Source: an uncultured Dehalococcoidia bacterium (lineage in GTDB: Bacteria; Chloroflexota; Dehalococcoidia; Lucifugimonadales; GCA-2712585). Taken from it: a stretch of DNA of 55,210 nt. Positions 1-55,210 of this stretch are shown piece after piece. The stretch lies in assembly GCA_958295715.1 (NCBI GenBank), contig OY282372.1, positions 1 to 55,210 of the forward strand, read 5' to 3'. The position numbers were made by a program, and so were the translations under genes. The notes beneath the pieces are model-generated. The model was not told where the DNA came from. It searched no databases and was given only the letters and a program-made list of their open reading frames with translations. Numbering within the stretch: position 1 is the stretch's first letter; every line of letters begins with the position of its first letter.

Positions 1-600
1 TATCGCGGTTATATGCCTCGTTCGCATGTTGCCCGGGCCTCCCTCGGGGGGCGTCGGTGCGGGTGGTGTCTCCTGCTCCGGTACGGCTGGTGCGCCTGGA
101 GCGCCTCCAGCCGCCGGCACGAACCCCGGCGGAGCCGGCGCCCCGCCCCCCGCAGCCGTTGCCGGCGCCGACTGCTGTGCAGGCGGAGGCCCTGGCGGTG
201 GCGTCGGGGGGGCGGTTGATGCAGCGGCCGGCGGCTGGGCCGCCGGAGCAGGAGCGGGAGAGGGGGCGCCGCCCCCGAGGGTGCCGGGTTGCTGGCCCTC
301 CGGCACGGCCTTGCCGTGCTTGCCGACGTGGAGGGAGCGCGTCCCGTTCCAGTCTTTCCAGTTGGGGTTGATGATCTGAAAGATGATTCCGGGCCGAATC
401 ACGTCCACCCAGCCGTCCCAGCACATGCCGGCGCATTGCCCCGTCTCGTCGGCGAACACGACCTCCTTGCTGCGGTAGCCCTGGCCGCCTTTCCCGACGC
501 CCGACTTTACGGGGCCCTCTTGGAGGATCCACGCCCTCACGTTGCCGGCGCCGGCGCCGTAAGCGTCGGCCAGCGAGGAAAACTGCACGGGGCCCGCCAT
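1..600 (-). CDS. Single-stranded DNA-binding protein, OB fold (partial, 3' end outside window)
   Basis: The frame is open from the ATG at 600 to the left edge (200 codons seen). The start overlaps the stop of the upstream RHH gene as TGATG. Residues about 1-100 read like an archaeal RPA/SSB OB fold: a strand with FADETGQCAGMCWDGW, then IRPGIIFQIINPNW, then WNGTRSLHVGKHGK, the usual order DETG-W-G-I-N-WNG-L-VGK. After residue 105 the chain turns into a Pro/Ala/Gly-rich low-complexity linker that continues off the window, as in many SSBs with a flexible tail. It presumably coats viral ssDNA during replication. The OB-fold call is an inference from motif order; the rest is hypothetical. Confidence 0.62.
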   Translation of the reverse strand, partial: MAGPVQFSSLADAYGAGAGNVRAWILQEGPVKSGVGKGGQGYRSKEVVFADETGQCAGMCWDGWVDVIRPGIIFQIINPNWKDWNGTRSLHVGKHGKAVPEGQQPGTLGGGAPSPAPAPAAQPPAAASTAPPTPPPGPPPAQQSAPATAAGGGAPAPPGFVPAAGGAPGAPAVPEQETPPAPTPPEGGPGNMRTRHITAI

Positions 601-791
601 CACTTGCTCAGCCCCCCCTTCTTGATAAAGTCGTCCACTTCCTTCCTCTCGTTCAACTTCATCAGGTCGTAGTCGGCCAGCATGAACTCCAACTGCTGGC
701 TCATGGAGCGCTTGCCCTTGTCGGCCTTGTCCCTCAGCCTGTAGTACACGAGGTTGCTGACAGATATGGTTCTAAAGCCGTCCCGAGTCAT
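600..791 (-). CDS. Ribbon-helix-helix DNA-binding protein
   Basis: 63 residues. The N-terminal part has a short strand (FRTISVSN) followed by two helices, the second containing RSMSQQLEFML, the pattern of MetJ/Arc/CopG repressors, which dimerise through the strand and insert it in the major groove. It is the first gene of a minus-strand pair with the SSB-like gene, which it overlaps by 1 nt. A TATA-like box lies 27 nt upstream of the ATG, so the transcript is probably leaderless. It may regulate its own operon or the divergent region around the 1581-1621 inverted repeat (inference). Confidence 0.6.
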   Translation of the reverse strand: MTRDGFRTISVSNLVYYRLRDKADKGKRSMSQQLEFMLADYDLMKLNERKEVDDFIKKGGLSK

Positions 792-811
792 GTGCTAAGT
801 TGCGAGACCAT

Positions 812-823
812 GCCATATTTAAG
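812..823 (-). promoter_or_regulatory. TATA box of the RHH-SSB operon
   Basis: On the minus strand the sequence reads CCTTAAATATGG, centred about 27 nt upstream of the ATG at 791. This spacing places the transcription start at the start codon, as in leaderless archaeal mRNAs. Confidence 0.55.
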
Positions 824-837
824 GATAGAATATCACA

Positions 838-1095
838 CTAGTGCCTGGCCATCGCGTCCAGCGTGCCCTTCATGTGGGCCAAATCGGCGGCCATCGCGTT
901 CACCCGATCGTATATGTCATGGTGCGTCTTGCGGTCCTTTTCCGCCTGGATCTCGTACGATTCCACCCTCTGTTTGAGCAGTTCGAAGCACTTGGCCTTG
1001 AGCCAAAAGTGCCTCACCACGAACGCGGCGGCCCCCATGGCCGGCAACATTATGGACAGAATGAGGGGGATGGCCGCCTCCTCTATGACTATCAC
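838..1095 (-). CDS. Small membrane protein with coiled coil
   Basis: 85 residues from a GTG start that overlaps the stop of the upstream gene (GTGA). Residues about 5-25 (AAIPLILSIMLPAMGAAAFVV) form one membrane segment. The rest is a charged amphipathic helix with likely coiled coil (residues 30-85, EKDRKTHHDIYDRVNAM...). One membrane segment followed by a coiled coil resembles small phage holin-associated (XhlA-like) proteins in layout only; no motif proves a lysis role. It follows a tail-type structural gene, so a virion membrane or exit function is possible. Function unknown. Confidence 0.55.
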   Translation of the reverse strand: MIVIEEAAIPLILSIMLPAMGAAAFVVRHFWLKAKCFELLKQRVESYEIQAEKDRKTHHDIYDRVNAMAADLAHMKGTLDAMARH

Positions 1096-1502
1096 GGGGG
1101 CGCGTCCCCCGTCCCTACGGGACTCTCGTCGCCGCGCACGCACCACCACCGCACGGACTCCCTCGCCCTTATCCGCTTCCCGTCGGAGAGGACCGCCGCC
1201 ACCGTGTACCTCCAGAGGCCGTGCATGTCGTTCACGCCGTCTCCAGCACGATTCGTGTATGATATTTCATTGTCGTCTCCCAAGTTGGCGTCTATTAGGG
1301 GCCGCGTGCCGAGCTTGCGCACCTCCACGCCGTCCGGCCTCGTGAATATGACCTCGACGAAGGCGGGCCGCGTCAGCAGGAGCTCCCTCGGCATGTCCGG
1401 ATCGTCCACGTCCAGCAGGATTCCTGGGAACTTGTTCCCCGTGCTGTTCTTGGCCAACTCTATGACCCGAGTGGCTTGGATGTCTCCCGTTATGGTGGAC
1501 AT
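1092..1502 (-). CDS. BppU-like N-terminal domain protein, probable tail/baseplate component
   Basis: 136 residues. The pattern NKFPGILLDVDD, then AFVEVIFTRPDGVEV, DNEISYTN and GLWRYTVAAVLSDGKRI matches the beta-sandwich common at the N terminus of phage baseplate upper (BppU) and head-fibre proteins (a polypeptide stretch 'dG v...G.y.y.v...DG'). ATG start with a TATA-like box 27 nt upstream. It is transcribed divergently from the 1674 gene and coupled to the following membrane gene by GTGA overlap. Placement outside the main virion module is unusual; it could be a decoration or attachment protein. Moderate confidence in the fold, low in the role. Confidence 0.45.
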   Translation of the reverse strand: MSTITGDIQATRVIELAKNSTGNKFPGILLDVDDPDMPRELLLTRPAFVEVIFTRPDGVEVRKLGTRPLIDANLGDDNEISYTNRAGDGVNDMHGLWRYTVAAVLSDGKRIRARESVRWWCVRGDESPVGTGDAPP

Positions 1503-1521
1503 GGGATGCCGCCGCGCCCCT

Positions 1522-1529
1522 CCTATATG
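1522..1529 (-). promoter_or_regulatory. TATA box upstream of the 1502 gene
   Basis: The minus strand reads ACATATAGGA, centred about 27 nt before the ATG at 1502; leaderless spacing. Confidence 0.5.
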
Positions 1530-1580
1530 TGGGGATCCATCCCGCCCGCCTCATATAACCAACGTTTCAACCTTATAATG

Positions 1581-1621
1581 ATCCAACTGTGTGAATAACG
1601 CCGAAATTCACACAGTTGGAT
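1581..1621. repeat. Perfect 16-bp inverted repeat between divergent genes
   Basis: Arms ATCCAACTGTGTGAAT (1581-1596) and its exact reverse complement (1606-1621) are separated by 9 nt. It lies between the divergent genes starting at 1502 (minus) and 1674 (plus), immediately upstream of the plus-strand TATA box. Candidate operator, or a hairpin that isolates the two promoters; a role as a replication element is also possible. Confidence 0.75.
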
Positions 1622-1644
1622 CCGCGATCCGCCGCGAACTCATC

Positions 1645-1652
1645 TTTATATA
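1645..1652 (+). promoter_or_regulatory. TATA box of the 1674 operon
   Basis: TTTATATA is centred 26 nt upstream of the GTG at 1674. It is one of the clearest boxes in the window and argues for a leaderless transcript beginning at GTG. Confidence 0.65.
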
Positions 1653-1673
1653 CACCCACTTTCAACCCCAAGC

Positions 1674-2489
1674 GTGACACCCCCAGTAGGCACTCTCAAG
1701 AGAAACGCCTTTGGAACCGCCTCCCTCGGCGCCGTCATACTCATGCTCCTGGCCCCCTTCCTCGACCCCATAGAGGAGCACTTTGGCTTCACGATAGGGC
1801 CCGACGAGCTTGACCACTTTTTATACGCGGTGGGGATAACGGGGGGCATAGGAGCCGGCGTGGGTGGCTTTAGAAAGTTGAACGACCGCAAGCTCCGGTC
1901 GGCGGAACTGGCCGCCGGAGCCGGCCCGCAGCCTCCGCCGCCGGCGGCTCCGGCGGCAGCTCCGGCACCGGCTCCGGCGGCCAGCCGGCCGGCGTACCAG
2001 GCGCCGCCAGTCTATCGGCGGGAGCCGACTCCACACTTCGAGCCGGCTCCTCCCCCGCCGACGCCGCCGACGCCGCCGACTGAGGAACTTTTCAGGAATA
2101 CTCCCCCGCCCTACATGAGGGACTGCGGCATTGCCATGATCAATTACGGTTCTGACCCGCACAAGGGCAACGTGATATACGGGGATGATGCATGTCTTTG
2201 GGTAAAGGCGAAGGACATGGACGATTTCATCAGCGGCAGCCTCACGAACGAGAGGGGCAAGCGGATCCAGATAGAGCAGGCCTCTCGGGAGGGACACAAC
2301 CCGAACAACCCGTGGCCGGACACGCTGAGGTTCGAGCTCTTGATGCCGGGCAAGGGCTCCGCCCCGTACTCCCACCTGCCGCCGGGCACGTACACGCTCG
2401 TTATCACGGTAGATTCGAGGTCGCAGACCGACCAGTTCACTCTGGTCCCGAACAAGCGGCCCGCCGACCAGAAGGTGGCCGTACAATGA
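1674..2489 (+). CDS. Membrane-anchored protein with Pro/Ala linker and C-terminal globular domain
   Basis: 271 residues from GTG, chosen because of the leaderless-spaced TATA box. Residues about 14-30 (ASLGAVILMLLAPFL) and 49-65 (FLYAVGITGGIGAGVGG) are membrane segments. Residues 80-145 are a Pro/Ala-rich low-complexity linker. Residues 150-271 form a globular part that includes NVIYGDDACLWVKAKD and ends in a beta-rich stretch (PPGTYTLVITVDSRSQ) like an Ig-type strand pair. The protein probably spans the host membrane or a virion envelope-like layer and displays the C-terminal domain. No family recognised. Confidence 0.6.
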   Translation: MTPPVGTLKRNAFGTASLGAVILMLLAPFLDPIEEHFGFTIGPDELDHFLYAVGITGGIGAGVGGFRKLNDRKLRSAELAAGAGPQPPPPAAPAAAPAPAPAASRPAYQAPPVYRREPTPHFEPAPPPPTPPTPPTEELFRNTPPPYMRDCGIAMINYGSDPHKGNVIYGDDACLWVKAKDMDDFISGSLTNERGKRIQIEQASREGHNPNNPWPDTLRFELLMPGKGSAPYSHLPPGTYTLVITVDSRSQTDQFTLVPNKRPADQKVAVQ

Positions 2490-2692
2490 CCATACGGAAC
2501 ACCTTCGCCATGACGATGGACATCAACAAGGCGGTAATCGACCTCTGCCAGGCGAACAACTACATCGCCAGGGACAACAAGAAGCGCACAAAGGAGAACA
2601 TCAGTTCGGCGCTGGACCACATCAAGGAGTTCGTGGGCGAGCTGGACATGGAGCTCGAGTACAAGCACGTGCGGCGCCGGCGCCGGCTCTAG
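2486..2692 (+). CDS. Small helical protein, unknown function
   Basis: 68 residues; ATG overlaps the upstream stop (ATGA). Mostly alpha-helical (DINKAVIDLCQANN...NISSALDHIKEFVGELDMELEY) with a basic end RRRRRL that may bind nucleic acid. It forms an operon with the 1674 membrane protein. No family recognised. Confidence 0.6.
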   Translation: MTIRNTFAMTMDINKAVIDLCQANNYIARDNKKRTKENISSALDHIKEFVGELDMELEYKHVRRRRRL

Positions 2693-2717
2693 CCTCCTCC
2701 TTCTTTCCCCCCAATTT

Positions 2718-2750
<33 letters not shown>

Positions 2751-2840
2751 ATTAGTTAGTTGTAAGCAAGCATGCAACTGAGTTGTGAGCAAGTAAGTGC
2801 GGATGAGGTGGAGGGTGCGGGAGAGTGGAAACGCGGGCGG

Positions 2841-2856
2841 CATATACCCTTAAAGG
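2841..2856 (+). promoter_or_regulatory. TATA-like boxes upstream of the HNH-methyltransferase operon
   Basis: CATATA (2841-2846) and CTTAAAGG (2849-2856) lie 32-44 nt before the ATG at 2885. The second gives an almost leaderless transcript; the first would leave a short leader. Confidence 0.4.
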
Positions 2857-2884
2857 TGGCGAGTATCAGAATTTAGCGTACGAG

Positions 2885-3271
2885 ATGGCCAAATCGAGAT
2901 TCATAAAAAAGCCGAGGCGGGAGAGGGCCCGCGACTACATGGACCAGATGGCGGAGGATCTCGGCGGGGCCTGCTACATCTGCAAGGAGCCGTACAAGAC
3001 GTCGAAGGGGAAGCGGAGGCCTGGCATGGCCTTCACCATACACCACTTATACTACAAGGCCGACGACAAGACGTGGAAGGATTTCAATACCAGGCTCCAG
3101 TACTGGAAGTACCTCCAGCCGCTCGTGCACGTCGAAAAGGAGGACCAGTTCATCCTGTTGTGCAGGAGCCACCACAAGGCCGTCGAGATAATGGCGAGGT
3201 GGAGCCGCGCTAACTTCGGCCGCTTGTACAACGCCGTAGAACTGACGAGGAAGGGTGGGGGGAGCGGTTGA
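2885..3271 (+). CDS. HNH endonuclease family protein
   Basis: 128 residues from ATG 2885 (an in-frame GTG at 2825 is a less likely start because the TATA-like boxes lie inside it). A zinc-binding ACYICKE (CxxC) is followed by the HNH-type FTIHHLYY and a C-terminal LCRSHHKAVE, so the two metal-binding halves and the catalytic His are visible. A basic N terminus (KSRFIKKPRRER) could contact DNA. It directly precedes the cytosine methyltransferase, which suggests a nuclease acting on host or unmodified DNA, or a homing-type enzyme. Stop and next start are adjacent (TGA ATG). Confidence 0.65.
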   Translation: MAKSRFIKKPRRERARDYMDQMAEDLGGACYICKEPYKTSKGKRRPGMAFTIHHLYYKADDKTWKDFNTRLQYWKYLQPLVHVEKEDQFILLCRSHHKAVEIMARWSRANFGRLYNAVELTRKGGGSG

Positions 3272-4111
3272 ATGCGGTTCTATTCCATGTTCTCGGGGAT
3301 CGGGGGCTTTGACCTCGGCCTCGAGCGGGCCGGCCACGAGTGCGTCGGCGCCTGCGAAAGCAACCCTGTCGCGGCCGGAATTTATTCTAGACACTGGCCA
3401 GGAGTCAAGATCGACAGGGACGCGCGGACAGTCGACCCTGATGCCCTACCTCGATTCGACCTACTCGCCGCCGGATTCCCGTGCCAGCCTTTCTCGCTTG
3501 GTGGAAAAAGGGGGGGAATGGGTGACGCCCGAGGGCTACTCTTTGTTGAGGCGCTGCGGGTGGCGAGATCCGCTTCGGTGCCATACGTACTCCTTGAGAA
3601 CGTGCCGGGACTCTTATCAAACTCTAACGGAAAAGCGTTTCACGCGATACTCAAGACCATGGATGAATTCTGGTATGATGCGGAGTGGCAATGTATTAAC
3701 GGGCGCCGTTTCCTTCCCCAGAACAGAAAGAGGCTGTTCATTGTCGGACGTCTTAGAAGGGTCCCCACCCGACAAGTGTTACCGATCGCCGGCGATGGTG
3801 AAGATGCTCAAGACCCACAAGGAGAAGCAAAAGGCGAAGGGGAACGGCTTCGGGATAACGACGTATGCGGGACTATCGCTGCGTCGTACTGGCGGGGGCA
3901 GACCCCGCTGATAGAGGAGAGCGGGGGGCGGCTGAGGATGCTCTCCTGTACGGAAGTGGAGAGGCTCCAGGGATTCCCCGACGGGTGGACCGAGTACGGC
4001 GCGGACGGGGAGCGGGTGGCCCGCACCAACCGGTACGCCTGCCTGGGGAACGCGGTCATGGTGCCCGTGGCCAAATTCCTCGGGGAGAGGCTCGCGGAGG
4101 CGGCTGCGTGA
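3272..4111 (+). CDS. DNA (cytosine-5-)methyltransferase
   Basis: 279 residues with the ordered motifs of C5 methyltransferases: motif I FSGIGGFDLGLE (7-18) for AdoMet binding, motif IV GFPCQPFS with the catalytic Cys71, motif VI ENV (109-111), motif VIII QNRKRLFIVGR (150-160), and the C-terminal motifs IX/X in LSCTEVERLQGFPDGW and NRYACLGNAVMVPVAKFL. The target-recognition region between VIII and IX is short (about 60 residues). It transfers methyl groups to cytosine C5, most likely to hide viral DNA from host restriction; the target sequence cannot be read from the protein. Downstream ATG overlaps its stop (TGATG). Confidence 0.93.
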   Translation: MRFYSMFSGIGGFDLGLERAGHECVGACESNPVAAGIYSRHWPGVKIDRDARTVDPDALPRFDLLAAGFPCQPFSLGGKRGGMGDARGLLFVEALRVARSASVPYVLLENVPGLLSNSNGKAFHAILKTMDEFWYDAEWQCINGRRFLPQNRKRLFIVGRLRRVPTRQVLPIAGDGEDAQDPQGEAKGEGERLRDNDVCGTIAASYWRGQTPLIEESGGRLRMLSCTEVERLQGFPDGWTEYGADGERVARTNRYACLGNAVMVPVAKFLGERLAEAAA

Positions 4112-4284
4112 TGCCGGTGTACTGCGAGGCACACATCCGCGATACCGTCGAGTGCCCCATATGCGCCGGCAAGCAGGCCGCCTCGTGGACGGACAGCGAC
4201 GCATTCAGCATTGGAGTCAACATGCTCATAATGGGCGGGGTTATCGCGGCCGTGTGGCTGCTGTGTGGGAGGCCCGGCGCGTGA
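4111..4284 (+). CDS. Small zinc-finger/membrane protein
   Basis: 57 residues. The N-terminal half has Cys/His ligands (YCEAHIRDTVECPICAG), a likely zinc knuckle. Residues 36-53 (GVNMLIMGGVIAAVWLL) form a membrane segment. Start overlaps the methyltransferase stop and its own stop overlaps the next GTG. It is a probable membrane-tethered zinc protein of unknown role. Confidence 0.6.
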   Translation: MPVYCEAHIRDTVECPICAGKQAASWTDSDAFSIGVNMLIMGGVIAAVWLLCGRPGA

Positions 4285-4379
4285 TAGAGGTCGGCGAGGC
4301 CCTGATGCTGCTGGGGGGCGTAGGCTTGTCGATCGCGGCCGCAGTAGTGTGGTACGGGATATTTTTGGGGGGCCCGTGA
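4281..4379 (+). CDS. Single-pass membrane microprotein
   Basis: 32 residues from GTG (GTGA overlap). Nearly the whole chain after residue 6 is one hydrophobic segment (LMLLGGVGLSIAAAVVWYGI). The 1-nt overlap with the next ATG and the conserved packing support that it is translated. Function unknown. Confidence 0.5.
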   Translation: MIEVGEALMLLGGVGLSIAAAVVWYGIFLGGP

Positions 4380-4816
4380 TGCCCCGCACTTGCAAGGATC
4401 GGTGCCGGTATCCGGAGCGGCTGGGCGAGGACTTGGGCGTGGAAGTAAAGGTGTTCAACAAAAAGGCTCGGTATCCCTGCCGCCACTACTCGGCTTGCAA
4501 CAGGTGCGAGATCATGCTCACGTGTTATCCCGGGAACTGTTGCCCGTGCTGCGCGGACCGCCTCAAGCGCAAGTACTTCTCCGACGGCAGCCTGACGTGT
4601 AGGGGCAGGGAGACCGAGCGGATTCGGGAGAAGGCTGCGCTGGCCTCGTTGATGAGGCCCCGCGACTTCAAGTGCCTCGACTGCGGAGTCGGGCTCCTCG
4701 ACCGGTGGACGAAGCGGTGCGGCCCGTGCAAGCGGGAGCACGTGAAAGCATACAGCAGGGTGAACAACCTGGCTCGCTACCACAGGAAGCGCAGGGAGGC
4801 GGAGGCGGCGGCATGA
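4379..4816 (+). CDS. Multi-zinc-ribbon protein
   Basis: 145 residues, 14 cysteines. An N-terminal CKDRCRYPERLG is followed by CRHYSACNRCEIML, CYPGNCCPCCADRLKRK and a C-terminal ribbon FKCLDCGVGLL...KRCGPCKREH. The CPCC-then-basic-helix ending is shared with the shorter proteins at 4813, 8293 and 50019, so these form a family. It probably binds nucleic acid or a host transcription component through zinc ribbons (inference). TGATG overlap upstream, ATGA overlap downstream. Confidence 0.6.
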   Translation: MPRTCKDRCRYPERLGEDLGVEVKVFNKKARYPCRHYSACNRCEIMLTCYPGNCCPCCADRLKRKYFSDGSLTCRGRETERIREKAALASLMRPRDFKCLDCGVGLLDRWTKRCGPCKREHVKAYSRVNNLARYHRKRREAEAAA

Positions 4817-5058
4817 TCACGTGCAAGGGACACTGCACGCCCGGCTCGCCGAGGCTCGCGGCGCTCGGCGTAACGTCAGCAGCGTACGTGTTTGGAGGGG
4901 CGACGGGCGTGGGGAGAAACGGTCGGAAATACTGCGGCTCGTGCGCCGTGGTGTACGAAGGATTGCACGGCGTATTCTGCCCGTGCTGCGGCCAGCGGGT
5001 GCGCGCGAAGGCGCGGGGCGCGGCAGCGAAGGCCAACCAGAGGAAGTCGAAGGCATGA
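4813..5058 (+). CDS. CPCC-type zinc-ribbon protein
   Basis: 81 residues. Pattern CKGHC, then YCGSCAVVYEGLHGVFCPCC and a basic tail (QRVRAKARGAAAKANQRKSK). The layout CxxxC-(about 35)-CxxC-(about 12)-CPCC matches the paralogues at 8293 and 50019. ATGA overlaps at both ends. Likely nucleic-acid or protein-binding zinc ribbon; exact role unknown. Confidence 0.6.
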   Translation: MITCKGHCTPGSPRLAALGVTSAAYVFGGATGVGRNGRKYCGSCAVVYEGLHGVFCPCCGQRVRAKARGAAAKANQRKSKA

Positions 5059-5303
5059 GCCAGCACACCCTGTTCGGGCCGCCCGACAAGATGTACCTGA
5101 TCACGATCACGCCAGAACCGTTCCCCTTGGGGACCACGACCATCTACGTGAAATGTGCCGGGGACGAGGCGGCCAAAGCCGCAGCCCGACAGGAGATCGC
5201 CGAGTGGCGCGCGCTCGAGCCACACATGAAGGCAACATACAACGTCTGTGAGGAGCGCGTGGGAGGGGAGGACCGCGAGGTCTACAGGAGCAACGTGCCA
5301 TGA
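5055..5303 (+). CDS. Hypothetical protein
   Basis: 82 residues, ATGA overlaps on both sides. It starts with predicted strands (MYLITITPEPFPLG and TTTIYVKC) and continues as a charged helix (DEAAKAAARQEIAEWRALE). Only two cysteines, unlike its neighbours. No family recognised; the coupling puts it in the same operon as the zinc-ribbon proteins. Confidence 0.55.
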   Translation: MSQHTLFGPPDKMYLITITPEPFPLGTTTIYVKCAGDEAAKAAARQEIAEWRALEPHMKATYNVCEERVGGEDREVYRSNVP

Positions 5304-5455
5304 CCACGGACGTCCCGTGCTGGTACTGCGGCCACGCCCACTCGTGGCACCAGCACGGTTTGGCGTGCAAGGCGTTTGAAACCGATTGGAACGAGTACTG
5401 CGACTGCAAGATATACATGCACGAGGGGCGCCCCGTGGAGGAGGCGGAGGCATGA
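5300..5455 (+). CDS. Small zinc-ribbon protein
   Basis: 51 residues. CWYCGHAHSWHQHG gives a CxxC plus several His, and YCDCKIY gives a second ligand pair, so one zinc ion could be bound. It closely resembles the 51-residue protein encoded at 53282-53437 in layout (CxxCGHA near the N terminus, CxC near the end, acidic last residues EEAEA versus EDEA). ATGA overlaps at both ends support translation. Confidence 0.6.
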   Translation: MTTDVPCWYCGHAHSWHQHGLACKAFETDWNEYCDCKIYMHEGRPVEEAEA

Positions 5456-5649
5456 GCGGCTACCCCGAGAAGGGCGAGAACCCCAACCCCGAGACGTACA
5501 GGCAGAGGGCGTACGAGATAATCGCGCAACTCATACACCAGGATCTGGTGCAAGCCAGACGGTGGAACTGGGGCAAGGCGTTCGTGGATATTTTCGAGGA
5601 GGAGGAAGCCAACATGCTGGCCAAAGCGAAGGAGGCCGAGCCAGCATGA
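5452..5649 (+). CDS. Small helical protein
   Basis: 65 residues from an ATGA-overlap start. Predicted all-helical with a charged C terminus (DIFEEEEANMLAKAKEAEPA). No cysteines, no motif recognised. Operon member between a zinc-ribbon protein and a nuclease-like protein. Confidence 0.5.
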   Translation: MSGYPEKGENPNPETYRQRAYEIIAQLIHQDLVQARRWNWGKAFVDIFEEEEANMLAKAKEAEPA

Positions 5650-6107
5650 GCCCGCGCCACACCTGGGACGGCGAGGACGATGCCGAGGCCGTCACAACCG
5701 CCATGAACTACCTCAACTCCAAGTTGCCCCAGGGCGTGTACGCCGTCAGCCAGCCCTTCGTGCTGATAGATCCGGTGGGAGACTTCCAGCCCGGGATAGT
5801 CCAGCACGTCACGGAGGAGATGCTGGAGGTGATGAAGTCGGGCTACCGCAAGGTTGTGGTGCATCCGGACATCCTGGTGCTGCGCGCCGCCAAGCGCGCG
5901 GTTTTCGACCACAAGATCGTCTGCGCCGTCGAACTGGACGGGAGCATACACGACGGGCGCACCGGCAAGAAGCAGACCATGAAGCGCAACAAAAAGTACG
6001 CGATGGCGGGGATCGGCGTCGTCCAGGTCAACATGGCCGACTGCCACTTGGAAGGGATAGCCCCCCTAGAGTTTATGTGGGATGGCGTGAGGAAGCATAT
6101 ACGATGA
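5646..6107 (+). CDS. DUF559/Vsr-like PD-(D/E)XK nuclease family protein
   Basis: 153 residues. The second half has the core of the fold: RRAVFDHKIVCAVELDG type strand with VELDGSIHD (acidic pair D/E at the metal site), then KRNKKYAMAGIGVVQVN, which matches the 'E-D-G-x-x-H...R/K...K...GI.V..VN' order of DUF559 and Vsr-like nucleases. It probably nicks or cuts DNA; whether it acts on host DNA or on recombination or repair intermediates is not visible. ATGA overlap upstream and ATGATG overlap with the next gene. Confidence 0.55.
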   Translation: MSPRHTWDGEDDAEAVTTAMNYLNSKLPQGVYAVSQPFVLIDPVGDFQPGIVQHVTEEMLEVMKSGYRKVVVHPDILVLRAAKRAVFDHKIVCAVELDGSIHDGRTGKKQTMKRNKKYAMAGIGVVQVNMADCHLEGIAPLEFMWDGVRKHIR

Positions 6108-6943
6108 TGAAAAAGCGCACGAAAGTGGAGCTTAAGAGGGAACTGGAGATCCGCCGCGCCCGCCGCGCGGAGGAGTTCGCCGCCGTGCAAGCAAAGGCCT
6201 CGTCGAGGGTCCTCTCGTTCGGGGGGGGCGTCCAGACGACCGCGCTGTTGCTGAGGAACCCCGAGGACTACTCCCACGTGATATTCGCCGACACCGGATC
6301 CGAGGATGCCGGCACCTACGAGCACATAGAGGAGCGCGTGAAGCCGTTCTGTAAGGAGAAGGGGCTCGAGTTCGTCACGGTAAAGCATCCCGAGCTCACG
6401 CTGGAGGAGGACATGAGGGAGCGCCAAGTGCTCCCGATGATAGCCCACAGGTGGTGCACCAAAAACTTCAAGATCCGCCCCGTAAAGAACTACATACGGA
6501 GGACGCTGAAGGCGCGGATCCGGAGCCCCTGCATAATGGACTTGGGCTTCTCGACGGACGAGGCCCACCGCGCGGCCAACGAGTCCAACGTCAAGTACAT
6601 CTACAGGAACTACCCGCTCGTGTTCGACGGGATCAGCAGGGAGGGGTGCAAGGAGATCATCAAGGAGCATGGGTGGGAGATCCCGCCCAAGAGCGCCTGT
6701 GACTTTTGCATGTTCAGGGGGCGGCGCCACTTCCGCCAGATGTACCACGACGACCCCAAGCGCTTCAAGGAGATAATGGAGCTGGAGGAGCACTCTTGGG
6801 AAAAGCCCAACATGAAGAAGAAAAACAAAAAGTTCACGCTCTTGGAGGGCATCAGCCTCCGGCAGATGATGAACCAGGGCTCCAGCACGCTGGACGCTTC
6901 CTCGGAAGCGGAGGCGTGCGAGGAAGGATATTGCGGATTCTGA
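6104..6943 (+). CDS. Phosphoadenosine phosphosulfate reductase family protein (PP-loop ATPase)
   Basis: 279 residues. A PP-loop variant SFGGGVQTTALLL (38-50) binds the adenylate. HRWCTKNFKIRPV (116-127) and the block YPL..GISREGCKEII...PPKSACDFCMF carry C118, C182, C199 and C202, as in phage-encoded PAPS-reductase-like proteins where a cysteine cluster probably holds an Fe-S centre or zinc. Such enzymes activate or transfer sulfur; DndC-type relatives act in DNA phosphorothioation, others in tRNA thiolation. With a methyltransferase and two nucleases in the same operon, nucleic-acid modification is plausible but unproven. Confidence 0.8.
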   Translation: MMKKRTKVELKRELEIRRARRAEEFAAVQAKASSRVLSFGGGVQTTALLLRNPEDYSHVIFADTGSEDAGTYEHIEERVKPFCKEKGLEFVTVKHPELTLEEDMRERQVLPMIAHRWCTKNFKIRPVKNYIRRTLKARIRSPCIMDLGFSTDEAHRAANESNVKYIYRNYPLVFDGISREGCKEIIKEHGWEIPPKSACDFCMFRGRRHFRQMYHDDPKRFKEIMELEEHSWEKPNMKKKNKKFTLLEGISLRQMMNQGSSTLDASSEAEACEEGYCGF

Positions 6944-6947
6944 AGGG

Positions 6948-6953
6948 TTATTA
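6948..6953 (+). promoter_or_regulatory. TATA-like box of the 6977 gene
   Basis: TTATTA is centred about 27 nt before the ATG at 6977; a GGAGGGC also sits directly before the ATG. Confidence 0.4.
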
Positions 6954-6976
6954 GGGGCACGTGCCGGCCGGAGGGC

Positions 6977-7777
6977 ATGTGGTCGCTCGGCACGATGCTG
7001 GCGGTGGTAGGGGCAGTATTCGTGGGGGCGGCGGCGGTGATGGTGGCAATCGACTGCCTGCCGGAGGCCGAGGCATGGCACGACCACGAGGAGTCGTGGA
7101 ACCGGCAACTCGTGCCCCACCACACGTGGAACGAGGATACCGACGGCTGGGACCGCTATTGGTCGACGAAGCGCGTGATTACGGCCGTGGGCACCCTCTC
7201 CCAGAACGACCCTTTCCACTACGAGGAGGCGTTCCGGAAGGCCGTCGAGGGCGGCTACTTGGCGCACCTGTGGTTCCCGCTCCCCAACCAGAACGGGAGC
7301 GATGCGCGCATCCTGATCGGGAATACCACCACCTACGTGGAGGGGGTCATTGCCAACGCCACGGCTCCCCACGAGGCGGCGGGGGCCCTGCCCGTTACCA
7401 CCAGGACGCTGACCGTCCTCGGCGCCGACTCGGCGCCATACGTGGCCTCTCCCGTCCCGTCCAACTACTCGTTATACCCGACCCCGTACGGATCTCCGGA
7501 CGACTATTCCGTGGCGCCCACCGGCCACTACGCGGGAGTCACCAGCCCGCGAACGATGGTGGTCCCGCACGACGTTGATACCATATACGTCCACAACGCC
7601 GGCGACTCTGCGGTGAACATGACCATTACGGGGCTGGACGGCCGGGACCACTCCCATACGTTGATGGGCTCGAGCACCTTCGTGCTTCCGGCCGATGATT
7701 ATGATTATACGATTGCGGGGGGCGAGGGGTACGCCCTTGCGTGGAACGGTACAATTCGTAACCCCAACATGTCGTAG
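6977..7777 (+). CDS. Membrane-anchored or secreted beta-rich protein
   Basis: 266 residues. Residues 5-27 (GTMLAVVGAVFVGAAAVMVAI) are an N-terminal anchor or signal. The outer part has many NxS/T sites (NGSDARI, NTTTYV, NATAPH, NYSLY, NMTITG, NGTIRN), consistent with archaeal surface N-glycosylation, and beta-strand pattern near the end (DVDTIYVHNAGDSAVNMTITG, FVLPADDYDYTI). It likely sits on the host cell surface or virion. No family recognised. It has its own leaderless-spaced promoter. Confidence 0.6.
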   Translation: MWSLGTMLAVVGAVFVGAAAVMVAIDCLPEAEAWHDHEESWNRQLVPHHTWNEDTDGWDRYWSTKRVITAVGTLSQNDPFHYEEAFRKAVEGGYLAHLWFPLPNQNGSDARILIGNTTTYVEGVIANATAPHEAAGALPVTTRTLTVLGADSAPYVASPVPSNYSLYPTPYGSPDDYSVAPTGHYAGVTSPRTMVVPHDVDTIYVHNAGDSAVNMTITGLDGRDHSHTLMGSSTFVLPADDYDYTIAGGEGYALAWNGTIRNPNMS

Positions 7778-7810
7778 TTCCTTTAATATACACCCTAACA
7801 CCGACATACA

Positions 7811-7826
7811 ATAGTACCGGTAGTAT
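7811..7826. promoter_or_regulatory. Interrupted palindrome next to RHH gene promoter
   Basis: ATAGTACCGGTAGTAT has a perfect TACCGGTA core with symmetric ATA/TAT flanks and one mismatch on each side. It abuts and partly overlaps the TATA box at 7824-7832 of the RHH-like gene at 7856, a typical autorepressor position (inference). Confidence 0.5.
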
Positions 7827-7832
7827 TATTAA
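7824..7832 (+). promoter_or_regulatory. TATA box of the 7856 gene
   Basis: TATTATTAA is centred 27-28 nt upstream of the ATG at 7856. A second box (TTTAATATA, 7782-7790) lies further upstream and would give a leader of about 45 nt. Confidence 0.5.
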
Positions 7833-7855
7833 CCCACCATGCGGGGGGTGCCCGT

Positions 7856-8296
7856 ATGGGCCGCCCCCCCGCAAGATCACTCACTAGGAAGGTCAGCGTC
7901 GCCATCCGGCTGGACATCGACATACGGGACAAGATAGAAAAGTTGTCGAGGGGAGGCGAATGGAGCAGCGTCTCCGCCGGCTGCGCCGCGTTGTGCGAGC
8001 TCGGCTTGCTCGTGATAGACAACCGCGACAAGATGAAGGCCGGGGCCGCCAACGCCAGCAAACTCGTAACCACGCTGGCCGACGCCTGTCAGACCGGGGA
8101 GATACTCGATTGGGCCAACTCCGTCCCGCAGGAGCAGATAGAGAACGTCATAGAGGCCCTGCACGTCGCCAATACGGCCAAGATGCGCCAGTACAAACTG
8201 GACGACGGCGTGGCCTCCACGGGGCCCATGATGTACAAGCTGAGGGAGTTCAACGCCGACCTGGAAAAGATGCAAAAGCGGGAGGAGAGCAAGTGA
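7856..8296 (+). CDS. Ribbon-helix-helix-like regulator with helical C-terminal domain
   Basis: 146 residues. A basic N terminus leads to a strand VSVAIRLD and two helices (IRDKIEKLSR, SSVSAGCAALCELGLLV), the RHH order, followed by a long helical region (residues 60-146) that could mediate oligomerisation. ATG chosen by the leaderless TATA spacing. The palindrome at 7811-7826 is the obvious candidate binding site. Its stop overlaps the next gene's GTG. Confidence 0.5.
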   Translation: MGRPPARSLTRKVSVAIRLDIDIRDKIEKLSRGGEWSSVSAGCAALCELGLLVIDNRDKMKAGAANASKLVTTLADACQTGEILDWANSVPQEQIENVIEALHVANTAKMRQYKLDDGVASTGPMMYKLREFNADLEKMQKREESK

Positions 8297-8523
8297 ACGT
8301 CTGCCGCAACATCTGCGACAGCGAGTACCGCTCAAAGTGCCCCGTTACCAGCCCCTACGGGGGGGCCTCGCCGTACTCCAAGGGATGGAGCCGGTGCATG
8401 ACCTGCGCCAAGGCGTTCAAGACGGAGGCCGTCTATTGCCCCTGCTGCTCGTACAAACTGCGCAAGCATGCCAGGAGCCGCTACCTAAATAAGTTAAATA
8501 TGGCGGCGGTGGCCCCAAACTGA
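8293..8523 (+). CDS. CPCC-type zinc-ribbon protein
   Basis: 76 residues from GTG (GTGA overlap). CRNICDSEYRSKC, then TSPYGGASPYSKGWSRCMTC, then YCPCCSYKLRKHARSR. The SPYG-KGW-RC..C-YCPCC-LR-AR series is nearly the same as in the protein at 50019 and similar to 4813, so these are paralogues. A zinc ribbon with a basic C-terminal helix; role unknown. Confidence 0.6.
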   Translation: MNVCRNICDSEYRSKCPVTSPYGGASPYSKGWSRCMTCAKAFKTEAVYCPCCSYKLRKHARSRYLNKLNMAAVAPN

Positions 8524-8735
8524 TGAGATCGCCGCCCGCTCCGCCCAAGTTGGTCCCCAAGACGCCCCCGTACGTGGCCCACTCCATCACTCTCCCGCAG
8601 CCGCTGGCCGCGAAAATCTCCATACTGGCCACGTCCTGCAACTGCTCCCGTTCCAAGATGATGGCCGACCTCTGCGAGGACGGCATGAAATACAGGAAGG
8701 AGAACGGCGATCAGGACGTGCTGGGGGTTATGTGA
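8523..8735 (+). CDS. Small ribbon-helix-helix protein
   Basis: 70 residues; ATG overlaps the upstream stop (TGATG). After a Pro-rich start, HSITLPQPLAAKISILATS and CSRSKMMADLCEDGMKYRKE follow the CopG-type pattern (strand with alternate polar residues, helix, turn with S/R, second helix). Probable DNA-binding repressor. Linked by overlap to the AbrB-like gene after it. Confidence 0.55.
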   Translation: MRSPPAPPKLVPKTPPYVAHSITLPQPLAAKISILATSCNCSRSKMMADLCEDGMKYRKENGDQDVLGVM

Positions 8736-8989
8736 TGGGCCGCAGAAAGAAGGAGCCCATGCCGGCGCAACTCCCGCTCCGCATGACCAACACCTCCTAC
8801 GCGGTCAAGTTGGGGCGCCACCACGGGGGCGTCGACGGGAGCCGGATCATTCGCCTTCCCGTGGAGATGGCGATGCACTTGGGGGATCCGGGGACGGTGA
8901 ACCTGGTTCCCCATCCGGACGGGACGATATGGGTGGTTCCGGGTCCCCTTCCTCGTGCTCGAGAGTCGCAAGATCCTCAAAGTACATAA
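8735..8989 (+). CDS. AbrB/SpoVT-like small DNA-binding protein (tentative)
   Basis: 84 residues from ATG 8735 (TGATG overlap; GTG 8732 is an alternative). SRIIRLPVEMAMHLGDPGTVNLVPHPDGTIWVVP is written here in two parts: SRIIRLPVEMAMHLGDPG, then TVNLVPHPDGTIWVVP; this resembles the swapped-hairpin pattern 'R-I-x-LP...LG..G.v.l....g.i.v' of AbrB domains. The last 140 nt overlap, antisense, the end of the convergent gene 8847-9545, so one of the two C-terminal tails may be non-conserved. Confidence 0.45.
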   Translation: MGRRKKEPMPAQLPLRMTNTSYAVKLGRHHGGVDGSRIIRLPVEMAMHLGDPGTVNLVPHPDGTIWVVPGPLPRARESQDPQST

Positions 8990-9545
8990 GCTTCGGCCCC
9001 CGCTGCCGGCCAAGATCCTCGTGCCTCACCATGCGGCATTCGGGGCACACCGTAACTTCATAGGCCTCCGTGGGGGGTCTCGCCCTGGCCTTGTGCAGGC
9101 CCACCACCGCCATGGAGCGCCCCCTGGCGCGGTCCATTATCCCCGCCGGAACGAACTGGTGGGCCGACCCGTTCGTGCAGGGAGCGGGCGGGTCATAGAC
9201 GTACCCCAGGGGTTTCCCCGCCTCCACCCGCTTCGCCGCCCGCTTCTCCCAGTTCGCCTTGGCGACGGCGCGGGATCTCGCCTTCCAGTACTCGCTGTAC
9301 TTGGCGGCGTATTCTGGGTCGACCGCCCTCCTGTCCCTGGCCTGTTGCACGCGCCGCGCCTTGTTCTCGGGGCGGGCCGAGTACTCCCTCATCGCCTTCC
9401 TGTGCTTCTCGGGGTTCGCGGCGACGTACTCTTTGGTGGATATCCGCGCCCGCGCTCGGAAACATTCGGGGGAACACACCCCCCTCGTATAAGAGGTGGA
9501 ATTCGGCTTGCCGCATATCATGCAGGGCTTGGACCCCTTCCCCAT
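8847..9545 (-). CDS. Zinc-knuckle protein with charged repeats
   Basis: 232 residues from ATG 9545. Residues about 5-30 contain CMICGKPN...GVCSPECF (four Cys); then repeats of the type NPEKHRKAMREYSARPENKARR and DPEYAAKYSEYWKARSR, rich in basic helices; then CTNGSAHQF and CPECRMVRHED as a second Cys pair. The layout (zinc knuckle plus 'DPEY.....W....R' linkers) is that of the N-terminal parts of phage HNH enzymes, but no HNH catalytic motif is visible. The Pro/Ser-rich end overlaps the plus-strand gene 8735-8989 antisense. Last gene of the minus-strand group. Confidence 0.5.
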   Translation of the reverse strand: MGKGSKPCMICGKPNSTSYTRGVCSPECFRARARISTKEYVAANPEKHRKAMREYSARPENKARRVQQARDRRAVDPEYAAKYSEYWKARSRAVAKANWEKRAAKRVEAGKPLGYVYDPPAPCTNGSAHQFVPAGIMDRARGRSMAVVGLHKARARPPTEAYEVTVCPECRMVRHEDLGRQRGPKLMYFEDLATLEHEEGDPEPPISSRPDGEPGSPSPDPPSASPSPREGE

Positions 9546-9562
9546 GACGGCACCCTTGCCCG

Positions 9563-9799
9563 TTACGGCCCGCCTCCCTTGCGCTTGCCGGCGGCCACCC
9601 GAGCCGCATACCGTTCCCTGTCGGCGGCCCGCCGCCTCTCCCGTTCCGCCGGCTCCAGGTTGCCCCTGGCCTGCTTCGTGCGGCCCCGCCAGTCCCGATC
9701 GGCCAGGCATGGGGGTCTCTTACAGTAGCGGACGACCCATCGGCGGGGGCCTGGAGGGGTTTCAAAGGGGCCGCCGCAGTTGGCGCAGAACCTGTTCAC
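9563..9799 (-). CDS. Zinc-finger protein
   Basis: 78 residues from GTG 9799 (VNRFCANCGGPFETPPG), chosen because TTTAAA at 9826-9831 lies 27-29 nt upstream; ATG 9826 overlaps that box. FCANCGG and RYCKRPPCLADR supply a four-Cys site; the remainder is a basic helix (RERRRAADRERYAARVAAGKRK). It belongs to the same zinc-knuckle family as the genes at 8847, 10939 and 11715. Confidence 0.55.
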   Translation of the reverse strand: MNRFCANCGGPFETPPGPRRWVVRYCKRPPCLADRDWRGRTKQARGNLEPAERERRRAADRERYAARVAAGKRKGGGP

Positions 9800-9825
9800 G
9801 GAGTTCAGCGCCGCCCCGAGCCGCA

Positions 9826-9831
9826 TTTAAA
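9826..9831 (-). promoter_or_regulatory. TATA box of the 9799 gene
   Basis: TTTAAA is centred about 29 nt upstream of GTG 9799, immediately downstream of the clamp-gene terminator. Confidence 0.4.
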
Positions 9832-9860
9832 CATTGATGGTAAGTTCGTAAACTGGAAAG

Positions 9861-9902
9861 AAAAATGGGGTTGCCCCTAGCTCTCCGCCAGGGGCGCAAC
9901 CC
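9861..9902 (-). terminator. Hairpin + T-run terminator of the clamp gene
   Basis: On the minus strand the arms GGGTTGCGCCCCT and AGGGGCAACCC (plus 9868-9902) pair with one bulge, and are followed by ATTTTTC. The gene's TAG stop (plus 9877-9879) lies at the loop edge of this hairpin. Confidence 0.65.
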
Positions 9903-10899
9903 AATAGGAAGCGCGTATGTTGTGTCCGATGAAGTCCCAAACGGAGAGGCCCCTGTCCGTAACCCGCCAAATGATCTGCTTGAAGGGTTCGCTGCGGGCC
10001 GCCTTGCTTGTGCCTATGAGTGTCCGGAAGGCGATCGCGCTCATCAGGTTGGCGGAATAGACCCGGGCTACTCTCTGATCGTCCAGCGGCGGGGATGCTT
10101 GTTCGGCCAGCGGTATTCGCATGTGCACGTCCAGGCCAAAGTCGCCGATGGTGTGGCAGCGGATCTTCAGGTACTGATCGTCGTACGTGTCGCCCCTGCT
10201 CTTGTTGGACGGGTGAGGATCGTTGGGTTCCTCGAGGGTGAGGCGCGCGCCGTACATGTCGTCTATGGATGCCTTCATGGTCTTTATGGCCAGGTGCAGC
10301 GTGTCCGCGTTGAACTGGAAGGACCGGCAGCGCGTGGCGTCAGGTATCCGGAACTCGCGGCCGTGTTCGTCCAGCATGATTTCATGCGTTGCGCCAATGT
10401 CGTCCGAATCCGCAGCGTCTATCCTGTGCTGTTCTACGACCAGCGTCCTTTTCCGGGGGTCGACCCGTATGGTGACGCCGCCCGTGCTGTCTCCCTTGAT
10501 CAGGTTCTGCTCATACCAGCGCACGAAGGCGCCGAACTGGTCAGACCTGATGGACAGGGGGTTTTTGGGCGTGTTGATGGGGGTCCACTTGTGCGGGTCC
10601 GGCGCGTCGTCGACATGCGCGGACGGGTACACGTGCGCCCCCTGGCTGCGGTACGGGATTTCAATCTCCGTCATTGTAGCGTGGTTGTTGCCCAACCGTG
10701 ACATGTGCAGGTTCGTCGTCTCGGGATGGATCCACATGGTGATGTTGTCGGCCGAGACCTTCTCGGCAACCATTGCCTGGAGGCCCCGGTAAAAGTCGTA
10801 GATCATGCTGTTGCCCAAAACCCACTCCTTGGGGTGCGGGGGCATCTCGATGATCTCCGTGACTGTTGGAACTTCGGTAGTCGTTGTTGTTTCGCTCAT
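9877..10899 (-). CDS. PCNA-like DNA sliding clamp, extended
   Basis: 340 residues from ATG 10899 (exact leaderless spacing to the TATA box). Segment MIYDFYRGLQAMVAEKVSAD and the following strands resemble the first PCNA helix and strands; near the end VARVYSANLMSAIAF, WRVTDRGLSVW and IRASYWVAPLAES match the 'YsldYL..i......l.f...G.....YwlAPr.e' ending of archaeal PCNA. It is about 90 residues longer than typical archaeal PCNA (near 250), with an extra acidic/Thr-rich N terminus and insertions around residues 60-90 and 230-260. It would form a ring that tethers the host polymerase and other replication factors to viral DNA. Identification rests on pattern, not alignment. Confidence 0.55.
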   Translation of the reverse strand: MSETTTTTEVPTVTEIIEMPPHPKEWVLGNSMIYDFYRGLQAMVAEKVSADNITMWIHPETTNLHMSRLGNNHATMTEIEIPYRSQGAHVYPSAHVDDAPDPHKWTPINTPKNPLSIRSDQFGAFVRWYEQNLIKGDSTGGVTIRVDPRKRTLVVEQHRIDAADSDDIGATHEIMLDEHGREFRIPDATRCRSFQFNADTLHLAIKTMKASIDDMYGARLTLEEPNDPHPSNKSRGDTYDDQYLKIRCHTIGDFGLDVHMRIPLAEQASPPLDDQRVARVYSANLMSAIAFRTLIGTSKAARSEPFKQIIWRVTDRGLSVWDFIGHNIRASYWVAPLAES

Positions 10900-10922
10900 T
10901 AGGTACCCCCCCAAACAGACCC

Positions 10923-10935
10923 CATATAAGCATAG
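10923..10935 (-). promoter_or_regulatory. Clamp-gene promoter with CACTAT box
   Basis: The minus strand reads CACTATGCTTATATGG just after the stop of the upstream gene. TTATAT is centred 27 nt before ATG 10899. The CACTATGCT element preceding it also occurs in the ORFan promoters at 15985-16015 and 17941-17978, so the clamp and the ORFan cassettes may be co-regulated. Confidence 0.6.
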
Positions 10936-10938
10936 TGT

Positions 10939-11718
10939 TTAGGCGTTAAGTTGCTTCGGGCCGCTCTTGTTCCAATGCAACTGGCAGCGCGCGGACGCAT
11001 GCGTCCGGACGAACCAAACCCCGCACTTTTCGCACTGGTTCATCACCTTTTGTTTTTTGGGGCCCATGTAGAACTTGCGCTTCCACTTGTACGGGTTCGG
11101 GCCCGCCCTGCGGCCGCCCGCGTGGGGCACGTGACCCATGCAGTAGTCGGCCCGGCGCGTCCGGATGAAATGGATGCCGCACTTTTTGCACTCGTTGATC
11201 TTGAAGGGTCTCACGGCGGTCTTGATGGCCTGGTTGCGCCACCTGTGGGGATCCTTCCCCTGCCGAGGGTCCGTCTCCTTGTGTTTCGCGTACCGCGCCC
11301 GCTGCCGCGCGTTGGACGCCTCACGCTGTTCGGGGGTGAGGCTGTTCCTGTACCGCTCTGACCGCTTTGCTTCCCAAAGGGGATCCTCGGCCTTCTTGCG
11401 CTCGACGTATGCCTTGTTCCATTCCAGGCATTGGGCGCGGTACTCGGGGTCCGTCCTGTACTTTTCGTCCCGCGTCCGGCCGTACCAGCGCCATCGTACG
11501 GCGCGGCATTTGGGTTCGAGGCATCGATAGACGCGCCCGCCCTTCCCCCGGTACGGGATCGGTTGCCGGCAAGTGACGCACGAGACTACCGAGGGGCGCG
11601 CCCCCTGCGGGCGGATGTAGGCGTCTCCGTGATCGTCGATCGACTTGGCGAGACATCCCGGCGCCCAACAGATGCGGGATGCGCCCTCGTAGGGGTTCCC
11701 GCAGCGCCCGCAGTTCAT
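10939..11718 (-). CDS. Multi-zinc-knuckle protein, four Cys sites
   Basis: 259 residues from ATG (ATGA overlap with the upstream gene). Cys sites: MNCGRCGNPYEG...ICWAPGC (N terminus), SCVTCRQP...CLEPKC, NECKKCGIHF...YCMGH, and NQCEKCGVWFVR...CQLHW. Between them is a basic helical linker with DPEYRAQCLEWNKAYVERK and DPLWEAKRSERYRN. The two C-terminal fingers resemble each other closely (ECKKCGIHFIRTR and QCEKCGVWFVRTH), an internal duplication. Homologue of the 11715 gene. Likely nucleic-acid binding; no catalytic motif found. Confidence 0.6.
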   Translation of the reverse strand: MNCGRCGNPYEGASRICWAPGCLAKSIDDHGDAYIRPQGARPSVVSCVTCRQPIPYRGKGGRVYRCLEPKCRAVRWRWYGRTRDEKYRTDPEYRAQCLEWNKAYVERKKAEDPLWEAKRSERYRNSLTPEQREASNARQRARYAKHKETDPRQGKDPHRWRNQAIKTAVRPFKINECKKCGIHFIRTRRADYCMGHVPHAGGRRAGPNPYKWKRKFYMGPKKQKVMNQCEKCGVWFVRTHASARCQLHWNKSGPKQLNA

Positions 11719-12254
11719 GCCTCTTTCCGCCGCGCGTAAGCGGCCCGCTCTCTCGCCAGTACCTTGGCCTTGTAGTCCGGATCCTCGGCGTACATCTTGC
11801 GCTTCCTGGCGGCGTCCGCTTCCCGCGCCTCGGGGGTGCGGCGCGCGGCCGCCTGCTTGGCTATCCGCGCCTCATACCACTCGGGGTCCTCCTTCCGCCG
11901 CCGCTCGATATACTCCTTGTTCCACTGCCTGGATTTGGCCACCCATTCCGGATCCTTCCGCCGCCACTCGTATGATTTCCGGCTGGAATGCCTTCTACGG
12001 GCCGCCACGCACTCTGGTTCTGTACACTTCGTCCGAATGCCCGTCCGCATCTCCGCCGTCCGCCGCAGGACGGGGCGCTTGCACAGAGTACACGAGGCCA
12101 CGGAAGGCAGCGCCGCGTATATCGTCTTGCCCGGCGTGTAGTAGTCGTGGGGTGCCAGGGGTTTCGCTTGCGCCTCCCCCACGTCCAGTACCAAGCATCC
12201 CGCGCGCCAACATATCCCCTTCTCTAAGCGGTTCCCGCACCTGTCGCAGTTCAG
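11715..12254 (-). CDS. Zinc-knuckle protein, probable CTG start
   Basis: 179 residues if read from CTG 12254. That start gives LNCDRCGNRLEKGICWRAGC, which aligns with the N terminus MNCGRCGNPYEG...ICWAPGC of its neighbour 10939, and CTGA overlaps the stop of the upstream gene just as ATGA does elsewhere. No ATG, GTG or TTG is in frame upstream; the first later one is 12194, which would delete the first zinc site. A second site SCTLCKRP...KCTEPEC follows, then DPEWVAKSRQWNKEYIERR-type linkers. Confidence 0.6.
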   Translation of the reverse strand: MNCDRCGNRLEKGICWRAGCLVLDVGEAQAKPLAPHDYYTPGKTIYAALPSVASCTLCKRPVLRRTAEMRTGIRTKCTEPECVAARRRHSSRKSYEWRRKDPEWVAKSRQWNKEYIERRRKEDPEWYEARIAKQAAARRTPEAREADAARKRKMYAEDPDYKAKVLARERAAYARRKEA

Positions 12255-12433
12255 GGGTTCTCACCCGCGCCCCGCACGGCCTGCGCCCGCCGGACGGCCG
12301 CCTGACACGAGGCCCGCCGGCAGCGCCGGAGCACGGCCGTCGGCTGCGGTATGGCCTGGCGGCAGAACGGGCAGACCGTGGACGTCCGGCGGGGCGGCGG
12401 GCGGCGGGCGGGGGCGGGGGCGTCCTCATTCAT
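12251..12433 (-). CDS. Small zinc-finger protein
   Basis: 60 residues from ATG 12433, which overlaps the upstream stop (ATGAATGA). After a Pro/Arg-rich start it has VCPFCRQAIP and LRRCRRASCQAA, one four-Cys site of the same type as its operon partners. Basic throughout; likely nucleic-acid binding. Confidence 0.55.
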   Translation of the reverse strand: MNEDAPAPARRPPPRRTSTVCPFCRQAIPQPTAVLRRCRRASCQAAVRRAQAVRGAGENP

Positions 12434-12599
12434 CGGCAACTTGCGCCCCCTTGGCCATTTGCCATGCACGATGCCTCTCGTTCCTGTACACTTCCAGGGC
12501 GGCCGTCTCTCCAGGTTCGTCCATCTCGGCCGCTAGCAAGTCGTCTATGGATTCGGCTATTGCAGCATATGCTTGCGCTCTGGTTGTTTTGTTTTTCAT
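12426..12599 (-). CDS. Small helical protein
   Basis: 57 residues. Helical, with AYAAIAESIDDLLAAEMDE followed by ALEVYRNERHRAWQMAKGA. It opens the zinc-knuckle operon; its stop overlaps the next ATG. A CTTATG element about 23 nt upstream, inside the preceding T-rich terminator, may be its TATA box. Function unknown. Confidence 0.55.
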   Translation of the reverse strand: MKNKTTRAQAYAAIAESIDDLLAAEMDEPGETAALEVYRNERHRAWQMAKGAQVADE

Positions 12600-12620
12600 C
12601 ACACCTCATCATATTGTCAT

Positions 12621-12648
12621 AAGAAAAAGGGGGGGCCGCTAGGCCCCC
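12621..12648 (-). terminator. Hairpin + T-run terminator of the 13583 gene
   Basis: The minus strand reads GGGGGCC-TAGC-GGCCCCC followed by CTTTTTCTTAT. The TAG in the loop is the stop codon of the gene. The same CCCTTTTTCTTAT tail occurs after the ORFan at 18989. Confidence 0.75.
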
Positions 12649-13583
12649 GGAAGGAACGGATCGCTAAGGGCGATCGCTAGGTCCGCGGTTGCGTCACGGA
12701 CGGATTGGTTTGCGCTCAGGAGTTCTTTCACGGCGTAATCTGCTTTGGTTGCGGCATCGCCGGCGGCGTTCTTTGCCTTTACGTGGGCATCTATGGCTAC
12801 ATAGTGCAGCGCCCTCATGTGCCTGTGGTGCGCCTTGGCGGCCATCAGTTTTGTCTCGGCTTCTAGGATGGCCTGTTCAACCTTGGCATCATAGTGGTAG
12901 GGTGGCTGCGCCGCCCCGTCCTCGGCCTCGTGCCGTGCCTGCTTCCAGCGCTCAACGTCGTCGTCGGCTATGTCCAGGTCTCTCTTGGCTGCCCTTTCGC
13001 CCACGCGGGCCCTTGCCCGCACGTGCCCCAACTCGGTTGCGCTTTTTTCTGCCGCATCACGCTCTGCAACTGCAACCATCTCCCTGGTCTGCGCCGCGCG
13101 CAAGGTCTCGGCCGCCTCTCGGCGCCGCTCAGTGGCCTTGTTTGCTGCCGGTATCAGTATGTAGCCCCCGAATTGATCGGGGCCGCCTCTCGTGCCGGCC
13201 ACGCGCGTCCGCAGTTCGTCGAGCCACTCGCGCGCCTTATTCCAGCGCCCGGCTTTCAGGTGACCTGCAAAACTGGTGCAGTTGTAGCACCAGTGCTGTA
13301 TAGTGCTTGCCGCCTTTGCCGTGTCGGGATCGTCCGACAACTCATAGCTTGCGTTGACTATATCGGCGTCCGTGATCTCCGGATGGTTGTCCAGAGACTG
13401 ACGCAAGTGCAGGATCTCCCCTACGGGTCCTGCTACCAGGTCCTTTGCCATCTTGAGTAGGGACGGCGCTACGGGCCCTTCGTGCTGCGCACGTTCCAGA
13501 ACTTCACCCCATCCCCCGTGAGGGGGGCGGGGCCTCATCTCCTTTGCGTTTTCCGTCGTGTTGACGGATGGTACTTCACTCAT
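12639..13583 (-). CDS. Long coiled-coil, Ala/Glu-rich protein
   Basis: 314 residues. The N terminus MSEVPSVNTTENAKEM is polar, then helices containing WCYNC, and from residue about 140 a long coiled coil (RREAAETLRAAQTREMVAV, AERDAAEKSATELGHVRAR, VEQAILEAETKLMAAKAHH). It resembles in composition the Ala-rich ORFans at 14229 and 15019. Promoter and terminator are both its own, so it is a single-gene unit. Like the clamp gene, it is preceded by a run of seven or eight G just before the start. Structural or scaffolding role possible; no family recognised. Confidence 0.6.
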   Translation of the reverse strand: MSEVPSVNTTENAKEMRPRPPHGGWGEVLERAQHEGPVAPSLLKMAKDLVAGPVGEILHLRQSLDNHPEITDADIVNASYELSDDPDTAKAASTIQHWCYNCTSFAGHLKAGRWNKAREWLDELRTRVAGTRGGPDQFGGYILIPAANKATERRREAAETLRAAQTREMVAVAERDAAEKSATELGHVRARARVGERAAKRDLDIADDDVERWKQARHEAEDGAAQPPYHYDAKVEQAILEAETKLMAAKAHHRHMRALHYVAIDAHVKAKNAAGDAATKADYAVKELLSANQSVRDATADLAIALSDPFLPGA

Positions 13584-13607
13584 TGCTTACCCCCCCCGTA
13601 GCATGTG

Positions 13608-13615
13608 AATATATG
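13608..13615 (-). promoter_or_regulatory. TATA box of the 13583 gene
   Basis: CATATATT on the minus strand is centred 27-28 nt before ATG 13583. Confidence 0.55.
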
Positions 13616-13861
13616 GGTTGCGTTTAGGTTTCTAGGGGGGTTTTCGACCCTACCCCCCCTTCCAGTTCGCTATTGTTCCATGGGGTTCATCAAGAATGGG
13701 GGGTTTCAGGTTGGCGTTCGATGGACTTCGGGGGTTCGCGCGGCCGGCCGGCCGCCTGGAACGGGCGCCCCCGATCGGCGATCACCAGGGTTCAGGGGTT
13801 CCGCGCGGCAGCGGCGGGCCGGCGGCCGCACCCGCCCCGACATTCCCCCGAGAGACCGCGT

Positions 13862-13902
13862 GTACCGTACTTGTACCGCACTATACGGTACCAGTACGGT
13901 AC
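13862..13902. repeat. 17-bp inverted repeat with TACCG/CGGTA iterons
   Basis: Left arm GTACCGTACTTGTACCG and right arm CGGTACCAGTACGGTAC are reverse complements except for one position, with CACTATA as the loop. It contains at least four copies of TACCG or its complement. Followed 12 nt later by a second AT-rich inverted repeat. Candidate replication origin or operator. Confidence 0.75.
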
Positions 13903-13914
13903 AGGCGGCCCCCC

Positions 13915-13950
13915 TATATATATGCTTGTATTACGGTACAGCATATATAA
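13915..13950. repeat. AT-rich inverted repeat with back-to-back TATA elements
   Basis: TATATATGCT (13917-13926) and AGCATATATA (13940-13949) flank TGTATTACGGTAC, which repeats the TACGGTAC of the preceding element. In this very GC-rich surrounding it would melt easily, and each arm could also serve as a TATA box for outward transcription. No gene starts at the expected spacing on either side. Confidence 0.65.
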
Positions 13951-14206
13951 GGATAGCGTCCCGGGCCTCCGGCGCCCCCCTGCGGGCGGCGTCGGCGCCC
14001 CGCGCGGCGGCCGCACGTGCGGCGGACGCCGCCGCGCCCCAAGCTGCGGGCGCCGCTCCAGGCGGCCCCGAACCTGCGGACGCCGGCGGCGGCGGCCGCG
14101 CGCGCGGCGGCCCCTGCGGACGCCGGCGCCGTGAGCTGAGCTTAGACCATCGATCCCCCCCAACTTAGGGCGGCGGATCCGCCCCCTGCGGCTTTGTGTA
14201 TGTGTG

Positions 14207-14243
14207 AAAAAGATGGGATGGGGCCGCCCTAGCGGGCGGCCCC
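14207..14243 (-). terminator. Hairpin + T-run terminator of the 14229 operon
   Basis: A perfect 10-bp stem GGGGCCGCCC / GGGCGGCCCC (plus 14220-14243) with a 4-nt loop that contains the TAG stop of the gene, followed on the minus strand by ATCCCATCTTTTTC. Confidence 0.8.
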
Positions 14244-15026
14244 GTGGTGTGGTGTGGTATATCCAGCACAATTTTGGACGGCGGCCCCATCGGGCGCCGC
14301 CCCGTCGGCAGGTTCGCTTTGCACGGCCATTAACGCATCTGCGGCCGCAACGGGCGGATCGCCGGCGCGGCGTTGCATCCGCCGCCCTAACCGCAACGCT
14401 TCGGCGTCCGCCGATTCGTCCGCCGGTTCGGGCGCCGGAGCCGCGTCGACTGCCATAGCCGCAGCTTGGGCCGCTAGGGCCGTGATCGTCTTACAATCTG
14501 CGGCGGACGATGCCATGTTCTTAGACGCAACGTCTACCGTCCGCAATGCCGCCCTAACCACGTCGGCCGCGCGGCTATTCATTGAATGCTCGATTGAATA
14601 TTCCAGGGCGCCCGACGCGGCGTCGGCCGCCGCGTCGGCGTCCATAGCCGCAATGTCGGCCGCCGCTAGGGCGGATTCGGCGTCCGCCTTAAGGGCGGCC
14701 CCGCATTCAGTGACGTCATGTTCGGCGATCTTACCTGCGGCCGCGCCCCGGCGTGCTATGGTATACCATCCGGCGGCCCGGAACATGGCCATAGCGGCCC
14801 GACGGGCCGTAAGGACCGCATCTCGGGCGGTAAGATGAATTTCCCCCAACATGGATGCGGCCCCGGCCATATCTTGCCCATCGGCTTGAATGGCATCCTG
14901 AACGGCGGCATCGGCGGCGTCGGCCATCTTATCGAACATGTTCGCCGTAGCAACGGCGTCTAACCAAGCTTCGGACGCCGCGTGGCATCTGGATTCGACT
15001 TCGGCGGCGTCTATCTGCTTATTCAT
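14229..15026 (-). CDS. Ala/Asp-rich helical ORFan
   Basis: 265 residues, about a third Ala. Predicted all-helical, with runs such as MADAADAAVQDAIQADGQDM, AALAADIAAMDADAAADAAS-type heptads and a charged C terminus. The start overlaps the stop of the upstream gene (GATGAATAA), indicating coupling. The end carries copy A of the dispersed repeat, read here as VQSEPADGA. The other strand is also open, but operon overlap, terminator placement and promoter support this strand. Function unknown. Confidence 0.6.
   Translation of the reverse strand: MNKQIDAAEVESRCHAASEAWLDAVATANMFDKMADAADAAVQDAIQADGQDMAGAASMLGEIHLTARDAVLTARRAAMAMFRAAGWYTIARRGAAAGKIAEHDVTECGAALKADAESALAAADIAAMDADAAADAASGALEYSIEHSMNSRAADVVRAALRTVDVASKNMASSAADCKTITALAAQAAAMAVDAAPAPEPADESADAEALRLGRRMQRRAGDPPVAAADALMAVQSEPADGAAPDGAAVQNCAGYTTPHHGAAR
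14259..14324 (-). repeat. Dispersed ~65-bp repeat, copy A
   Basis: On the minus strand it begins GTGCAAAGCGAACCTGCC and ends GTGCTGGATA. It lies inside the 3' end of the 14229 gene. Copies B, C and D lie at 16444, 18490 and 19051. Confidence 0.75.
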
Positions 15027-15687
15027 CCCGATCCCCCCGACGCGCGTCCGCCGCTAGTGCGGCATCCCGTCCGGCCCGATGCGCTTTGTCCATAGCGGCC
15101 CCTGCCAACTTAGCAACGCGCCCCACATCCCCCGACATTATCTCGTCGGGTTCGGCCCGCATCTGCTGATAGTGATCGTCCGCCGCTTTAGCCGACGCTA
15201 CGGCCCCTGCGGCCCACGATATAGCCCACGCCGCGCGATCGGCCCCCCGTAAGAGGTCCGCCGCTTTGGACGCGGCTTCGGCCGCACGGATGGCATCCCG
15301 CAGATATGCACCTGCCGACGCGGCGCGTTGCTTTAGCGCTAGTGTGGCATCATATGGATTCTTAACGTAGACGCCGCTATGGAGATCGTCCGCTAGGGAC
15401 GCCGTAAACTCGGCATCATCCCGCACGGCCCGTATAGCGTCGGCCGCAGCATAGACGGCTTTGCAGGCGTCCGCTATGTAGTATAGCGGGTCCGCAACGT
15501 CCGTAGATTCGCCGCCGGCCCGCTTTGATGCGGACGCGGCGTCGGCCGCCGCTTGTTTGGCTTTTTGCGTCCAGAGTCGGGCGGCCGTCAAATCGGCATC
15601 CCGTCGGGCGGGCCATGTGACGTCGGCGTAAGAGAGATGCGCATCGTCCGCTTTGGCGGCGTCCGCAAGTTCGCTTAGCATATCCAT
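15019..15687 (-). CDS. Ala/Asp-rich helical ORFan
   Basis: 222 residues from ATG 15687 (MDMLSELADAAKADD), whose position overlaps the stop of the upstream gene; ATG 15714 would overlap it by 40 nt. Ala-rich helices throughout (AAADAASASKRAGG, ACKAVYAAADAIRAV), with a middle section containing LYYIADACK and VYVKNPYDATLALKQ. Composition and helical pattern resemble the 14229 product. No family recognised; possibly a coiled-coil scaffold. Confidence 0.6.
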   Translation of the reverse strand: MDMLSELADAAKADDAHLSYADVTWPARRDADLTAARLWTQKAKQAAADAASASKRAGGESTDVADPLYYIADACKAVYAAADAIRAVRDDAEFTASLADDLHSGVYVKNPYDATLALKQRAASAGAYLRDAIRAAEAASKAADLLRGADRAAWAISWAAGAVASAKAADDHYQQMRAEPDEIMSGDVGRVAKLAGAAMDKAHRAGRDAALAADARRGDRDE

Positions 15688-15956
15688 GCATCCACATAGC
15701 CGCACGGCCGACATACTAGCAACGGGCGCGGGTAAGAGATTTCTCCAAAGCGTCCGCTACTGTATGGAGATTCATCCACATAGACGCTACGGCGTCGGCC
15801 GCAGAACCCGCACGGGCCGGCCCCCTGCATTGCTGCGGCGGCGGCCCGCGTCGGATGGTGGTTAGACCAGGCGGACGCGGCGGCTTTATCGCCGAACGGA
15901 CGCGGCCGCTTGAATTCGATTTTGTTCTGTGTTGTGCTGTGTGTGTTTCTAGTCAT
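15675..15956 (-). CDS. Zinc-ribbon ORFan
   Basis: 93 residues. CGFCGRRRSVYVDESPY and VCRPCGYVDAWIC give two CxxC pairs 30 residues apart, the classic zinc ribbon, followed directly by the stop. The N terminus is Thr/Asn-rich then basic (IEFKRPRPFGDKAAASAW). First gene of a three-gene minus-strand unit with 15019 and 14229, driven by the left half of the divergent palindromic promoter at 15979-16015. Confidence 0.6.
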   Translation of the reverse strand: MTRNTHSTTQNKIEFKRPRPFGDKAAASAWSNHHPTRAAAAAMQGAGPCGFCGRRRSVYVDESPYSSGRFGEISYPRPLLVCRPCGYVDAWIC

Positions 15957-15978
15957 TGCCTAGCGTCCGTAAGGCGCG

Positions 15979-16015
15979 ATTATAAAGATAGTGCTTAAGC
16001 ACTATCTTGATATAC
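15979..16015. promoter_or_regulatory. Divergent promoter built on a 24-bp perfect palindrome
   Basis: 15985-16008 is a perfect palindrome centred on CTTAAG; each half reads AAGCACTATCTT outward. To the left it runs into TTTATAAT (box for the 15956 gene, about 29 nt upstream of its ATG); to the right into TTGATATAC (box for the 16037 gene, 28 nt before its ATG). One regulator dimer could control both directions. Confidence 0.75.
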
Positions 16016-16036
16016 CGACCTTATGGCCCCTGCTCA

Positions 16037-16396
16037 ATGTCTAAGACAATCACGGCGCCCGACGCAGCAAAGTCGGCCGCGTCTTGTAAGAGGTTGATCC
16101 CGCACTTGCGTGATCTAGTGTCTATAGCCGCCGACATTGATGCGGCTTTGGGCACGTCCATAGCCTCTAAAGGCAATTTGCCGCCGTACACACCTGCATA
16201 TCCCGGCGGACGCGGCTTAAGGACCGCCCGAACCCTAGCAACGCGGTCCTTGGATGATGCCAAAGCCGCCCTAGCGTCCGCCGAAGCCGGCGAATTGGTT
16301 AAGGCCATTGAAGCCTTTAACCTAAGTGCGGCCGCATCCGACGCCGCTAAGCGGATTTGGACCGAAGCCGAAGCGAACCCATTGCCCGCCCTTTAG
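16037..16396 (+). CDS. Ala-rich ORFan (cassette 1)
   Basis: 119 residues. ATG is placed by the conserved upstream block GGCCCCTGCTCA that also precedes the genes at 18000 and 18630 at the same distance from GATATAC. Helical with Ala-rich stretches (LDDAKAALASAEAGELVKAI, LSAAASDAAKRIWTEAEANP). Single-gene unit with its own terminator. No family recognised. Confidence 0.6.
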   Translation: MSKTITAPDAAKSAASCKRLIPHLRDLVSIAADIDAALGTSIASKGNLPPYTPAYPGGRGLRTARTLATRSLDDAKAALASAEAGELVKAIEAFNLSAAASDAAKRIWTEAEANPLPAL

Positions 16397-16409
16397 GGCG
16401 GATCTTTTT
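16386..16409 (+). terminator. Hairpin + T-run terminator of cassette 1
   Basis: CCGCCC-TTTA-GGGCGG (16386-16401) followed by ATCTTTTT. The stop TAG spans the loop and the first base of the right arm. Confidence 0.75.
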
Positions 16410-16443
16410 CCTTATCTCGGGCGCCCCCTGCGGCCCGCCCCAC

Positions 16444-16508
16444 TATCCAGCACGGTATTCACGCGCCCCCCCTACGGCCGCAGCCCCGTCGGCAGGTTCG
16501 CTTTGCAC
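16444..16508 (-). repeat. Dispersed ~65-bp repeat, copy B
   Basis: On the minus strand GTGCAAAGCGAACCTGCC through GTGCTGGATAG. Read on the plus strand the outer end starts CACTATCCAG and continues CCTACGGCC, resembling a cassette promoter (CACTATCTAGATATAC...TTACGGCC) with the TATA core lost. Copy D has the same flanks over about 145 bp. Confidence 0.75.
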
Positions 16509-16517
16509 GCGCGCCGG

Positions 16518-16620
16518 CCCCCTGCGGCCCCACATCAATGGCCATCCCGCGCCCCCATCCCCCCCCCCCTGCGGCCCCACATCAATGGCCATCCCGCGCC
16601 CCCATCCCCCCCCCCTGCGG
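16518..16620. repeat. Tandem ~47-bp repeat, two copies plus a partial
   Basis: Units of about 47 bp beginning CCCCTGCGGCCCCACATC start near 16519 and 16566, with a third partial start near 16612. Each contains AATGGCCATCCCGCGCCC, also seen beside copy D near 19130. Confidence 0.8.
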
Positions 16621-16879
16621 CCCCTGCATAGCCGAAGCTCTGGATAGACGGCGCCCCATCCCCCCCCCCCTGCGGCCCCACATCCCCACGGCCGCGCGCG
16701 CGGCGGCCCCCTGCAAAGCCGCCCCCTGCGGACGGCGGACGGCGGCCGGCCCGCTAGGGCGGCCCCCTGGTTAGGGCGGACGGCCGGCCCCTGCGGACGT
16801 GCGGGCGGCCGACGGCCCGCTAGGGCGGCCCGAACCGGCGGACGGCGGCGGGCGGGCGGCGGCCGTCTTACTAGGAACT

Positions 16880-16912
16880 AAAAATGAAAAATGGGGCCCC
16901 TGCGGGCGCCCT
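16880..16912 (-). terminator. T-rich terminator of the 17294 gene
   Basis: After the TAG the minus strand reads GGGCGCCCGCAGGGGCCCC then ATTTTTCATTTTTAG; the GGGGCCCC is self-complementary and two T5 runs follow. Confidence 0.5.
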
Positions 16913-17294
16913 AATCGAATTCTGGATCGTCCTCGCCTGGATAGGATTCGTCGAGCTCGGGTTCTTCGTCACTAAGTGACGCGTCCAGAGTCGGCAGATC
17001 GTACAATTCGCACGCCGCGCGCGTGACGCGTCGGCATGCTGCTCTTACGATCCCCATCCCTTCGGCGTCCGTAAGGGCGCCCGAATTGATGCCGGATTCT
17101 GCGGCCCGCGCTTCGGCTATAGCCGAATCGGCCCGCGCTAGTATGGCTTCGGCTTGAATCGCTTCGGCGTCCGTAAGGATGCCGGCGTCTTTGCGCATCG
17201 TTGCTGCGTGATGCGCTGCGGATTCAATCTGATAGTCAACCCTGCGGACCTTTACAAGTCGTACAGGATCGACGCCGGAGATTTGTCCAATCAT
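16911..17294 (-). CDS. Helical ORFan with acidic tail
   Basis: 127 residues. Basic/helical first half (LVKVRRVDYQIESAAHHAA), an Ala/Glu-rich middle (AEAIQAEAILARADSAIAEA) and a very acidic end (SDEEPELDESYPGEDDPEFD). ATG 17294 has a textbook leaderless TATA spacing, and CTTATACTACTCA before the ATG resembles the CTTA...CTCA of the plus-strand cassettes. Such acidic tails occur in DNA mimics and chaperone-like proteins, but this is only a suggestion. Confidence 0.6.
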   Translation of the reverse strand: MIGQISGVDPVRLVKVRRVDYQIESAAHHAATMRKDAGILTDAEAIQAEAILARADSAIAEARAAESGINSGALTDAEGMGIVRAACRRVTRAACELYDLPTLDASLSDEEPELDESYPGEDDPEFD

Positions 17295-17315
17295 TGAGTA
17301 GTATAAGGGCGAAGT

Positions 17316-17326
17316 AGTATATATAG
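17316..17326 (-). promoter_or_regulatory. TATA box of the 17294 gene
   Basis: ACTATATATAC on the minus strand, centred 27 nt before ATG 17294. Confidence 0.65.
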
Positions 17327-17350
17327 TAAACCCTCAAGAAACTGAACGAC

Positions 17351-17363
17351 TATCCAGATATAC
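17351..17363 (+). promoter_or_regulatory. Orphan cassette-type promoter
   Basis: ACTATCCAGATATAC has the same core as the promoter of the 18630 gene (ACTATCTAGATATAC). The expected start, near 17385, falls in GTACGGTACTCACAC with no start codon, so it may drive a leadered small ORF at 17421 or a non-coding RNA. Confidence 0.45.
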
Positions 17364-17420
17364 GTTCAGAATCCGCCGCGAGTACGGTACTCACACATCC
17401 CCCCGGCGGCGGATTCCGCC

Positions 17421-17558
17421 ATGGCCCCGCGCCCCCCTGCAAGCTCAGAACCGGCAAACCCCCCCACGGATCGGCCGTTTAGGGATGGCAGCACGGCCCC
17501 GATTAGCCCAAAGTCGCATCCGGGCCGCAAAAACACTCTGCTTATATGCTTAGTATAA
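17421..17558 (+). CDS. Possible small ORF downstream of orphan promoter
   Basis: 45 codons from ATG; Pro/Ser/Ala-rich (MAPRPPASSEPANPPTD...). The only support is the promoter-like element 60 nt upstream; base composition alone could produce it. The remainder of the 17295-17622 gap is AT-richer (17540-17600) and holds no other signal I recognise. Confidence 0.2.
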   Translation: MAPRPPASSEPANPPTDRPFRDGSTAPISPKSHPGRKNTLLICLV

Positions 17559-17622
17559 GAACTCTGCTTATTTTCACTTGTTTCAAAAATGGTTTGTGGG
17601 CTAAAAAGCGCCCTAAGATGGC

Positions 17623-17922
17623 TTAATCCGCCGGATCGATGCTCTTAGCGACGCGGGCCGCGCCCCTGCGGGCCGCCCTAGCGGCCGCACGTGCGGCTTT
17701 GGCTTCTTTGGCTTCGGCTTCGTTGCGGATGCGTCGGGCCGCCGCTAAGCGCCCCGCTACTGTCGTGGCATCCCTAAGAGCAGCTTCGGCCGAACCCGCC
17801 GGCGCCTTACGGCGTCGGCCCGTCGGCCCCCTACTCACGGCGTCGGCCGCAATGGTGGATTCTCTCCATAGTGCGGCCGCATCGTTGCGGCCGCTTCGGG
17901 CGGCCGCGTGGTAACTATGCAT
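17623..17922 (-). CDS. Basic Ala-rich ORFan
   Basis: 99 residues; Ala- and Arg-rich helix (RDATTVAGRLAAARRIRNE, AKAARAAARAARRGAARVA). It resembles histone-tail or linker-like basic proteins in composition and may bind DNA. ATG 17922 lies 27 nt after GATATAG of the divergent promoter and is preceded by a run of eight G, as at the 13583 gene. Confidence 0.55.
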   Translation of the reverse strand: MHSYHAAARSGRNDAAALWRESTIAADAVSRGPTGRRRKAPAGSAEAALRDATTVAGRLAAARRIRNEAEAKEAKAARAAARAARRGAARVAKSIDPAD

Positions 17923-17940
17923 GGCCCCCCCCTGGTAAGA

Positions 17941-17978
17941 CGCTATATCAGCATAGTGCTTTAGTTAGGCAGATATAC
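17941..17978. promoter_or_regulatory. Divergent promoter of the 17922 and 18000 genes
   Basis: Minus strand: GCACTATGCTGATATAG, 27 nt before ATG 17922. Plus strand: AGATATAC (17971-17978), 28 nt before ATG 18000. The shared centre AGCATAGTGCT is a near-palindrome and matches the half-sites of the 15985-16008 palindrome. Confidence 0.65.
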
Positions 17979-17999
17979 TCACGCTACGGCCCCTGCTCA

Positions 18000-18464
18000 A
18001 TGCTCGATAGAAACAAGCAATGGCTAAAGCCATCCCCTGCGGACCGCCGCCCCTGCATATCCAGCGATATGCGTGCGTTCTATGCTGCTCTTTCCACGGA
18101 TGGATCGAACGTAGAATATCGGGGCCGGATAGACGGCATCCCACGCACGGTTATGGTTAGTGTGTGGTTTGTGGACCATAGCGGCGGCCGCGTGCGGCCG
18201 GCCGTGCGGCGGGCCGCCCTAAAGGCAATGCAAGCTGAGTTAGACGCCGATCCGCTAAGACACTACCGGACGTCCGCCCTAACCGTGATCATCCCGACGG
18301 GTGCGGCCCCGAACATAGACGGCGCCCCCCCCGTGCATATCACGGCGGACGTGATCATCGACGCCGCAGATAACGTGCCGGACCTTGATTCGGGCCGCTA
18401 TGACTTTACGATCCGAGTCGACGGCGTCACGGCGCCCCCCCTGCAACTCGCCGCGCCCCTTTAG
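18000..18464 (+). CDS. ORFan (cassette 2), paralogue of cassette 3
   Basis: 154 residues. Mixed alpha/beta: VMVSVWFVDHSGG, then SALTVIIPTGAAP, PPVHITADVIIDAADN and YDFTIRVDGVTAPPL. The block ALTVIIP-(about 13)-PVHITADVI matches TALVIIP-(about 13)-PIHVRCLDV in the 18630 product, so the two are diverged paralogues. Its promoter block GATATAC-(about 9)-TACGGCCCCTGCTCA-ATG is shared with the other plus-strand cassettes. Function unknown. Confidence 0.6.
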   Translation: MLDRNKQWLKPSPADRRPCISSDMRAFYAALSTDGSNVEYRGRIDGIPRTVMVSVWFVDHSGGRVRPAVRRAALKAMQAELDADPLRHYRTSALTVIIPTGAAPNIDGAPPVHITADVIIDAADNVPDLDSGRYDFTIRVDGVTAPPLQLAAPL

Positions 18465-18481
18465 GGCGCGGCCCCTTTTTT
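18451..18481 (+). terminator. Hairpin + T-run terminator of cassette 2
   Basis: CCGCGCCC (18451-18458), loop CTTTA, GGGCGCGG (18464-18471), then CCCTTTTTT. The TAG stop ends at the first base of the right arm. Confidence 0.8.
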
Positions 18482-18489
18482 CTCTCTAG

Positions 18490-18550
18490 AAGCGAACCTG
18501 CCGACGCGGCCGCGCCCGTAGGGCGGGCGCCCCAAAGCCGTGCTGGATAG
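18490..18550 (+). repeat. Dispersed ~65-bp repeat, copy C
   Basis: AAGCGAACCTGCCGACG at the left and GTGCTGGATAG at the right, in the opposite orientation to copies A, B and D relative to the cassettes. It lies between terminator 2 and promoter 3. Confidence 0.75.
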
Positions 18551-18591
18551 ACGGCCCGAACCTGCGGCCCCTGGTGAATCTAACTGCCAAA

Positions 18592-18607
18592 CACTATCTA
18601 GATATAC
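18592..18607 (+). promoter_or_regulatory. Promoter of cassette 3
   Basis: CACTATCTAGATATAC, with GATATAC 29 nt before ATG 18630 and the shared TTACGGCCCCCTGCTCA between. Confidence 0.65.
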
Positions 18608-18629
18608 GCGCCTTACGGCCCCCTGCTCA

Positions 18630-18989
18630 ATGGCATTCACAATCCCGGCCCGTAAACGCCGTCGGGCCATAGCCGCAGCATCCCGTTGCGTAGAGACTAT
18701 CCGCACCTGTACAGGATCGACGTCCATTAACGTGGGCTATGCAACGGCGTCGGGCGGCCCCGTGCCGCCCCACGTCCGCATAGCCATCAATGATGGCATC
18801 TTGGCAGTGTTGTGCTTAGATGATGGCCCCCTGTTCAGGACCGTGACGGCTTTGGTAATCATTCCGGACGATCCACGTCCCGACGGCCCGAACCGGATAG
18901 TTCCGATCCACGTCCGTTGCTTAGACGTGTTCGGCGCCGGATCGCACGCTACAACCGACCAAACCATACACGTCCCAAATTGGCCTTAA
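18630..18989 (+). CDS. ORFan (cassette 3), paralogue of cassette 2
   Basis: 119 residues. Basic N terminus (IPARKRRRAIAAASR), then beta-rich segments VRIAINDGILAVLCLDDG, TVTALVIIPDDPRPDG and IVPIHVRCLDVFG, the latter two aligning with cassette 2. Single-gene unit with own promoter and terminator. No family recognised. Confidence 0.6.
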   Translation: MAFTIPARKRRRAIAAASRCVETIRTCTGSTSINVGYATASGGPVPPHVRIAINDGILAVLCLDDGPLFRTVTALVIIPDDPRPDGPNRIVPIHVRCLDVFGAGSHATTDQTIHVPNWP

Positions 18990-19005
18990 CCGGCCCCCCC
19001 TTTTT
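18980..19005 (+). terminator. T-run terminator of cassette 3
   Basis: Short GGCC...GGCC stem around the TAA stop followed by CCCCCCCTTTTTCTTATC, the same tail as the terminator at 12621-12648. Confidence 0.6.
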
Positions 19006-20095
19006 CTTATCTCCATAGCCCTAGCGGGCCGCCCGCCCCACGCGCCCCACTATCCAGAACAGTTTTTCCACATCCCCCTAAGGCCCGCGCCCCGTCGGCA
19101 GGTTCGCTTTGCACGCGCGGGCCGCCCCATCGATGGCCATCCCGCGCCCCACATAGCTCACATAGCCCCACATCTTAACCAAATAGCCCCCCCTATTCGG
19201 CCCCGATCCGCCCCATAGCCATATCTCCATAGCCCTTATCTCCATAGCCCACGCGCCCCACGGCCCGCCGCACGTGCATAGCGGCCCCTGCATAGCGGCC
19301 CCTGCATAGCCCCACGCGCGCGGGCGGCGGACGGCCCGAACCGGCGCCCCTGCGGACGGGCGGCCCGAACCGGCGGACGGGCGGACGGGCCGGCGGCGGA
19401 CGCGCCCCCATATCTCCATAGCCCATCCCCACAACTCACTAGCTTTACGGCCGCGCCCCACATCCCCATATCTCCATAGCCCACATCCCACGCGCGCCCC
19501 CATACAAGCTCAACACATCCCCCTACGGCCCCTGCATAGCGCCGGCCCCTGGTCTATGGCCATCCCCACGGCCGCGCCCCATCCCACACATCCCCACGCG
19601 CCCCCCACGCGCCCCGCAGCTTTGGACGGACGGCGGCGGGCGGCCGGGCGGCCGGGCGGACGGCGCGCGGCGGCGGCGGACGGGCGGACGGGCGGCGGCC
19701 CGGTGCTATGGACGGGCGGGCGGGCCGTCCGCCCCACAACCACCCGCCCGCCCGCCGGCCCGCCTGGTCTGCCGTCGGCCGGCCCGCCCGCCTGGTCTGC
19801 CGTCGGCCGGCCGGCCGGAGCAGCGCCCCAACCGACAGGCCGGCGGGCGGGCGGGCCGCCTGGGGGCCGGCGCGGAAAACCGGCGGGCGGGGGGCCCCAT
19901 CCGCGTCTGCGCAGGGGATCAGACGGACTTTTGATTCCAGAGCCGCCCGCCCGTCTGATACTGTCCGCCAGCCCTCGCACCGACCGGCCGCCAGTCCGCA
20001 GGCCGCCAGCCGGCGGAGCAGACGGCGCGCTTGCCGACAGCCGACAGCCGACAGCCTGCCGGCCGGCGGGTGGGCAGGAGGCTACAGATCGGGAC
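19006..20095. other. Long low-complexity GC-rich spacer before the terminase genes
   Basis: About 1.1 kb without a supported gene. It holds repeat copy D (19051-19114), at least five copies of ATCTCCATAGCC (near 19009, 19223, 19238, 19412, 19470), three CATAGCGGCCCCTG units near 19280-19310, a strongly G-rich run on the plus strand (19625-19710) followed by a C-rich run (19740-19860) with a 23-bp direct repeat (19760 and 19789), and three CCGACAG units near 20035. Frames are open by composition on both strands. It may hold the packaging signal, since it adjoins the terminase genes. Confidence 0.5.
19051..19114 (-). repeat. Dispersed ~65-bp repeat, copy D
   Basis: Minus strand GTGCAAAGCGAACCTGCC through GTTCTGGATAGTG. 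Together with flanks (TTATCTC on one side, ATGGCCATCCCGCGCCC on the other) it repeats the 16412-16558 segment over about 145 bp with divergence. Confidence 0.75.
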
Positions 20096-20096
20096 G

Positions 20097-20104
20097 TTTT
20101 TAAA
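20097..20104 (+). promoter_or_regulatory. TATA box of the virion module
   Basis: TTTTTAAAC is centred 27 nt before ATG 20128. Confidence 0.6.
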
Positions 20105-20127
20105 CAGCTCAGACCTCTCACACAGGG

Positions 20128-20790
20128 ATGGAGAACAGCACGGAAGCGACGGTCGCCGCGTGGCATCTGGCTTCCACCTATCTGGAGGACATGAGGCGCT
20201 CGCGGGAGGCTTTACTGGAGCTGGAACACGGCGCAAGGGAACGTGGCCGCGATTTGGACAAGATGCTCAAGAATGGGGCCTTTTCCCCTACTGGGGAGCC
20301 GGGAGACGCTCGACCACTCACCGTGAACGAAATCTGCAATCTGCACCGCTGTGCTTTGGAAACGGAGAAATCCATCATCAACATCATCCACAAGACGGTA
20401 AAGGAGGCCAACCATGACGTTTTTACCGAGTTCGCCAGGCGGGTGCATGCCGCAAATGCCTTCGACATCAAGAATGCTGCCGTCCCTGCCACCCGCGTCG
20501 TTGGAGGCCGACGTCCCGGGGCCGGCCGACCTCCCTCCCTTCCGGAGACCAAAAAGAAGTCTGACCCCTCGTACGGTCCGAAAAAGGCCCAAAAGCAGCT
20601 AGATGCCGTATCAGACGCCATAAAGGAGGCCAGGCGCGCCATCGAGCCCGATACGGACAATATAGAGAAGGAAAAGGCCGAGGCCGCCGAAGCCGCCGTC
20701 AAGATAGGTCAGGGAGGCTATTCCGGCAAATCGTACGAAAGGCACCTGTTCGAGAACAAATCCATAGATGATGATGAAAAATCCTCCTGA
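20128..20790 (+). CDS. Terminase small subunit candidate
   Basis: 220 residues directly upstream of the large terminase. Helical N-terminal half (VAAWHLASTYLEDMRRSREA, LEHGARERGRDLDKMLKNG) and a Lys/Pro-rich linker GGRRPGAGRPPSLPETKKK that could contact DNA, then an acidic/basic helical tail. No HTH is clear, as is common for small terminases. Assigned by position, size and layout: it would recognise the packaging site and load the large subunit. ATG set by the leaderless TATA spacing. Confidence 0.55.
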   Translation: MENSTEATVAAWHLASTYLEDMRRSREALLELEHGARERGRDLDKMLKNGAFSPTGEPGDARPLTVNEICNLHRCALETEKSIINIIHKTVKEANHDVFTEFARRVHAANAFDIKNAAVPATRVVGGRRPGAGRPPSLPETKKKSDPSYGPKKAQKQLDAVSDAIKEARRAIEPDTDNIEKEKAEAAEAAVKIGQGGYSGKSYERHLFENKSIDDDEKSS

Positions 20791-20805
20791 CGGGGGCTCG
20801 TATAG

Positions 20806-22809
20806 TTGACCGCCGGCAGCGGAAGGGGAGGCTACCGGCCTACCGCAGGTCGAGACGCCGACATTGACCGTCTAGAAAAGATGATGATCGGCGCCGGCAT
20901 CTTAGGAGAGGGTGCGGGAGGCTCCGGCTATCGTGCGCCTCAAGACGACGATCCCCGCAATTCCATGAAACTTCCCCTTCCTGCCGCCACGACCGACGAG
21001 TTCTATGCTCAGCTGGGGTGTCCGTTCCGATCCTCAAAGAACGACGAGGTCGTCACCCAGCTCGCAAAGTACCAGATCAGGACGATCCGCAACCTGGAGC
21101 GCCACCGGAAGCTCCTCATCCTGAAATCACAAAAGATAGGGCTGTCCTCTCTTGGTATAGTGGACGTGTTAAGAAGGGCCCTCTCGGATTGCCAGGGGTA
21201 TGAAATAGTCATACTGGCCCAGTCCGAGGACAAAATCACGGAACACGGCAGGGACATGAAAAAATTCTTGCTGGACTCAGAGTTCGCGGACTATTATATC
21301 GAAAAGCAGTGGCAGAACCCCGGGCGCCTCAAGGACGAGGTTTCGTCCCGCTATCACATATATTTGCAGAACAGAGACCTTACGTCCATAACGCCTACTC
21401 ATATACACATGCTTCCGCCATCCGTGGGCAGGATTGGGTCGCTAAAGAGGGTGAAGCATATTTGGTGCTCTGACATAACGATGGTCGACTTTGTCGTGGA
21501 GCGGCAGCGCGACTACTTTATGACCTTACTCTCTAGGATAGTAATGACGGAGGGAACCATTTTCATCGAATGTCCCTGCGTCGGGCACCTCGGCCCCATA
21601 TACGAAAAGGATCAAGAGTTCCAGGACATGGTGAAGGCCGGGATAATAGATCCCGAGAGCGGCGAGGTCCTAAAGACGGACAAACTGGATCCGGCCGTGG
21701 CCGAGCACATGTTCTACGTTGATAGAATAAGAGTCCAAGAGGCCATCGACGAGGGCATCTTATCCAAGAATGCCATAGAAGCCCTCAAGATCGAGCACGG
21801 GCCCGTATTCGGGGCCTTCTTTGAGGCCGACTGGTACGCGGGAGACGCGGCTTGGTTCGGGCCCGACCAACTGTCCTACGAGAGCGCTAGGGCTACCGAC
21901 CTCGCGGAGGACAGGATGAACCCCATGCCTGTTATGATGAACGAGAACGCCGTCGGAGGCCGAAGGACGCTGCCGGACGCCAGCGAGATACAACTGCCGG
22001 ATCCCGTCAAATTCAGGGATTCTGCGTGGTTCATCGGTTTGGACCCCGCCGCGCGCAAGAACAATTTTGGGATAGTCGTGTATGGCTTGAACCCGAAGCC
22101 AGACCGCTCCGTACCAAGGAACGGGCCAGCCGGCATCGGCACCCCTCCGACGCCGTACTGGGGCCCGTTCCTGAGGGATGCCTTTGACATAACTCATTTC
22201 AACCTTACCGAGACGGTACAATGGGTCCAGAACGTGATATTCCAGGCGTACCCGCCCCGCTTCTGCGTGATAGACGCTACCCGAGACACGACGGTAGCCG
22301 AGGAGTTCCAGAACAAGTATGGCGAGTCGAGGTGCCTGGCCCTCAAGGTCTCCAACCAGATCAACTACAACATGTTCGTCAACGCATACCACGTGTTCAG
22401 CGAGAGGGGTCCCGGGGCCCACGCCTGGCCCGTCATACCCAAAATGCTCGACAAGCGCAAGAGGATGGTATTCCGGGAGTACAAGGACCAGTTGGCTCAC
22501 GAGCGGGCCGCTTATACGGATTCCGGCCGCATATCCTTCCCCAAGCCCCCGGGACGGCAGAACGACGTCTCGCGGGCGGGCCTGATGGCTTTGGAGGCTG
22601 TAAGAGAGTTCCAGTCGGGCCGCCTCGGAAATCCGGACGATCCCGTGTCCTGGGGCTCCGGAGGCGCTCCCACCAGTACAATACTCCAAAGATCCCAGAT
22701 ATCGCGCATGGCCGCCGCCGATGCCGAAAAGATCAAGCAGGAGGCATTCGATCGCGAGGAGGAGGAGACGTACGGCAGGGGGAGCTCGTTCATGCAGAGC
22801 CCGCCCTGA
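20806..22809 (+). CDS. Terminase large subunit
   Basis: 667 residues from TTG 20806 (ATG 20881 is an alternative). The ATPase half has a degenerate Walker A LKSQKIGLSSLG (K107-G117, like the KSRQ.G.S form of many large terminases) and a Walker B-like HIWCSDI (D223). The nuclease half has the RNase-H-fold acidic residues: FIGLDPA (D412), CVIDATRD (D489) and QNDVSRAGL (D586). It pumps DNA into the prohead and cuts it at the start and end of packaging. Length and order are typical of archaeal and bacterial tailed viruses. Confidence 0.9.
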   Translation: MTAGSGRGGYRPTAGRDADIDRLEKMMIGAGILGEGAGGSGYRAPQDDDPRNSMKLPLPAATTDEFYAQLGCPFRSSKNDEVVTQLAKYQIRTIRNLERHRKLLILKSQKIGLSSLGIVDVLRRALSDCQGYEIVILAQSEDKITEHGRDMKKFLLDSEFADYYIEKQWQNPGRLKDEVSSRYHIYLQNRDLTSITPTHIHMLPPSVGRIGSLKRVKHIWCSDITMVDFVVERQRDYFMTLLSRIVMTEGTIFIECPCVGHLGPIYEKDQEFQDMVKAGIIDPESGEVLKTDKLDPAVAEHMFYVDRIRVQEAIDEGILSKNAIEALKIEHGPVFGAFFEADWYAGDAAWFGPDQLSYESARATDLAEDRMNPMPVMMNENAVGGRRTLPDASEIQLPDPVKFRDSAWFIGLDPAARKNNFGIVVYGLNPKPDRSVPRNGPAGIGTPPTPYWGPFLRDAFDITHFNLTETVQWVQNVIFQAYPPRFCVIDATRDTTVAEEFQNKYGESRCLALKVSNQINYNMFVNAYHVFSERGPGAHAWPVIPKMLDKRKRMVFREYKDQLAHERAAYTDSGRISFPKPPGRQNDVSRAGLMALEAVREFQSGRLGNPDDPVSWGSGGAPTSTILQRSQISRMAAADAEKIKQEAFDREEEETYGRGSSFMQSPP

Positions 22810-22817
22810 TCACACAC

Positions 22818-22823
22818 TTAATA
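22818..22823 (+). promoter_or_regulatory. TATA-like box of the portal gene
   Basis: CTTAATAG is centred about 26 nt before ATG 22846. Confidence 0.45.
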
Positions 22824-22845
22824 GCGTCCATGCGGGCCGTATAAC

Positions 22846-24837
22846 ATGGTCGAACGCGTCCGGAAGGAGGAATTGGACAAGACCCCGCGTATAGACGTGT
22901 ACTCTCTGGGGCGGCCCGATTCCTTCGTTCAGAAGGAAATGGACTACTTTCCCGAACTTGACCCGAGGGCGGTCGACGGCCCCGACCGAGAGGCCATACT
23001 CGCCTTGAAGGACGGGACGTACCGCCCCTACATGCAGACCGTCGATTACAGGGGGCAGGTCATGCAGGCTGACTCTCCCGAGGACGGGAATGGCAAGATG
23101 GTGATGGTCGCCTCCATAGACACCAAGAAGGCGGGGCCCGTCATTCCGCTGCACGGAGCGGGAACGTTCCGCCTCATGCCCCACCCGTACGAATCCAGAT
23201 CCGCCGCGAGCCGTTCAATATCGGGACCGGGCAGCATGGTCATATCTCCCACCCTGGGCGGCCTCGCCTCCCCGGGCGGCGGCATCACGGGGGAGGCCCA
23301 GCGCATAGGGCAACTGGAACGGATGTACGGCAACAAGATGAACCGCTCCCCCATCCGGCGCAAATACTACGCTAACCCTAGACAGTATTACGATCACGTA
23401 TTATTGGCCGATGCCTACGCGAATACCTTCGCGGGGACGATAGCCGAGACTTTGGTGGATTTCGTCGTAGGAAAGGGCGTCTATCCCAAGATGGCCCTGC
23501 GCAAGCCGTCCGGAGACGCCGAGGCGGACAAGAAGGAACTCGAGGAGGCGCGGGAGACCCTGGACACTTTGAACGCCATAGACGACTGGTACTCCGATAC
23601 CGCCTATAAAGAACAGGACACGTGGTTCGACATTCCCTTCCAGGATAAAATAAAGAGCGCCGTCCTGCTGATGTTCGTGTTCGGCAGGGACTGCATCGTA
23701 AAAGAGAGGTGGGATCACATGGCCATGCCGGAGGATGCCATCGACTTGCCGTCCAAGCCGGAGGGAAACCGTTCGTTTTTGGAAGGCGAGCAGGAACTCC
23801 CGAACGTCCTCAAGGTCATACATCCGATAGAGATGGGCCTCACCGAGGTAGAATTGTATTCGGGGAAGGTGGCGGGCCTGTGGATCTCCAACGACCAGCC
23901 GTACGTTCCCATGTCCCAGATGATGTATTTCGTGAACGGCCATTCCTCGCCGATGATAGGGACCGCCACGTACGGCTATTCCCGCCTGCAGCGATGCATA
24001 GCCCACACCAGATTGTACCGGAGGCTGTTCGACGTGAACTTTCCGCAATATTTGAGGGCGTCCGCCACGGGGATGGGGGCGTTCGTGATGAACACGACCG
24101 GCTACCCGGCGGCCGTGAGGAACGCCATGCGCGAGAGCCTGCGCAACATCTACACTACGGGCGAGATCGCCGTCATAGACTATGCGAACACGGACGATTT
24201 CGAGTGGAAGGAGTTCAAGATAAACACGGACATAGTGGCCCTGAAGGATCTGGAGCAGTCCCTCCTTGGAACGATAAGCACCGTCCTGGGCGTCCCGCAC
24301 AGCATAGTTTTCGACTCGGCGGAATCCAGGGCCACGCTGATAGGGCGCATAGTAACGTTCCAGAATACTACGGTAGAAGCGGCCCGGGCCAACATAGGGA
24401 GGCAACTCGTCCAGCAGTGGTGGCTCCCCAACCTCCGCAGGATCCAGTCCGAGGAATTCCTCAAAAAGTTCACCGTAGTAGCAGAATACAGGGAACTTTC
24501 CCTGGAAACGAAACTCGAGAAGGTGGAGCGCCTCCTTCAGGAAACGCAGTTGAACCCGTACAAGGACTCGTACCTGGGAGAGGAGCTCGGGATATCCGAC
24601 TACCTGTCAAAAATAGACGAGGAGAAACTCGAGGAGCAAAAGCAGCAGGAGCAGGACATGATCGACGCCAAGGCCAAGGGGCCGCCCTCCGCCCAGTCCG
24701 CAGCCGGCGCCGACGGCGGCAAGAAGGACGGCGGCTCCAAGGGACCGGCAGGCCGCGCCAACTCAAAGAACGGCTCGCCCCTTTCCACTAAACGGGAGAC
24801 GATGAAGCGTCGCGGGACGGGGAGCGGGAGCAGTTGA
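22846..24837 (+). CDS. Portal protein
   Basis: 663 residues following the large terminase. Features of portal proteins: the early YYANPRQYYDHVLLADAYAN helix region, the beta-rich wing (ELYSGKVAGLWISND), and the SLLGTISTVLGVPHSIVF segment before SRATLIGRIVTFQNT and a long helix, in the usual order for SPP1/HK97-type portals. The C terminus is Lys/Ser/Gly-rich and disordered. It forms the dodecameric ring through which DNA enters and to which the tail joins. Stop overlaps the next TTG (TTGA). Confidence 0.85.
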   Translation: MVERVRKEELDKTPRIDVYSLGRPDSFVQKEMDYFPELDPRAVDGPDREAILALKDGTYRPYMQTVDYRGQVMQADSPEDGNGKMVMVASIDTKKAGPVIPLHGAGTFRLMPHPYESRSAASRSISGPGSMVISPTLGGLASPGGGITGEAQRIGQLERMYGNKMNRSPIRRKYYANPRQYYDHVLLADAYANTFAGTIAETLVDFVVGKGVYPKMALRKPSGDAEADKKELEEARETLDTLNAIDDWYSDTAYKEQDTWFDIPFQDKIKSAVLLMFVFGRDCIVKERWDHMAMPEDAIDLPSKPEGNRSFLEGEQELPNVLKVIHPIEMGLTEVELYSGKVAGLWISNDQPYVPMSQMMYFVNGHSSPMIGTATYGYSRLQRCIAHTRLYRRLFDVNFPQYLRASATGMGAFVMNTTGYPAAVRNAMRESLRNIYTTGEIAVIDYANTDDFEWKEFKINTDIVALKDLEQSLLGTISTVLGVPHSIVFDSAESRATLIGRIVTFQNTTVEAARANIGRQLVQQWWLPNLRRIQSEEFLKKFTVVAEYRELSLETKLEKVERLLQETQLNPYKDSYLGEELGISDYLSKIDEEKLEEQKQQEQDMIDAKAKGPPSAQSAAGADGGKKDGGSKGPAGRANSKNGSPLSTKRETMKRRGTGSGSS

Positions 24838-25658
24838 GCGATACAATTACCGTACAGTCGGACTGGCAATCCGGGGGGTTCGGCACCATCCTAAGGAACG
24901 ACGCCACCGTTTCATACTACGCGAACACGTTCCTGATGGACGAGTCCGTCAACAAGCGGAGGTGGGCCGTCTCGTACGATTCGATGAAGCGCCACTTGGA
25001 ATCGTTCGTGGGGCAGCCCGTCGTGATGATCCCCAGCAGGAGCCACCCGTCCGCAGACATGCAGGAGATGTTCAGGGTCGGCGGCATAGAATCAGTCCAC
25101 CTGAACGACTCCAAGAAGGCCAGCGGCGCGTACGTCAGCGTCAACGCGGACGCGGCGGCCCTCATCTACAACAAGCTCGTGCACCACACCTCCGTTCAGT
25201 TGACCGTCAACAGGGAAAAGATGATCAGGGTGAACGCCGACACTCCCTTCCAGTACGACCTGTGCGAGGAGTGGCGGGGGGAACATGTCGCTTTGGTGGA
25301 GAGCCCCGCGTACGGGCGCGACAAGGCCTACATAGACAAGGTGTGCCAGGGCACGGCCCAGCAGTGCCGCATGGAACTCCCTCTTTCGGCCGCCATGCCC
25401 AAGGACCCCCATGCCACGGAAGGGCAGGCGGCCCTCGCTCGTACCATAGAGCGCTCCATACGGCGGCTGTACGCGCCATGTACCATACGTCGTATAGTAA
25501 AGGACGCCAAGAGTGGATCCGACCTTCGCCGCATATCGGAGAAATATCCCAAACTGACTCCCTCCGAGACGCTGGCGATGGCCGTGAACAGCCCCAGCAT
25601 GTCTGCTTCGCTGGATTCCATGATAACGGCCTATGTTACCGGCTTTTTGAAGGAATAG
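24834..25658 (+). CDS. Capsid maturation protease candidate
   Basis: 274 residues from TTG (TTGA overlap). Lies between portal and scaffold, the usual site of the prohead protease. VGQPVVMIPSRSHPS has a His that fits the conserved 'p...H' of capsid proteases, VHHTSVQLTV may hold the Ser, and GEHVALVESPAYGRDKAYI matches the 'hvalV..PAYg.a.v' block of DUF2213/S78-type proteases. The remaining C-terminal part (residues 190-274) is helical and may be scaffold-like. It would cut the scaffold during head maturation. Confidence 0.6.
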   Translation: MSDTITVQSDWQSGGFGTILRNDATVSYYANTFLMDESVNKRRWAVSYDSMKRHLESFVGQPVVMIPSRSHPSADMQEMFRVGGIESVHLNDSKKASGAYVSVNADAAALIYNKLVHHTSVQLTVNREKMIRVNADTPFQYDLCEEWRGEHVALVESPAYGRDKAYIDKVCQGTAQQCRMELPLSAAMPKDPHATEGQAALARTIERSIRRLYAPCTIRRIVKDAKSGSDLRRISEKYPKLTPSETLAMAVNSPSMSASLDSMITAYVTGFLKE

Positions 25659-25664
25659 ATCTCC

Positions 25665-25673
25665 TTTTATATT
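25665..25673 (+). promoter_or_regulatory. TATA box of the scaffold gene
   Basis: TTTTATATT is centred 24-27 nt before ATG 25693 and only about 9 nt before ATG 25678, so it favours the later start. Confidence 0.6.
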
Positions 25674-25692
25674 CCAAATGCCGAACACAGGC

Positions 25693-26523
25693 ATGGACGC
25701 TTCCATGAGCGGGGGGGGACAGCCCGGCATTATGAGCATAGAGGACATAACGAAAACCCTGACCAGCACCGTCCAGGGGATAGCCAGGATGGAGGAGCAG
25801 TACAATACGATTGCCTCGGACATTGCCTCCCTCAAGGGGGAAACTAGGGAGGCTTCCGACAGCCAGCTCGTGAGCGCGGCGGGGAAGCACGGGTTCGGCA
25901 AGGACAAGGACAAGAACGACGACGACAACGACATGAACAAAAAGGCCTCCGAGAGCTACAGCATGATCAAGAAAATGGCGGCTGCGGTGTTCACGGCCGC
26001 CAAGGAGAAGGACGAGGACAAGAGGGTGGCCGCCATCGAGGAGGCCCTCAGGAGCGAGGTTACGACCAAGATGGCCGCTTTGGAGGCCGCCGTCAACGAC
26101 CAGTCGAAGGTCATTGTGCGGCAGAACATGGAACTGGCGCGTCCGCGCATAGATTTCCTGTCGGAGGCCTACGGGAACGCCGGAGCCGACCAGAAGCGGC
26201 TCGCGACGATGAGGGCCAGTTGGTCTGAAATGGATCTTGATTCTCTAGACGAGGAGGTAAGCAGGGTGGAGATGCTCCAGAACAACTACGGCGCCGCCGG
26301 CCGGCCGTCCGTCGGCGACCCCGTGCGGGCCGCCCGTTCTGCCGCTTCTGCTTCTGCCGGCAGTCGGCAGCCCGACCGCGAGCCCATCGACAATACCGCC
26401 GTCAGCGGGCCGCAGTCCTTCGGTTCCGGGGGTTCCTTCGGGTCGTTCTCCGCCTCGGCCGCCAAGAACGACACGGCCGCCCACGACCTGTTTATGACGC
26501 CGCTCAGGGAGTTGCGCGCTTAA
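25693..26523 (+). CDS. Scaffold-like protein
   Basis: 276 residues from ATG 25693 (ATG 25678 adds five residues but conflicts with the TATA position). Coiled-coil segments (IARMEEQYNTIASDIASLKG; KMAALEAAVNDQSKVIVRQN), a charged KDKDKNDDDNDMNKKA linker and a Ser/Gly-rich tail before a final helix, DLFMTPLRELRA. Layout and position before the decoration and capsid genes fit a scaffold, the C-terminal helix being the usual capsid-contact element. Confidence 0.6.
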   Translation: MDASMSGGGQPGIMSIEDITKTLTSTVQGIARMEEQYNTIASDIASLKGETREASDSQLVSAAGKHGFGKDKDKNDDDNDMNKKASESYSMIKKMAAAVFTAAKEKDEDKRVAAIEEALRSEVTTKMAALEAAVNDQSKVIVRQNMELARPRIDFLSEAYGNAGADQKRLATMRASWSEMDLDSLDEEVSRVEMLQNNYGAAGRPSVGDPVRAARSAASASAGSRQPDREPIDNTAVSGPQSFGSGGSFGSFSASAAKNDTAAHDLFMTPLRELRA

Positions 26524-27023
26524 TGCCGGCCAAGCTCGTGAACCAGCAGTTCCCCATCGTGTACGGGCCGTGGTACGTGTATGAAGTGGCGCTAAAGCCC
26601 ACGCGCAAGGTGTACAAGTACGACATAATAATCCCGACCTCGGGGGCGGGGGCCGACAACTCCGTGTTTGTACACCCGAACGCCAACCCCGCGCAGGACG
26701 TCCAGTTGGAGAACGGCTATCTCATATCTTTGGACACGGTAGAGGCCGGCTCCGCCGACGTCAAGATCCAGGCGGCCGTTCCCGGGACCGTGATACCTGC
26801 GGTCGCGGGAGACGAGACCGGAGGCCTTGCCCCGGGCATGCCGGTAAAGGCGCACTATTTGGACGCCAACACGGGAATAGTCATGCTGAAGGCCGAGTCC
26901 GCCGATATAGTGGCTCATAGAATGATAGGCAGGATGAGGACCGTCGGGCTTACCACGAACAATTTAGAAAAGACCAGCGCCAACGGCAAGGACATCATAA
27001 TGGTCCACACGGGGGTCATGTAG
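26523..27023 (+). CDS. Head decoration protein candidate
   Basis: 166 residues, starting in TAATG overlap after the scaffold. Beta-rich (YVYEVALKPTRKVYKYDIII; GYLISLDTVEAG; DVKIQAAVPGTVIPAV) with a VMLKAESADIVAHRMIGRM ending. Size and location between scaffold and major capsid match small decoration or stabilising proteins of HK97-type heads (DUF2190-like). Not proven by a motif. Confidence 0.5.
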   Translation: MPAKLVNQQFPIVYGPWYVYEVALKPTRKVYKYDIIIPTSGAGADNSVFVHPNANPAQDVQLENGYLISLDTVEAGSADVKIQAAVPGTVIPAVAGDETGGLAPGMPVKAHYLDANTGIVMLKAESADIVAHRMIGRMRTVGLTTNNLEKTSANGKDIIMVHTGVM

Positions 27024-28280
27024 TTGCCCGTTTATTTCCCGAGTTCCATGGAGTTGAGGGAGGGACAGAGCACCAGCATAGACCATGCCGGCGAGTTCCT
27101 TGCCTCCATGCGTTCCATCGCGCCGACCGCAGAGCAGTTGTCCGCCGACGCGGGGCCCAACACGAACACGGGGCCCGGCGCCTATCCCACCTACGTGATA
27201 AACGAGATCTCTCCCAAGCTGGCGGCCGCGAGGCGCGCCCAGTTGGACATAGCTCTCGCCCAGAGGGCCATCCGCAGGGGGGACGTTACTCCCCAGACGG
27301 CGGCCCGCCTCAACTATCTTACGAGGAATGCGGACATCAACGACTCTACCATCCACCAGATTACCATCGTCCAGTTCGTCCAGCAGATGATCGGGCGGAT
27401 AAACGCCGTCAACGTCATAACGAGGGCGTTCACGCGGATTCCTGCCGACAACCTCAGGGGCAAGATACCCGAAGGAGGGGCGCCCGGGGTCAGCGTCCAG
27501 GTCAAGAGGCTCTCCGAGCCCAAGATCGTCCACACGGACTTTGGCCAGACCGAGTTTCGCATAAGGAGGAACGACCTCCACCTGTACATCAACAGGGAGG
27601 ACCGCATGGAGGCCACCATCGATCCCCTCTCTTTCTCGAGTTCGCAGGGGCAGATCATGCTGATGCAGGTGAGGGATCTCATGGCCCTCAAGGAGTTGTC
27701 GAGGGCTCCCACCGTCCCCACGGCGTTCCCCGGCGGGGCGATGAGCATAGATTCCAGCGGCCAGCACGTGGTGCCGAGGGCCGAGGCCGACTCGATTGCC
27801 CTGTTCCAGGAGATCATAATAGCGCACTGGACCAAGTGGAGGAAAATATTCAAGTGGATCATAATGCACCCGCAGGACTACCGCATACACGAGACCAACT
27901 ACTATGCCAGGAACAAGAGGGATCCCAACCCCGCCACCCCTTGGGGGATAAACCCCTTCGCGGGGCTGGAAAAGTGGGGGACTATGGCAATCCTGTCGCC
28001 GTGGGTTCCCCGCCGGAGGGCGTACTTCCTTACCGACGAGGGCGCCTACGAACTGGACGGCCCCAAGGTAGTGGACTCGGAGTATGATGCGCGCAAGTTC
28101 GCCGACTACTTCCCGGTAAGGGACTTCGTGGGATACCTGCTGGTACACCCCGAGAGGTTCGCCGGGAAGGTCGATATAAACACGGGCGCCGCGCTGGGCG
28201 ACGAGATTACCACCGACGCCAAGATCGAAGAACTGGTAAGGCTCCCCGACGACGCCGTGGTGAAGAACGACGACGCATGA
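27024..28280 (+). CDS. Major capsid protein, HK97-type
   Basis: 418 residues from TTG 27024, immediately after the previous stop. After a variable start (IAPTAEQLSADAG) comes a helix-rich region (ISPKLAAARRAQLDIALAQR), then VITRAFTRIPADNLRGKI, the beta-rich core (RRNDLHLYINREDRMEATI; DLMALKELSRA), and the A-domain-like end (WIIMHPQDYRIHETNYYARN; VDSEYDARKFADYFPVRDFV). Position after scaffold and decoration genes and before connectors, plus length, make this the capsid subunit. See the adjoining reading frame 28279-28434. Confidence 0.8.
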   Translation: MPVYFPSSMELREGQSTSIDHAGEFLASMRSIAPTAEQLSADAGPNTNTGPGAYPTYVINEISPKLAAARRAQLDIALAQRAIRRGDVTPQTAARLNYLTRNADINDSTIHQITIVQFVQQMIGRINAVNVITRAFTRIPADNLRGKIPEGGAPGVSVQVKRLSEPKIVHTDFGQTEFRIRRNDLHLYINREDRMEATIDPLSFSSSQGQIMLMQVRDLMALKELSRAPTVPTAFPGGAMSIDSSGQHVVPRAEADSIALFQEIIIAHWTKWRKIFKWIIMHPQDYRIHETNYYARNKRDPNPATPWGINPFAGLEKWGTMAILSPWVPRRRAYFLTDEGAYELDGPKVVDSEYDARKFADYFPVRDFVGYLLVHPERFAGKVDINTGAALGDEITTDAKIEELVRLPDDAVVKNDDA

Positions 28281-28434
28281 CATCTACCGGCCGCGTTCTA
28301 CCAAGTTCCTGAGGGAGCGCGCCCCCTTCGACCAGCGGATGGACGGGGCCCACGGCTATTTCCTGATGGCCCGCGCCAACCGCGACGTTGGAAAGGCCTC
28401 CCTGGATCTCGTCATAGGCGAGGACGTTCCCTGA
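28279..28434 (+). CDS. Protein-like frame after the capsid gene, start unclear
   Basis: A 51-codon frame beginning at the capsid stop and reading DIYRPRSTKFLRERAPFDQ and further to VIGEDVP. GC-rich third positions and AGG/ATA codons match true genes here, but no ATG, GTG or TTG is in frame before ATG 28339 (31 residues). The ATG that overlaps the capsid stop (28277) is in another frame and stops after 11 codons. A +1 shift at the capsid UGA (GCA TGA C) would append it to the capsid protein; alternatives are a rare start or a sequencing error. Confidence 0.4.
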   Translation, partial: DIYRPRSTKFLRERAPFDQRMDGAHGYFLMARANRDVGKASLDLVIGEDVP

Positions 28435-28872
28435 TTGTCCCTCCCGTACGGCAAGTCGGAGATACCAGTATTCATATCGGCGACCGACCTGAGGGCCGCC
28501 CTCGGCACCACGAAGGAGGACGGCCGCCTTACCGAGTGCGCCATGTACGCGAACCGGCAGATAACCATGGCCGTCAAGCCGTACGCGGACGCCACGCCCG
28601 TCGTCAAGGGTTCCTCCACGTTCGAGGACATCGTGCGGGTGGGCCTGCTGTACGCGCAATACCTGTGGTATCTCAAGGTGCAGCAGCCGGACATGGCCGA
28701 GTCGTTCTACAGGAATTATACCGGCGCCCTCAAGGACCTCAAGGAGGCGCTGAGGGTGGAGCCGACCCCGAGGCAGGAGCCCCTCATAGCGGTGCGGAGC
28801 GACTTTTTGTCGGAGCGCAAGATACCTTATTCCATGATAGGGTTCGCGGGGGACACCGAAAACCTTTATTGA
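28435..28872 (+). CDS. Head-tail connector protein (gp6-like) candidate
   Basis: 145 residues from TTG directly after a stop. Helix-rich: ATDLRAALGTTKEDGRLTE, then ANRQITMAVKPYAD and a longer helix YAQYLWYLKVQQPDMAESF. Small helical proteins after the capsid gene are usually the first connector ring (gp6/gp15 type) that docks to the portal. Confidence 0.55.
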   Translation: MSLPYGKSEIPVFISATDLRAALGTTKEDGRLTECAMYANRQITMAVKPYADATPVVKGSSTFEDIVRVGLLYAQYLWYLKVQQPDMAESFYRNYTGALKDLKEALRVEPTPRQEPLIAVRSDFLSERKIPYSMIGFAGDTENLY

Positions 28873-28892
28873 TCGGGGCGCGGTGAGGGGGC

Positions 28893-29249
28893 ATGCCGAC
28901 TTATTCTATAACGATTCCGGGCGCCGGAGCGCGCGCCCTCAGCCTCGTCGCGGGAGCCCCCGCTCGCCGCCCCGCGTACGTAATGTACGTAATCCCGACG
29001 AACACGCCGACGGCCGGCGACAAGATACGGTTCGCCAACCGGACGGGCGGCCCCAACTTGGTGCCTCCCGAGAACTACGCCGACCCCACGTATCTCGGCC
29101 CCGAGATTGACCTGCCGAGCCAGGACAGTGGCCGCGCGGCCGCGCCCCTGCACCTCAGATATACCGACGAGTTGCACGCCGTAGGCCAGATCAACGCGAA
29201 CACGGGCCTCTTGGTCGTCATAACCACGGACTACCCGGCACTCGTGTGA
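28893..29249 (+). CDS. Head closure or virion protein candidate
   Basis: 118 residues. Beta-rich (YSITIPGAGARALSLVAG; AYVMYVIPTNTPTAGDKI; LLVVITTDYPALV). Located between connector and tail completion genes where head-closure proteins occur, but no family motif is visible. A purine-rich GGTGAGGGGG lies just before the ATG. Confidence 0.45.
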   Translation: MPTYSITIPGAGARALSLVAGAPARRPAYVMYVIPTNTPTAGDKIRFANRTGGPNLVPPENYADPTYLGPEIDLPSQDSGRAAAPLHLRYTDELHAVGQINANTGLLVVITTDYPALV

Positions 29250-29782
29250 TGTCCTCCGCCGATACCGTTCCCCGCTTGGGCCAGGAGCCCGACTATCCGT
29301 ACGCGATAAAGCGGATCATATCGGTGCTCAGGGCCGACGACGTCCTCTCTAACATGGTGGCCAACTGGGAGGAGGGGGACCTTCCCGAGAAGTACAGGGC
29401 CGTGGCGCTCCCGTCCGTCCGGGCCGTCCTCGCCCCCCGCCCGCAGTCAGTCCGCCAGTCCATCGGGCCGGCCGTCAGCCCGTCCGACCTGCCGTCGCAG
29501 TGGATCGGGACGGACTACCATATCATAATAGTCGCGGGGGGCGCCACGGCCCTCGAAGCCCAGACCTCCTCGTATAATATAGAGAGGAGGATCAGGCAGG
29601 TGCTGGGGGCCAACGTACAGTTGAGGGACTCCGAGGGGGAGGATCCCATATGCGGCACCCTGGAACTGAACTCCGTATCGAGGCTCGTCTCCCAGACGGG
29701 CACCACTTTGGACTCCATAACCGTCATAGTGAGGACGCACGCCTACAGGGTGGGGCCCACCGTTCCCCCTGCGCCGGCATAG
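29249..29782 (+). CDS. Tail completion/terminator protein candidate
   Basis: 177 residues; ATG overlaps the previous stop (TGATG). AIKRIISVLRADDVLSNMV is a start helix, followed by alternating strands (YHIIIVAGGATALEAQ, TLDSITVIVRTHAYRVG), an alpha/beta order like tail terminator (gpU-type) proteins that cap the tail tube at the head side. Assigned by position, right before the major tail protein. Confidence 0.5.
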   Translation: MSSADTVPRLGQEPDYPYAIKRIISVLRADDVLSNMVANWEEGDLPEKYRAVALPSVRAVLAPRPQSVRQSIGPAVSPSDLPSQWIGTDYHIIIVAGGATALEAQTSSYNIERRIRQVLGANVQLRDSEGEDPICGTLELNSVSRLVSQTGTTLDSITVIVRTHAYRVGPTVPPAPA

Positions 29783-29785
29783 ACG

Positions 29786-29792
29786 TTAAATA
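29786..29792 (+). promoter_or_regulatory. TATA box of the major tail protein gene
   Basis: GTTAAATAG is centred 25-27 nt before ATG 29814, giving this highly expressed gene its own leaderless promoter. Confidence 0.6.
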
Positions 29793-29813
29793 GGACGCGG
29801 GTGGCGGGGAAGC

Positions 29814-30392
29814 ATGGCGAATCTGGGAAGCACCGATCTGGAGGCCGCCAACTCCATAGTACTGGCGCAGAACGTCCAGTTGTACGCGGCCGTCAAGACG
29901 GTTACGGCGGGCGACACCGAAGTCGACGGGGACACCAAGCCCTCCGACCGCTTCATGCTGATGAGGGACGCGAGTTTCAACCCGAGCCTCCCCCGGACGA
30001 GGTTCGACCACGGGATTGACGCCGGCTACGGGTGGGCCGCGCCAGACGTCATACTCACGGCGACCGTATCGGCGTCGGTGGACACCATATCGTACCTGTC
30101 CGGATTGATCAGGAGGAACGCCGTCGGGGTCCCACCGTTCCGCCAGTGGAAAATCATAGCGAGGGACAACGGCGCCGTCACCATAACGAACGACAACACG
30201 AGGCACATCCTAATGACCACGGCGATGGACGACGTCAACATTACCAAGAACGACGGGCACCCGGGGGCCCCCGTCAGCGCCTCCATAGCCATGATACTGA
30301 TACACGGCAAGCATTCCGACGCGGACTTTCCGGACGATCCGGACAACGTGTTCATCGTGGGCGAAGGCGTGGGCCCCGTAGAGTCCGGGTAG
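29814..30392 (+). CDS. Major tail tube protein candidate
   Basis: 192 residues, beta-rich: DVILTATVSASVDTISYLSG, FRQWKIIARDNGAVTITND, GAPVSASIAMILIHGK. The order is tail terminator, this protein, HK97-gp10-like, tape-measure candidate; size and own promoter suit the tail tube subunit, which polymerises around the tape measure. Family motif not visible. Confidence 0.6.
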   Translation: MANLGSTDLEAANSIVLAQNVQLYAAVKTVTAGDTEVDGDTKPSDRFMLMRDASFNPSLPRTRFDHGIDAGYGWAAPDVILTATVSASVDTISYLSGLIRRNAVGVPPFRQWKIIARDNGAVTITNDNTRHILMTTAMDDVNITKNDGHPGAPVSASIAMILIHGKHSDADFPDDPDNVFIVGEGVGPVESG

Positions 30393-30401
30393 GCGGGGCT
30401 C

Positions 30402-31061
30402 GTGGTAAGGGTAAGGAGGCTGACGGCTTCGGCGGCCACGGTAGAGGACGACGTGGGGCGCCTGGCGACCCCCGTCATAGAAAAGATACTCAACGATACG
30501 GTGATTGAAAAGGCGAGATCGTACGCTGATGCCGCCGGCTTGCCGGAAAAATTCCGCGACGGAATAGAGTTAAGGAGGAACGACTCGGGAGCATCGGCGA
30601 CGTCTCCCGAATGGTCCGTCATAAACACGTTCAGGGGGAAGTTCGGGGAGCCCCTCGCCGAATGGTTCGAGGAGGGGACGAAGCGCGGATATGTCATACG
30701 GCCCAAACTGGATCATCCCGGGGCCGCCTCGGGAACGGACCAGCAGCCCCACTCGGGATTCGGCCAGCGGAACAGGGAGGAGGACGACGAGCCGCGCAAC
30801 ATCTACACGGAACGGGACGTCGCGCACGTGGAGCACGGCGACGACACGACGCGCCAGCACCCCTCCGTACTGTCGTGGCTTACGGGCGGCATCAGGGTGT
30901 TCCGCAAGCAGGTCAAGCACCCCGGAAGGGAGCCGGTCGCCGCGATGGATCTGGCCCTGCACGACTCCATAGCCGAGGCGCGCAGGGCGGTGGAGGCCGC
31001 GCTGCCTGAGGTGGACGGGTACGACGTCAAGGTGGAACTGGAACTGGTGAGGGGGGATTGA
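30402..31061 (+). CDS. HK97 gp10-like tail component
   Basis: 219 residues from GTG. Starts VVRVRRLTASAATVEDDVG, has an acidic/basic helix middle and near the end LSWLTGGIRVFRKQVKHPGREPVAAMDLAL, in two parts here LSWLTGGIRVFRKQVK and HPGREPVAAMDLAL; HPG..P and the following helix resemble the 'v.HpG.k..pf' element of HK97 gp10-type proteins. Located after the tail tube gene rather than before it. Role: tail assembly or head-tail joining. Stop lies 1 nt from the uncertain start of the next gene. Confidence 0.45.
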   Translation: MVRVRRLTASAATVEDDVGRLATPVIEKILNDTVIEKARSYADAAGLPEKFRDGIELRRNDSGASATSPEWSVINTFRGKFGEPLAEWFEEGTKRGYVIRPKLDHPGAASGTDQQPHSGFGQRNREEDDEPRNIYTERDVAHVEHGDDTTRQHPSVLSWLTGGIRVFRKQVKHPGREPVAAMDLALHDSIAEARRAVEAALPEVDGYDVKVELELVRGD

Positions 31062-32259
31062 GACGAGCGCCTCGTCCCCTGCGGCCAAGGACACCGACGA
31101 TTACGTCGCTGGAAAGATCCGCGTCAAGATAACCGTAAAGAAAAAGCCCGTCATAGGCGGGCCCGGCGGCTTGCCGCCCAAGAAGCCCAAAAAGAAAAAG
31201 GAGCAGGAGTTGCCGCCGGGGTGGTACGAGAAGCAGGCCATCCCACCCTCTCCGTACAAGGCGGAAGGGGGCCCGCTGTTCATCCCTCCCGACGTGGCCG
31301 AGGCGCTGGGGCGCTTCCCCAAGGAGACCATACGTCGCAAGGCTGCGGAAATGCAGCAGCATCTGCGGAAGCCGGATGCGGAGCTCGTGCCGCAGGAGGC
31401 CCAGTCGCTCCCGCCGTCCGGAAACCCCCACGAGGTCGCCATCAAGAAAATAGAGGCGGAGCGCAGGAAGGCGGAGGCGGCCGCCCGCCAAGCGGAAAAG
31501 GCCGCCCTCTCGATACCGGGGGGAAGGCAGGCCGCCGTCGTCGAAGCCTCCAAGGTAAGGGACGCCTTGGGGCGTCCCATCGCCACGAACGTGCCGAGGC
31601 CGGGGGGCGTCGGCAAGGGCGGGCTGGAGGAGGCCGTCCCGGGAAAGGCCGCCAAGAAGTCGGGCATAGACGTCGCGACGGGCGCGTTCGCCGACCCCAA
31701 GTTGCGCGCCGCGTGGGACCAGCAGGCGAAGGAGGCCGTCGCCGAGGCCCTCCTTGATCCGGAGAGTTTTTTCGAGAAACTGTCCAAAGGGAGCCTGAAG
31801 GGGGAGTCCTACCTCCGGAAGTTCCGCACCAAGTCGCAGAGGCTCAACACGTACGGGCTGTGGTTCATCGAGCACATCCAGCACAACCCCGCCCACTCGG
31901 TAGCCAAGTTCATCCTGAACAGTCTGAGGGGGTTCGGCCCCCACGGGGTCGCCATATCGGGAGCCATAGCCGCGATAGCCTCGTCGGTGTTCGTGCTGCA
32001 GCAGTCCATCAAGAACTTCGCCGAGAAGGGGTTGCCGCTGAACATCGACTTCCACCGCTCGATAGCCACCGAGGTCGTAGGCTTGTTCACTTTGGAGGAG
32101 CAGAAGCGCCGCGATCTGGGGCTGGCCGGCGTCATAGCCGACCCCGTGGACGGCTACAAGCCGGTAGATGGAACTGAAATATACAACACCCGCGAGGTGG
32201 CAGACAGCGTGCGTCTCACGAAACTGACCCAAGAGGAGAAGGCGAGGAGGTACTACTGA
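31057..32259 (+). CDS. Tape-measure-like tail protein, possible ATT start
   Basis: About 400 residues if read from ATT 31057; the first TTG (31171) would remove 38 protein-like residues (TSASSPAAKDTDDYVAGKI, then RVKITVKKKPVIGGPGGL). ATT overlaps the previous stop (ATTGA). Contains charged coiled coil (KKIEAERRKAEAAARQAEKA), an Ala/Lys-rich middle, and a hydrophobic helix (HGVAISGAIAAIASSVFVLQ) typical of the membrane-active part of tape measures. Position after the tail tube supports tape measure, but it is short; tail would be short, or the role is another. Confidence 0.45.
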   Translation: METSASSPAAKDTDDYVAGKIRVKITVKKKPVIGGPGGLPPKKPKKKKEQELPPGWYEKQAIPPSPYKAEGGPLFIPPDVAEALGRFPKETIRRKAAEMQQHLRKPDAELVPQEAQSLPPSGNPHEVAIKKIEAERRKAEAAARQAEKAALSIPGGRQAAVVEASKVRDALGRPIATNVPRPGGVGKGGLEEAVPGKAAKKSGIDVATGAFADPKLRAAWDQQAKEAVAEALLDPESFFEKLSKGSLKGESYLRKFRTKSQRLNTYGLWFIEHIQHNPAHSVAKFILNSLRGFGPHGVAISGAIAAIASSVFVLQQSIKNFAEKGLPLNIDFHRSIATEVVGLFTLEEQKRRDLGLAGVIADPVDGYKPVDGTEIYNTREVADSVRLTKLTQEEKARRYY

Positions 32260-32260
32260 G

Positions 32261-32923
32261 ATGTCGACCGTGATTCCGAACAAGAGGAGGGGCAAGATCT
32301 GCCTGTTCTGGTGCAGCGCGACGGGCGACGACGAGACCACCGTGGGCGTCGAGAACCGCCTGGACATCGAGGTCGCCCCCGTCAACATAGTGGCGCACCC
32401 GCACTTCAACGATCCCAAGAACCGCCCGTCCCCCGACAACCGCACGAAGTTCGTGGAGTGCAACCCCCCCACCAACAGGTTCGACACGCGCAACCCCAAC
32501 CCCTTCTCGGAGAATACCATACGCCCCGACACGGGGTATTCGGGGACGATGGTGCAGTTGGATCTCCTGTTCGACGAGACGGACAGGGTGATAAGTTCGG
32601 CGAACGAAAAGGACTACAGGGCCAAGGGGATAGCGCTCCTGCTTAACTGGTCCCGCAGCGACAACACGGTGCGCAGCAGGTTCAAGAACGGCCGCATAGG
32701 GATGAGGAACGACTACCGCCCCGAGTACAGCCTCAAGCCGGACAATTTCGGGGGCTACAAGGTATTGAGTTTCGATCCGGTCACGAGGACGCCCCACCCC
32801 TACTACACCCGCGCGCGCCTCATCCTGCAGTACTCGGGAGCCCCAGGCCTCACCGAGGACGATGCCGCCGACGCCGTGCCGAGGCTCGGCAACCACGACG
32901 ACGTGAGAGAGGACGTCGTGTAA
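32261..32923 (+). CDS. Tail protein, distal tail or connector
   Basis: 220 residues, two nt after the previous stop. Beta-rich; motifs such as GTMVQLDLLFDETDRVIS and DKDYRAKGIALLLNWS resemble structural proteins that link tube and hub (LysM or distal-tail type). Start overlap with the next gene (TAATG) supports co-expression with the hub. Family uncertain. Confidence 0.4.
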   Translation: MSTVIPNKRRGKICLFWCSATGDDETTVGVENRLDIEVAPVNIVAHPHFNDPKNRPSPDNRTKFVECNPPTNRFDTRNPNPFSENTIRPDTGYSGTMVQLDLLFDETDRVISSANEKDYRAKGIALLLNWSRSDNTVRSRFKNGRIGMRNDYRPEYSLKPDNFGGYKVLSFDPVTRTPHPYYTRARLILQYSGAPGLTEDDAADAVPRLGNHDDVREDVV

Positions 32924-35900
32924 TGCCGTACGAGCCGGCGAACCGCCCGTACACCGTGAAGCGGCTGACGCCGATCCCCGCCCGCAGCACCGCGAAGGAC
33001 ATCACGTCCCACATCTTTCAGATATCCAAAATGACCGACATCGATCAGGAAGATCCCCAGTCGGCCCACATAACCGTCAACACGATCGACGGCGCGTTCA
33101 TCACGGACGACAGCGGGGGCGAGACTCCGATTCTGGACCAGTTCAACGAGTTGGAGATTACATTGGAGGACGACGCCGGCAACACGTTCCGCCGCATAAT
33201 GATTTTGGACGAGAACAACTCCGACGAGAGCGAGACGGGCCACGTTACCAACTACCCGATGTACGGCCGCGAGCATTACCTGAAGTTGGTAAAGATGAGC
33301 GGGCACGACTTTTTCACGACACACAAGAACATGCTGGAACGGATCATAGCCGCGTACAACGAGTCGAGGGAGGACAACCAGCCGTCCATAGAACTGGAAC
33401 TGTCCGACGACTTTCCCGCGTACCCCCTCAACATATGGAGGTGGGGGGAGGAGACCAACTGCTTCGACGCCTTGGGGAGGGTCCTGAGCGGGCTGGCCCT
33501 CCCCGTGAAGGCGGGGGGCGCCTCGGAATACTTCACGATGAGGTTTACCGAGAAAGCGAGCGAAGATCCCCCGACCGCCGCCGACAAGGGAGTTCTGATA
33601 TGCGAGGTGTTCAAGATGGGGAGCAAGCGCGGGGGCCCCGACCCGTACGTGTTCGCGGACCACGGCCCCCTGCCGCCGGGAATAAACCTGCGCGGCTCTC
33701 ACATAGACACCCAACTGGTGGCCAAGACCCAGATGCCCATACGGGGCAACGTCGTCAGGGTCAGGGGGGCCGACGACACCGGCAGGCTCCCCGTCGAAGT
33801 CGCGGAGTATTCCGCCATAACGGAACTGTACAACCGGTATCCCGTCCACGACCGCACCGTCGCGTACGCCAAGGGCACGTACGTCCGGAAGGACTGGTTC
33901 CGGCCGGAACCCGTGGCCTCCAGCCAGTTGCGCATGGGGACTCCCGAGAAGGTGCTCAACCAGTACGATCCCGACAACAAGGTGTACGAGGCCCGCGTGG
34001 ACGTGCCGGCCAACAAGACACTCGTCGACCTGATTCCTCCCGGCCAGCCGCTGGCCAACATGACTTACTGGATACTCCGCCCCGTGAGGCATTTCCTCGG
34101 GAACAACAACGGCTCCCCGTGGACGGCCGCGCTGGACGCCGTGAAGTCGTTCTGCGGCAACCCGACGTCCGTCCCCGTAGCCAACAACGCGGCCAACGAG
34201 CACCCCATAACGGCGACTTCCTTCGCCGTGCCCGACTCCAACTTGGTAGTGAAGGACGGCAGGGAGTACCGGAACTGGGTACACGTGAAGGGGACTGATC
34301 CCATCAACGTGCCGGCAGACTTCCTTTACGACGACGACGCGGACAACCAGCACGTGGATGCCCGCCTTCCCGAGGGCTTCCGCATGCTCGTGGTGCCCCC
34401 GTCCATCGGCTGCGTCAACGTGAACCAGACCCCCAACACGACGCTCAGGTTCTACGACAACCCCGTAACCGACGGCGACACGACCGTGAACTCCAAGAAA
34501 GATCCATACGGCAACTTTTACCACAACTCGATAGTGCAGTTGCGCGCGGGCCAGTGGATCGTGATACGCACTCCCGACGAGTGGAACGAGTGCGCCGTCC
34601 TGTCCGAAGGCCTCGTTTACCAGTACGCCGAGAAACCCGTGGTGGCTAACCCCCGCGCCCAAAGGAGCACGACTGAAGCCGACGTCACCTTCGGCTGGCG
34701 CTCGCTGCTCCCCCAGTACATGGGGAACGACTGCTTCCACTACCCGACGCGCGTGGAGAACACGGACGGCCTCACGTACCGGTACAAGAAAAACGACGGC
34801 AACCCCCCGACGTATTACACGGACAACCGCGCCATAGTTTGGGAGTACGAGTACGGGGCCCCCGACCAGGACTCCACGTGGCGCCTGTGGGTCAGGATAG
34901 CGGGAGCCTTGGGCAACCTGATAGTGGAGTTGGCGACCCAGTTGGGGGGGTCCGAGATGTACAGGAGCGGGTGGTGGTGCGTCTTGTGGGGGGCGCCGTT
35001 CCCCCAGCGGGACGTCGGCTCCGGCGCCGGCCGCCTGAAGGTCGGCTCCCTGTACGGCGGCACCAGGGCCGGCGGCGGCCCGGGCGCCCCCCTCTACAAC
35101 GACAACTCCGCGCCGGCCGCCCCCCTGCCCGGCCCCCGCCCCGCCCAGGGCGTCCTCGACCTGTTCAACCTGACATATACCTCCTCGGGAAAGAGGGGCT
35201 GGAAAAACGACGACGCCGACACCCTCGGCACCATCGCCGGCATATCCTTCTACTTCAACTTCGACATGACTCTGGGGGATCTCAGGGTGCCGGCAGGCGA
35301 CATCCCCTTCCGCGTCACCATATACGATTCCGAGGACAACGTGTGGATCTCCGACTTTACCTACCGCTTCCTGGGGGAGACCCAGCAGATAAACATCCCC
35401 TTCACGAACTTCCGCATATACCGCGCGCGCAACCCCGTTTCATTGAACGTGGACGACACGTACACCAACATCATAACTCCGGAGTTGTCCATCCTGGAAG
35501 TGTTCGAGAAAAGGAGGGTGAAGTTGGCGCTCTGCCAGTTGCAGGAGGGCTACGACAAGGACGGCCGGTTCGACCCGCTGGCGCTGGGGCGGTTCCTGCT
35601 ACGGCTCGTGTCCTCGGTAACGAGGCAGGCCATCAAGACTACCGGCATCGTCGACGTGTATTCCAAAGTGAAGCCGCCGTACGCCATTGAAAAATTCGAG
35701 GACCCGGACGACGACGAAAGCATATCGGCCTCCAAATACACGCTGATGCCGAACATCGTAAACCACACCACCATCTCCAACATAGAACAACTGAAGGGGG
35801 CCGCCGAAGCGGAGAGGGACCTGGCCGCGTTCCGCCGCGACAACATAACGCTGAAGTTAACGGGCAGGTGCGACATCAGGGCGGGGGACTACGTGTGGGT

Positions 35901-36171
35901 GAGCAGCCGCGACGTCATCAAGGAGAGCGACATGCCGTACATCACGGCGGCCGGCTCGGGGACTCCCGCTGACTGGGCTTCCTCCGTGGCCCCTCCCATG
36001 AACTCGGGCGTTCGGGCCGTCGAGAGAAACGGCAAGTGGTTTTACGAGAACACCAAGCGGTACTCCGTCCGCAGGGTAACGTACACGGTGAACGCCGGCG
36101 GGGGGCCGGGGGGGTTCATCGCCCACGTCCTGCTGAGGGACAGGATAAACTTCGACGGGGTGGCCTTGTAA
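32923..36171 (+). CDS. Tail hub/baseplate protein
   Basis: 1082 residues. The N terminus (YTVKRLTPIPARSTAKDIT; FQISKMTDIDQEDPQSAHIT; FNELEITLEDDAGNTFRRI) has the beta-rich gp27/gp44-like layout of tail hub proteins, which form the ring at the tail tip. The middle carries many beta strands and Pro-rich loops (residues 690-730, PGAPLYNDNSAPAAPLPGPR), and the end resembles the typical hub with CDIRAGDYVWVSSRDVI. It is the natural attachment base for the fibres encoded next. Stop and next start share TAATG. Confidence 0.5.
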   Translation: MPYEPANRPYTVKRLTPIPARSTAKDITSHIFQISKMTDIDQEDPQSAHITVNTIDGAFITDDSGGETPILDQFNELEITLEDDAGNTFRRIMILDENNSDESETGHVTNYPMYGREHYLKLVKMSGHDFFTTHKNMLERIIAAYNESREDNQPSIELELSDDFPAYPLNIWRWGEETNCFDALGRVLSGLALPVKAGGASEYFTMRFTEKASEDPPTAADKGVLICEVFKMGSKRGGPDPYVFADHGPLPPGINLRGSHIDTQLVAKTQMPIRGNVVRVRGADDTGRLPVEVAEYSAITELYNRYPVHDRTVAYAKGTYVRKDWFRPEPVASSQLRMGTPEKVLNQYDPDNKVYEARVDVPANKTLVDLIPPGQPLANMTYWILRPVRHFLGNNNGSPWTAALDAVKSFCGNPTSVPVANNAANEHPITATSFAVPDSNLVVKDGREYRNWVHVKGTDPINVPADFLYDDDADNQHVDARLPEGFRMLVVPPSIGCVNVNQTPNTTLRFYDNPVTDGDTTVNSKKDPYGNFYHNSIVQLRAGQWIVIRTPDEWNECAVLSEGLVYQYAEKPVVANPRAQRSTTEADVTFGWRSLLPQYMGNDCFHYPTRVENTDGLTYRYKKNDGNPPTYYTDNRAIVWEYEYGAPDQDSTWRLWVRIAGALGNLIVELATQLGGSEMYRSGWWCVLWGAPFPQRDVGSGAGRLKVGSLYGGTRAGGGPGAPLYNDNSAPAAPLPGPRPAQGVLDLFNLTYTSSGKRGWKNDDADTLGTIAGISFYFNFDMTLGDLRVPAGDIPFRVTIYDSEDNVWISDFTYRFLGETQQINIPFTNFRIYRARNPVSLNVDDTYTNIITPELSILEVFEKRRVKLALCQLQEGYDKDGRFDPLALGRFLLRLVSSVTRQAIKTTGIVDVYSKVKPPYAIEKFEDPDDDESISASKYTLMPNIVNHTTISNIEQLKGAAEAERDLAAFRRDNITLKLTGRCDIRAGDYVWVSSRDVIKESDMPYITAAGSGTPADWASSVAPPMNSGVRAVERNGKWFYENTKRYSVRRVTYTVNAGGGPGGFIAHVLLRDRINFDGVAL

Positions 36172-39100
36172 TGGGCGTATTCGACGTGGAGAGCGAGTAC
36201 GCGGCGGCGCAGGCCGACCGCGCCGAATCGAAGGGGCTGGCCGGCAGGGTCTCCGAGGACGTGCGGAACAGTTCCGTCCCGTGGGAGCAGGCGCCCGTGG
36301 CGGGGGCGGCCGTGGCCTCCGGAGGACTCACCGGCATAACGCTGCCGGACATCCCCAAGTCGTTCTACCAGTGGGCCGTCCAGGCGTGGCACGACGTCGA
36401 CCAGGCAAAGGCCGAGATGCAACTGTACACGAGGCCGCCCGTCGGGACCGTGATACCGACCATAGACAACCGGACGACGGCCAAACTGAGCGAGGTAACG
36501 GGGGTGGCCGAGGCCAACGCCCTCACGTACTTCGAGGGGGCCCTGTTCGGAATAAACACCTGGTACTACAAGTTCGCCGACGACACGGCCGACGATCCTC
36601 CCCGAGAACAATACTACAACAAGACGTTCGGGGAGTGGGCCACTTCGGTGGTGGCCGACGTGGTGCTGGCCATCCAGAACATATCGAGGGAGATCTACAG
36701 GTGGTCCATCCAGGCCATCCACATGGTCCCCAGTTCGTCCGCGAACGCGCAGTTGTACCAGCGCGACGGCGACACCGCGCGGGACCTCGCCGCGCATCCG
36801 CCCACGCCCATCACTTACATGACGGGCGCCATCTGGGGGGTAAAGGACGACGACAGCACGCCGCCCAAGCGCATCCCGAAAAACATAGGGGAGTGGGCCG
36901 AGAGCGTCGTAAACGCCGTATCGAGGGCCGCGTGGAACCGTGTCGAGAACTTGGACAAGGGCCTTTACAAGTTCCTTTTCGGGGGCGATGGCGACACCAC
37001 GTTCTCCTCGGCCGTGTCGGACGTGTTCGACGACCTGAGGCAGTTGGGAGCGGATGCCGCCCACGACGTCCTCGACGTGTTCAAGACGGGCGGCGATGAT
37101 GCCCGAGAGTGGTTCGAGGATCAGGCCGACAACATAGGCTCTGCGCTCGGCGAACTCGGGGAGAGCGTGTGGTCGAACCTCACCAACTTGGGCAAGGGCG
37201 TGTACGAGTTCCTGTTCGGTGACGGGAACGACTCGCTCGGAGCGGTGGCCAAGAGCGCGTTCAACAAGTTGAGGGAGATGACGCTGGACGCCGCGACCGA
37301 CGTCGTGGACGTGTTCACGGACGCGGCGACTAAGGCGCAGGCATGGTTCACCGACAATGCTGCAAAATTAGGAACCGCCATCGGCTCGCTCGGCGAGGCC
37401 ACGTGGACGGCCATGGACGGCCTCGACAAGGCGATCTACAAGTTCATGCTGGGGGGGGACGGCTCGACGAACTTCACCAGCGCGGTGTGGAACACGTTCA
37501 ACAAGATCAAGGACGTTACCGCCGCTGGCGCCCAGACACTGGTCAACGTCATAGGCACCGCGACAAAGACCACCGCCGTCTGGATAAAGGACAGGCTGAC
37601 TAACGCGACGGCCGCCACGTGGAAGGGCTTGAACAAACTCGGCCAAGGGATCTACAAGTTCGTGTTTGGGACGGACCTCACGGGCGACTTCCCGGCCACC
37701 GTCCAGAACACGTTCAACAAGGTCAGGGAGATCGCCGCCGCTGGCGCCCAGACACTGGTCAACGTCATAGGCAACACCACTAAGACCGCCGTCGTTTGGG
37801 CCGGCGAGACGGTAAAGAAGGTAACCAAAGCCGTGTGGGATACTGCCGAGGACTTGGGCAAGTCCGTCTACAAGTTCATGCTCGGCGCCGACTACGCCAG
37901 CAACACGGTATTAGCCGCCGCACAGAACACGTTCAACAAGGTCAGGGAGATTGCCGCAGGAGGAGCCCAGACCCTGGTCAACGTCATAGGCACCACGCAG
38001 CGGACTGTTGCCGAATGGTTCTCGCACCAATCGGGAGCCATCGGCACGGCCCTCGGCGATGCGTGGACGTGGATCGACGACACGATGATCACGCCGCTCC
38101 GCACCACCGTGAGCAACATCGCGACGTTTTTCGTGAAACTCATCAACAATATAGCCTCCGGCACCGCCGTTACCACGGCGGCCACCGCCGTTACCAACAT
38201 CCCCCAAATACTGCTGAAGGGGATATTCAACTCCAACATAGCCTCCACGGTGATCGGCGGATACCAGGGGGCGATCAAGTGGCTTACGGAGACCCTGCAC
38301 GCCTGGTTCAACGGCAGGGACACGCAGGGCTCGAGCGAGCCGGAAGGCCAGCAGACCGCCACCAACAACGCCATATCGTCGTCGCTGGACGTCTACAAGG
38401 CGCTGACGTACGGGCTGACCGGTGTCGTCGGAGCCGCGATCGGACAATTCGGTGCATGGATGAGCAGCCAGATCACCACGACGGGAACCGCGATCTATAA
38501 CGCCCTCAACACGTGGCTCACGGGCGAAGGCGGCGGCGGCACCACGAACCTCCAGGCAATCGCCGACCGCCTCCAGTGGAACACGGGGCTGACTGGAACG
38601 AAAGTTCCCAACGATAGCAACCGCAACGCCATCGGGTTCGACACCAACGGCACGTTCATCATCTCGCTGCTTTCGAGGGACGACGTGGTGGCCATTGCCG
38701 GCGGCTCGCCGACGTGGCACAGGCTGCTCGTCTTGGGCGACTCGCGCGTGCAGGGAGGGCATCCCGCCGACGCCACGATACGGCTCAACGACGGCGTGAA
38801 GATCAACAAGAAGTTGAAGTTCGAGGACGGCGTGAACACCGTTCCGGGGAACGGCGACAGGGGGATCGGGTACAGCGAGACGGGGGATGCCTTTGTTAAA
38901 ACCCCAGAGGGCTACAACGGCCTACACTACCAAGCGGGGGGCCGCACGTCGCTTACCGTGAATCCCTACGGCCTGCGCCTCGCCGACGTCGGGACGTCGA
39001 GCGACGTGCATCCCGCCGTGAACGGCGAGCTCCGGAGGGTGGGCGACAACATACTGGCGTACTCGGGAGGGGCCCTCAGGAACCTGTCGAGCCTCTCGGC

Positions 39101-39827
39101 AGCGCTGCCGGTCAACAGGGGAGTCCACCTCCCTATACACATGTGGGACGGCAGCGGCTCGCTGACGGGGGAGACCCTCGACGCGGCCATAGGGTCGTAC
39201 GAGGGGGCGTTCGGCCTGCTTTCGCACACGGACGGCTCCAGCACCGACACGGCCTCCCACCGCCTCTGCATAAAGGCCGACGACGGCAACTGGTATCTCA
39301 TATCATCCAACACGAGAATCGGCGCCGCCGGCGCCGGCGCCACGGTCGTCGGCCTCGGCCAGCGCCGCATACGGGTGCAGTCGGGCACCGGCCTGGAGCC
39401 CCAGTATCCCGACGCGGGCCTCCCGTGGAAAGTTCCCATGTTCTACAGGAAAGAAATCACCCCGCAATCGACGGGAATATCCAACCGCCTCGTGGTAGGG
39501 CGGATCGAGAGGACGTACGATACCACGGAAACGCCGCCCGAGGTGGACGTCCAAGGGGAGTACGTGAGGACCACGAACAACGGCGTGAAGCAGGCCGACG
39601 GGACCTCGACGGGGGCCGCCGGCCTCATAGTCGACATTCTGCCGCTCGCCGTCAGCACGTCGGCGACCCCCACCGCGAGCAACGCGGACGCCACGTTCGG
39701 GGCCTTCGACGGCACCATCGGCATGTATCGCACTGGCAGTTCCTCCAACCCCACGTACAAACTATACGCCAGGATGGGCGCCTCGTGGTGGGTTTTTAAT
39801 ATGACCAGGCGCTCCTATACCTCGTGA
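36171..39827 (+). CDS. Repeat-rich tail fibre/baseplate protein
   Basis: 1218 residues. Residues about 260-620 contain five imperfect repeats of 70-80 residues, each starting like LGKGVYEFLFGDGND and continuing FNKLREMTLDAATDVVDVF, then W-rich helices (EATW, WFTDNAAK). Residues 900-1218 are fibre-like (GDRGIGYSETGDAFVKTP; GRRIRVQSGTGLEPQ). Layout suggests a helical stalk followed by a beta-rich receptor-facing part, but a second tape measure is possible because of the amphipathic repeats. GTGA overlap with the next gene. Confidence 0.5.
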   Translation: MGVFDVESEYAAAQADRAESKGLAGRVSEDVRNSSVPWEQAPVAGAAVASGGLTGITLPDIPKSFYQWAVQAWHDVDQAKAEMQLYTRPPVGTVIPTIDNRTTAKLSEVTGVAEANALTYFEGALFGINTWYYKFADDTADDPPREQYYNKTFGEWATSVVADVVLAIQNISREIYRWSIQAIHMVPSSSANAQLYQRDGDTARDLAAHPPTPITYMTGAIWGVKDDDSTPPKRIPKNIGEWAESVVNAVSRAAWNRVENLDKGLYKFLFGGDGDTTFSSAVSDVFDDLRQLGADAAHDVLDVFKTGGDDAREWFEDQADNIGSALGELGESVWSNLTNLGKGVYEFLFGDGNDSLGAVAKSAFNKLREMTLDAATDVVDVFTDAATKAQAWFTDNAAKLGTAIGSLGEATWTAMDGLDKAIYKFMLGGDGSTNFTSAVWNTFNKIKDVTAAGAQTLVNVIGTATKTTAVWIKDRLTNATAATWKGLNKLGQGIYKFVFGTDLTGDFPATVQNTFNKVREIAAAGAQTLVNVIGNTTKTAVVWAGETVKKVTKAVWDTAEDLGKSVYKFMLGADYASNTVLAAAQNTFNKVREIAAGGAQTLVNVIGTTQRTVAEWFSHQSGAIGTALGDAWTWIDDTMITPLRTTVSNIATFFVKLINNIASGTAVTTAATAVTNIPQILLKGIFNSNIASTVIGGYQGAIKWLTETLHAWFNGRDTQGSSEPEGQQTATNNAISSSLDVYKALTYGLTGVVGAAIGQFGAWMSSQITTTGTAIYNALNTWLTGEGGGGTTNLQAIADRLQWNTGLTGTKVPNDSNRNAIGFDTNGTFIISLLSRDDVVAIAGGSPTWHRLLVLGDSRVQGGHPADATIRLNDGVKINKKLKFEDGVNTVPGNGDRGIGYSETGDAFVKTPEGYNGLHYQAGGRTSLTVNPYGLRLADVGTSSDVHPAVNGELRRVGDNILAYSGGALRNLSSLSAALPVNRGVHLPIHMWDGSGSLTGETLDAAIGSYEGAFGLLSHTDGSSTDTASHRLCIKADDGNWYLISSNTRIGAAGAGATVVGLGQRRIRVQSGTGLEPQYPDAGLPWKVPMFYRKEITPQSTGISNRLVVGRIERTYDTTETPPEVDVQGEYVRTTNNGVKQADGTSTGAAGLIVDILPLAVSTSATPTASNADATFGAFDGTIGMYRTGSSSNPTYKLYARMGASWWVFNMTRRSYTS

Positions 39828-40168
39828 GCACCCCCGCCCCCGCCCCCGCGCCGGAACTGAACGACTCCAACCTGGACACCGTCCTCCGCTCGCTCGCGGC
39901 CCGCCACTCCGCCCTCCTCGAACAGGTGAGCGAGTGCGAGCGGGCGCTGGCCGCCATGCTGAGGATTCAAAGGAAGGGGGAGCCCCTGGCGAACCCCGTG
40001 GACGGGGACACCGGCGCCGCCATGACGGACGCGAGGCGGGCGGCCGTCTGGGGCGGCTGCCTGCCCGTGGCGGACAGGGTGGTCGGCACTTCCATACTGG
40101 GCGGCGGGCCGGAGGAGCCGCCGGACGAAGGGGACGGCGGGGGCGGCGGCCCGAGCGGGCAGGGCTAA
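39824..40168 (+). CDS. Small virion-associated protein
   Basis: 114 residues from GTG (GTGA overlap). Pro/Ala-rich start, a central helix (VLRSLAARHSALLEQVSECE), and a Gly/Pro-rich end. Possibly a trimerising or linker protein for the fibre encoded before it. No family recognised. Confidence 0.5.
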   Translation: MSTPAPAPAPELNDSNLDTVLRSLAARHSALLEQVSECERALAAMLRIQRKGEPLANPVDGDTGAAMTDARRAAVWGGCLPVADRVVGTSILGGGPEEPPDEGDGGGGGPSGQG

Positions 40169-40170
40169 CC

Positions 40171-40180
40171 CCTTAAATAT
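40171..40180 (+). promoter_or_regulatory. TATA box of the 40201 gene
   Basis: CCTTAAATAT is centred about 26 nt before ATG 40201. Confidence 0.6.
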
Positions 40181-40200
40181 CGCGGCGGCTCGGGAGCGGC

Positions 40201-40494
40201 ATGTCGGCCCAGAATCGCATGCACGGCGAATGCCTCCTGACCATAGGCAACCAAATCATAAAGGCGGCCGAGACGTGCAACGGCGGCATGGGGCCCGTCC
40301 ACGCGGCGAGGCTGATGTCCAAGGAGGATCACGCTTACATTGTAAAAAAGTTGGGCAAGGTGGCCGAGACGTCCAGCATTCCGCCCGTCGCGTACACGTG
40401 CTGCCTTTGCCATTGGGCCGTCGCCTTGCTCATATCGCCGGAGGGCACGCACGTGGATACTTACAACGTGGCGGGGTTGATGATGAACAGATGA
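40201..40494 (+). CDS. Small Cys-containing protein
   Basis: 97 residues. Contains MHGECLLTIGNQIIKAAETC and TCCLCHWAVALLI; the CCLCHW cluster with the upstream Cys could bind one zinc. First gene of a co-transcribed group inside the virion module. No family recognised. Confidence 0.5.
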   Translation: MSAQNRMHGECLLTIGNQIIKAAETCNGGMGPVHAARLMSKEDHAYIVKKLGKVAETSSIPPVAYTCCLCHWAVALLISPEGTHVDTYNVAGLMMNR

Positions 40495-40889
40495 GCGGCA
40501 ATCCCGAGTCCGTGGGCCCGCAGGACGTGATGGCCCACATCGACAGGACGCTGGCCGGCACCCAGTCCATGCTCATCGCGGGGATGGGGCCGCTCATGTC
40601 CCAAGCTATGGAGCCCGTGAAACAGTACCTGATAAACGCCGTCAACGAGATCAGCCGCGTGCACAAGCTCGCGGAGGAGGCCGGCGTCAAGATACCGCCC
40701 CCGTCCCAGCAACAGCAACAGCAACCATCCCAGTCTCCCACGTCGAGGCCCGATCCGGCCCAAACGGAAGCCGCCGGCCATCCTGGTAACAGGAAGGACC
40801 GGCGCGCCGCTAGGAGGATTCGGGCGAGCAGGCCGGCCGCCGTGGGGGACTATACTACTAAAAAGAAGGACGGGGCGGGGAAGGGTTGA
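40491..40889 (+). CDS. Hypothetical protein with poly-Gln and basic tail
   Basis: 132 residues, ATGA overlap. Helical N-terminal half (VMAHIDRTLAGTQSMLIAG), a seven-residue-scale Gln run inside PPPSQQQQQQPSQSP, and a basic tail (NRKDRRAARRIRASRP) with likely DNA or RNA contact. No family recognised. Confidence 0.5.
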   Translation: MSGNPESVGPQDVMAHIDRTLAGTQSMLIAGMGPLMSQAMEPVKQYLINAVNEISRVHKLAEEAGVKIPPPSQQQQQQPSQSPTSRPDPAQTEAAGHPGNRKDRRAARRIRASRPAAVGDYTTKKKDGAGKG

Positions 40890-41155
40890 CCGAACTGGAC
40901 GAGTACGTCGCCAAGATAGACGCGGAGTTGGCCGAGCAGTACAAGGACCTGAACGACGAATCCGTCGGCATGATTTTCGTGGACATGAAGGACTTATTCT
41001 CGTCGGTAAAGTCGGACGCCCTCGACGTGGCGACCGATTCCATGAACACGCACTATCAGGCGGTGGAACTGGAAAAGAAGTTGATGGAAATCGAAAAAAA
41101 GTACTACGCCCTCAAGTACTGGATCAAGACGAAATCAAAGGAATCAAAGGCATGA
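40886..41155 (+). CDS. Helical coiled-coil protein
   Basis: 89 residues from TTG (TTGA overlap). Entirely helical (EYVAKIDAELAEQYKDLNDE; AVELEKKLMEIEKKYYALKY). Probably pairs with or scaffolds the next product, to which it is coupled by ATGA overlap. Confidence 0.5.
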   Translation: MTELDEYVAKIDAELAEQYKDLNDESVGMIFVDMKDLFSSVKSDALDVATDSMNTHYQAVELEKKLMEIEKKYYALKYWIKTKSKESKA

Positions 41156-41838
41156 TCCGCGTGGGCAAGACGGTGAAGGTGGGCCAGGTGGACGAGGGCG
41201 ACCTGAGGTCGCTCGAATGGAAGGCGGACGAAGCGGCGCGCGCGGCGGAGCGCGTCCCCACCATAGACGGCTACCTAGCCAAGTCCCTGGAACGGGTATC
41301 GTTCGCCCACCACAAAGTTAGGGAGATGAAGTGGCAGGGGGAAACGATGCTGGCCCACATGACGGACGCGGGAGACAGGGCCATGCTGTACGACATGTTC
41401 GGGGAAAGTCGGCAGATCATAGTCGACGTAATGTCGAACATGCGCCATGCTTGCGCCATGAGGGACCTCTTGGACAGCGGGCTGGGGCAGGTCTCGCATC
41501 GCCTGTCGTGGCTCCTGTCGAACGCGGACATAATCGACATCTGCCTCATGTTCGAACGGAAGCGGGAGGTGTCCAACCTCATAATGCAGGCCAAGCAGCA
41601 GAGGAGGGCCCTCCAGAAGGCGTGCAATAAAATAAGGAACATAGACCTCGTGAGGGCCGACTGCGGCAAGCACCACGACGCGCTGCGGCAGATCATACTG
41701 GTGGACGACTTGGCGCTGAAGTCCATAGAACACCACGAGCCGTTCAGGGCAAACTTTTTGAAAATGTACGAGACCGCGTCCAGGGCCATAGACGCCGCCG
41801 GCTCCGAACTGGTCAACGCTTTCTCCAAGGGGCAATAA
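41152..41838 (+). CDS. Helical protein, unknown function
   Basis: 228 residues from ATG (ATGA overlap). Helices throughout with scattered Cys (MRHACAMRDLLDSGLGQV; KQQRRALQKACNKIRNIDL). The long alpha-helical layout without repeats gives no family. Expressed with the 40201-41155 genes. Confidence 0.45.
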   Translation: MIRVGKTVKVGQVDEGDLRSLEWKADEAARAAERVPTIDGYLAKSLERVSFAHHKVREMKWQGETMLAHMTDAGDRAMLYDMFGESRQIIVDVMSNMRHACAMRDLLDSGLGQVSHRLSWLLSNADIIDICLMFERKREVSNLIMQAKQQRRALQKACNKIRNIDLVRADCGKHHDALRQIILVDDLALKSIEHHEPFRANFLKMYETASRAIDAAGSELVNAFSKGQ

Positions 41839-41853
41839 ACGGGAGCGGGCGCC

Positions 41854-42432
41854 ATGCCGAGATGCTGCGCCGTCCGCCGGCCCATTCCCGGGGCCATAAT
41901 ACAATGCAAGAACAACCCCGAGGCCGCCTCCGCGCACTACATTATGGTGTACGATCCCCGCATGCGCGTCCCTCCGGGGACGACCTTCTATTTCTGCCCG
42001 CCCTGTATAGACAAGGCCGTCAAACTGCTGGTGGCCGAGGAGCACGAGATACAACTCCGCCTCATCAAGAGCGCCCAGAGGGCCAAGTCTTTGGTAAGGG
42101 GAGGGCACGAGGCCGCCCAAGAACGCAACATGCTCTGGAGGGAGGTCGAGCGGCTCAAGGGGGCGCGCACCAACCTGAGGAACCGCTACTGCCGCCTGTG
42201 CAACAACCCGCTGAAGGGCTACGAGGACGAGCCCCACCTCCAGGTGGGGCCCTCCTTCGCCCACTTGGACGTGCACTCGGCCCACGGGTACGGCAGGGCG
42301 TGGCTCATGTTCCATACTGAATGCATCGTACGGTGGCTCAAGATGAACGTGGCCCTCCCCCCGCGCCTGTCGGCGGCCATGGAGGTGGATCGCCTCCCCA
42401 AGGGCCAGAGGAACCTGCTGGCCTCGACGTAA
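41854..42432 (+). CDS. Zinc-binding protein, two Cys/His sites
   Basis: 192 residues. Site 1: MPRCCAVRRPIPGAIIQC with the later FYFCPPCIDKAV. Site 2: YCRLCNNPLKGYEDEP with FHTECIVRWLK, a RING/treble-clef-like spacing (CxxC...HxxC). Between them a charged helix. Possibly an adaptor or E3-like or nucleic-acid-binding protein; the second site is the better supported. Confidence 0.5.
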   Translation: MPRCCAVRRPIPGAIIQCKNNPEAASAHYIMVYDPRMRVPPGTTFYFCPPCIDKAVKLLVAEEHEIQLRLIKSAQRAKSLVRGGHEAAQERNMLWREVERLKGARTNLRNRYCRLCNNPLKGYEDEPHLQVGPSFAHLDVHSAHGYGRAWLMFHTECIVRWLKMNVALPPRLSAAMEVDRLPKGQRNLLAST

Positions 42433-42434
42433 GC

Positions 42435-42441
42435 CATATAT
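42435..42441 (+). promoter_or_regulatory. TATA box of the 42464 gene
   Basis: CATATAT is centred 26 nt before GTG 42464. Confidence 0.6.
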
Positions 42442-42463
42442 CTTAGCCCGCCCCACGCAGGCC

Positions 42464-43201
42464 GTGGTACTCTCCTCGGACATCGAGTGGTTCTATTCCC
42501 AGGGACCGGCTTCCATAGGCACGGACAACCGGCCGGCGGACGGCGCCGGCAACTTTACGGAGAAGGGCAGGTTCTCGCTGGGCGGGCCCCCGCGCACGCT
42601 CGCCAGGAGCGACAACGAGATCCCCGCGTACGACACCTTAAATCCCACGGTGAACCTCCAGGCGCTGTTCGACGACACGTTAGAGGCGGACAACGAGGGG
42701 AGCGCGCCTTTCGGCACCCACGTGGACTACCGCTGCATCTACGTAAGGAACAACAGCCAGCAGGCGATGGAACTCAACAGCAAACTGTTCAGGGCCCGCA
42801 TGTGGATTCCGGTCAACAGCGTTACCCCGACGTGGGACGCGGCCACCGCGTTCGCCGCGTACGTGCTCCCCGTCGCCGCCAACGCGGGCGCGCCCACCGC
42901 CGGCTCGTCCGCCGAGGCCGACACCATCGCCACCAAAGATGTAGTCCCGAAACTCCAGCACACGGGGAGCGCGGACACCGTCATAGCGGACGGCAGTTGG
43001 AAGGCCATCCCGTCGAGCGCCGCCCTGGACGCCAACACCATATACCTCAACCCCGCCTCGGGCGCCGACCAGTACCATCTCGTAAAGGACAGGGTGGTGG
43101 GCATATGGATACGCAGGACGGTAACCGAGGTGGCCGTTCCGGTGGGCCGCATAGAGGAAGTGCCGTTCACCATATACGGCGGATCGCCCTCGTCGCTGTA
43201 G
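42464..43201 (+). CDS. Virion structural protein, beta-rich (paralogue of 45462)
   Basis: 245 residues from GTG, chosen by the leaderless TATA spacing. Segments HVDYRCIYVRNNSQQAMELN and DRVVGIWIRRTVTEVAVPV align in type with TDYRIVYAHNASALTAFDFK and FRAVYIKRTIPSGAVAWND of the 45462 product. This N-x-S with 'YRn.y.h/rNns' and 'v.ikRt' pattern is seen in repeated phage tail and baseplate modules. A structural protein of the receptor complex is likely; no catalytic motif. Confidence 0.5.
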   Translation: MVLSSDIEWFYSQGPASIGTDNRPADGAGNFTEKGRFSLGGPPRTLARSDNEIPAYDTLNPTVNLQALFDDTLEADNEGSAPFGTHVDYRCIYVRNNSQQAMELNSKLFRARMWIPVNSVTPTWDAATAFAAYVLPVAANAGAPTAGSSAEADTIATKDVVPKLQHTGSADTVIADGSWKAIPSSAALDANTIYLNPASGADQYHLVKDRVVGIWIRRTVTEVAVPVGRIEEVPFTIYGGSPSSL

Positions 43202-43235
43202 GTGCGGGGCCACGGCCCGCGCAACCCGCCAAGTA

Positions 43236-45422
43236 GTGGATCTTGACAACCCGTTCGGCGGGGCATACTTTTTCACGGGTCTGGCGTACGACCACACGAC
43301 CGACAAGTGGGTCGCGCTGGCATCGAACACCGCCTTGAATACCGTGCGCCTCTTGATATACGACGGCTTGGCGAACCTGCAAGCGGACACGCCCGCCCGC
43401 ACGACCGGAGTAATATCGCTAGGAGCGACCATCATACACGGCTTCAGCACGCACGCGGCGGCGTACGGCGGCTACGCGTACATCACGTCGTTCGGCGCGA
43501 CGTGGATAAAGCGCGTGGCCATCGGAGGCGCGTCCGCCGCAGCCATGAACGCGGAGGACGTGCCGACCCCGGGCGCGACCTCGACGCCGCTCACGGTGGC
43601 GTCGGCGGGCATTGGCGACGGGCCGAACGGCGTGTGGGTGCAGCCGGCGACCGCGAACACAATTCGCGAGATCGGCGGCACCGGCGGCACGTGGGAGTAC
43701 CGGCGCACTTTGTACGGCGCCGTGGGCAACGACGACTTTGCCATCACGCCCGAATACTTGTGGCTGTCCTCGTCGGGCACGCTGTTCCTGCGCCCCGTAA
43801 AGGCGGCAACTCCCGCCGACGGCACCAACGTGGACACGATCGCGTTCGCGGGCGTGGTCGACGTCACCAACATCGACGACGTGTTGTATGCCATCAACAC
43901 GAATGGCGTCGTGATCGAGTACGACCACGACGTTACGTCCGCCGTTCCCGCCGCCTCGCATCGCTTCCGCCCGACCCGCCTCCCGCTGGGCGCCGCCTCC
44001 CGCCGCTACGGCGTTGCCCGCTCCTCTCCCTCCCCCGCGTGGCTGCGCATGGTCGAGGTCTCCAAGCAGATCGGCCTCGAGTCAGAGGAGTGGAGGTTGC
44101 GGCCTGGGGCGCCCGTTCCCGCCCAAGCGCCGGGCATGCCGCAGTTGGAGTTCACCGGCGGCTTGGCGGCCGACCAAGCGGACGGCTCCCGAAAGATGTA
44201 CGGGTTCGACCGCAACGGCATCGCGGAGTTCGAGGGCGCCGGCCTCGACCCGCTGGCCGCCAAGGTGAGGACGTTCGCGACGCCCTCGGCCATCGAGCCC
44301 AACTGCTTGGCGGTGCAAGGCGATTCCCTGTGGGGCTGCCGCACCCCTGGCACCACCATCGTGGTTTCTGAATACAGGATACCGGCCAGCGGGACGGCAC
44401 TCGAACATGATTTCACGGCCGACACGGGAATAACGGGGAGGGCGTTCGGGTTAACGTTGCGCGGTATAGGACCTTTTATCGGGTTGATCCTTTACGAGGC
44501 AGGAGGCACGCATTACGTCGGCCGATTACGCACCAATACCGTCATAGAAGAAGCGACAATAACAAATGTGAGCGCCGTCGACTCGTCGCTGGACAGGCCG
44601 AGAAGCATCGCCTTTACCGGTTTAGTGGGAGAGCCGGACATCCGGATATACATCGGCGAGCGGAACGGGCGCATATTCGCGTTCGGGCCCCCCATCACCG
44701 GCACGGCTTCCTTGGGACAGCGCCTCCCGCAACTGGACGCGACGATCCCCATCGGCAACGCCGCCGTCGCCGGCCTCACCATAGACAGCGCGGGGATAAT
44801 GTACGCCCTGCGCCGCCAGCCTGGCGACGTGTACTCGCTGTACCTCCACCGCGCGGACGCCCCCCCGAGCTGGGGCCGCCACGGTACAGTGCGCCGCGCC
44901 CTCGCGTCGGCGTGGGGGCGCCACCGCTTCGCCGACTCGGAGACGTCGTCGGCGTGGGGGCGCCACCGCCCCGTACTGTCCGAACAAAAGACGGCGTCCC
45001 GCAGGTGGCGCGCGGCCGCCTCCGTGCTAAAGTCGGCATGGTACAGGCACGGCCCCGTCCTGTCGGCCATAGACGATGTGGCGTGGACGAGGTGGCGCCC
45101 CGCCCGCGCCTCCAAAAATACGGGGTGGGGGCGCCACCGGTTCGCGGATTCGGAGACGGCGGCGGCGTGGAGGCGCTGGCGGCCCGCCGCCTCTGCTGTA
45201 AAGGCCGGCTGGCTCCGGCACGCCCCCATAAGGGCCGTCCTCCAGTCGGCCTGGCGGAGGTGGCAGCCCGTCCGCGCCTCGGCAAGGACGGCCTGGACGA
45301 GGTGGCGGGGGGTGCGGGGGGTGCTGGGGGCGGCGTGGTTCCGTCGCGGCCCGAGCAGGGCCCCCCGCTTCAGCGTCAGGCAGAACATCGCGGGCGTCCG
45401 CAAGCGCTACCTGCGCCTCTAG
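43236..45422 (+). CDS. Beta-propeller-like virion protein with C-terminal aromatic/basic repeats
   Basis: 728 residues from GTG. Residues 1-540 show repeated four-strand patterns (FFTGLAYDHTTDKWVALAS; YAYITSFGATWIKRVAIGG; VLYAINTNGVVIEYDHDVTS; IYIGERNGRIFAFGPPI), as in WD/NHL-like propellers used for receptor binding. Residues about 545-720 are twelve 13-15-residue repeats with W-x-R-H-R or W-x-R-W-R and a basic/Ala tail. The repeats may form a beta helix or filament. No TATA box found before it; may be co-transcribed with the 42464 gene. Confidence 0.55.
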   Translation: MDLDNPFGGAYFFTGLAYDHTTDKWVALASNTALNTVRLLIYDGLANLQADTPARTTGVISLGATIIHGFSTHAAAYGGYAYITSFGATWIKRVAIGGASAAAMNAEDVPTPGATSTPLTVASAGIGDGPNGVWVQPATANTIREIGGTGGTWEYRRTLYGAVGNDDFAITPEYLWLSSSGTLFLRPVKAATPADGTNVDTIAFAGVVDVTNIDDVLYAINTNGVVIEYDHDVTSAVPAASHRFRPTRLPLGAASRRYGVARSSPSPAWLRMVEVSKQIGLESEEWRLRPGAPVPAQAPGMPQLEFTGGLAADQADGSRKMYGFDRNGIAEFEGAGLDPLAAKVRTFATPSAIEPNCLAVQGDSLWGCRTPGTTIVVSEYRIPASGTALEHDFTADTGITGRAFGLTLRGIGPFIGLILYEAGGTHYVGRLRTNTVIEEATITNVSAVDSSLDRPRSIAFTGLVGEPDIRIYIGERNGRIFAFGPPITGTASLGQRLPQLDATIPIGNAAVAGLTIDSAGIMYALRRQPGDVYSLYLHRADAPPSWGRHGTVRRALASAWGRHRFADSETSSAWGRHRPVLSEQKTASRRWRAAASVLKSAWYRHGPVLSAIDDVAWTRWRPARASKNTGWGRHRFADSETAAAWRRWRPAASAVKAGWLRHAPIRAVLQSAWRRWQPVRASARTAWTRWRGVRGVLGAAWFRRGPSRAPRFSVRQNIAGVRKRYLRL

Positions 45423-45431
45423 TACCGATAG

Positions 45432-45438
45432 CCTTATT
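45432..45438 (+). promoter_or_regulatory. TATA-like box of the 45462 gene
   Basis: CTTATTT is centred about 27 nt before ATG 45462; leaderless spacing. Confidence 0.45.
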
Positions 45439-45461
45439 TCGGTGCGGGGAGCGGAAGGGGC

Positions 45462-46064
45462 ATGCCGGTGATGGCAAGCGAGCTCACCATAAGGTACTCC
45501 ATAGGTTCCACGGATCCGACGCGCCTCTTTCGGCCCGGGACAGACCTCTCCATAGGGGGCACCATATCGACGAACGCCATAGTGCAGAACCCCCCCTCCG
45601 CGCTCAAGCACAACCTGTTCGACGTGATAACAGGGGCCCAGAGTTCGGCGGGATATACCGACTACCGCATAGTGTACGCGCACAACGCCTCGGCGCTGAC
45701 GGCGTTCGACTTCAAGGTGTTCATCCCCCGAGGGGGGGCTCCGAGGAACAACCCCATCAACTACTGGGGGGAGGATCCCGCCACGAACACGTTCGATCCC
45801 GACACGGATATGGGGTTCTGCGAGATGGGCGTTTCGCCGACGGTGCGGGCCAACGCCGTGGCCGCAGTCCTCGCCAGCGAGACGACGGCGCCCCCCTCGG
45901 ACATAGTCTGGGGGGAGCCGACGCCGACGGCGCCCCTCCAGTTGGGGGACATCGCGGGCTCGGGGTTCAGGGCCGTCTACATAAAGAGAACGATCCCGAG
46001 CGGGGCCGTCGCCTGGAATGATGCCGAGTTCGACATAGCGGCCAGCGCAGACACGGGTCAGTAG
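45462..46064 (+). CDS. Virion structural protein, beta-rich (paralogue of 42464)
   Basis: 200 residues. ATG 45462, with MASEL (45471) as alternative. TDYRIVYAHNASALTAFDFK and FRAVYIKRTIPSGAVAWND match the 42464 product in order and spacing. Lies between the propeller and the beta-helix fibre, suggesting a joining or adhesin-base protein. No enzyme motif. Confidence 0.5.
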   Translation: MPVMASELTIRYSIGSTDPTRLFRPGTDLSIGGTISTNAIVQNPPSALKHNLFDVITGAQSSAGYTDYRIVYAHNASALTAFDFKVFIPRGGAPRNNPINYWGEDPATNTFDPDTDMGFCEMGVSPTVRANAVAAVLASETTAPPSDIVWGEPTPTAPLQLGDIAGSGFRAVYIKRTIPSGAVAWNDAEFDIAASADTGQ

Positions 46065-46065
46065 C

Positions 46066-49000
46066 ATGGCCGTAAGCCGAAACGCGGCGGGCCTCATCAC
46101 GGTAACGGGGCCGCAGGACGGCAACCTCCAGACACTCAACCCGTCAACCAGCCAGAATGACGTCATAACCGCCAGGGGCGTCGCCACGATAGAACTGGAG
46201 GACGATCCGCTCCAGCGGCTCAGCGTGGCGAGCGAGGCCAGGTTCGTCGTGGCGTCCGGCACGATGTCGCTGGATCCGGAAACGGACACGCTGTTCATCT
46301 CGGGGAACGCCATAGTCGGGAACGGGGGCACGGGTGGGGTAGGAGACGGGGCCGGCGGGGGGATCGAGGTGAGGGGCGGCGCGACGCTGGACATAGGGGG
46401 GGAGACCACCGGTCCGGGGACTTCCTCGTCTGTCGCCGACGGCGTGACGTACACGGCGGGCACGGCCGTGGTATTCGCCAAAAAGGGGGCCGGCGCTTCC
46501 GACGTGGCGACCGCCGCGATCTACGCGAGGGCCAACGCGACCGTGCAGTTGAGGGGCTGCACCATAATCTCGGCCGCCGCCTCCCGCTTCGACGGGCCCG
46601 AAGGCGCCGTTCTGGGGAGCAACCTGATAATCCAGGACGTCGTGTGGCAGAACGGCAGGGACGAGGACACGGGCTACTTTGCCCCGCGCCTGTTCAGCCC
46701 GCGCTACACCATCAGGAACCTCACGCTGATCGGGGGGACGATGCAGATACAGGCGCGCGGCTCCGGAGGGACCATCGACGGCATCCGCATAGAGCGCATG
46801 CACGGGGGCATCTCCGTGCCGGGGGGCAACTTCGGCGCGGACACGGGCCCGTTCGTCATAAAGGGCGTGGACGGCAAGCACAACTCTTTGGTCGACATCA
46901 GCGCGTTCAACGGCACGCTCGTCCGGATCCTCAACAGCCTCACGGGTACAGATCTTAACGTGGATCTCCAGAGCCGCAGCCACGGGAACAGATCGTTCGG
47001 GGGCTTCGAGTTCGCCCAGGAGATCCGATTCCACGTCGTAGACTCGGCGGGCAACAGCATCGAGGGCGCGCGCACGCACGTGTCCGACTTCGTGGACGGG
47101 CGGTTCTCGGACACGGGCGTCGACAGCCAGGACAACTGGTGGCAGAAAAACATCGGCATCAACAACGGCGGGTCCAACTCCCCCGGAATAAGGTACAACA
47201 CGCAGCGCAACTACTCCAAGGTGTCCGGAGCGGACGGCATCAACGCCTTCCTCGGGAACGACGCCCCGCTCTTGGGCACTAAAATATTCAACCTGCGGCC
47301 GGGCCAGGGGGATTCCACGCGGGGCGTCGCCGCGCAGCCGTCCACGCTCCCGGCCAAGCCCGTCATATACAGGGGCATGATCAACGACAGTTCGGACATG
47401 CTGCCGTGGTCGACCGACTCTTACCTGCACATAGCCGCGCTCCAGGCAATCACGCACAAGTCCGACTTGGTGATCGACGTGGAGACGGAGATGCTCCTCG
47501 ACCCGTCCATCACCCAGACGGACCAGACGATCGTGGCAGCATATGCCGGCCTCGCCGTGAACCACGCCGTACTGGTGAAACTGATCACGCTGACGGCGGC
47601 GCGCAACCTCGACGAATGGTACGACTGGTTAAAGTGGCACAAGTTGCAGGACGCCGGCAACGTGCACCCGACGCGGGCCTCGATGGTGGCCAGCGCCGAC
47701 GGGACAGTCCTCGACTTGGGGGACTACAACGTTACCGTGGGGAACGGCGGGGTGCTCACGGCCGGCACAAAATTCCGGTCGATACGGACGACTGGGACCG
47801 TGAACCTGTCCCCGCTCAGCAACGGGAGGATCAACATCGGCTACCAGGATTCCACCGGCAAGTCCATACTGGTAAAACTCGGCGGGTTCAGCACGGGGGT
47901 GGTATGGGACGCGGACAACGGGGCGACGCTGAACTGGATACCGCCCCACCCCGCCGTGGACGAGGTGAGGATACCGGTCCCGCCGAACAGCATAGTAAAC
48001 ATAACGGCGAAGCGCGACGGGTTCGACTACCGCAAGTACACCATCAACGCGGCGGACGTGGCCGAACTCGACGTGGTTCTCCGGCGCAACACCAACGTGG
48101 ACTTGGCCGAAACCCTGAACGGCGAGAACCTCATCAGTTACCACGGGCTCCGCACGAGCCTGTATGATGCCAACATCTACTTCGACAGCGCGCCGACGCC
48201 GAACGTGCTCCGGCTGGGGAACGTCCGGCTGTCCGGCAAGCAGGCCCTCACCCGCGCGCTGTTCGACCGTCGCATGGGCACGCAGGCCGCGATGGAAGCG
48301 ACCCACTCTTACCAGGGGAGCGGCCGCGCGTACGACATTTTCTCGAACCGCATGCGCTGGGACCTGTCGTGGCTCACGATAGGGCGCCAGCCCACCGAGA
48401 CGAATTTGGAGACCAATCCGCTCACCGAACTGCGCAAACTCGCCTCGTGGGGGCTGTACACCGTGGGCGCGGACGACGCGACCCCGTACTTGCCTCCGGA
48501 CAACGTCGACTATTTCGTTACCATAGACATCCTCGCGAACCCGCTCTCCCCGACGTCTGCCGAACTCGCGGATGCCGGAGTGAGGATGGCCGAGAACGCG
48601 GAATTCCAGGCGGCGGCGGCGCGGGCGACGGCGGCCGTTATCGACCCGCAGATAGAGCAAGTGGACGCGGACGTGAAGGCGCTCTCCCAGCAGATCAGGT
48701 CTCTCCCCATAGACGAATTGCTCCAGGTGGACACCATCGAGCGGGTCGTCCCGCTCACCACGTCCACGCCGAACATATGGTCTGGGGTCGGCGGCACCAC
48801 GTATGCCGTGGCCGGCGGCCACTTGCAGGTGGACATCGACGGAGCCACGGAGTCGGAGGCCGGCAACGTCGCGGGCACGCTCAACTTTGAAGGGTTCGCT
48901 CCCTTCACCGTGACGCAGCCCGGGAACGATCGCGTCGTCCTGAGGGTTACCGTGAGATGCCAGGCGCTGGGCGGCTCCGACCGCACCGTCTCCCCGGATC

Positions 49001-50022
49001 TCGTGTGGGAGTGGGACGCGCCCACGGCAGGAATCCCGGAGCGCCGCGCCCTCGGTTTCCTAAAGGCCACGCACCCCGTCTCCATGCTGGCTCCGACGGC
49101 CAGCCTCGGCCCCGCATACGTCATAGAGTACGACATGGGGCGGGCCGCGACGTTCCAGGTTACCGACGCGGCCGTCAGGATCGCCGAAAAGATCCGCAGC
49201 GCCGACGACTACCTCCGCGTCGTCATAACGTCGGTAGAATGGGTGACGCGCCACGAGGCCACCGTCGACGACTTCAAGGCTGACCTCTCCGCTATAGACC
49301 TGAGCAACCTCGACGTGAAGGTGTCGTCCCGCATGCCGGCCAGCGACTTCTTGCCGCCCTACCGCATCATAGAGCCGACGTACGACGGCACTCGGGGAGA
49401 GGGGGCGGTCAACGGCATGGAGGCCTCGGACGACGACTTTGCCGTGGACGGGGCCCATGTCCAGAGGAGCGGCGCCATCCACCAGACGGGGGAGATCCGC
49501 AGGGCCGTGTGGACGTTCCCCACGGTGAAGCCCGCACAGGACCTGTCCATAAGCGCCTCGCTGCAGTGGAAGCGCCCCGACGGGGCGGACTTTGACTCGG
49601 GGACGAGGGCGCAGGCCGCCATGACCGCCACGCTTTACGTCGGAAACGATTTGGACGGGACGAACGACACGGGGGCCACGAGCGTTCTTACCACGACGGT
49701 CCCGCACGGCGCGCAGGCGGCCCAGCCCGTCGTCTCGCTCGCCCTCACGGACGCCCAGCGCGCCCCCTTCAACAGCATAATGCTGAAGCTTGAGGGGGGG
49801 ACGGTGGGCCAGCAGAACCGCGCGTACCTCTGGAACCTGAAGGTGGAGGTGGACGGCCAGCGCTACATGCTCAACCGCATACGGTTCATCGACCGCATGC
49901 AGCGGGCCAAGATACACGCCACGGCGGAGAGCGCGGCATTCATAGAGGGCGGCGAGACCCTCAAGACTTTCGCCCGCCGCGCCTCTACGGTGGCCACCGA
50001 CTGGAGCGGCGGCCGCGATTGA
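46066..50022 (+). CDS. Right-handed beta-helix tail fibre (pectin-lyase-like)
   Basis: 1318 residues. The first third has short repeated turns (GGATLDIGG; YTIRNLTLIGGTMQIQARG; GGTIDGIRIERMHGG) typical of right-handed beta helices used by tail spikes and fibres. Then a helical insert (LDEWYDWLKWHKLQDAGN) and GTKFRSIRTTGTVNLS, VDEVRIPVPPNSIVNIT, as in long fibre proteins. Residues 930-1318 are beta-rich domains (LQVDIDGATESEAGN; VDDFKADLSAIDLSNLD). Likely host-receptor binding or surface-polymer cleavage; catalytic residues are not evident. Starts one nt after the previous stop. Confidence 0.6.
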   Translation: MAVSRNAAGLITVTGPQDGNLQTLNPSTSQNDVITARGVATIELEDDPLQRLSVASEARFVVASGTMSLDPETDTLFISGNAIVGNGGTGGVGDGAGGGIEVRGGATLDIGGETTGPGTSSSVADGVTYTAGTAVVFAKKGAGASDVATAAIYARANATVQLRGCTIISAAASRFDGPEGAVLGSNLIIQDVVWQNGRDEDTGYFAPRLFSPRYTIRNLTLIGGTMQIQARGSGGTIDGIRIERMHGGISVPGGNFGADTGPFVIKGVDGKHNSLVDISAFNGTLVRILNSLTGTDLNVDLQSRSHGNRSFGGFEFAQEIRFHVVDSAGNSIEGARTHVSDFVDGRFSDTGVDSQDNWWQKNIGINNGGSNSPGIRYNTQRNYSKVSGADGINAFLGNDAPLLGTKIFNLRPGQGDSTRGVAAQPSTLPAKPVIYRGMINDSSDMLPWSTDSYLHIAALQAITHKSDLVIDVETEMLLDPSITQTDQTIVAAYAGLAVNHAVLVKLITLTAARNLDEWYDWLKWHKLQDAGNVHPTRASMVASADGTVLDLGDYNVTVGNGGVLTAGTKFRSIRTTGTVNLSPLSNGRINIGYQDSTGKSILVKLGGFSTGVVWDADNGATLNWIPPHPAVDEVRIPVPPNSIVNITAKRDGFDYRKYTINAADVAELDVVLRRNTNVDLAETLNGENLISYHGLRTSLYDANIYFDSAPTPNVLRLGNVRLSGKQALTRALFDRRMGTQAAMEATHSYQGSGRAYDIFSNRMRWDLSWLTIGRQPTETNLETNPLTELRKLASWGLYTVGADDATPYLPPDNVDYFVTIDILANPLSPTSAELADAGVRMAENAEFQAAAARATAAVIDPQIEQVDADVKALSQQIRSLPIDELLQVDTIERVVPLTTSTPNIWSGVGGTTYAVAGGHLQVDIDGATESEAGNVAGTLNFEGFAPFTVTQPGNDRVVLRVTVRCQALGGSDRTVSPDLVWEWDAPTAGIPERRALGFLKATHPVSMLAPTASLGPAYVIEYDMGRAATFQVTDAAVRIAEKIRSADDYLRVVITSVEWVTRHEATVDDFKADLSAIDLSNLDVKVSSRMPASDFLPPYRIIEPTYDGTRGEGAVNGMEASDDDFAVDGAHVQRSGAIHQTGEIRRAVWTFPTVKPAQDLSISASLQWKRPDGADFDSGTRAQAAMTATLYVGNDLDGTNDTGATSVLTTTVPHGAQAAQPVVSLALTDAQRAPFNSIMLKLEGGTVGQQNRAYLWNLKVEVDGQRYMLNRIRFIDRMQRAKIHATAESAAFIEGGETLKTFARRASTVATDWSGGRD

Positions 50023-50189
50023 CCGCCAAGTGCAGCGGCGCGTGCGCTTCCCCCCCCTTCCGCAAGCGCTCCAACACGACCCCCTACGGGGACGGCTGGC
50101 GCTACTGCAAGCAGTGCGATCGGGCCATAAATTATTCGGGGTTGTACTGCCCCTGCTGCCGCTTGCGGCTCCGCGCCCGCGCCAGGTGA
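50019..50189 (+). CDS. CPCC-type zinc-ribbon protein (third short paralogue)
   Basis: 56 residues from TTG (TTGA overlap). CSGACASPPF, then NTTPYGDGWRYCKQCDRA, then YCPCCRLRLRARAR. The TPYG-GW-YC..C-YCPCC-LR series matches 8293 almost position by position and 4813 in layout. The TGA stop lies in the same frame as the long repeat frame that follows, so readthrough would fuse the two. Confidence 0.6.
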   Translation: MTAKCSGACASPPFRKRSNTTPYGDGWRYCKQCDRAINYSGLYCPCCRLRLRARAR

Positions 50190-51461
50190 TCGTACACGAC
50201 CAACAGCATCGGCCTCCTCGGGTACGGCCGCCGCTTCAATGCCGGCCTCCTCGGGTACGCGGCCTCGGCGGAGATCCGCACCCCCGTCTCCCCCCCCGCG
50301 GTCCGCACCAAGTACGACGTGAGGGCCACCATAACCGCCGCCGCGACCAGCACCGAATATAACGTGAGGGCGCGCGTCGCCGCGACCACGGCGAGCCTCC
50401 GCTATTCCATACTCGTCGTAATAACGGGGATCGCCGCAGCCAAGACCGAGTACGCGGTCCGCCGCATCGTATCGGGCACGCTCCCGTCATACTCGACAAA
50501 GTACGGCGTGAGGGCGCTCGTCGACATGGCCGCCGCCCGCATGCTGTACGATTTGATAAGAGTGCTCGTCATAATGCGCGCCAAACTGCGCTATTCCATA
50601 CGCAGCACCGTGGTCGCGTACGACCGACTCATCACCAACTACGACGTGCGAAAGACCATACGGGGGGGCGCCAGCGAGGTAATCTGGGACATCCGCCAGC
50701 CCGTGTCCGCCCCCCGTACCAAAACCGCGTACGTGGTGAGGGCACTCGTCTCAAAGTCGTACGAGACCGCCTACGGGATAATCGCCCGCGTGTTCGCGCG
50801 CCCCGCCGTCGTGCGGTACGACGTGAGGAACGGCATTACAGCCGCGAGTACCAAAATGGAGTACGCGGTGAGGAAGGGGGTGGCCGCTGCCGCCAGGGCG
50901 AGGACGGAGTATTCGTTGAGGGAGGCGAGGGAAATAACCGCGCGGACGCGGTACGGGATAGTGGGGCGCGTCTCCGCTTCCGCCGCCAGCATGGTAAGGT
51001 ACGCGGTCAGGACTGCGGTGGGGCCGTCGGCAACCATGGTGAGGTACGCGGTCCGCAGGACGGCGGCGGGGACGGGGGCGGACGGGCGGGCTGAATACGC
51101 GGTCAGGCGGGCGGTGGCGGCGGTTCCAGCACTCGCCAAATACGACATAGTGGGACGGATCCTCATGCCTCCAGTCCGCGTCGCGTACGACGTCAGGGCA
51201 AAGGCCACGAACCCGCCGCCCCCGGGTTCCGGCTCGTCCACAAGGCTGGAGCCGGTGCCCGCCGAAACCGAGTACGACGTGCGGCAGACGCTGACCGTAT
51301 CATACAGTTGCTCGTACGAAGTCCGGGCCGCCGTGCTTCCGGCGCCGTTCCGGATGAAATACAACGTTGATGTTGAACCCGCAAAAAACGCGGGGGGTGG
51401 AGTCCGCCTCACCTACATGGACAGCCTCTTGAATTCCAGGGGCGGCTACGGCACGGCCTAG
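50190..51461 (+). CDS. YDVRA-repeat protein, start unclear
   Basis: About 423 codons, made almost entirely of about 23 repeats of roughly 15 residues with consensus Y-[DAN]-V-R-x-x-V-x-A (STEYNVRARVAA; TKYGVRALVDMA; MVRYAVRTAVGP; ETEYDVRQTLTV). Repeats are recognisable from 50301, and the frame is open back to the in-frame TGA of the zinc gene with no ATG, GTG or TTG before GTG 50319. Probably a beta-rich filament or fibre, as short Y/V/R repeats suggest stacked strands. It ends convergent with the minus-strand operon. Confidence 0.5.
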   Translation, partial: SYTTNSIGLLGYGRRFNAGLLGYAASAEIRTPVSPPAVRTKYDVRATITAAATSTEYNVRARVAATTASLRYSILVVITGIAAAKTEYAVRRIVSGTLPSYSTKYGVRALVDMAAARMLYDLIRVLVIMRAKLRYSIRSTVVAYDRLITNYDVRKTIRGGASEVIWDIRQPVSAPRTKTAYVVRALVSKSYETAYGIIARVFARPAVVRYDVRNGITAASTKMEYAVRKGVAAAARARTEYSLREAREITARTRYGIVGRVSASAASMVRYAVRTAVGPSATMVRYAVRRTAAGTGADGRAEYAVRRAVAAVPALAKYDIVGRILMPPVRVAYDVRAKATNPPPPGSGSSTRLEPVPAETEYDVRQTLTVSYSCSYEVRAAVLPAPFRMKYNVDVEPAKNAGGGVRLTYMDSLLNSRGGYGTA

Positions 51462-51733
51462 TCCGACACGAGGTTCTTGCCGTCGGCCCTGAACCGCGCC
51501 TCGGCATCCTTTATGATGTTCAGCGCCTGCTTTCCTAGGGGCACGTGCTTCTGATCCGACACGTCGACAGGATTAGACTTTACCACGGAGTCCTTGTCGA
51601 ACACCTCCACGGTTACCTCGAACTGCCACAGTCCCTTCGCCGTCTGCTTGGCGCTGAACCTCGTCCTGTCCTTCATGTCGCCGTCGCCGGCCCGCTTCAT
51701 CACGAAGCTTTCGTCTCCATTCTCACTCATCAT
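51458..51733 (-). CDS. Hypothetical protein
   Basis: 91 residues; ATG 51733 (ATGATGAGT) inside the end of the upstream gene. Contains KQTAKGLWQFEVTVEVFDKD, a beta-hairpin-like section, and a charged C terminus with TAG overlapping the convergent gene. Last gene of the minus operon. No family recognised. Confidence 0.5.
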   Translation of the reverse strand: MMSENGDESFVMKRAGDGDMKDRTRFSAKQTAKGLWQFEVTVEVFDKDSVVKSNPVDVSDQKHVPLGKQALNIIKDAEARFRADGKNLVSD

Positions 51734-51992
51734 GTATCACCTCCTCCCTACTCTCGTAAGGGCTATTCACGCGGTTGTTGATGGTGATGATGTCGCTGCC
51801 GCCAAAGTCCTCCTTCAGCCATGCCCTGAGCTCGTGCTTGACTTCCCCGTGGGTAGCCGTCCGCAGCATCAACTGCATTGACCAGAAAGCGGTCTGGAAC
51901 TCGATGATGGCCGCGCTCCGCCTCTTGGCCTTGATGAACAGGGTCGCGGTGAGGTCGTCGCTCTTGAAAAACGAGACGTACCGCTTGTTCAT
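51723..51992 (-). CDS. Hypothetical protein
   Basis: 89 residues. VSFFKSDDLTATLFIKAKRR and AAIIEFQTAFWSMQLMLRT suggest an alpha/beta fold; an acidic end. Overlaps its neighbours by 4-11 nt. No family recognised. Confidence 0.5.
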   Translation of the reverse strand: MNKRYVSFFKSDDLTATLFIKAKRRSAAIIEFQTAFWSMQLMLRTATHGEVKHELRAWLKEDFGGSDIITINNRVNSPYESREEVIHDE

Positions 51993-52315
51993 CGGACGTT
52001 CCTCTTTAGCATCGAGTTCAGGATCTGGACGTATTCCTTCAATTGGCCGCCTATCACGGATGCGGGCCAGTCCCCCTTCATCTCGTTGGCCCTTACCACC
52101 AACTCGATCGCGGCGGACCTCAGTATGCGCGCGTCGTTAAGGTCCGTCCGGTCGACCAGCCCGCTGGCATTGTCCTCATCCTCCAGTTCCCTCACCTTCA
52201 TGGATATCGCCTTCAACTCTTGGGCCGCGATGAGTTGCGCCTTGTGGCGGGCCTCCTCCCTCTTGCGCATCAACTTCAACGCGGCCGTCTCGTCGGCTAC
52301 CGTCGTCTCCCTCAT
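51989..52315 (-). CDS. Helical coiled-coil protein
   Basis: 108 residues from ATG 52315 (ATGA overlap; a longer in-frame start at 52405 would overlap two upstream genes). Helical: LKLMRKREEARHKAQLIAAQ, ELKAISMKVRELEDEDNASG. No family recognised. Confidence 0.55.
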   Translation of the reverse strand: MRETTVADETAALKLMRKREEARHKAQLIAAQELKAISMKVRELEDEDNASGLVDRTDLNDARILRSAAIELVVRANEMKGDWPASVIGGQLKEYVQILNSMLKRNVR

Positions 52316-52440
52316 GCCTTCGCCTCCTCCGCGTAGCACTTGTCCTTCGGCCGTGCGTCCTTCGGCGACCTCATCCACGCCACCTCGTACCGCCCGTCCT
52401 GGCATTTGGGGCAGTCGCAGCCCCCGTAGTCCTTGCTCAA
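52312..52440 (-). CDS. Small zinc-finger protein
   Basis: 42 residues from TTG (TTGA overlap with the upstream stop). GGCDCPKCQDGRYEVAWM and KDKCYAEEAKA supply four Cys in C-x-C-x-x-C...C form. The typical overlap on both sides supports translation of this short frame. Confidence 0.5.
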   Translation of the reverse strand: MSKDYGGCDCPKCQDGRYEVAWMRSPKDARPKDKCYAEEAKA

Positions 52441-52634
52441 TAGAACTTCATCCCCAGCTTGCGATCGCGCATGAACTTCTGGAAGTTGTCCGTCTCCCGA
52501 ATGACACGCCGCTCCCCGTACACCATGTTTCTGACCGCGTGGCAAATGGTACATTCTACCTGTCCGGGGGCCGAATACCTCGCGTTGAGGGCCTCGCACT
52601 CGTGGCACCAGAACGTGTGATCCGTGGCAGTCAA
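52437..52634 (-). CDS. Zinc-ribbon protein
   Basis: 65 residues from TTG (TTGA overlap). FWCHECEALNARYSAPGQ and VECTICHAVRNMVYGERRV form a two-CxxC zinc ribbon, then a basic helix (NFQKFMRDRKLGMKFY). It resembles ribbons that bind nucleic acid or RNA polymerase, but that is inference. Confidence 0.55.
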   Translation of the reverse strand: MTATDHTFWCHECEALNARYSAPGQVECTICHAVRNMVYGERRVIRETDNFQKFMRDRKLGMKFY

Positions 52635-53056
52635 TCCTCCTCGTCCTCCAGCGGGGCGTCCGTAGTTATGTCCTCGACTTCGACGGCCCGTTCCTGCTCC
52701 CAGCGCACCCTCTTGTTCGGGTTCTTGGGGACGGGGAGTATGCGGACGTATGCGGACCCGTTCCCGACAAGCAATGCGCGGGCCCCGTGGGGCACTATGA
52801 CGACGTAGTGGGACACCGCCCTCATGTAGGGGAGCGGTATGGGCTCGCCGCCGGGCCCGTGCCACTGGGAGATTATCTCGTCCCGCACGTCCTCGGGGAC
52901 GCGCTTCCCCTCGTCCGTGACGAACGCCATCTGCACGTCCGCGTCGTCCGTCTCGTAATCGTCGTCATAGACCCTCACGAAGTACCAGACCCTCATCCAC
53001 GTCTTGTTCTTGGCGCTCCTGAGGAGGGGCATGAGCGGGGGCCGCCTAGGATTCAT
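52631..53056 (-). CDS. Hypothetical protein with acidic tail
   Basis: 141 residues from ATG 53056 (overlap with the upstream end); MPLLRSAKN at 53032 is an alternative. Contains TWMRVWYFVRVYDDDYETDD, strands around SHYVVIVPHGARALLVGNG, and a very acidic end (VEVEDITTDAPLEDEED). No family recognised. Confidence 0.5.
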   Translation of the reverse strand: MNPRRPPLMPLLRSAKNKTWMRVWYFVRVYDDDYETDDADVQMAFVTDEGKRVPEDVRDEIISQWHGPGGEPIPLPYMRAVSHYVVIVPHGARALLVGNGSAYVRILPVPKNPNKRVRWEQERAVEVEDITTDAPLEDEED

Positions 53057-53285
53057 AATCGACCTCCCCCCTGCGCTTCTTGTATTCCACGAACATGTCC
53101 CACGCCTTTTTTTTCATGTCGAATATGTCCTCGTCGCCCTCGTCGCTGAGCGATTCGTGCATGGAGGCGGCCATGAGCAACTGGCCCTTTTCCAGCAGGG
53201 CGGCCCCGTCATACTCCTCGAATATGCTCCTGAGCGATCGCCGCATGAGCGACTTGGCCTCGGCCAGTTCCTCTTGTTCGGTCAT
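53046..53285 (-). CDS. Small helical acidic protein
   Basis: 79 residues from ATG 53285 (ATGA overlap). Helical with many Glu/Asp (EQEELAEAKSLMRRSLRSIF; DEGDEDIFDMKKKAWDMFV). Operon member; role unknown. Confidence 0.5.
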   Translation of the reverse strand: MTEQEELAEAKSLMRRSLRSIFEEYDGAALLEKGQLLMAASMHESLSDEGDEDIFDMKKKAWDMFVEYKKRRGEVDYES

Positions 53286-53437
53286 GCCTCGTCCTCCACG
53301 TAGGTCCCGCACGGGCAGAGTTCATAGGCGTGCATGTTGTCCAAATGCGCCTGCGGGTTAACGACGAAGCGGCACCTGCCCTTTCCGTCGGACCCGTGAA
53401 CCCCGTAGGCATGGCCGCACGCGCCGCAGTCTCTCAT
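53282..53437 (-). CDS. Small zinc-ribbon protein
   Basis: 51 residues. MRDCGACGHAYGVHG, then CRFVVNPQAHLDNMH, then YELCPCGTYVEDEA: CxxC and CxC pairs bind one zinc. Layout equals the 5300 product (also 51 residues), suggesting a shared origin on opposite sides of the genome. ATGA overlaps at both ends. Confidence 0.6.
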   Translation of the reverse strand: MRDCGACGHAYGVHGSDGKGRCRFVVNPQAHLDNMHAYELCPCGTYVEDEA

Positions 53438-53682
53438 GCCCTTCCCTCCACGTACTCATTGCACTCGCAGAACAGGTTTTTGGCGTTGAGGTGGTTGCAT
53501 TGGAGTTGGGGCCTCGCCCCCCAGTGGTATATCCCGTCATGGCCGCAGGTTCGACACTCAACGCACATGGGGGGTTTTACGTTGCCGTCATGCTCCGGCA
53601 TGCGCGCGTACATCTGGAGGGCCCACTTTTGCTCGTGGAACCACTTGCGCACCAGCAAGCCGTGTTCGCCCAGCCGCCTCAA
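53434..53682 (-). CDS. Zinc-binding protein
   Basis: 82 residues from TTG (TTGA overlap). CVECRTCGHDGIYHWG and LQCNHLNAKNLFCECNEYV supply several Cys/His ligands (CxxCxxC, CxH, CxC), enough for one or two zinc ions. It extends the ribbon motif of its neighbours (CGHDGIYH compares with CGHAYGVH). Confidence 0.55.
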   Translation of the reverse strand: MRRLGEHGLLVRKWFHEQKWALQMYARMPEHDGNVKPPMCVECRTCGHDGIYHWGARPQLQCNHLNAKNLFCECNEYVEGRA

Positions 53683-54260
53683 GACTTGGCCGCTCCTGTT
53701 ATTCCGTCCAACTCGTCGAACAACTCCTGGAACCAGGTCATGTTCTCCAAGTCGTGGAGAATCCAGCGCGCCGAGCCCTCGTCCGCCTTCTTGTACGACG
53801 CATCCAGCCGCTTCCTCGTGTCCTGCAAGTCGTCAATCGCGTGGACGGCCAAGTAGGCGAGGCGCTCGTAGTGGGGGCGCAACTCCTTTTCTGGCGTGAA
53901 GCAGTATTCGTGGAGCGCTTGGGCAATCTCCTCCCCCCTGATGGCGAGATGTGTCCCCGTAATGGCCAGCCGCTTCGCCACGGATATGTCGTTGCCCCAC
54001 GCCTCGCTCTCGTGTTGCTTGTCATATGCGGCCAGCCACTCGGCATATTTCTGCTTGTCGGCGGGGTCGGGGCCCCTCCCGATCGCTCCGGCCGCCACCA
54101 TCTTGTCCACGAGTTCGGGCTTGTACGGTGAGGATCCGTACACATGCATCTTGTGCTCCTTCCTCCACTCCTTGCAGGCGGCCAGATCCCTCTTGGCGTT
54201 CCTCTCCGCGCGGTCTATCATGCGCCGCCGGACATTGAACCAGAACCCCTTGTCCCTCAT
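53679..54260 (-). CDS. Helical protein, unknown function
   Basis: 193 residues from ATG 54260 (ATGA overlap). Basic helical start (FWFNVRRRMIDRAERNAKRD), helical middle with EWLAAYDKQHESEAWGND and a later helix (RLAYLAVHAIDDLQDTRKRL). No family recognised; central gene of the dense operon. Confidence 0.5.
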   Translation of the reverse strand: MRDKGFWFNVRRRMIDRAERNAKRDLAACKEWRKEHKMHVYGSSPYKPELVDKMVAAGAIGRGPDPADKQKYAEWLAAYDKQHESEAWGNDISVAKRLAITGTHLAIRGEEIAQALHEYCFTPEKELRPHYERLAYLAVHAIDDLQDTRKRLDASYKKADEGSARWILHDLENMTWFQELFDELDGITGAAKS

Positions 54261-54505
54261 GCCAGTTCCCTCGCCCGCTTCTCGTACGTCTCTAGCGCGT
54301 CCTCGCACTCGCTTATCTTTCCGAGGAAGCGCTTCTTTTCGTCCTCGATGGCCAGCCCGACGACCGTGGAGAGTTGGTGCCCGGCGTGGTAGTTTTCATC
54401 CAGTTCGACCACGCGCGCGAGGATTGACCTGTAGAACGACTGGACGCGCTTCATGCCCTTGAATTCGGCATCCAGCACCATCATGTCTATGGGGTCGGGG
54501 GTCAT
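54257..54505 (-). CDS. Helical coiled-coil protein
   Basis: 82 residues, ATGA overlap. Two helices (MVLDAEFKGMKRVQSFYRSI; AIEDEKKRFLGKISECEDAL). No family recognised. Confidence 0.5.
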   Translation of the reverse strand: MTPDPIDMMVLDAEFKGMKRVQSFYRSILARVVELDENYHAGHQLSTVVGLAIEDEKKRFLGKISECEDALETYEKRARELA

Positions 54506-54717
54506 GCCTTCGCCTCTCCCGCCTTTTGCCGGTCCTTCAGGTTCTGCTCGATCTCCGCCTCGACCTCGGCGGCCGCCTCGGGGTCGTCCGACTTTTTCAC
54601 GCGCGTCACCTTGATCTCGCCTCCGGAGAGTTTTCCCAACATCTCGTTGACTTTGGCCAACTCCTCGTCGTTCATCTTGCCGAAGGTCGACTGGAACCAC
54701 CACTCGTCGTAGGTCAT
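54502..54717 (-). CDS. Small acidic helical protein
   Basis: 71 residues, ATGA overlap. EELAKVNEMLGKLSGGEIKV, then an acidic/basic helix DDPEAAAEVEAEIEQNLKDR. No family recognised. Confidence 0.5.
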   Translation of the reverse strand: MTYDEWWFQSTFGKMNDEELAKVNEMLGKLSGGEIKVTRVKKSDDPEAAAEVEAEIEQNLKDRQKAGEAKA

Positions 54718-55010
54718 GCCTCCTCCTCATCCTCCTCAATCTTGGACGCTTCCTCCCCGTCCTCCTCGTCGTCGTCGTCGCCCACGTCCAAATTGTCCAG
54801 ATAGTTGCCGAGTTCGGCGATGTAGTCTCCGGCATGAGAGACGTCCTCGCCGACGCCTTCGAGCGCGTTCCAATTATGCTGTTTGAACGCGAGATCTAAC
54901 GCGGCCAGGGAGTCTCGAACAACGACCGCCAATTTGTCGCGCTGGTCGTGGATGGCCTTCCAGAAATCGTCGTCGTCCTTCAACTTGTCCAACTCGTCGA
55001 TGAATGTCAT
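54714..55010 (-). CDS. Acidic protein with poly-Asp/Glu tail
   Basis: 98 residues, ATGA overlap. Helical front (FIDELDKLKDDDDFWKAIHD), Trp-containing middle, and a highly acidic tail (DVGDDDDEEDGEEASKIEED). A DNA mimic or chaperone-like role is possible but unsupported. Confidence 0.5.
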   Translation of the reverse strand: MTFIDELDKLKDDDDFWKAIHDQRDKLAVVVRDSLAALDLAFKQHNWNALEGVGEDVSHAGDYIAELGNYLDNLDVGDDDDEEDGEEASKIEEDEEEA

Positions 55011-55210
55011 GCCTTCTCCTCCTTCTTGGCCGGCTCCGCCCCCTTCTTGGGGAGTTCACTGCTTTTCGCCTCGGCCTTGCTGAGCAGCATGCGCCTTTCC
55101 CCCTCCATGTCCCAGATGAGTTTCACGTACAAGCCCACGCGGGGGCGGTCGGGCATCTCTCCCTCCATGTCCCAGAGCTTGCGCACCACGTCCGCCTCTA
55201 TGTCGTGGAG
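55007..55210 (-). CDS. Hypothetical protein (partial, 5' end outside window)
   Basis: The frame runs open to the right edge (68 codons seen). Contains two similar segments (VVRKLWDMEGEMPDRPRVGL and YVKLIWDMEGERRMLLSKAE), an internal 'W-DMEGE' repeat, and a Lys-rich end. ATGA overlap with the next gene. An in-frame GTG at 55189 exists but the upstream frame remains open. Confidence 0.5.
   Translation of the reverse strand, partial: LHDIEADVVRKLWDMEGEMPDRPRVGLYVKLIWDMEGERRMLLSKAEAKSSELPKKGAEPAKKEEKA

Follow-up and report, generated by a model that had tools for sequence, protein, structure and literature searches.

On sequence grounds, the product of the gene at positions 50196-51461 of a viral contig is a stand-alone, more divergent version of a 14-residue aromatic repeat found in many tailed phages, where it is appended to neck, tail and receptor-processing proteins. 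The contig was analysed whole (C2 of a two-contig, 2.40-Mb MAG; 55,210 bp, hereafter the window), and its DNA is that of an uncultured tailed virus. The repeat gene is a real protein-coding gene, as was first proposed from the letters of the window, and its array of Y-x-V-R units, which makes up nearly the whole protein, is in frame and ordered and comes after a fibre gene in both viruses in which it was found.

Viral context of the repeat gene

A homologue search that took in 60 relatives along with 250 genomes from the order returned a single close homologue, which lies on a 37,163-bp viral contig in a second MAG whose label reads uncultured Dehalococcoidia bacterium. Comparison of the two contigs identifies them as related viruses, and the match of the homologue contig wraps round the ends of the window, as in circular or permuted genomes. 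Binning is the sole basis of the link to a Dehalococcoidia host, and this assignment is doubtful because the two viral contigs are alike in tetranucleotide usage (r=0.89) and unlike their own bins (r 0.48-0.61). Protein searches in IMG/VR and INPHARED gave no close relatives of the window protein, since the repeats are too diverged.

The homologous protein is an orthologue with the same neighbours and the same conserved ends; it differs from that of the window in having 25 units instead of 23 and in the greater regularity of its units (RGRVDS). In both viruses the genes follow one another in the order fibre C-terminus, zinc-ribbon-like ORF, repeat gene, and then a gene on the opposite strand whose product starts with MSEN (Table 1). 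The fibre-like protein weakly matches proteins annotated as hypothetical in Vibrio phages GR7B and 1.031.O. The TTG start of the zinc-ribbon-like ORF overlaps the fibre stop and its own stop lies just ahead of the repeat gene; a family match was sought for this ORF and none was found.

Table 1. Features of the window and of the homologous contig
Feature	Position	Strand	Remarks
DNA methyltransferase gene, phrog_116	3272-4108		E 4.5e-76
728-aa protein with C-terminal W-x-R-H-R array (44871-45419)	43236-45422	+	not placed in the repeat class (z=1.3)
phrog_13135 gene	45462-46064	+	E 9.2e-13; recurrent neighbour of aromatic arrays
Fibre-like gene, 1318 aa	46066-50022	+	60% identical in homologous contig
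Zinc-ribbon-like ORF, 56 aa, CxxC-type cysteines	50019-50189	+	cysteines kept in homologue
Putative Shine-Dalgarno-like AGGTGATC before ACG	50184-50191	+	from sequence
Repeat gene, ~421 aa	50196-51461	+	probable start ACG 50196, stop TAG 51459-51461; frame kept in homologue
Conserved N-terminal segment TTNSIGLLGYGRRFNAGLLGYA, possible anchor	50196-50261	+	13 consecutive residues identical to homologue
Array of 23 units, period 15	50307-51383	+	consensus [TM]-x-Y-[DANSG]-[VI]-R-x-x-[VI]; class profile z=38
Conserved C-terminal segment VRLTYMDSLLNSRGGYGTA	51402-51458	+	VRLTYMDS same in homologue
Homologous repeat gene	L002 1498-2811 (G027:C3 / CATQGZ010000001.1)	-	43% identity, 25 units

Architecture of the array

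The original prediction had counted about 23 repeats with a period near 15, and both figures are correct. The translation of 50190-51458 (plus strand) holds 23 [YW]-x-[VIL] units, 22 with Tyr and one with Trp (EVIWDIRQPVS), the aromatic codons running from 50313 to 51360. Successive units are most often 15 residues apart (12 times), the remaining spacings being 16 (four times), 14 (three), 17 (two) and 29 (one); that is, 15 of the 22 gaps show the regular 14-15 spacing of the class. Over 20,000 shuffles the maximum number of [YW]-x-[VIL] motifs was 17, and the shuffle maximum for Y-x-[VI]-R was 5, compared with 15 occurrences in the window protein.

Arg at +3 is absent from units 6, 11, 15, 19 and 23 (that is, from unit 6 and then from every fourth unit starting at 11) and likewise from units 8, 13, 17, 21 and 25 of the homologue. 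In both arrays, moreover, unit-to-unit similarity is highest at lag 4. The lag-4 peak and the recurrent Arg-less units point to a past duplication of four-unit blocks, which is more likely than a four-unit superperiod imposed by the fold, for example by propeller blades, because in other arrays the lag is 3 or no such peak is seen. Tandem Repeats Finder reported no array at the repeat gene, the units having diverged in DNA; the repeats are therefore old as DNA.

The protein had also been described as lacking any other domain, which holds as far as known domains are concerned, but short conserved segments are present at both ends, the N-terminal one following the pattern TTNSIGLLGYGRRxxAGxLGYA.

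Evidence for coding and position of the start

Eighteen units of the two proteins match one to one and in order (window 6-23 with homologue 8-25), the two-unit difference falling near the start. The score for this order is 522, against 388 +/- 21 for permutations, with none of 2,000 permutations above 467. Over the 391 aligned codons, differences amount to 0.47, 0.35 and 0.54 at the three codon positions, with dN 0.59, dS 1.15 (near saturation) and hence dN/dS about 0.5. That the region might be non-coding or satellite DNA in which a frame stays open by chance, an interpretation to which the non-canonical start and an antisense ORF that also holds repeats (50771-51412) could lend some colour, has a negligible probability in view of the codon-position pattern, the synonymous changes and the conserved unit order. 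Furthermore, the arrays of the two viruses are alike in protein and little in DNA, with no tandem DNA array. Random repeat number with loss of frame, the behaviour expected of a satellite, was looked for, and what was found instead is 23 and 25 units, in frame and with their order kept.

Translation probably starts at ACG 50196, because TTNSIGLLGYGRR is conserved up to this codon and a Shine-Dalgarno-like stretch lies ahead of it in both viruses (in the homologue, GGAGG 8 nt upstream of the corresponding ACG). From the ACG through TTNSIGLLGYGRR the two proteins are identical and all codon differences are synonymous; conservation between the viruses reaches no further upstream than this ACG. 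No in-frame ATG, GTG or TTG occurs between TGA 50187-50189 and GTG 50319. The latter, chosen by the mechanical caller, was rejected as a start, as it falls inside repeat 1 and the conserved reading begins upstream of it. Stop-codon read-through or frameshifting from the zinc-ribbon ORF was also discarded because the relative frames differ between the viruses: the ORF shares the frame of the repeat gene and ends in TGA in the window, whereas in the homologue it is shifted and ends in TAG.

A repeat class shared with other tailed phages

The class defined in this analysis is a 14/15-residue aromatic phage repeat, whose 14-residue form reads [WY]-x-[VIL]-x-x-x-[VI]. A scan of IMG/VR with a DNA pattern for four 14-residue units recovered about 30 loci with array ORFs. 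Among the matches was also a family of low-complexity ORFs unrelated to the class, which was discarded, and a pattern with exact 15-residue spacing gave microsatellites and out-of-frame matches only. In other members of the class unit spacing is mostly 14, and the arrays extend virion proteins at the C- or the N-terminus, the attached domains including the head-tail adaptor phrog_442, the tail-tip phrog_1101/Phage-tail_3, Laminin_G_3 and, in L261 and L286, a SASA carbohydrate (sialate) esterase. No array was found in the plasmids searched, searches of Pfam and NCBIfam returned no model for the class, and literature searches retrieved no description of the repeat. Other viral contigs (for example L114, L145 and L213) often have ORFs with a further Tyr repeat of 14 residues, LDNRYYTETELDAGQ, which looks different.

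To place the window protein, a class profile was built from 41 distinct phrog_13135-linked IMG/VR arrays, none of them from the viruses of the window. The profile scores z=38 for the window protein and z=48 for the homologue, with 25 units recognised in each, compared with z of at most 2.0 in six other window proteins; two of the 25 in the window protein are low-scoring fillers that are not among the 23. The Y-x-V-R protein thus belongs to the class, as judged by a profile independent of it. The PHROG phrog_6079 ('tail protein') matches the Trp/Tyr arrays of the class in L043 and in seven of eight further array proteins; an HMM search that listed matches to E=1 did not connect it with the protein of the window.

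Comparable arrays occur in Aeromonas and Vibrio phages. A synthetic consensus matched the C-terminus of an Aeromonas phage tail protein, and the C-terminal arrays of such Casjensviridae proteins (Aeromonas phages AVP3 and 13AC503A) likewise consist of 14-residue Tyr repeats, APYGLQPGVIADLT; unlike the array of the window, they are fused to Phage-tail_3, occur in near-identical copies and, in AVP3, have Pro-Gly in mid-unit. In KVP40-type Vibrio phages (Straboviridae), reached through the genes neighbouring the arrays, gp15 (Pfam T4-gp15_tss, 5.9e-76) bears 7-16 such 14-residue aromatic units and is followed by a phrog_13135 gene. One of these phages has mainly Tyr in its units and others have mainly Trp, and the two aromatics therefore interchange at one locus. 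These arrays differ from that of the window in being appended to a T4-type tail-completion protein, in their period of 14 instead of 15 and in the V/I at +2, which is weak or absent in many units. In one member of the group (Vibrio phage 1.081.O, MG592456.1; L235 1192-2427), the gp15 array DNA, made of 42-nt units, is annotated as CRISPR spacers, evidently a misannotated coding repeat.

It had further been suggested that the W-x-R-H-R repeats of the same virus share an origin with the Y-x-V-R repeats. By sequence this finds no support, the class profile giving z=1.3 (1.7 in the homologue) for the W-x-R-H-R array, which has Arg at +2 instead of V/I/L. The two arrays do resemble each other in their period of 14-15, and each W-x-R-H-R unit has one Trp plus Arg. 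What favours a link is position: the W-x-R-H-R gene adjoins phrog_13135 directly upstream, at the site of Trp-type class arrays elsewhere, and the Trp/Tyr interchange within the class counts in the same direction. The corresponding W-x-R-H-R-type protein of the homologue (G027:C3 about 21,860-22,900, L012, minus strand) contains three near-identical tandem blocks of ~64 residues, the product of a recent in-frame expansion.

Association with phrog_13135

Neighbour scans placed phrog_13135 beside the arrays in L045 and L071 and near the array in L103, which led to the KVP40-type phages. In a sample drawn independently of the arrays, namely 80 IMG/VR loci with a phrog_13135 gene of about 180 aa (L240-L319), 45 have an aromatic-array ORF no more than about 5 kb away on the strand of phrog_13135, directly adjacent in 30; this count leaves out one locus with an antisense match only, and near-duplicates reduce the sample to about 74 distinct loci. 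In a control of 80 head-protease loci, less diverse than the test loci, an array occurs in two, namely in the phage from which the query was taken and in one related to it (Fisher p about 5e-15). Loci retrieved with the Trp pattern had been considered as a control and were replaced by the head-protease set because they were selected for the pattern.

Across unrelated phages the arrays lie on either side of phrog_13135, on its strand, and in L255 they flank it on both sides, as they do in the window. Here the phrog_13135 gene is 4.2 kb upstream of the repeat gene, on the same strand; it is not directly adjacent and counts as linked, and a distance of 1.3-4 kb downstream of phrog_13135 is seen for several other arrays too. 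It is possible that phrog_13135 and the adjacent aromatic array form a two-gene unit.

Proposed function and alternative explanations

We consider it an even chance that the product of the repeat gene is a free-standing protein of the virion surface with one strand per repeat, serving as a spacer, as a multivalent surface binder or as both; the virion location is proposed because the context of the class is structural and the repeat gene comes after that of the fibre in both viruses. Each unit of 14-15 residues would form one amphipathic beta strand followed by a short turn, with the aromatic at 0 and V/I at +2 and +6 on one face and Arg at +3 on the other, and the units would build a long repeated beta structure. 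The conserved ends would probably attach the protein to the fibre or the distal tail, and the array could act as an extended spacer or bind the cell surface or polysaccharide through many low-affinity contacts. The same role is plausible in other phages, where the repeat is joined to neck, tail-tip, lectin-like and sialate-esterase proteins.

Structure prediction, which had been recommended as a check, gave no usable model. AlphaFold2 returned a meander from the two orthologues (pLDDT 39.8) and a solenoid-like model from a 20-row repeat alignment (pLDDT 48.2); one strand is present in nearly every unit of both, but confidence is very low and the topologies disagree. No PDB sequence is related to the repeat, and a Foldseek search with the second model gave no meaningful PDB match (best E=0.067).

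The lack of a known enzymatic or binding domain, the array length and unit order kept in the two viruses, and the position of the gene, with the fibre gene and then a small zinc-ribbon-like ORF ahead of it, would also suit a non-structural assembly factor, that is, a scaffold, chaperone or fibre length gauge absent from the finished particle. This is rather improbable, as the repeat of other phages forms one polypeptide with structural proteins (gp15, tail-tip), which is unexpected for a transient factor. Such fusions, extending to adaptor proteins, argue likewise against a homotrimeric fibre shaft, for example a triple beta-spiral, since gp15 and adaptor proteins form rings and not trimers. 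A shaft would be suggested by the similar period (14-15) and strand-turn pattern, by the array that makes up the C-terminus of a tail-tip protein and by the neighbouring fibre gene in the window; the hydrophobic positions of the units (-2, 0, +2 and +6), however, differ from the adenovirus pattern, and most arrays are without a conserved Gly/Pro turn. We rate this slightly below the assembly factor.

The amphipathic strand pattern could finally belong to a membrane or outer-membrane beta barrel involved, for example, in lysis or entry, and a holin gene does adjoin one array (L108). DUF481 matches over arrays are weak (0.054 in the window protein, 4.9e-7 in L043), the score of the window protein (14.0 bits) being below the Pfam cut-off of 21.1. 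With no evident signal peptide, and with arrays fused to neck, tail and esterase proteins, a barrel is very unlikely.

Implications for tailed phages

Beyond the virion-surface protein proposed for the window, a wider reading, tentative and somewhat short of an even chance, is that the repeat is a so far unrecognised, exchangeable surface module that has moved among proteins of the neck, tail tip and adaptor as well as lectins and esterases, and that it forms a two-gene unit with phrog_13135, which would cap, anchor or assemble the array, the window holding a free-standing version. The class is widespread in environmental phages, yet Pfam and NCBIfam returned no model for it. Through the partnership with phrog_13135 and the gp15 arrays of cultured Vibrio phages such as KVP40, the structure, location and function of the repeat can be studied at the bench with no need for the uncultured virus.
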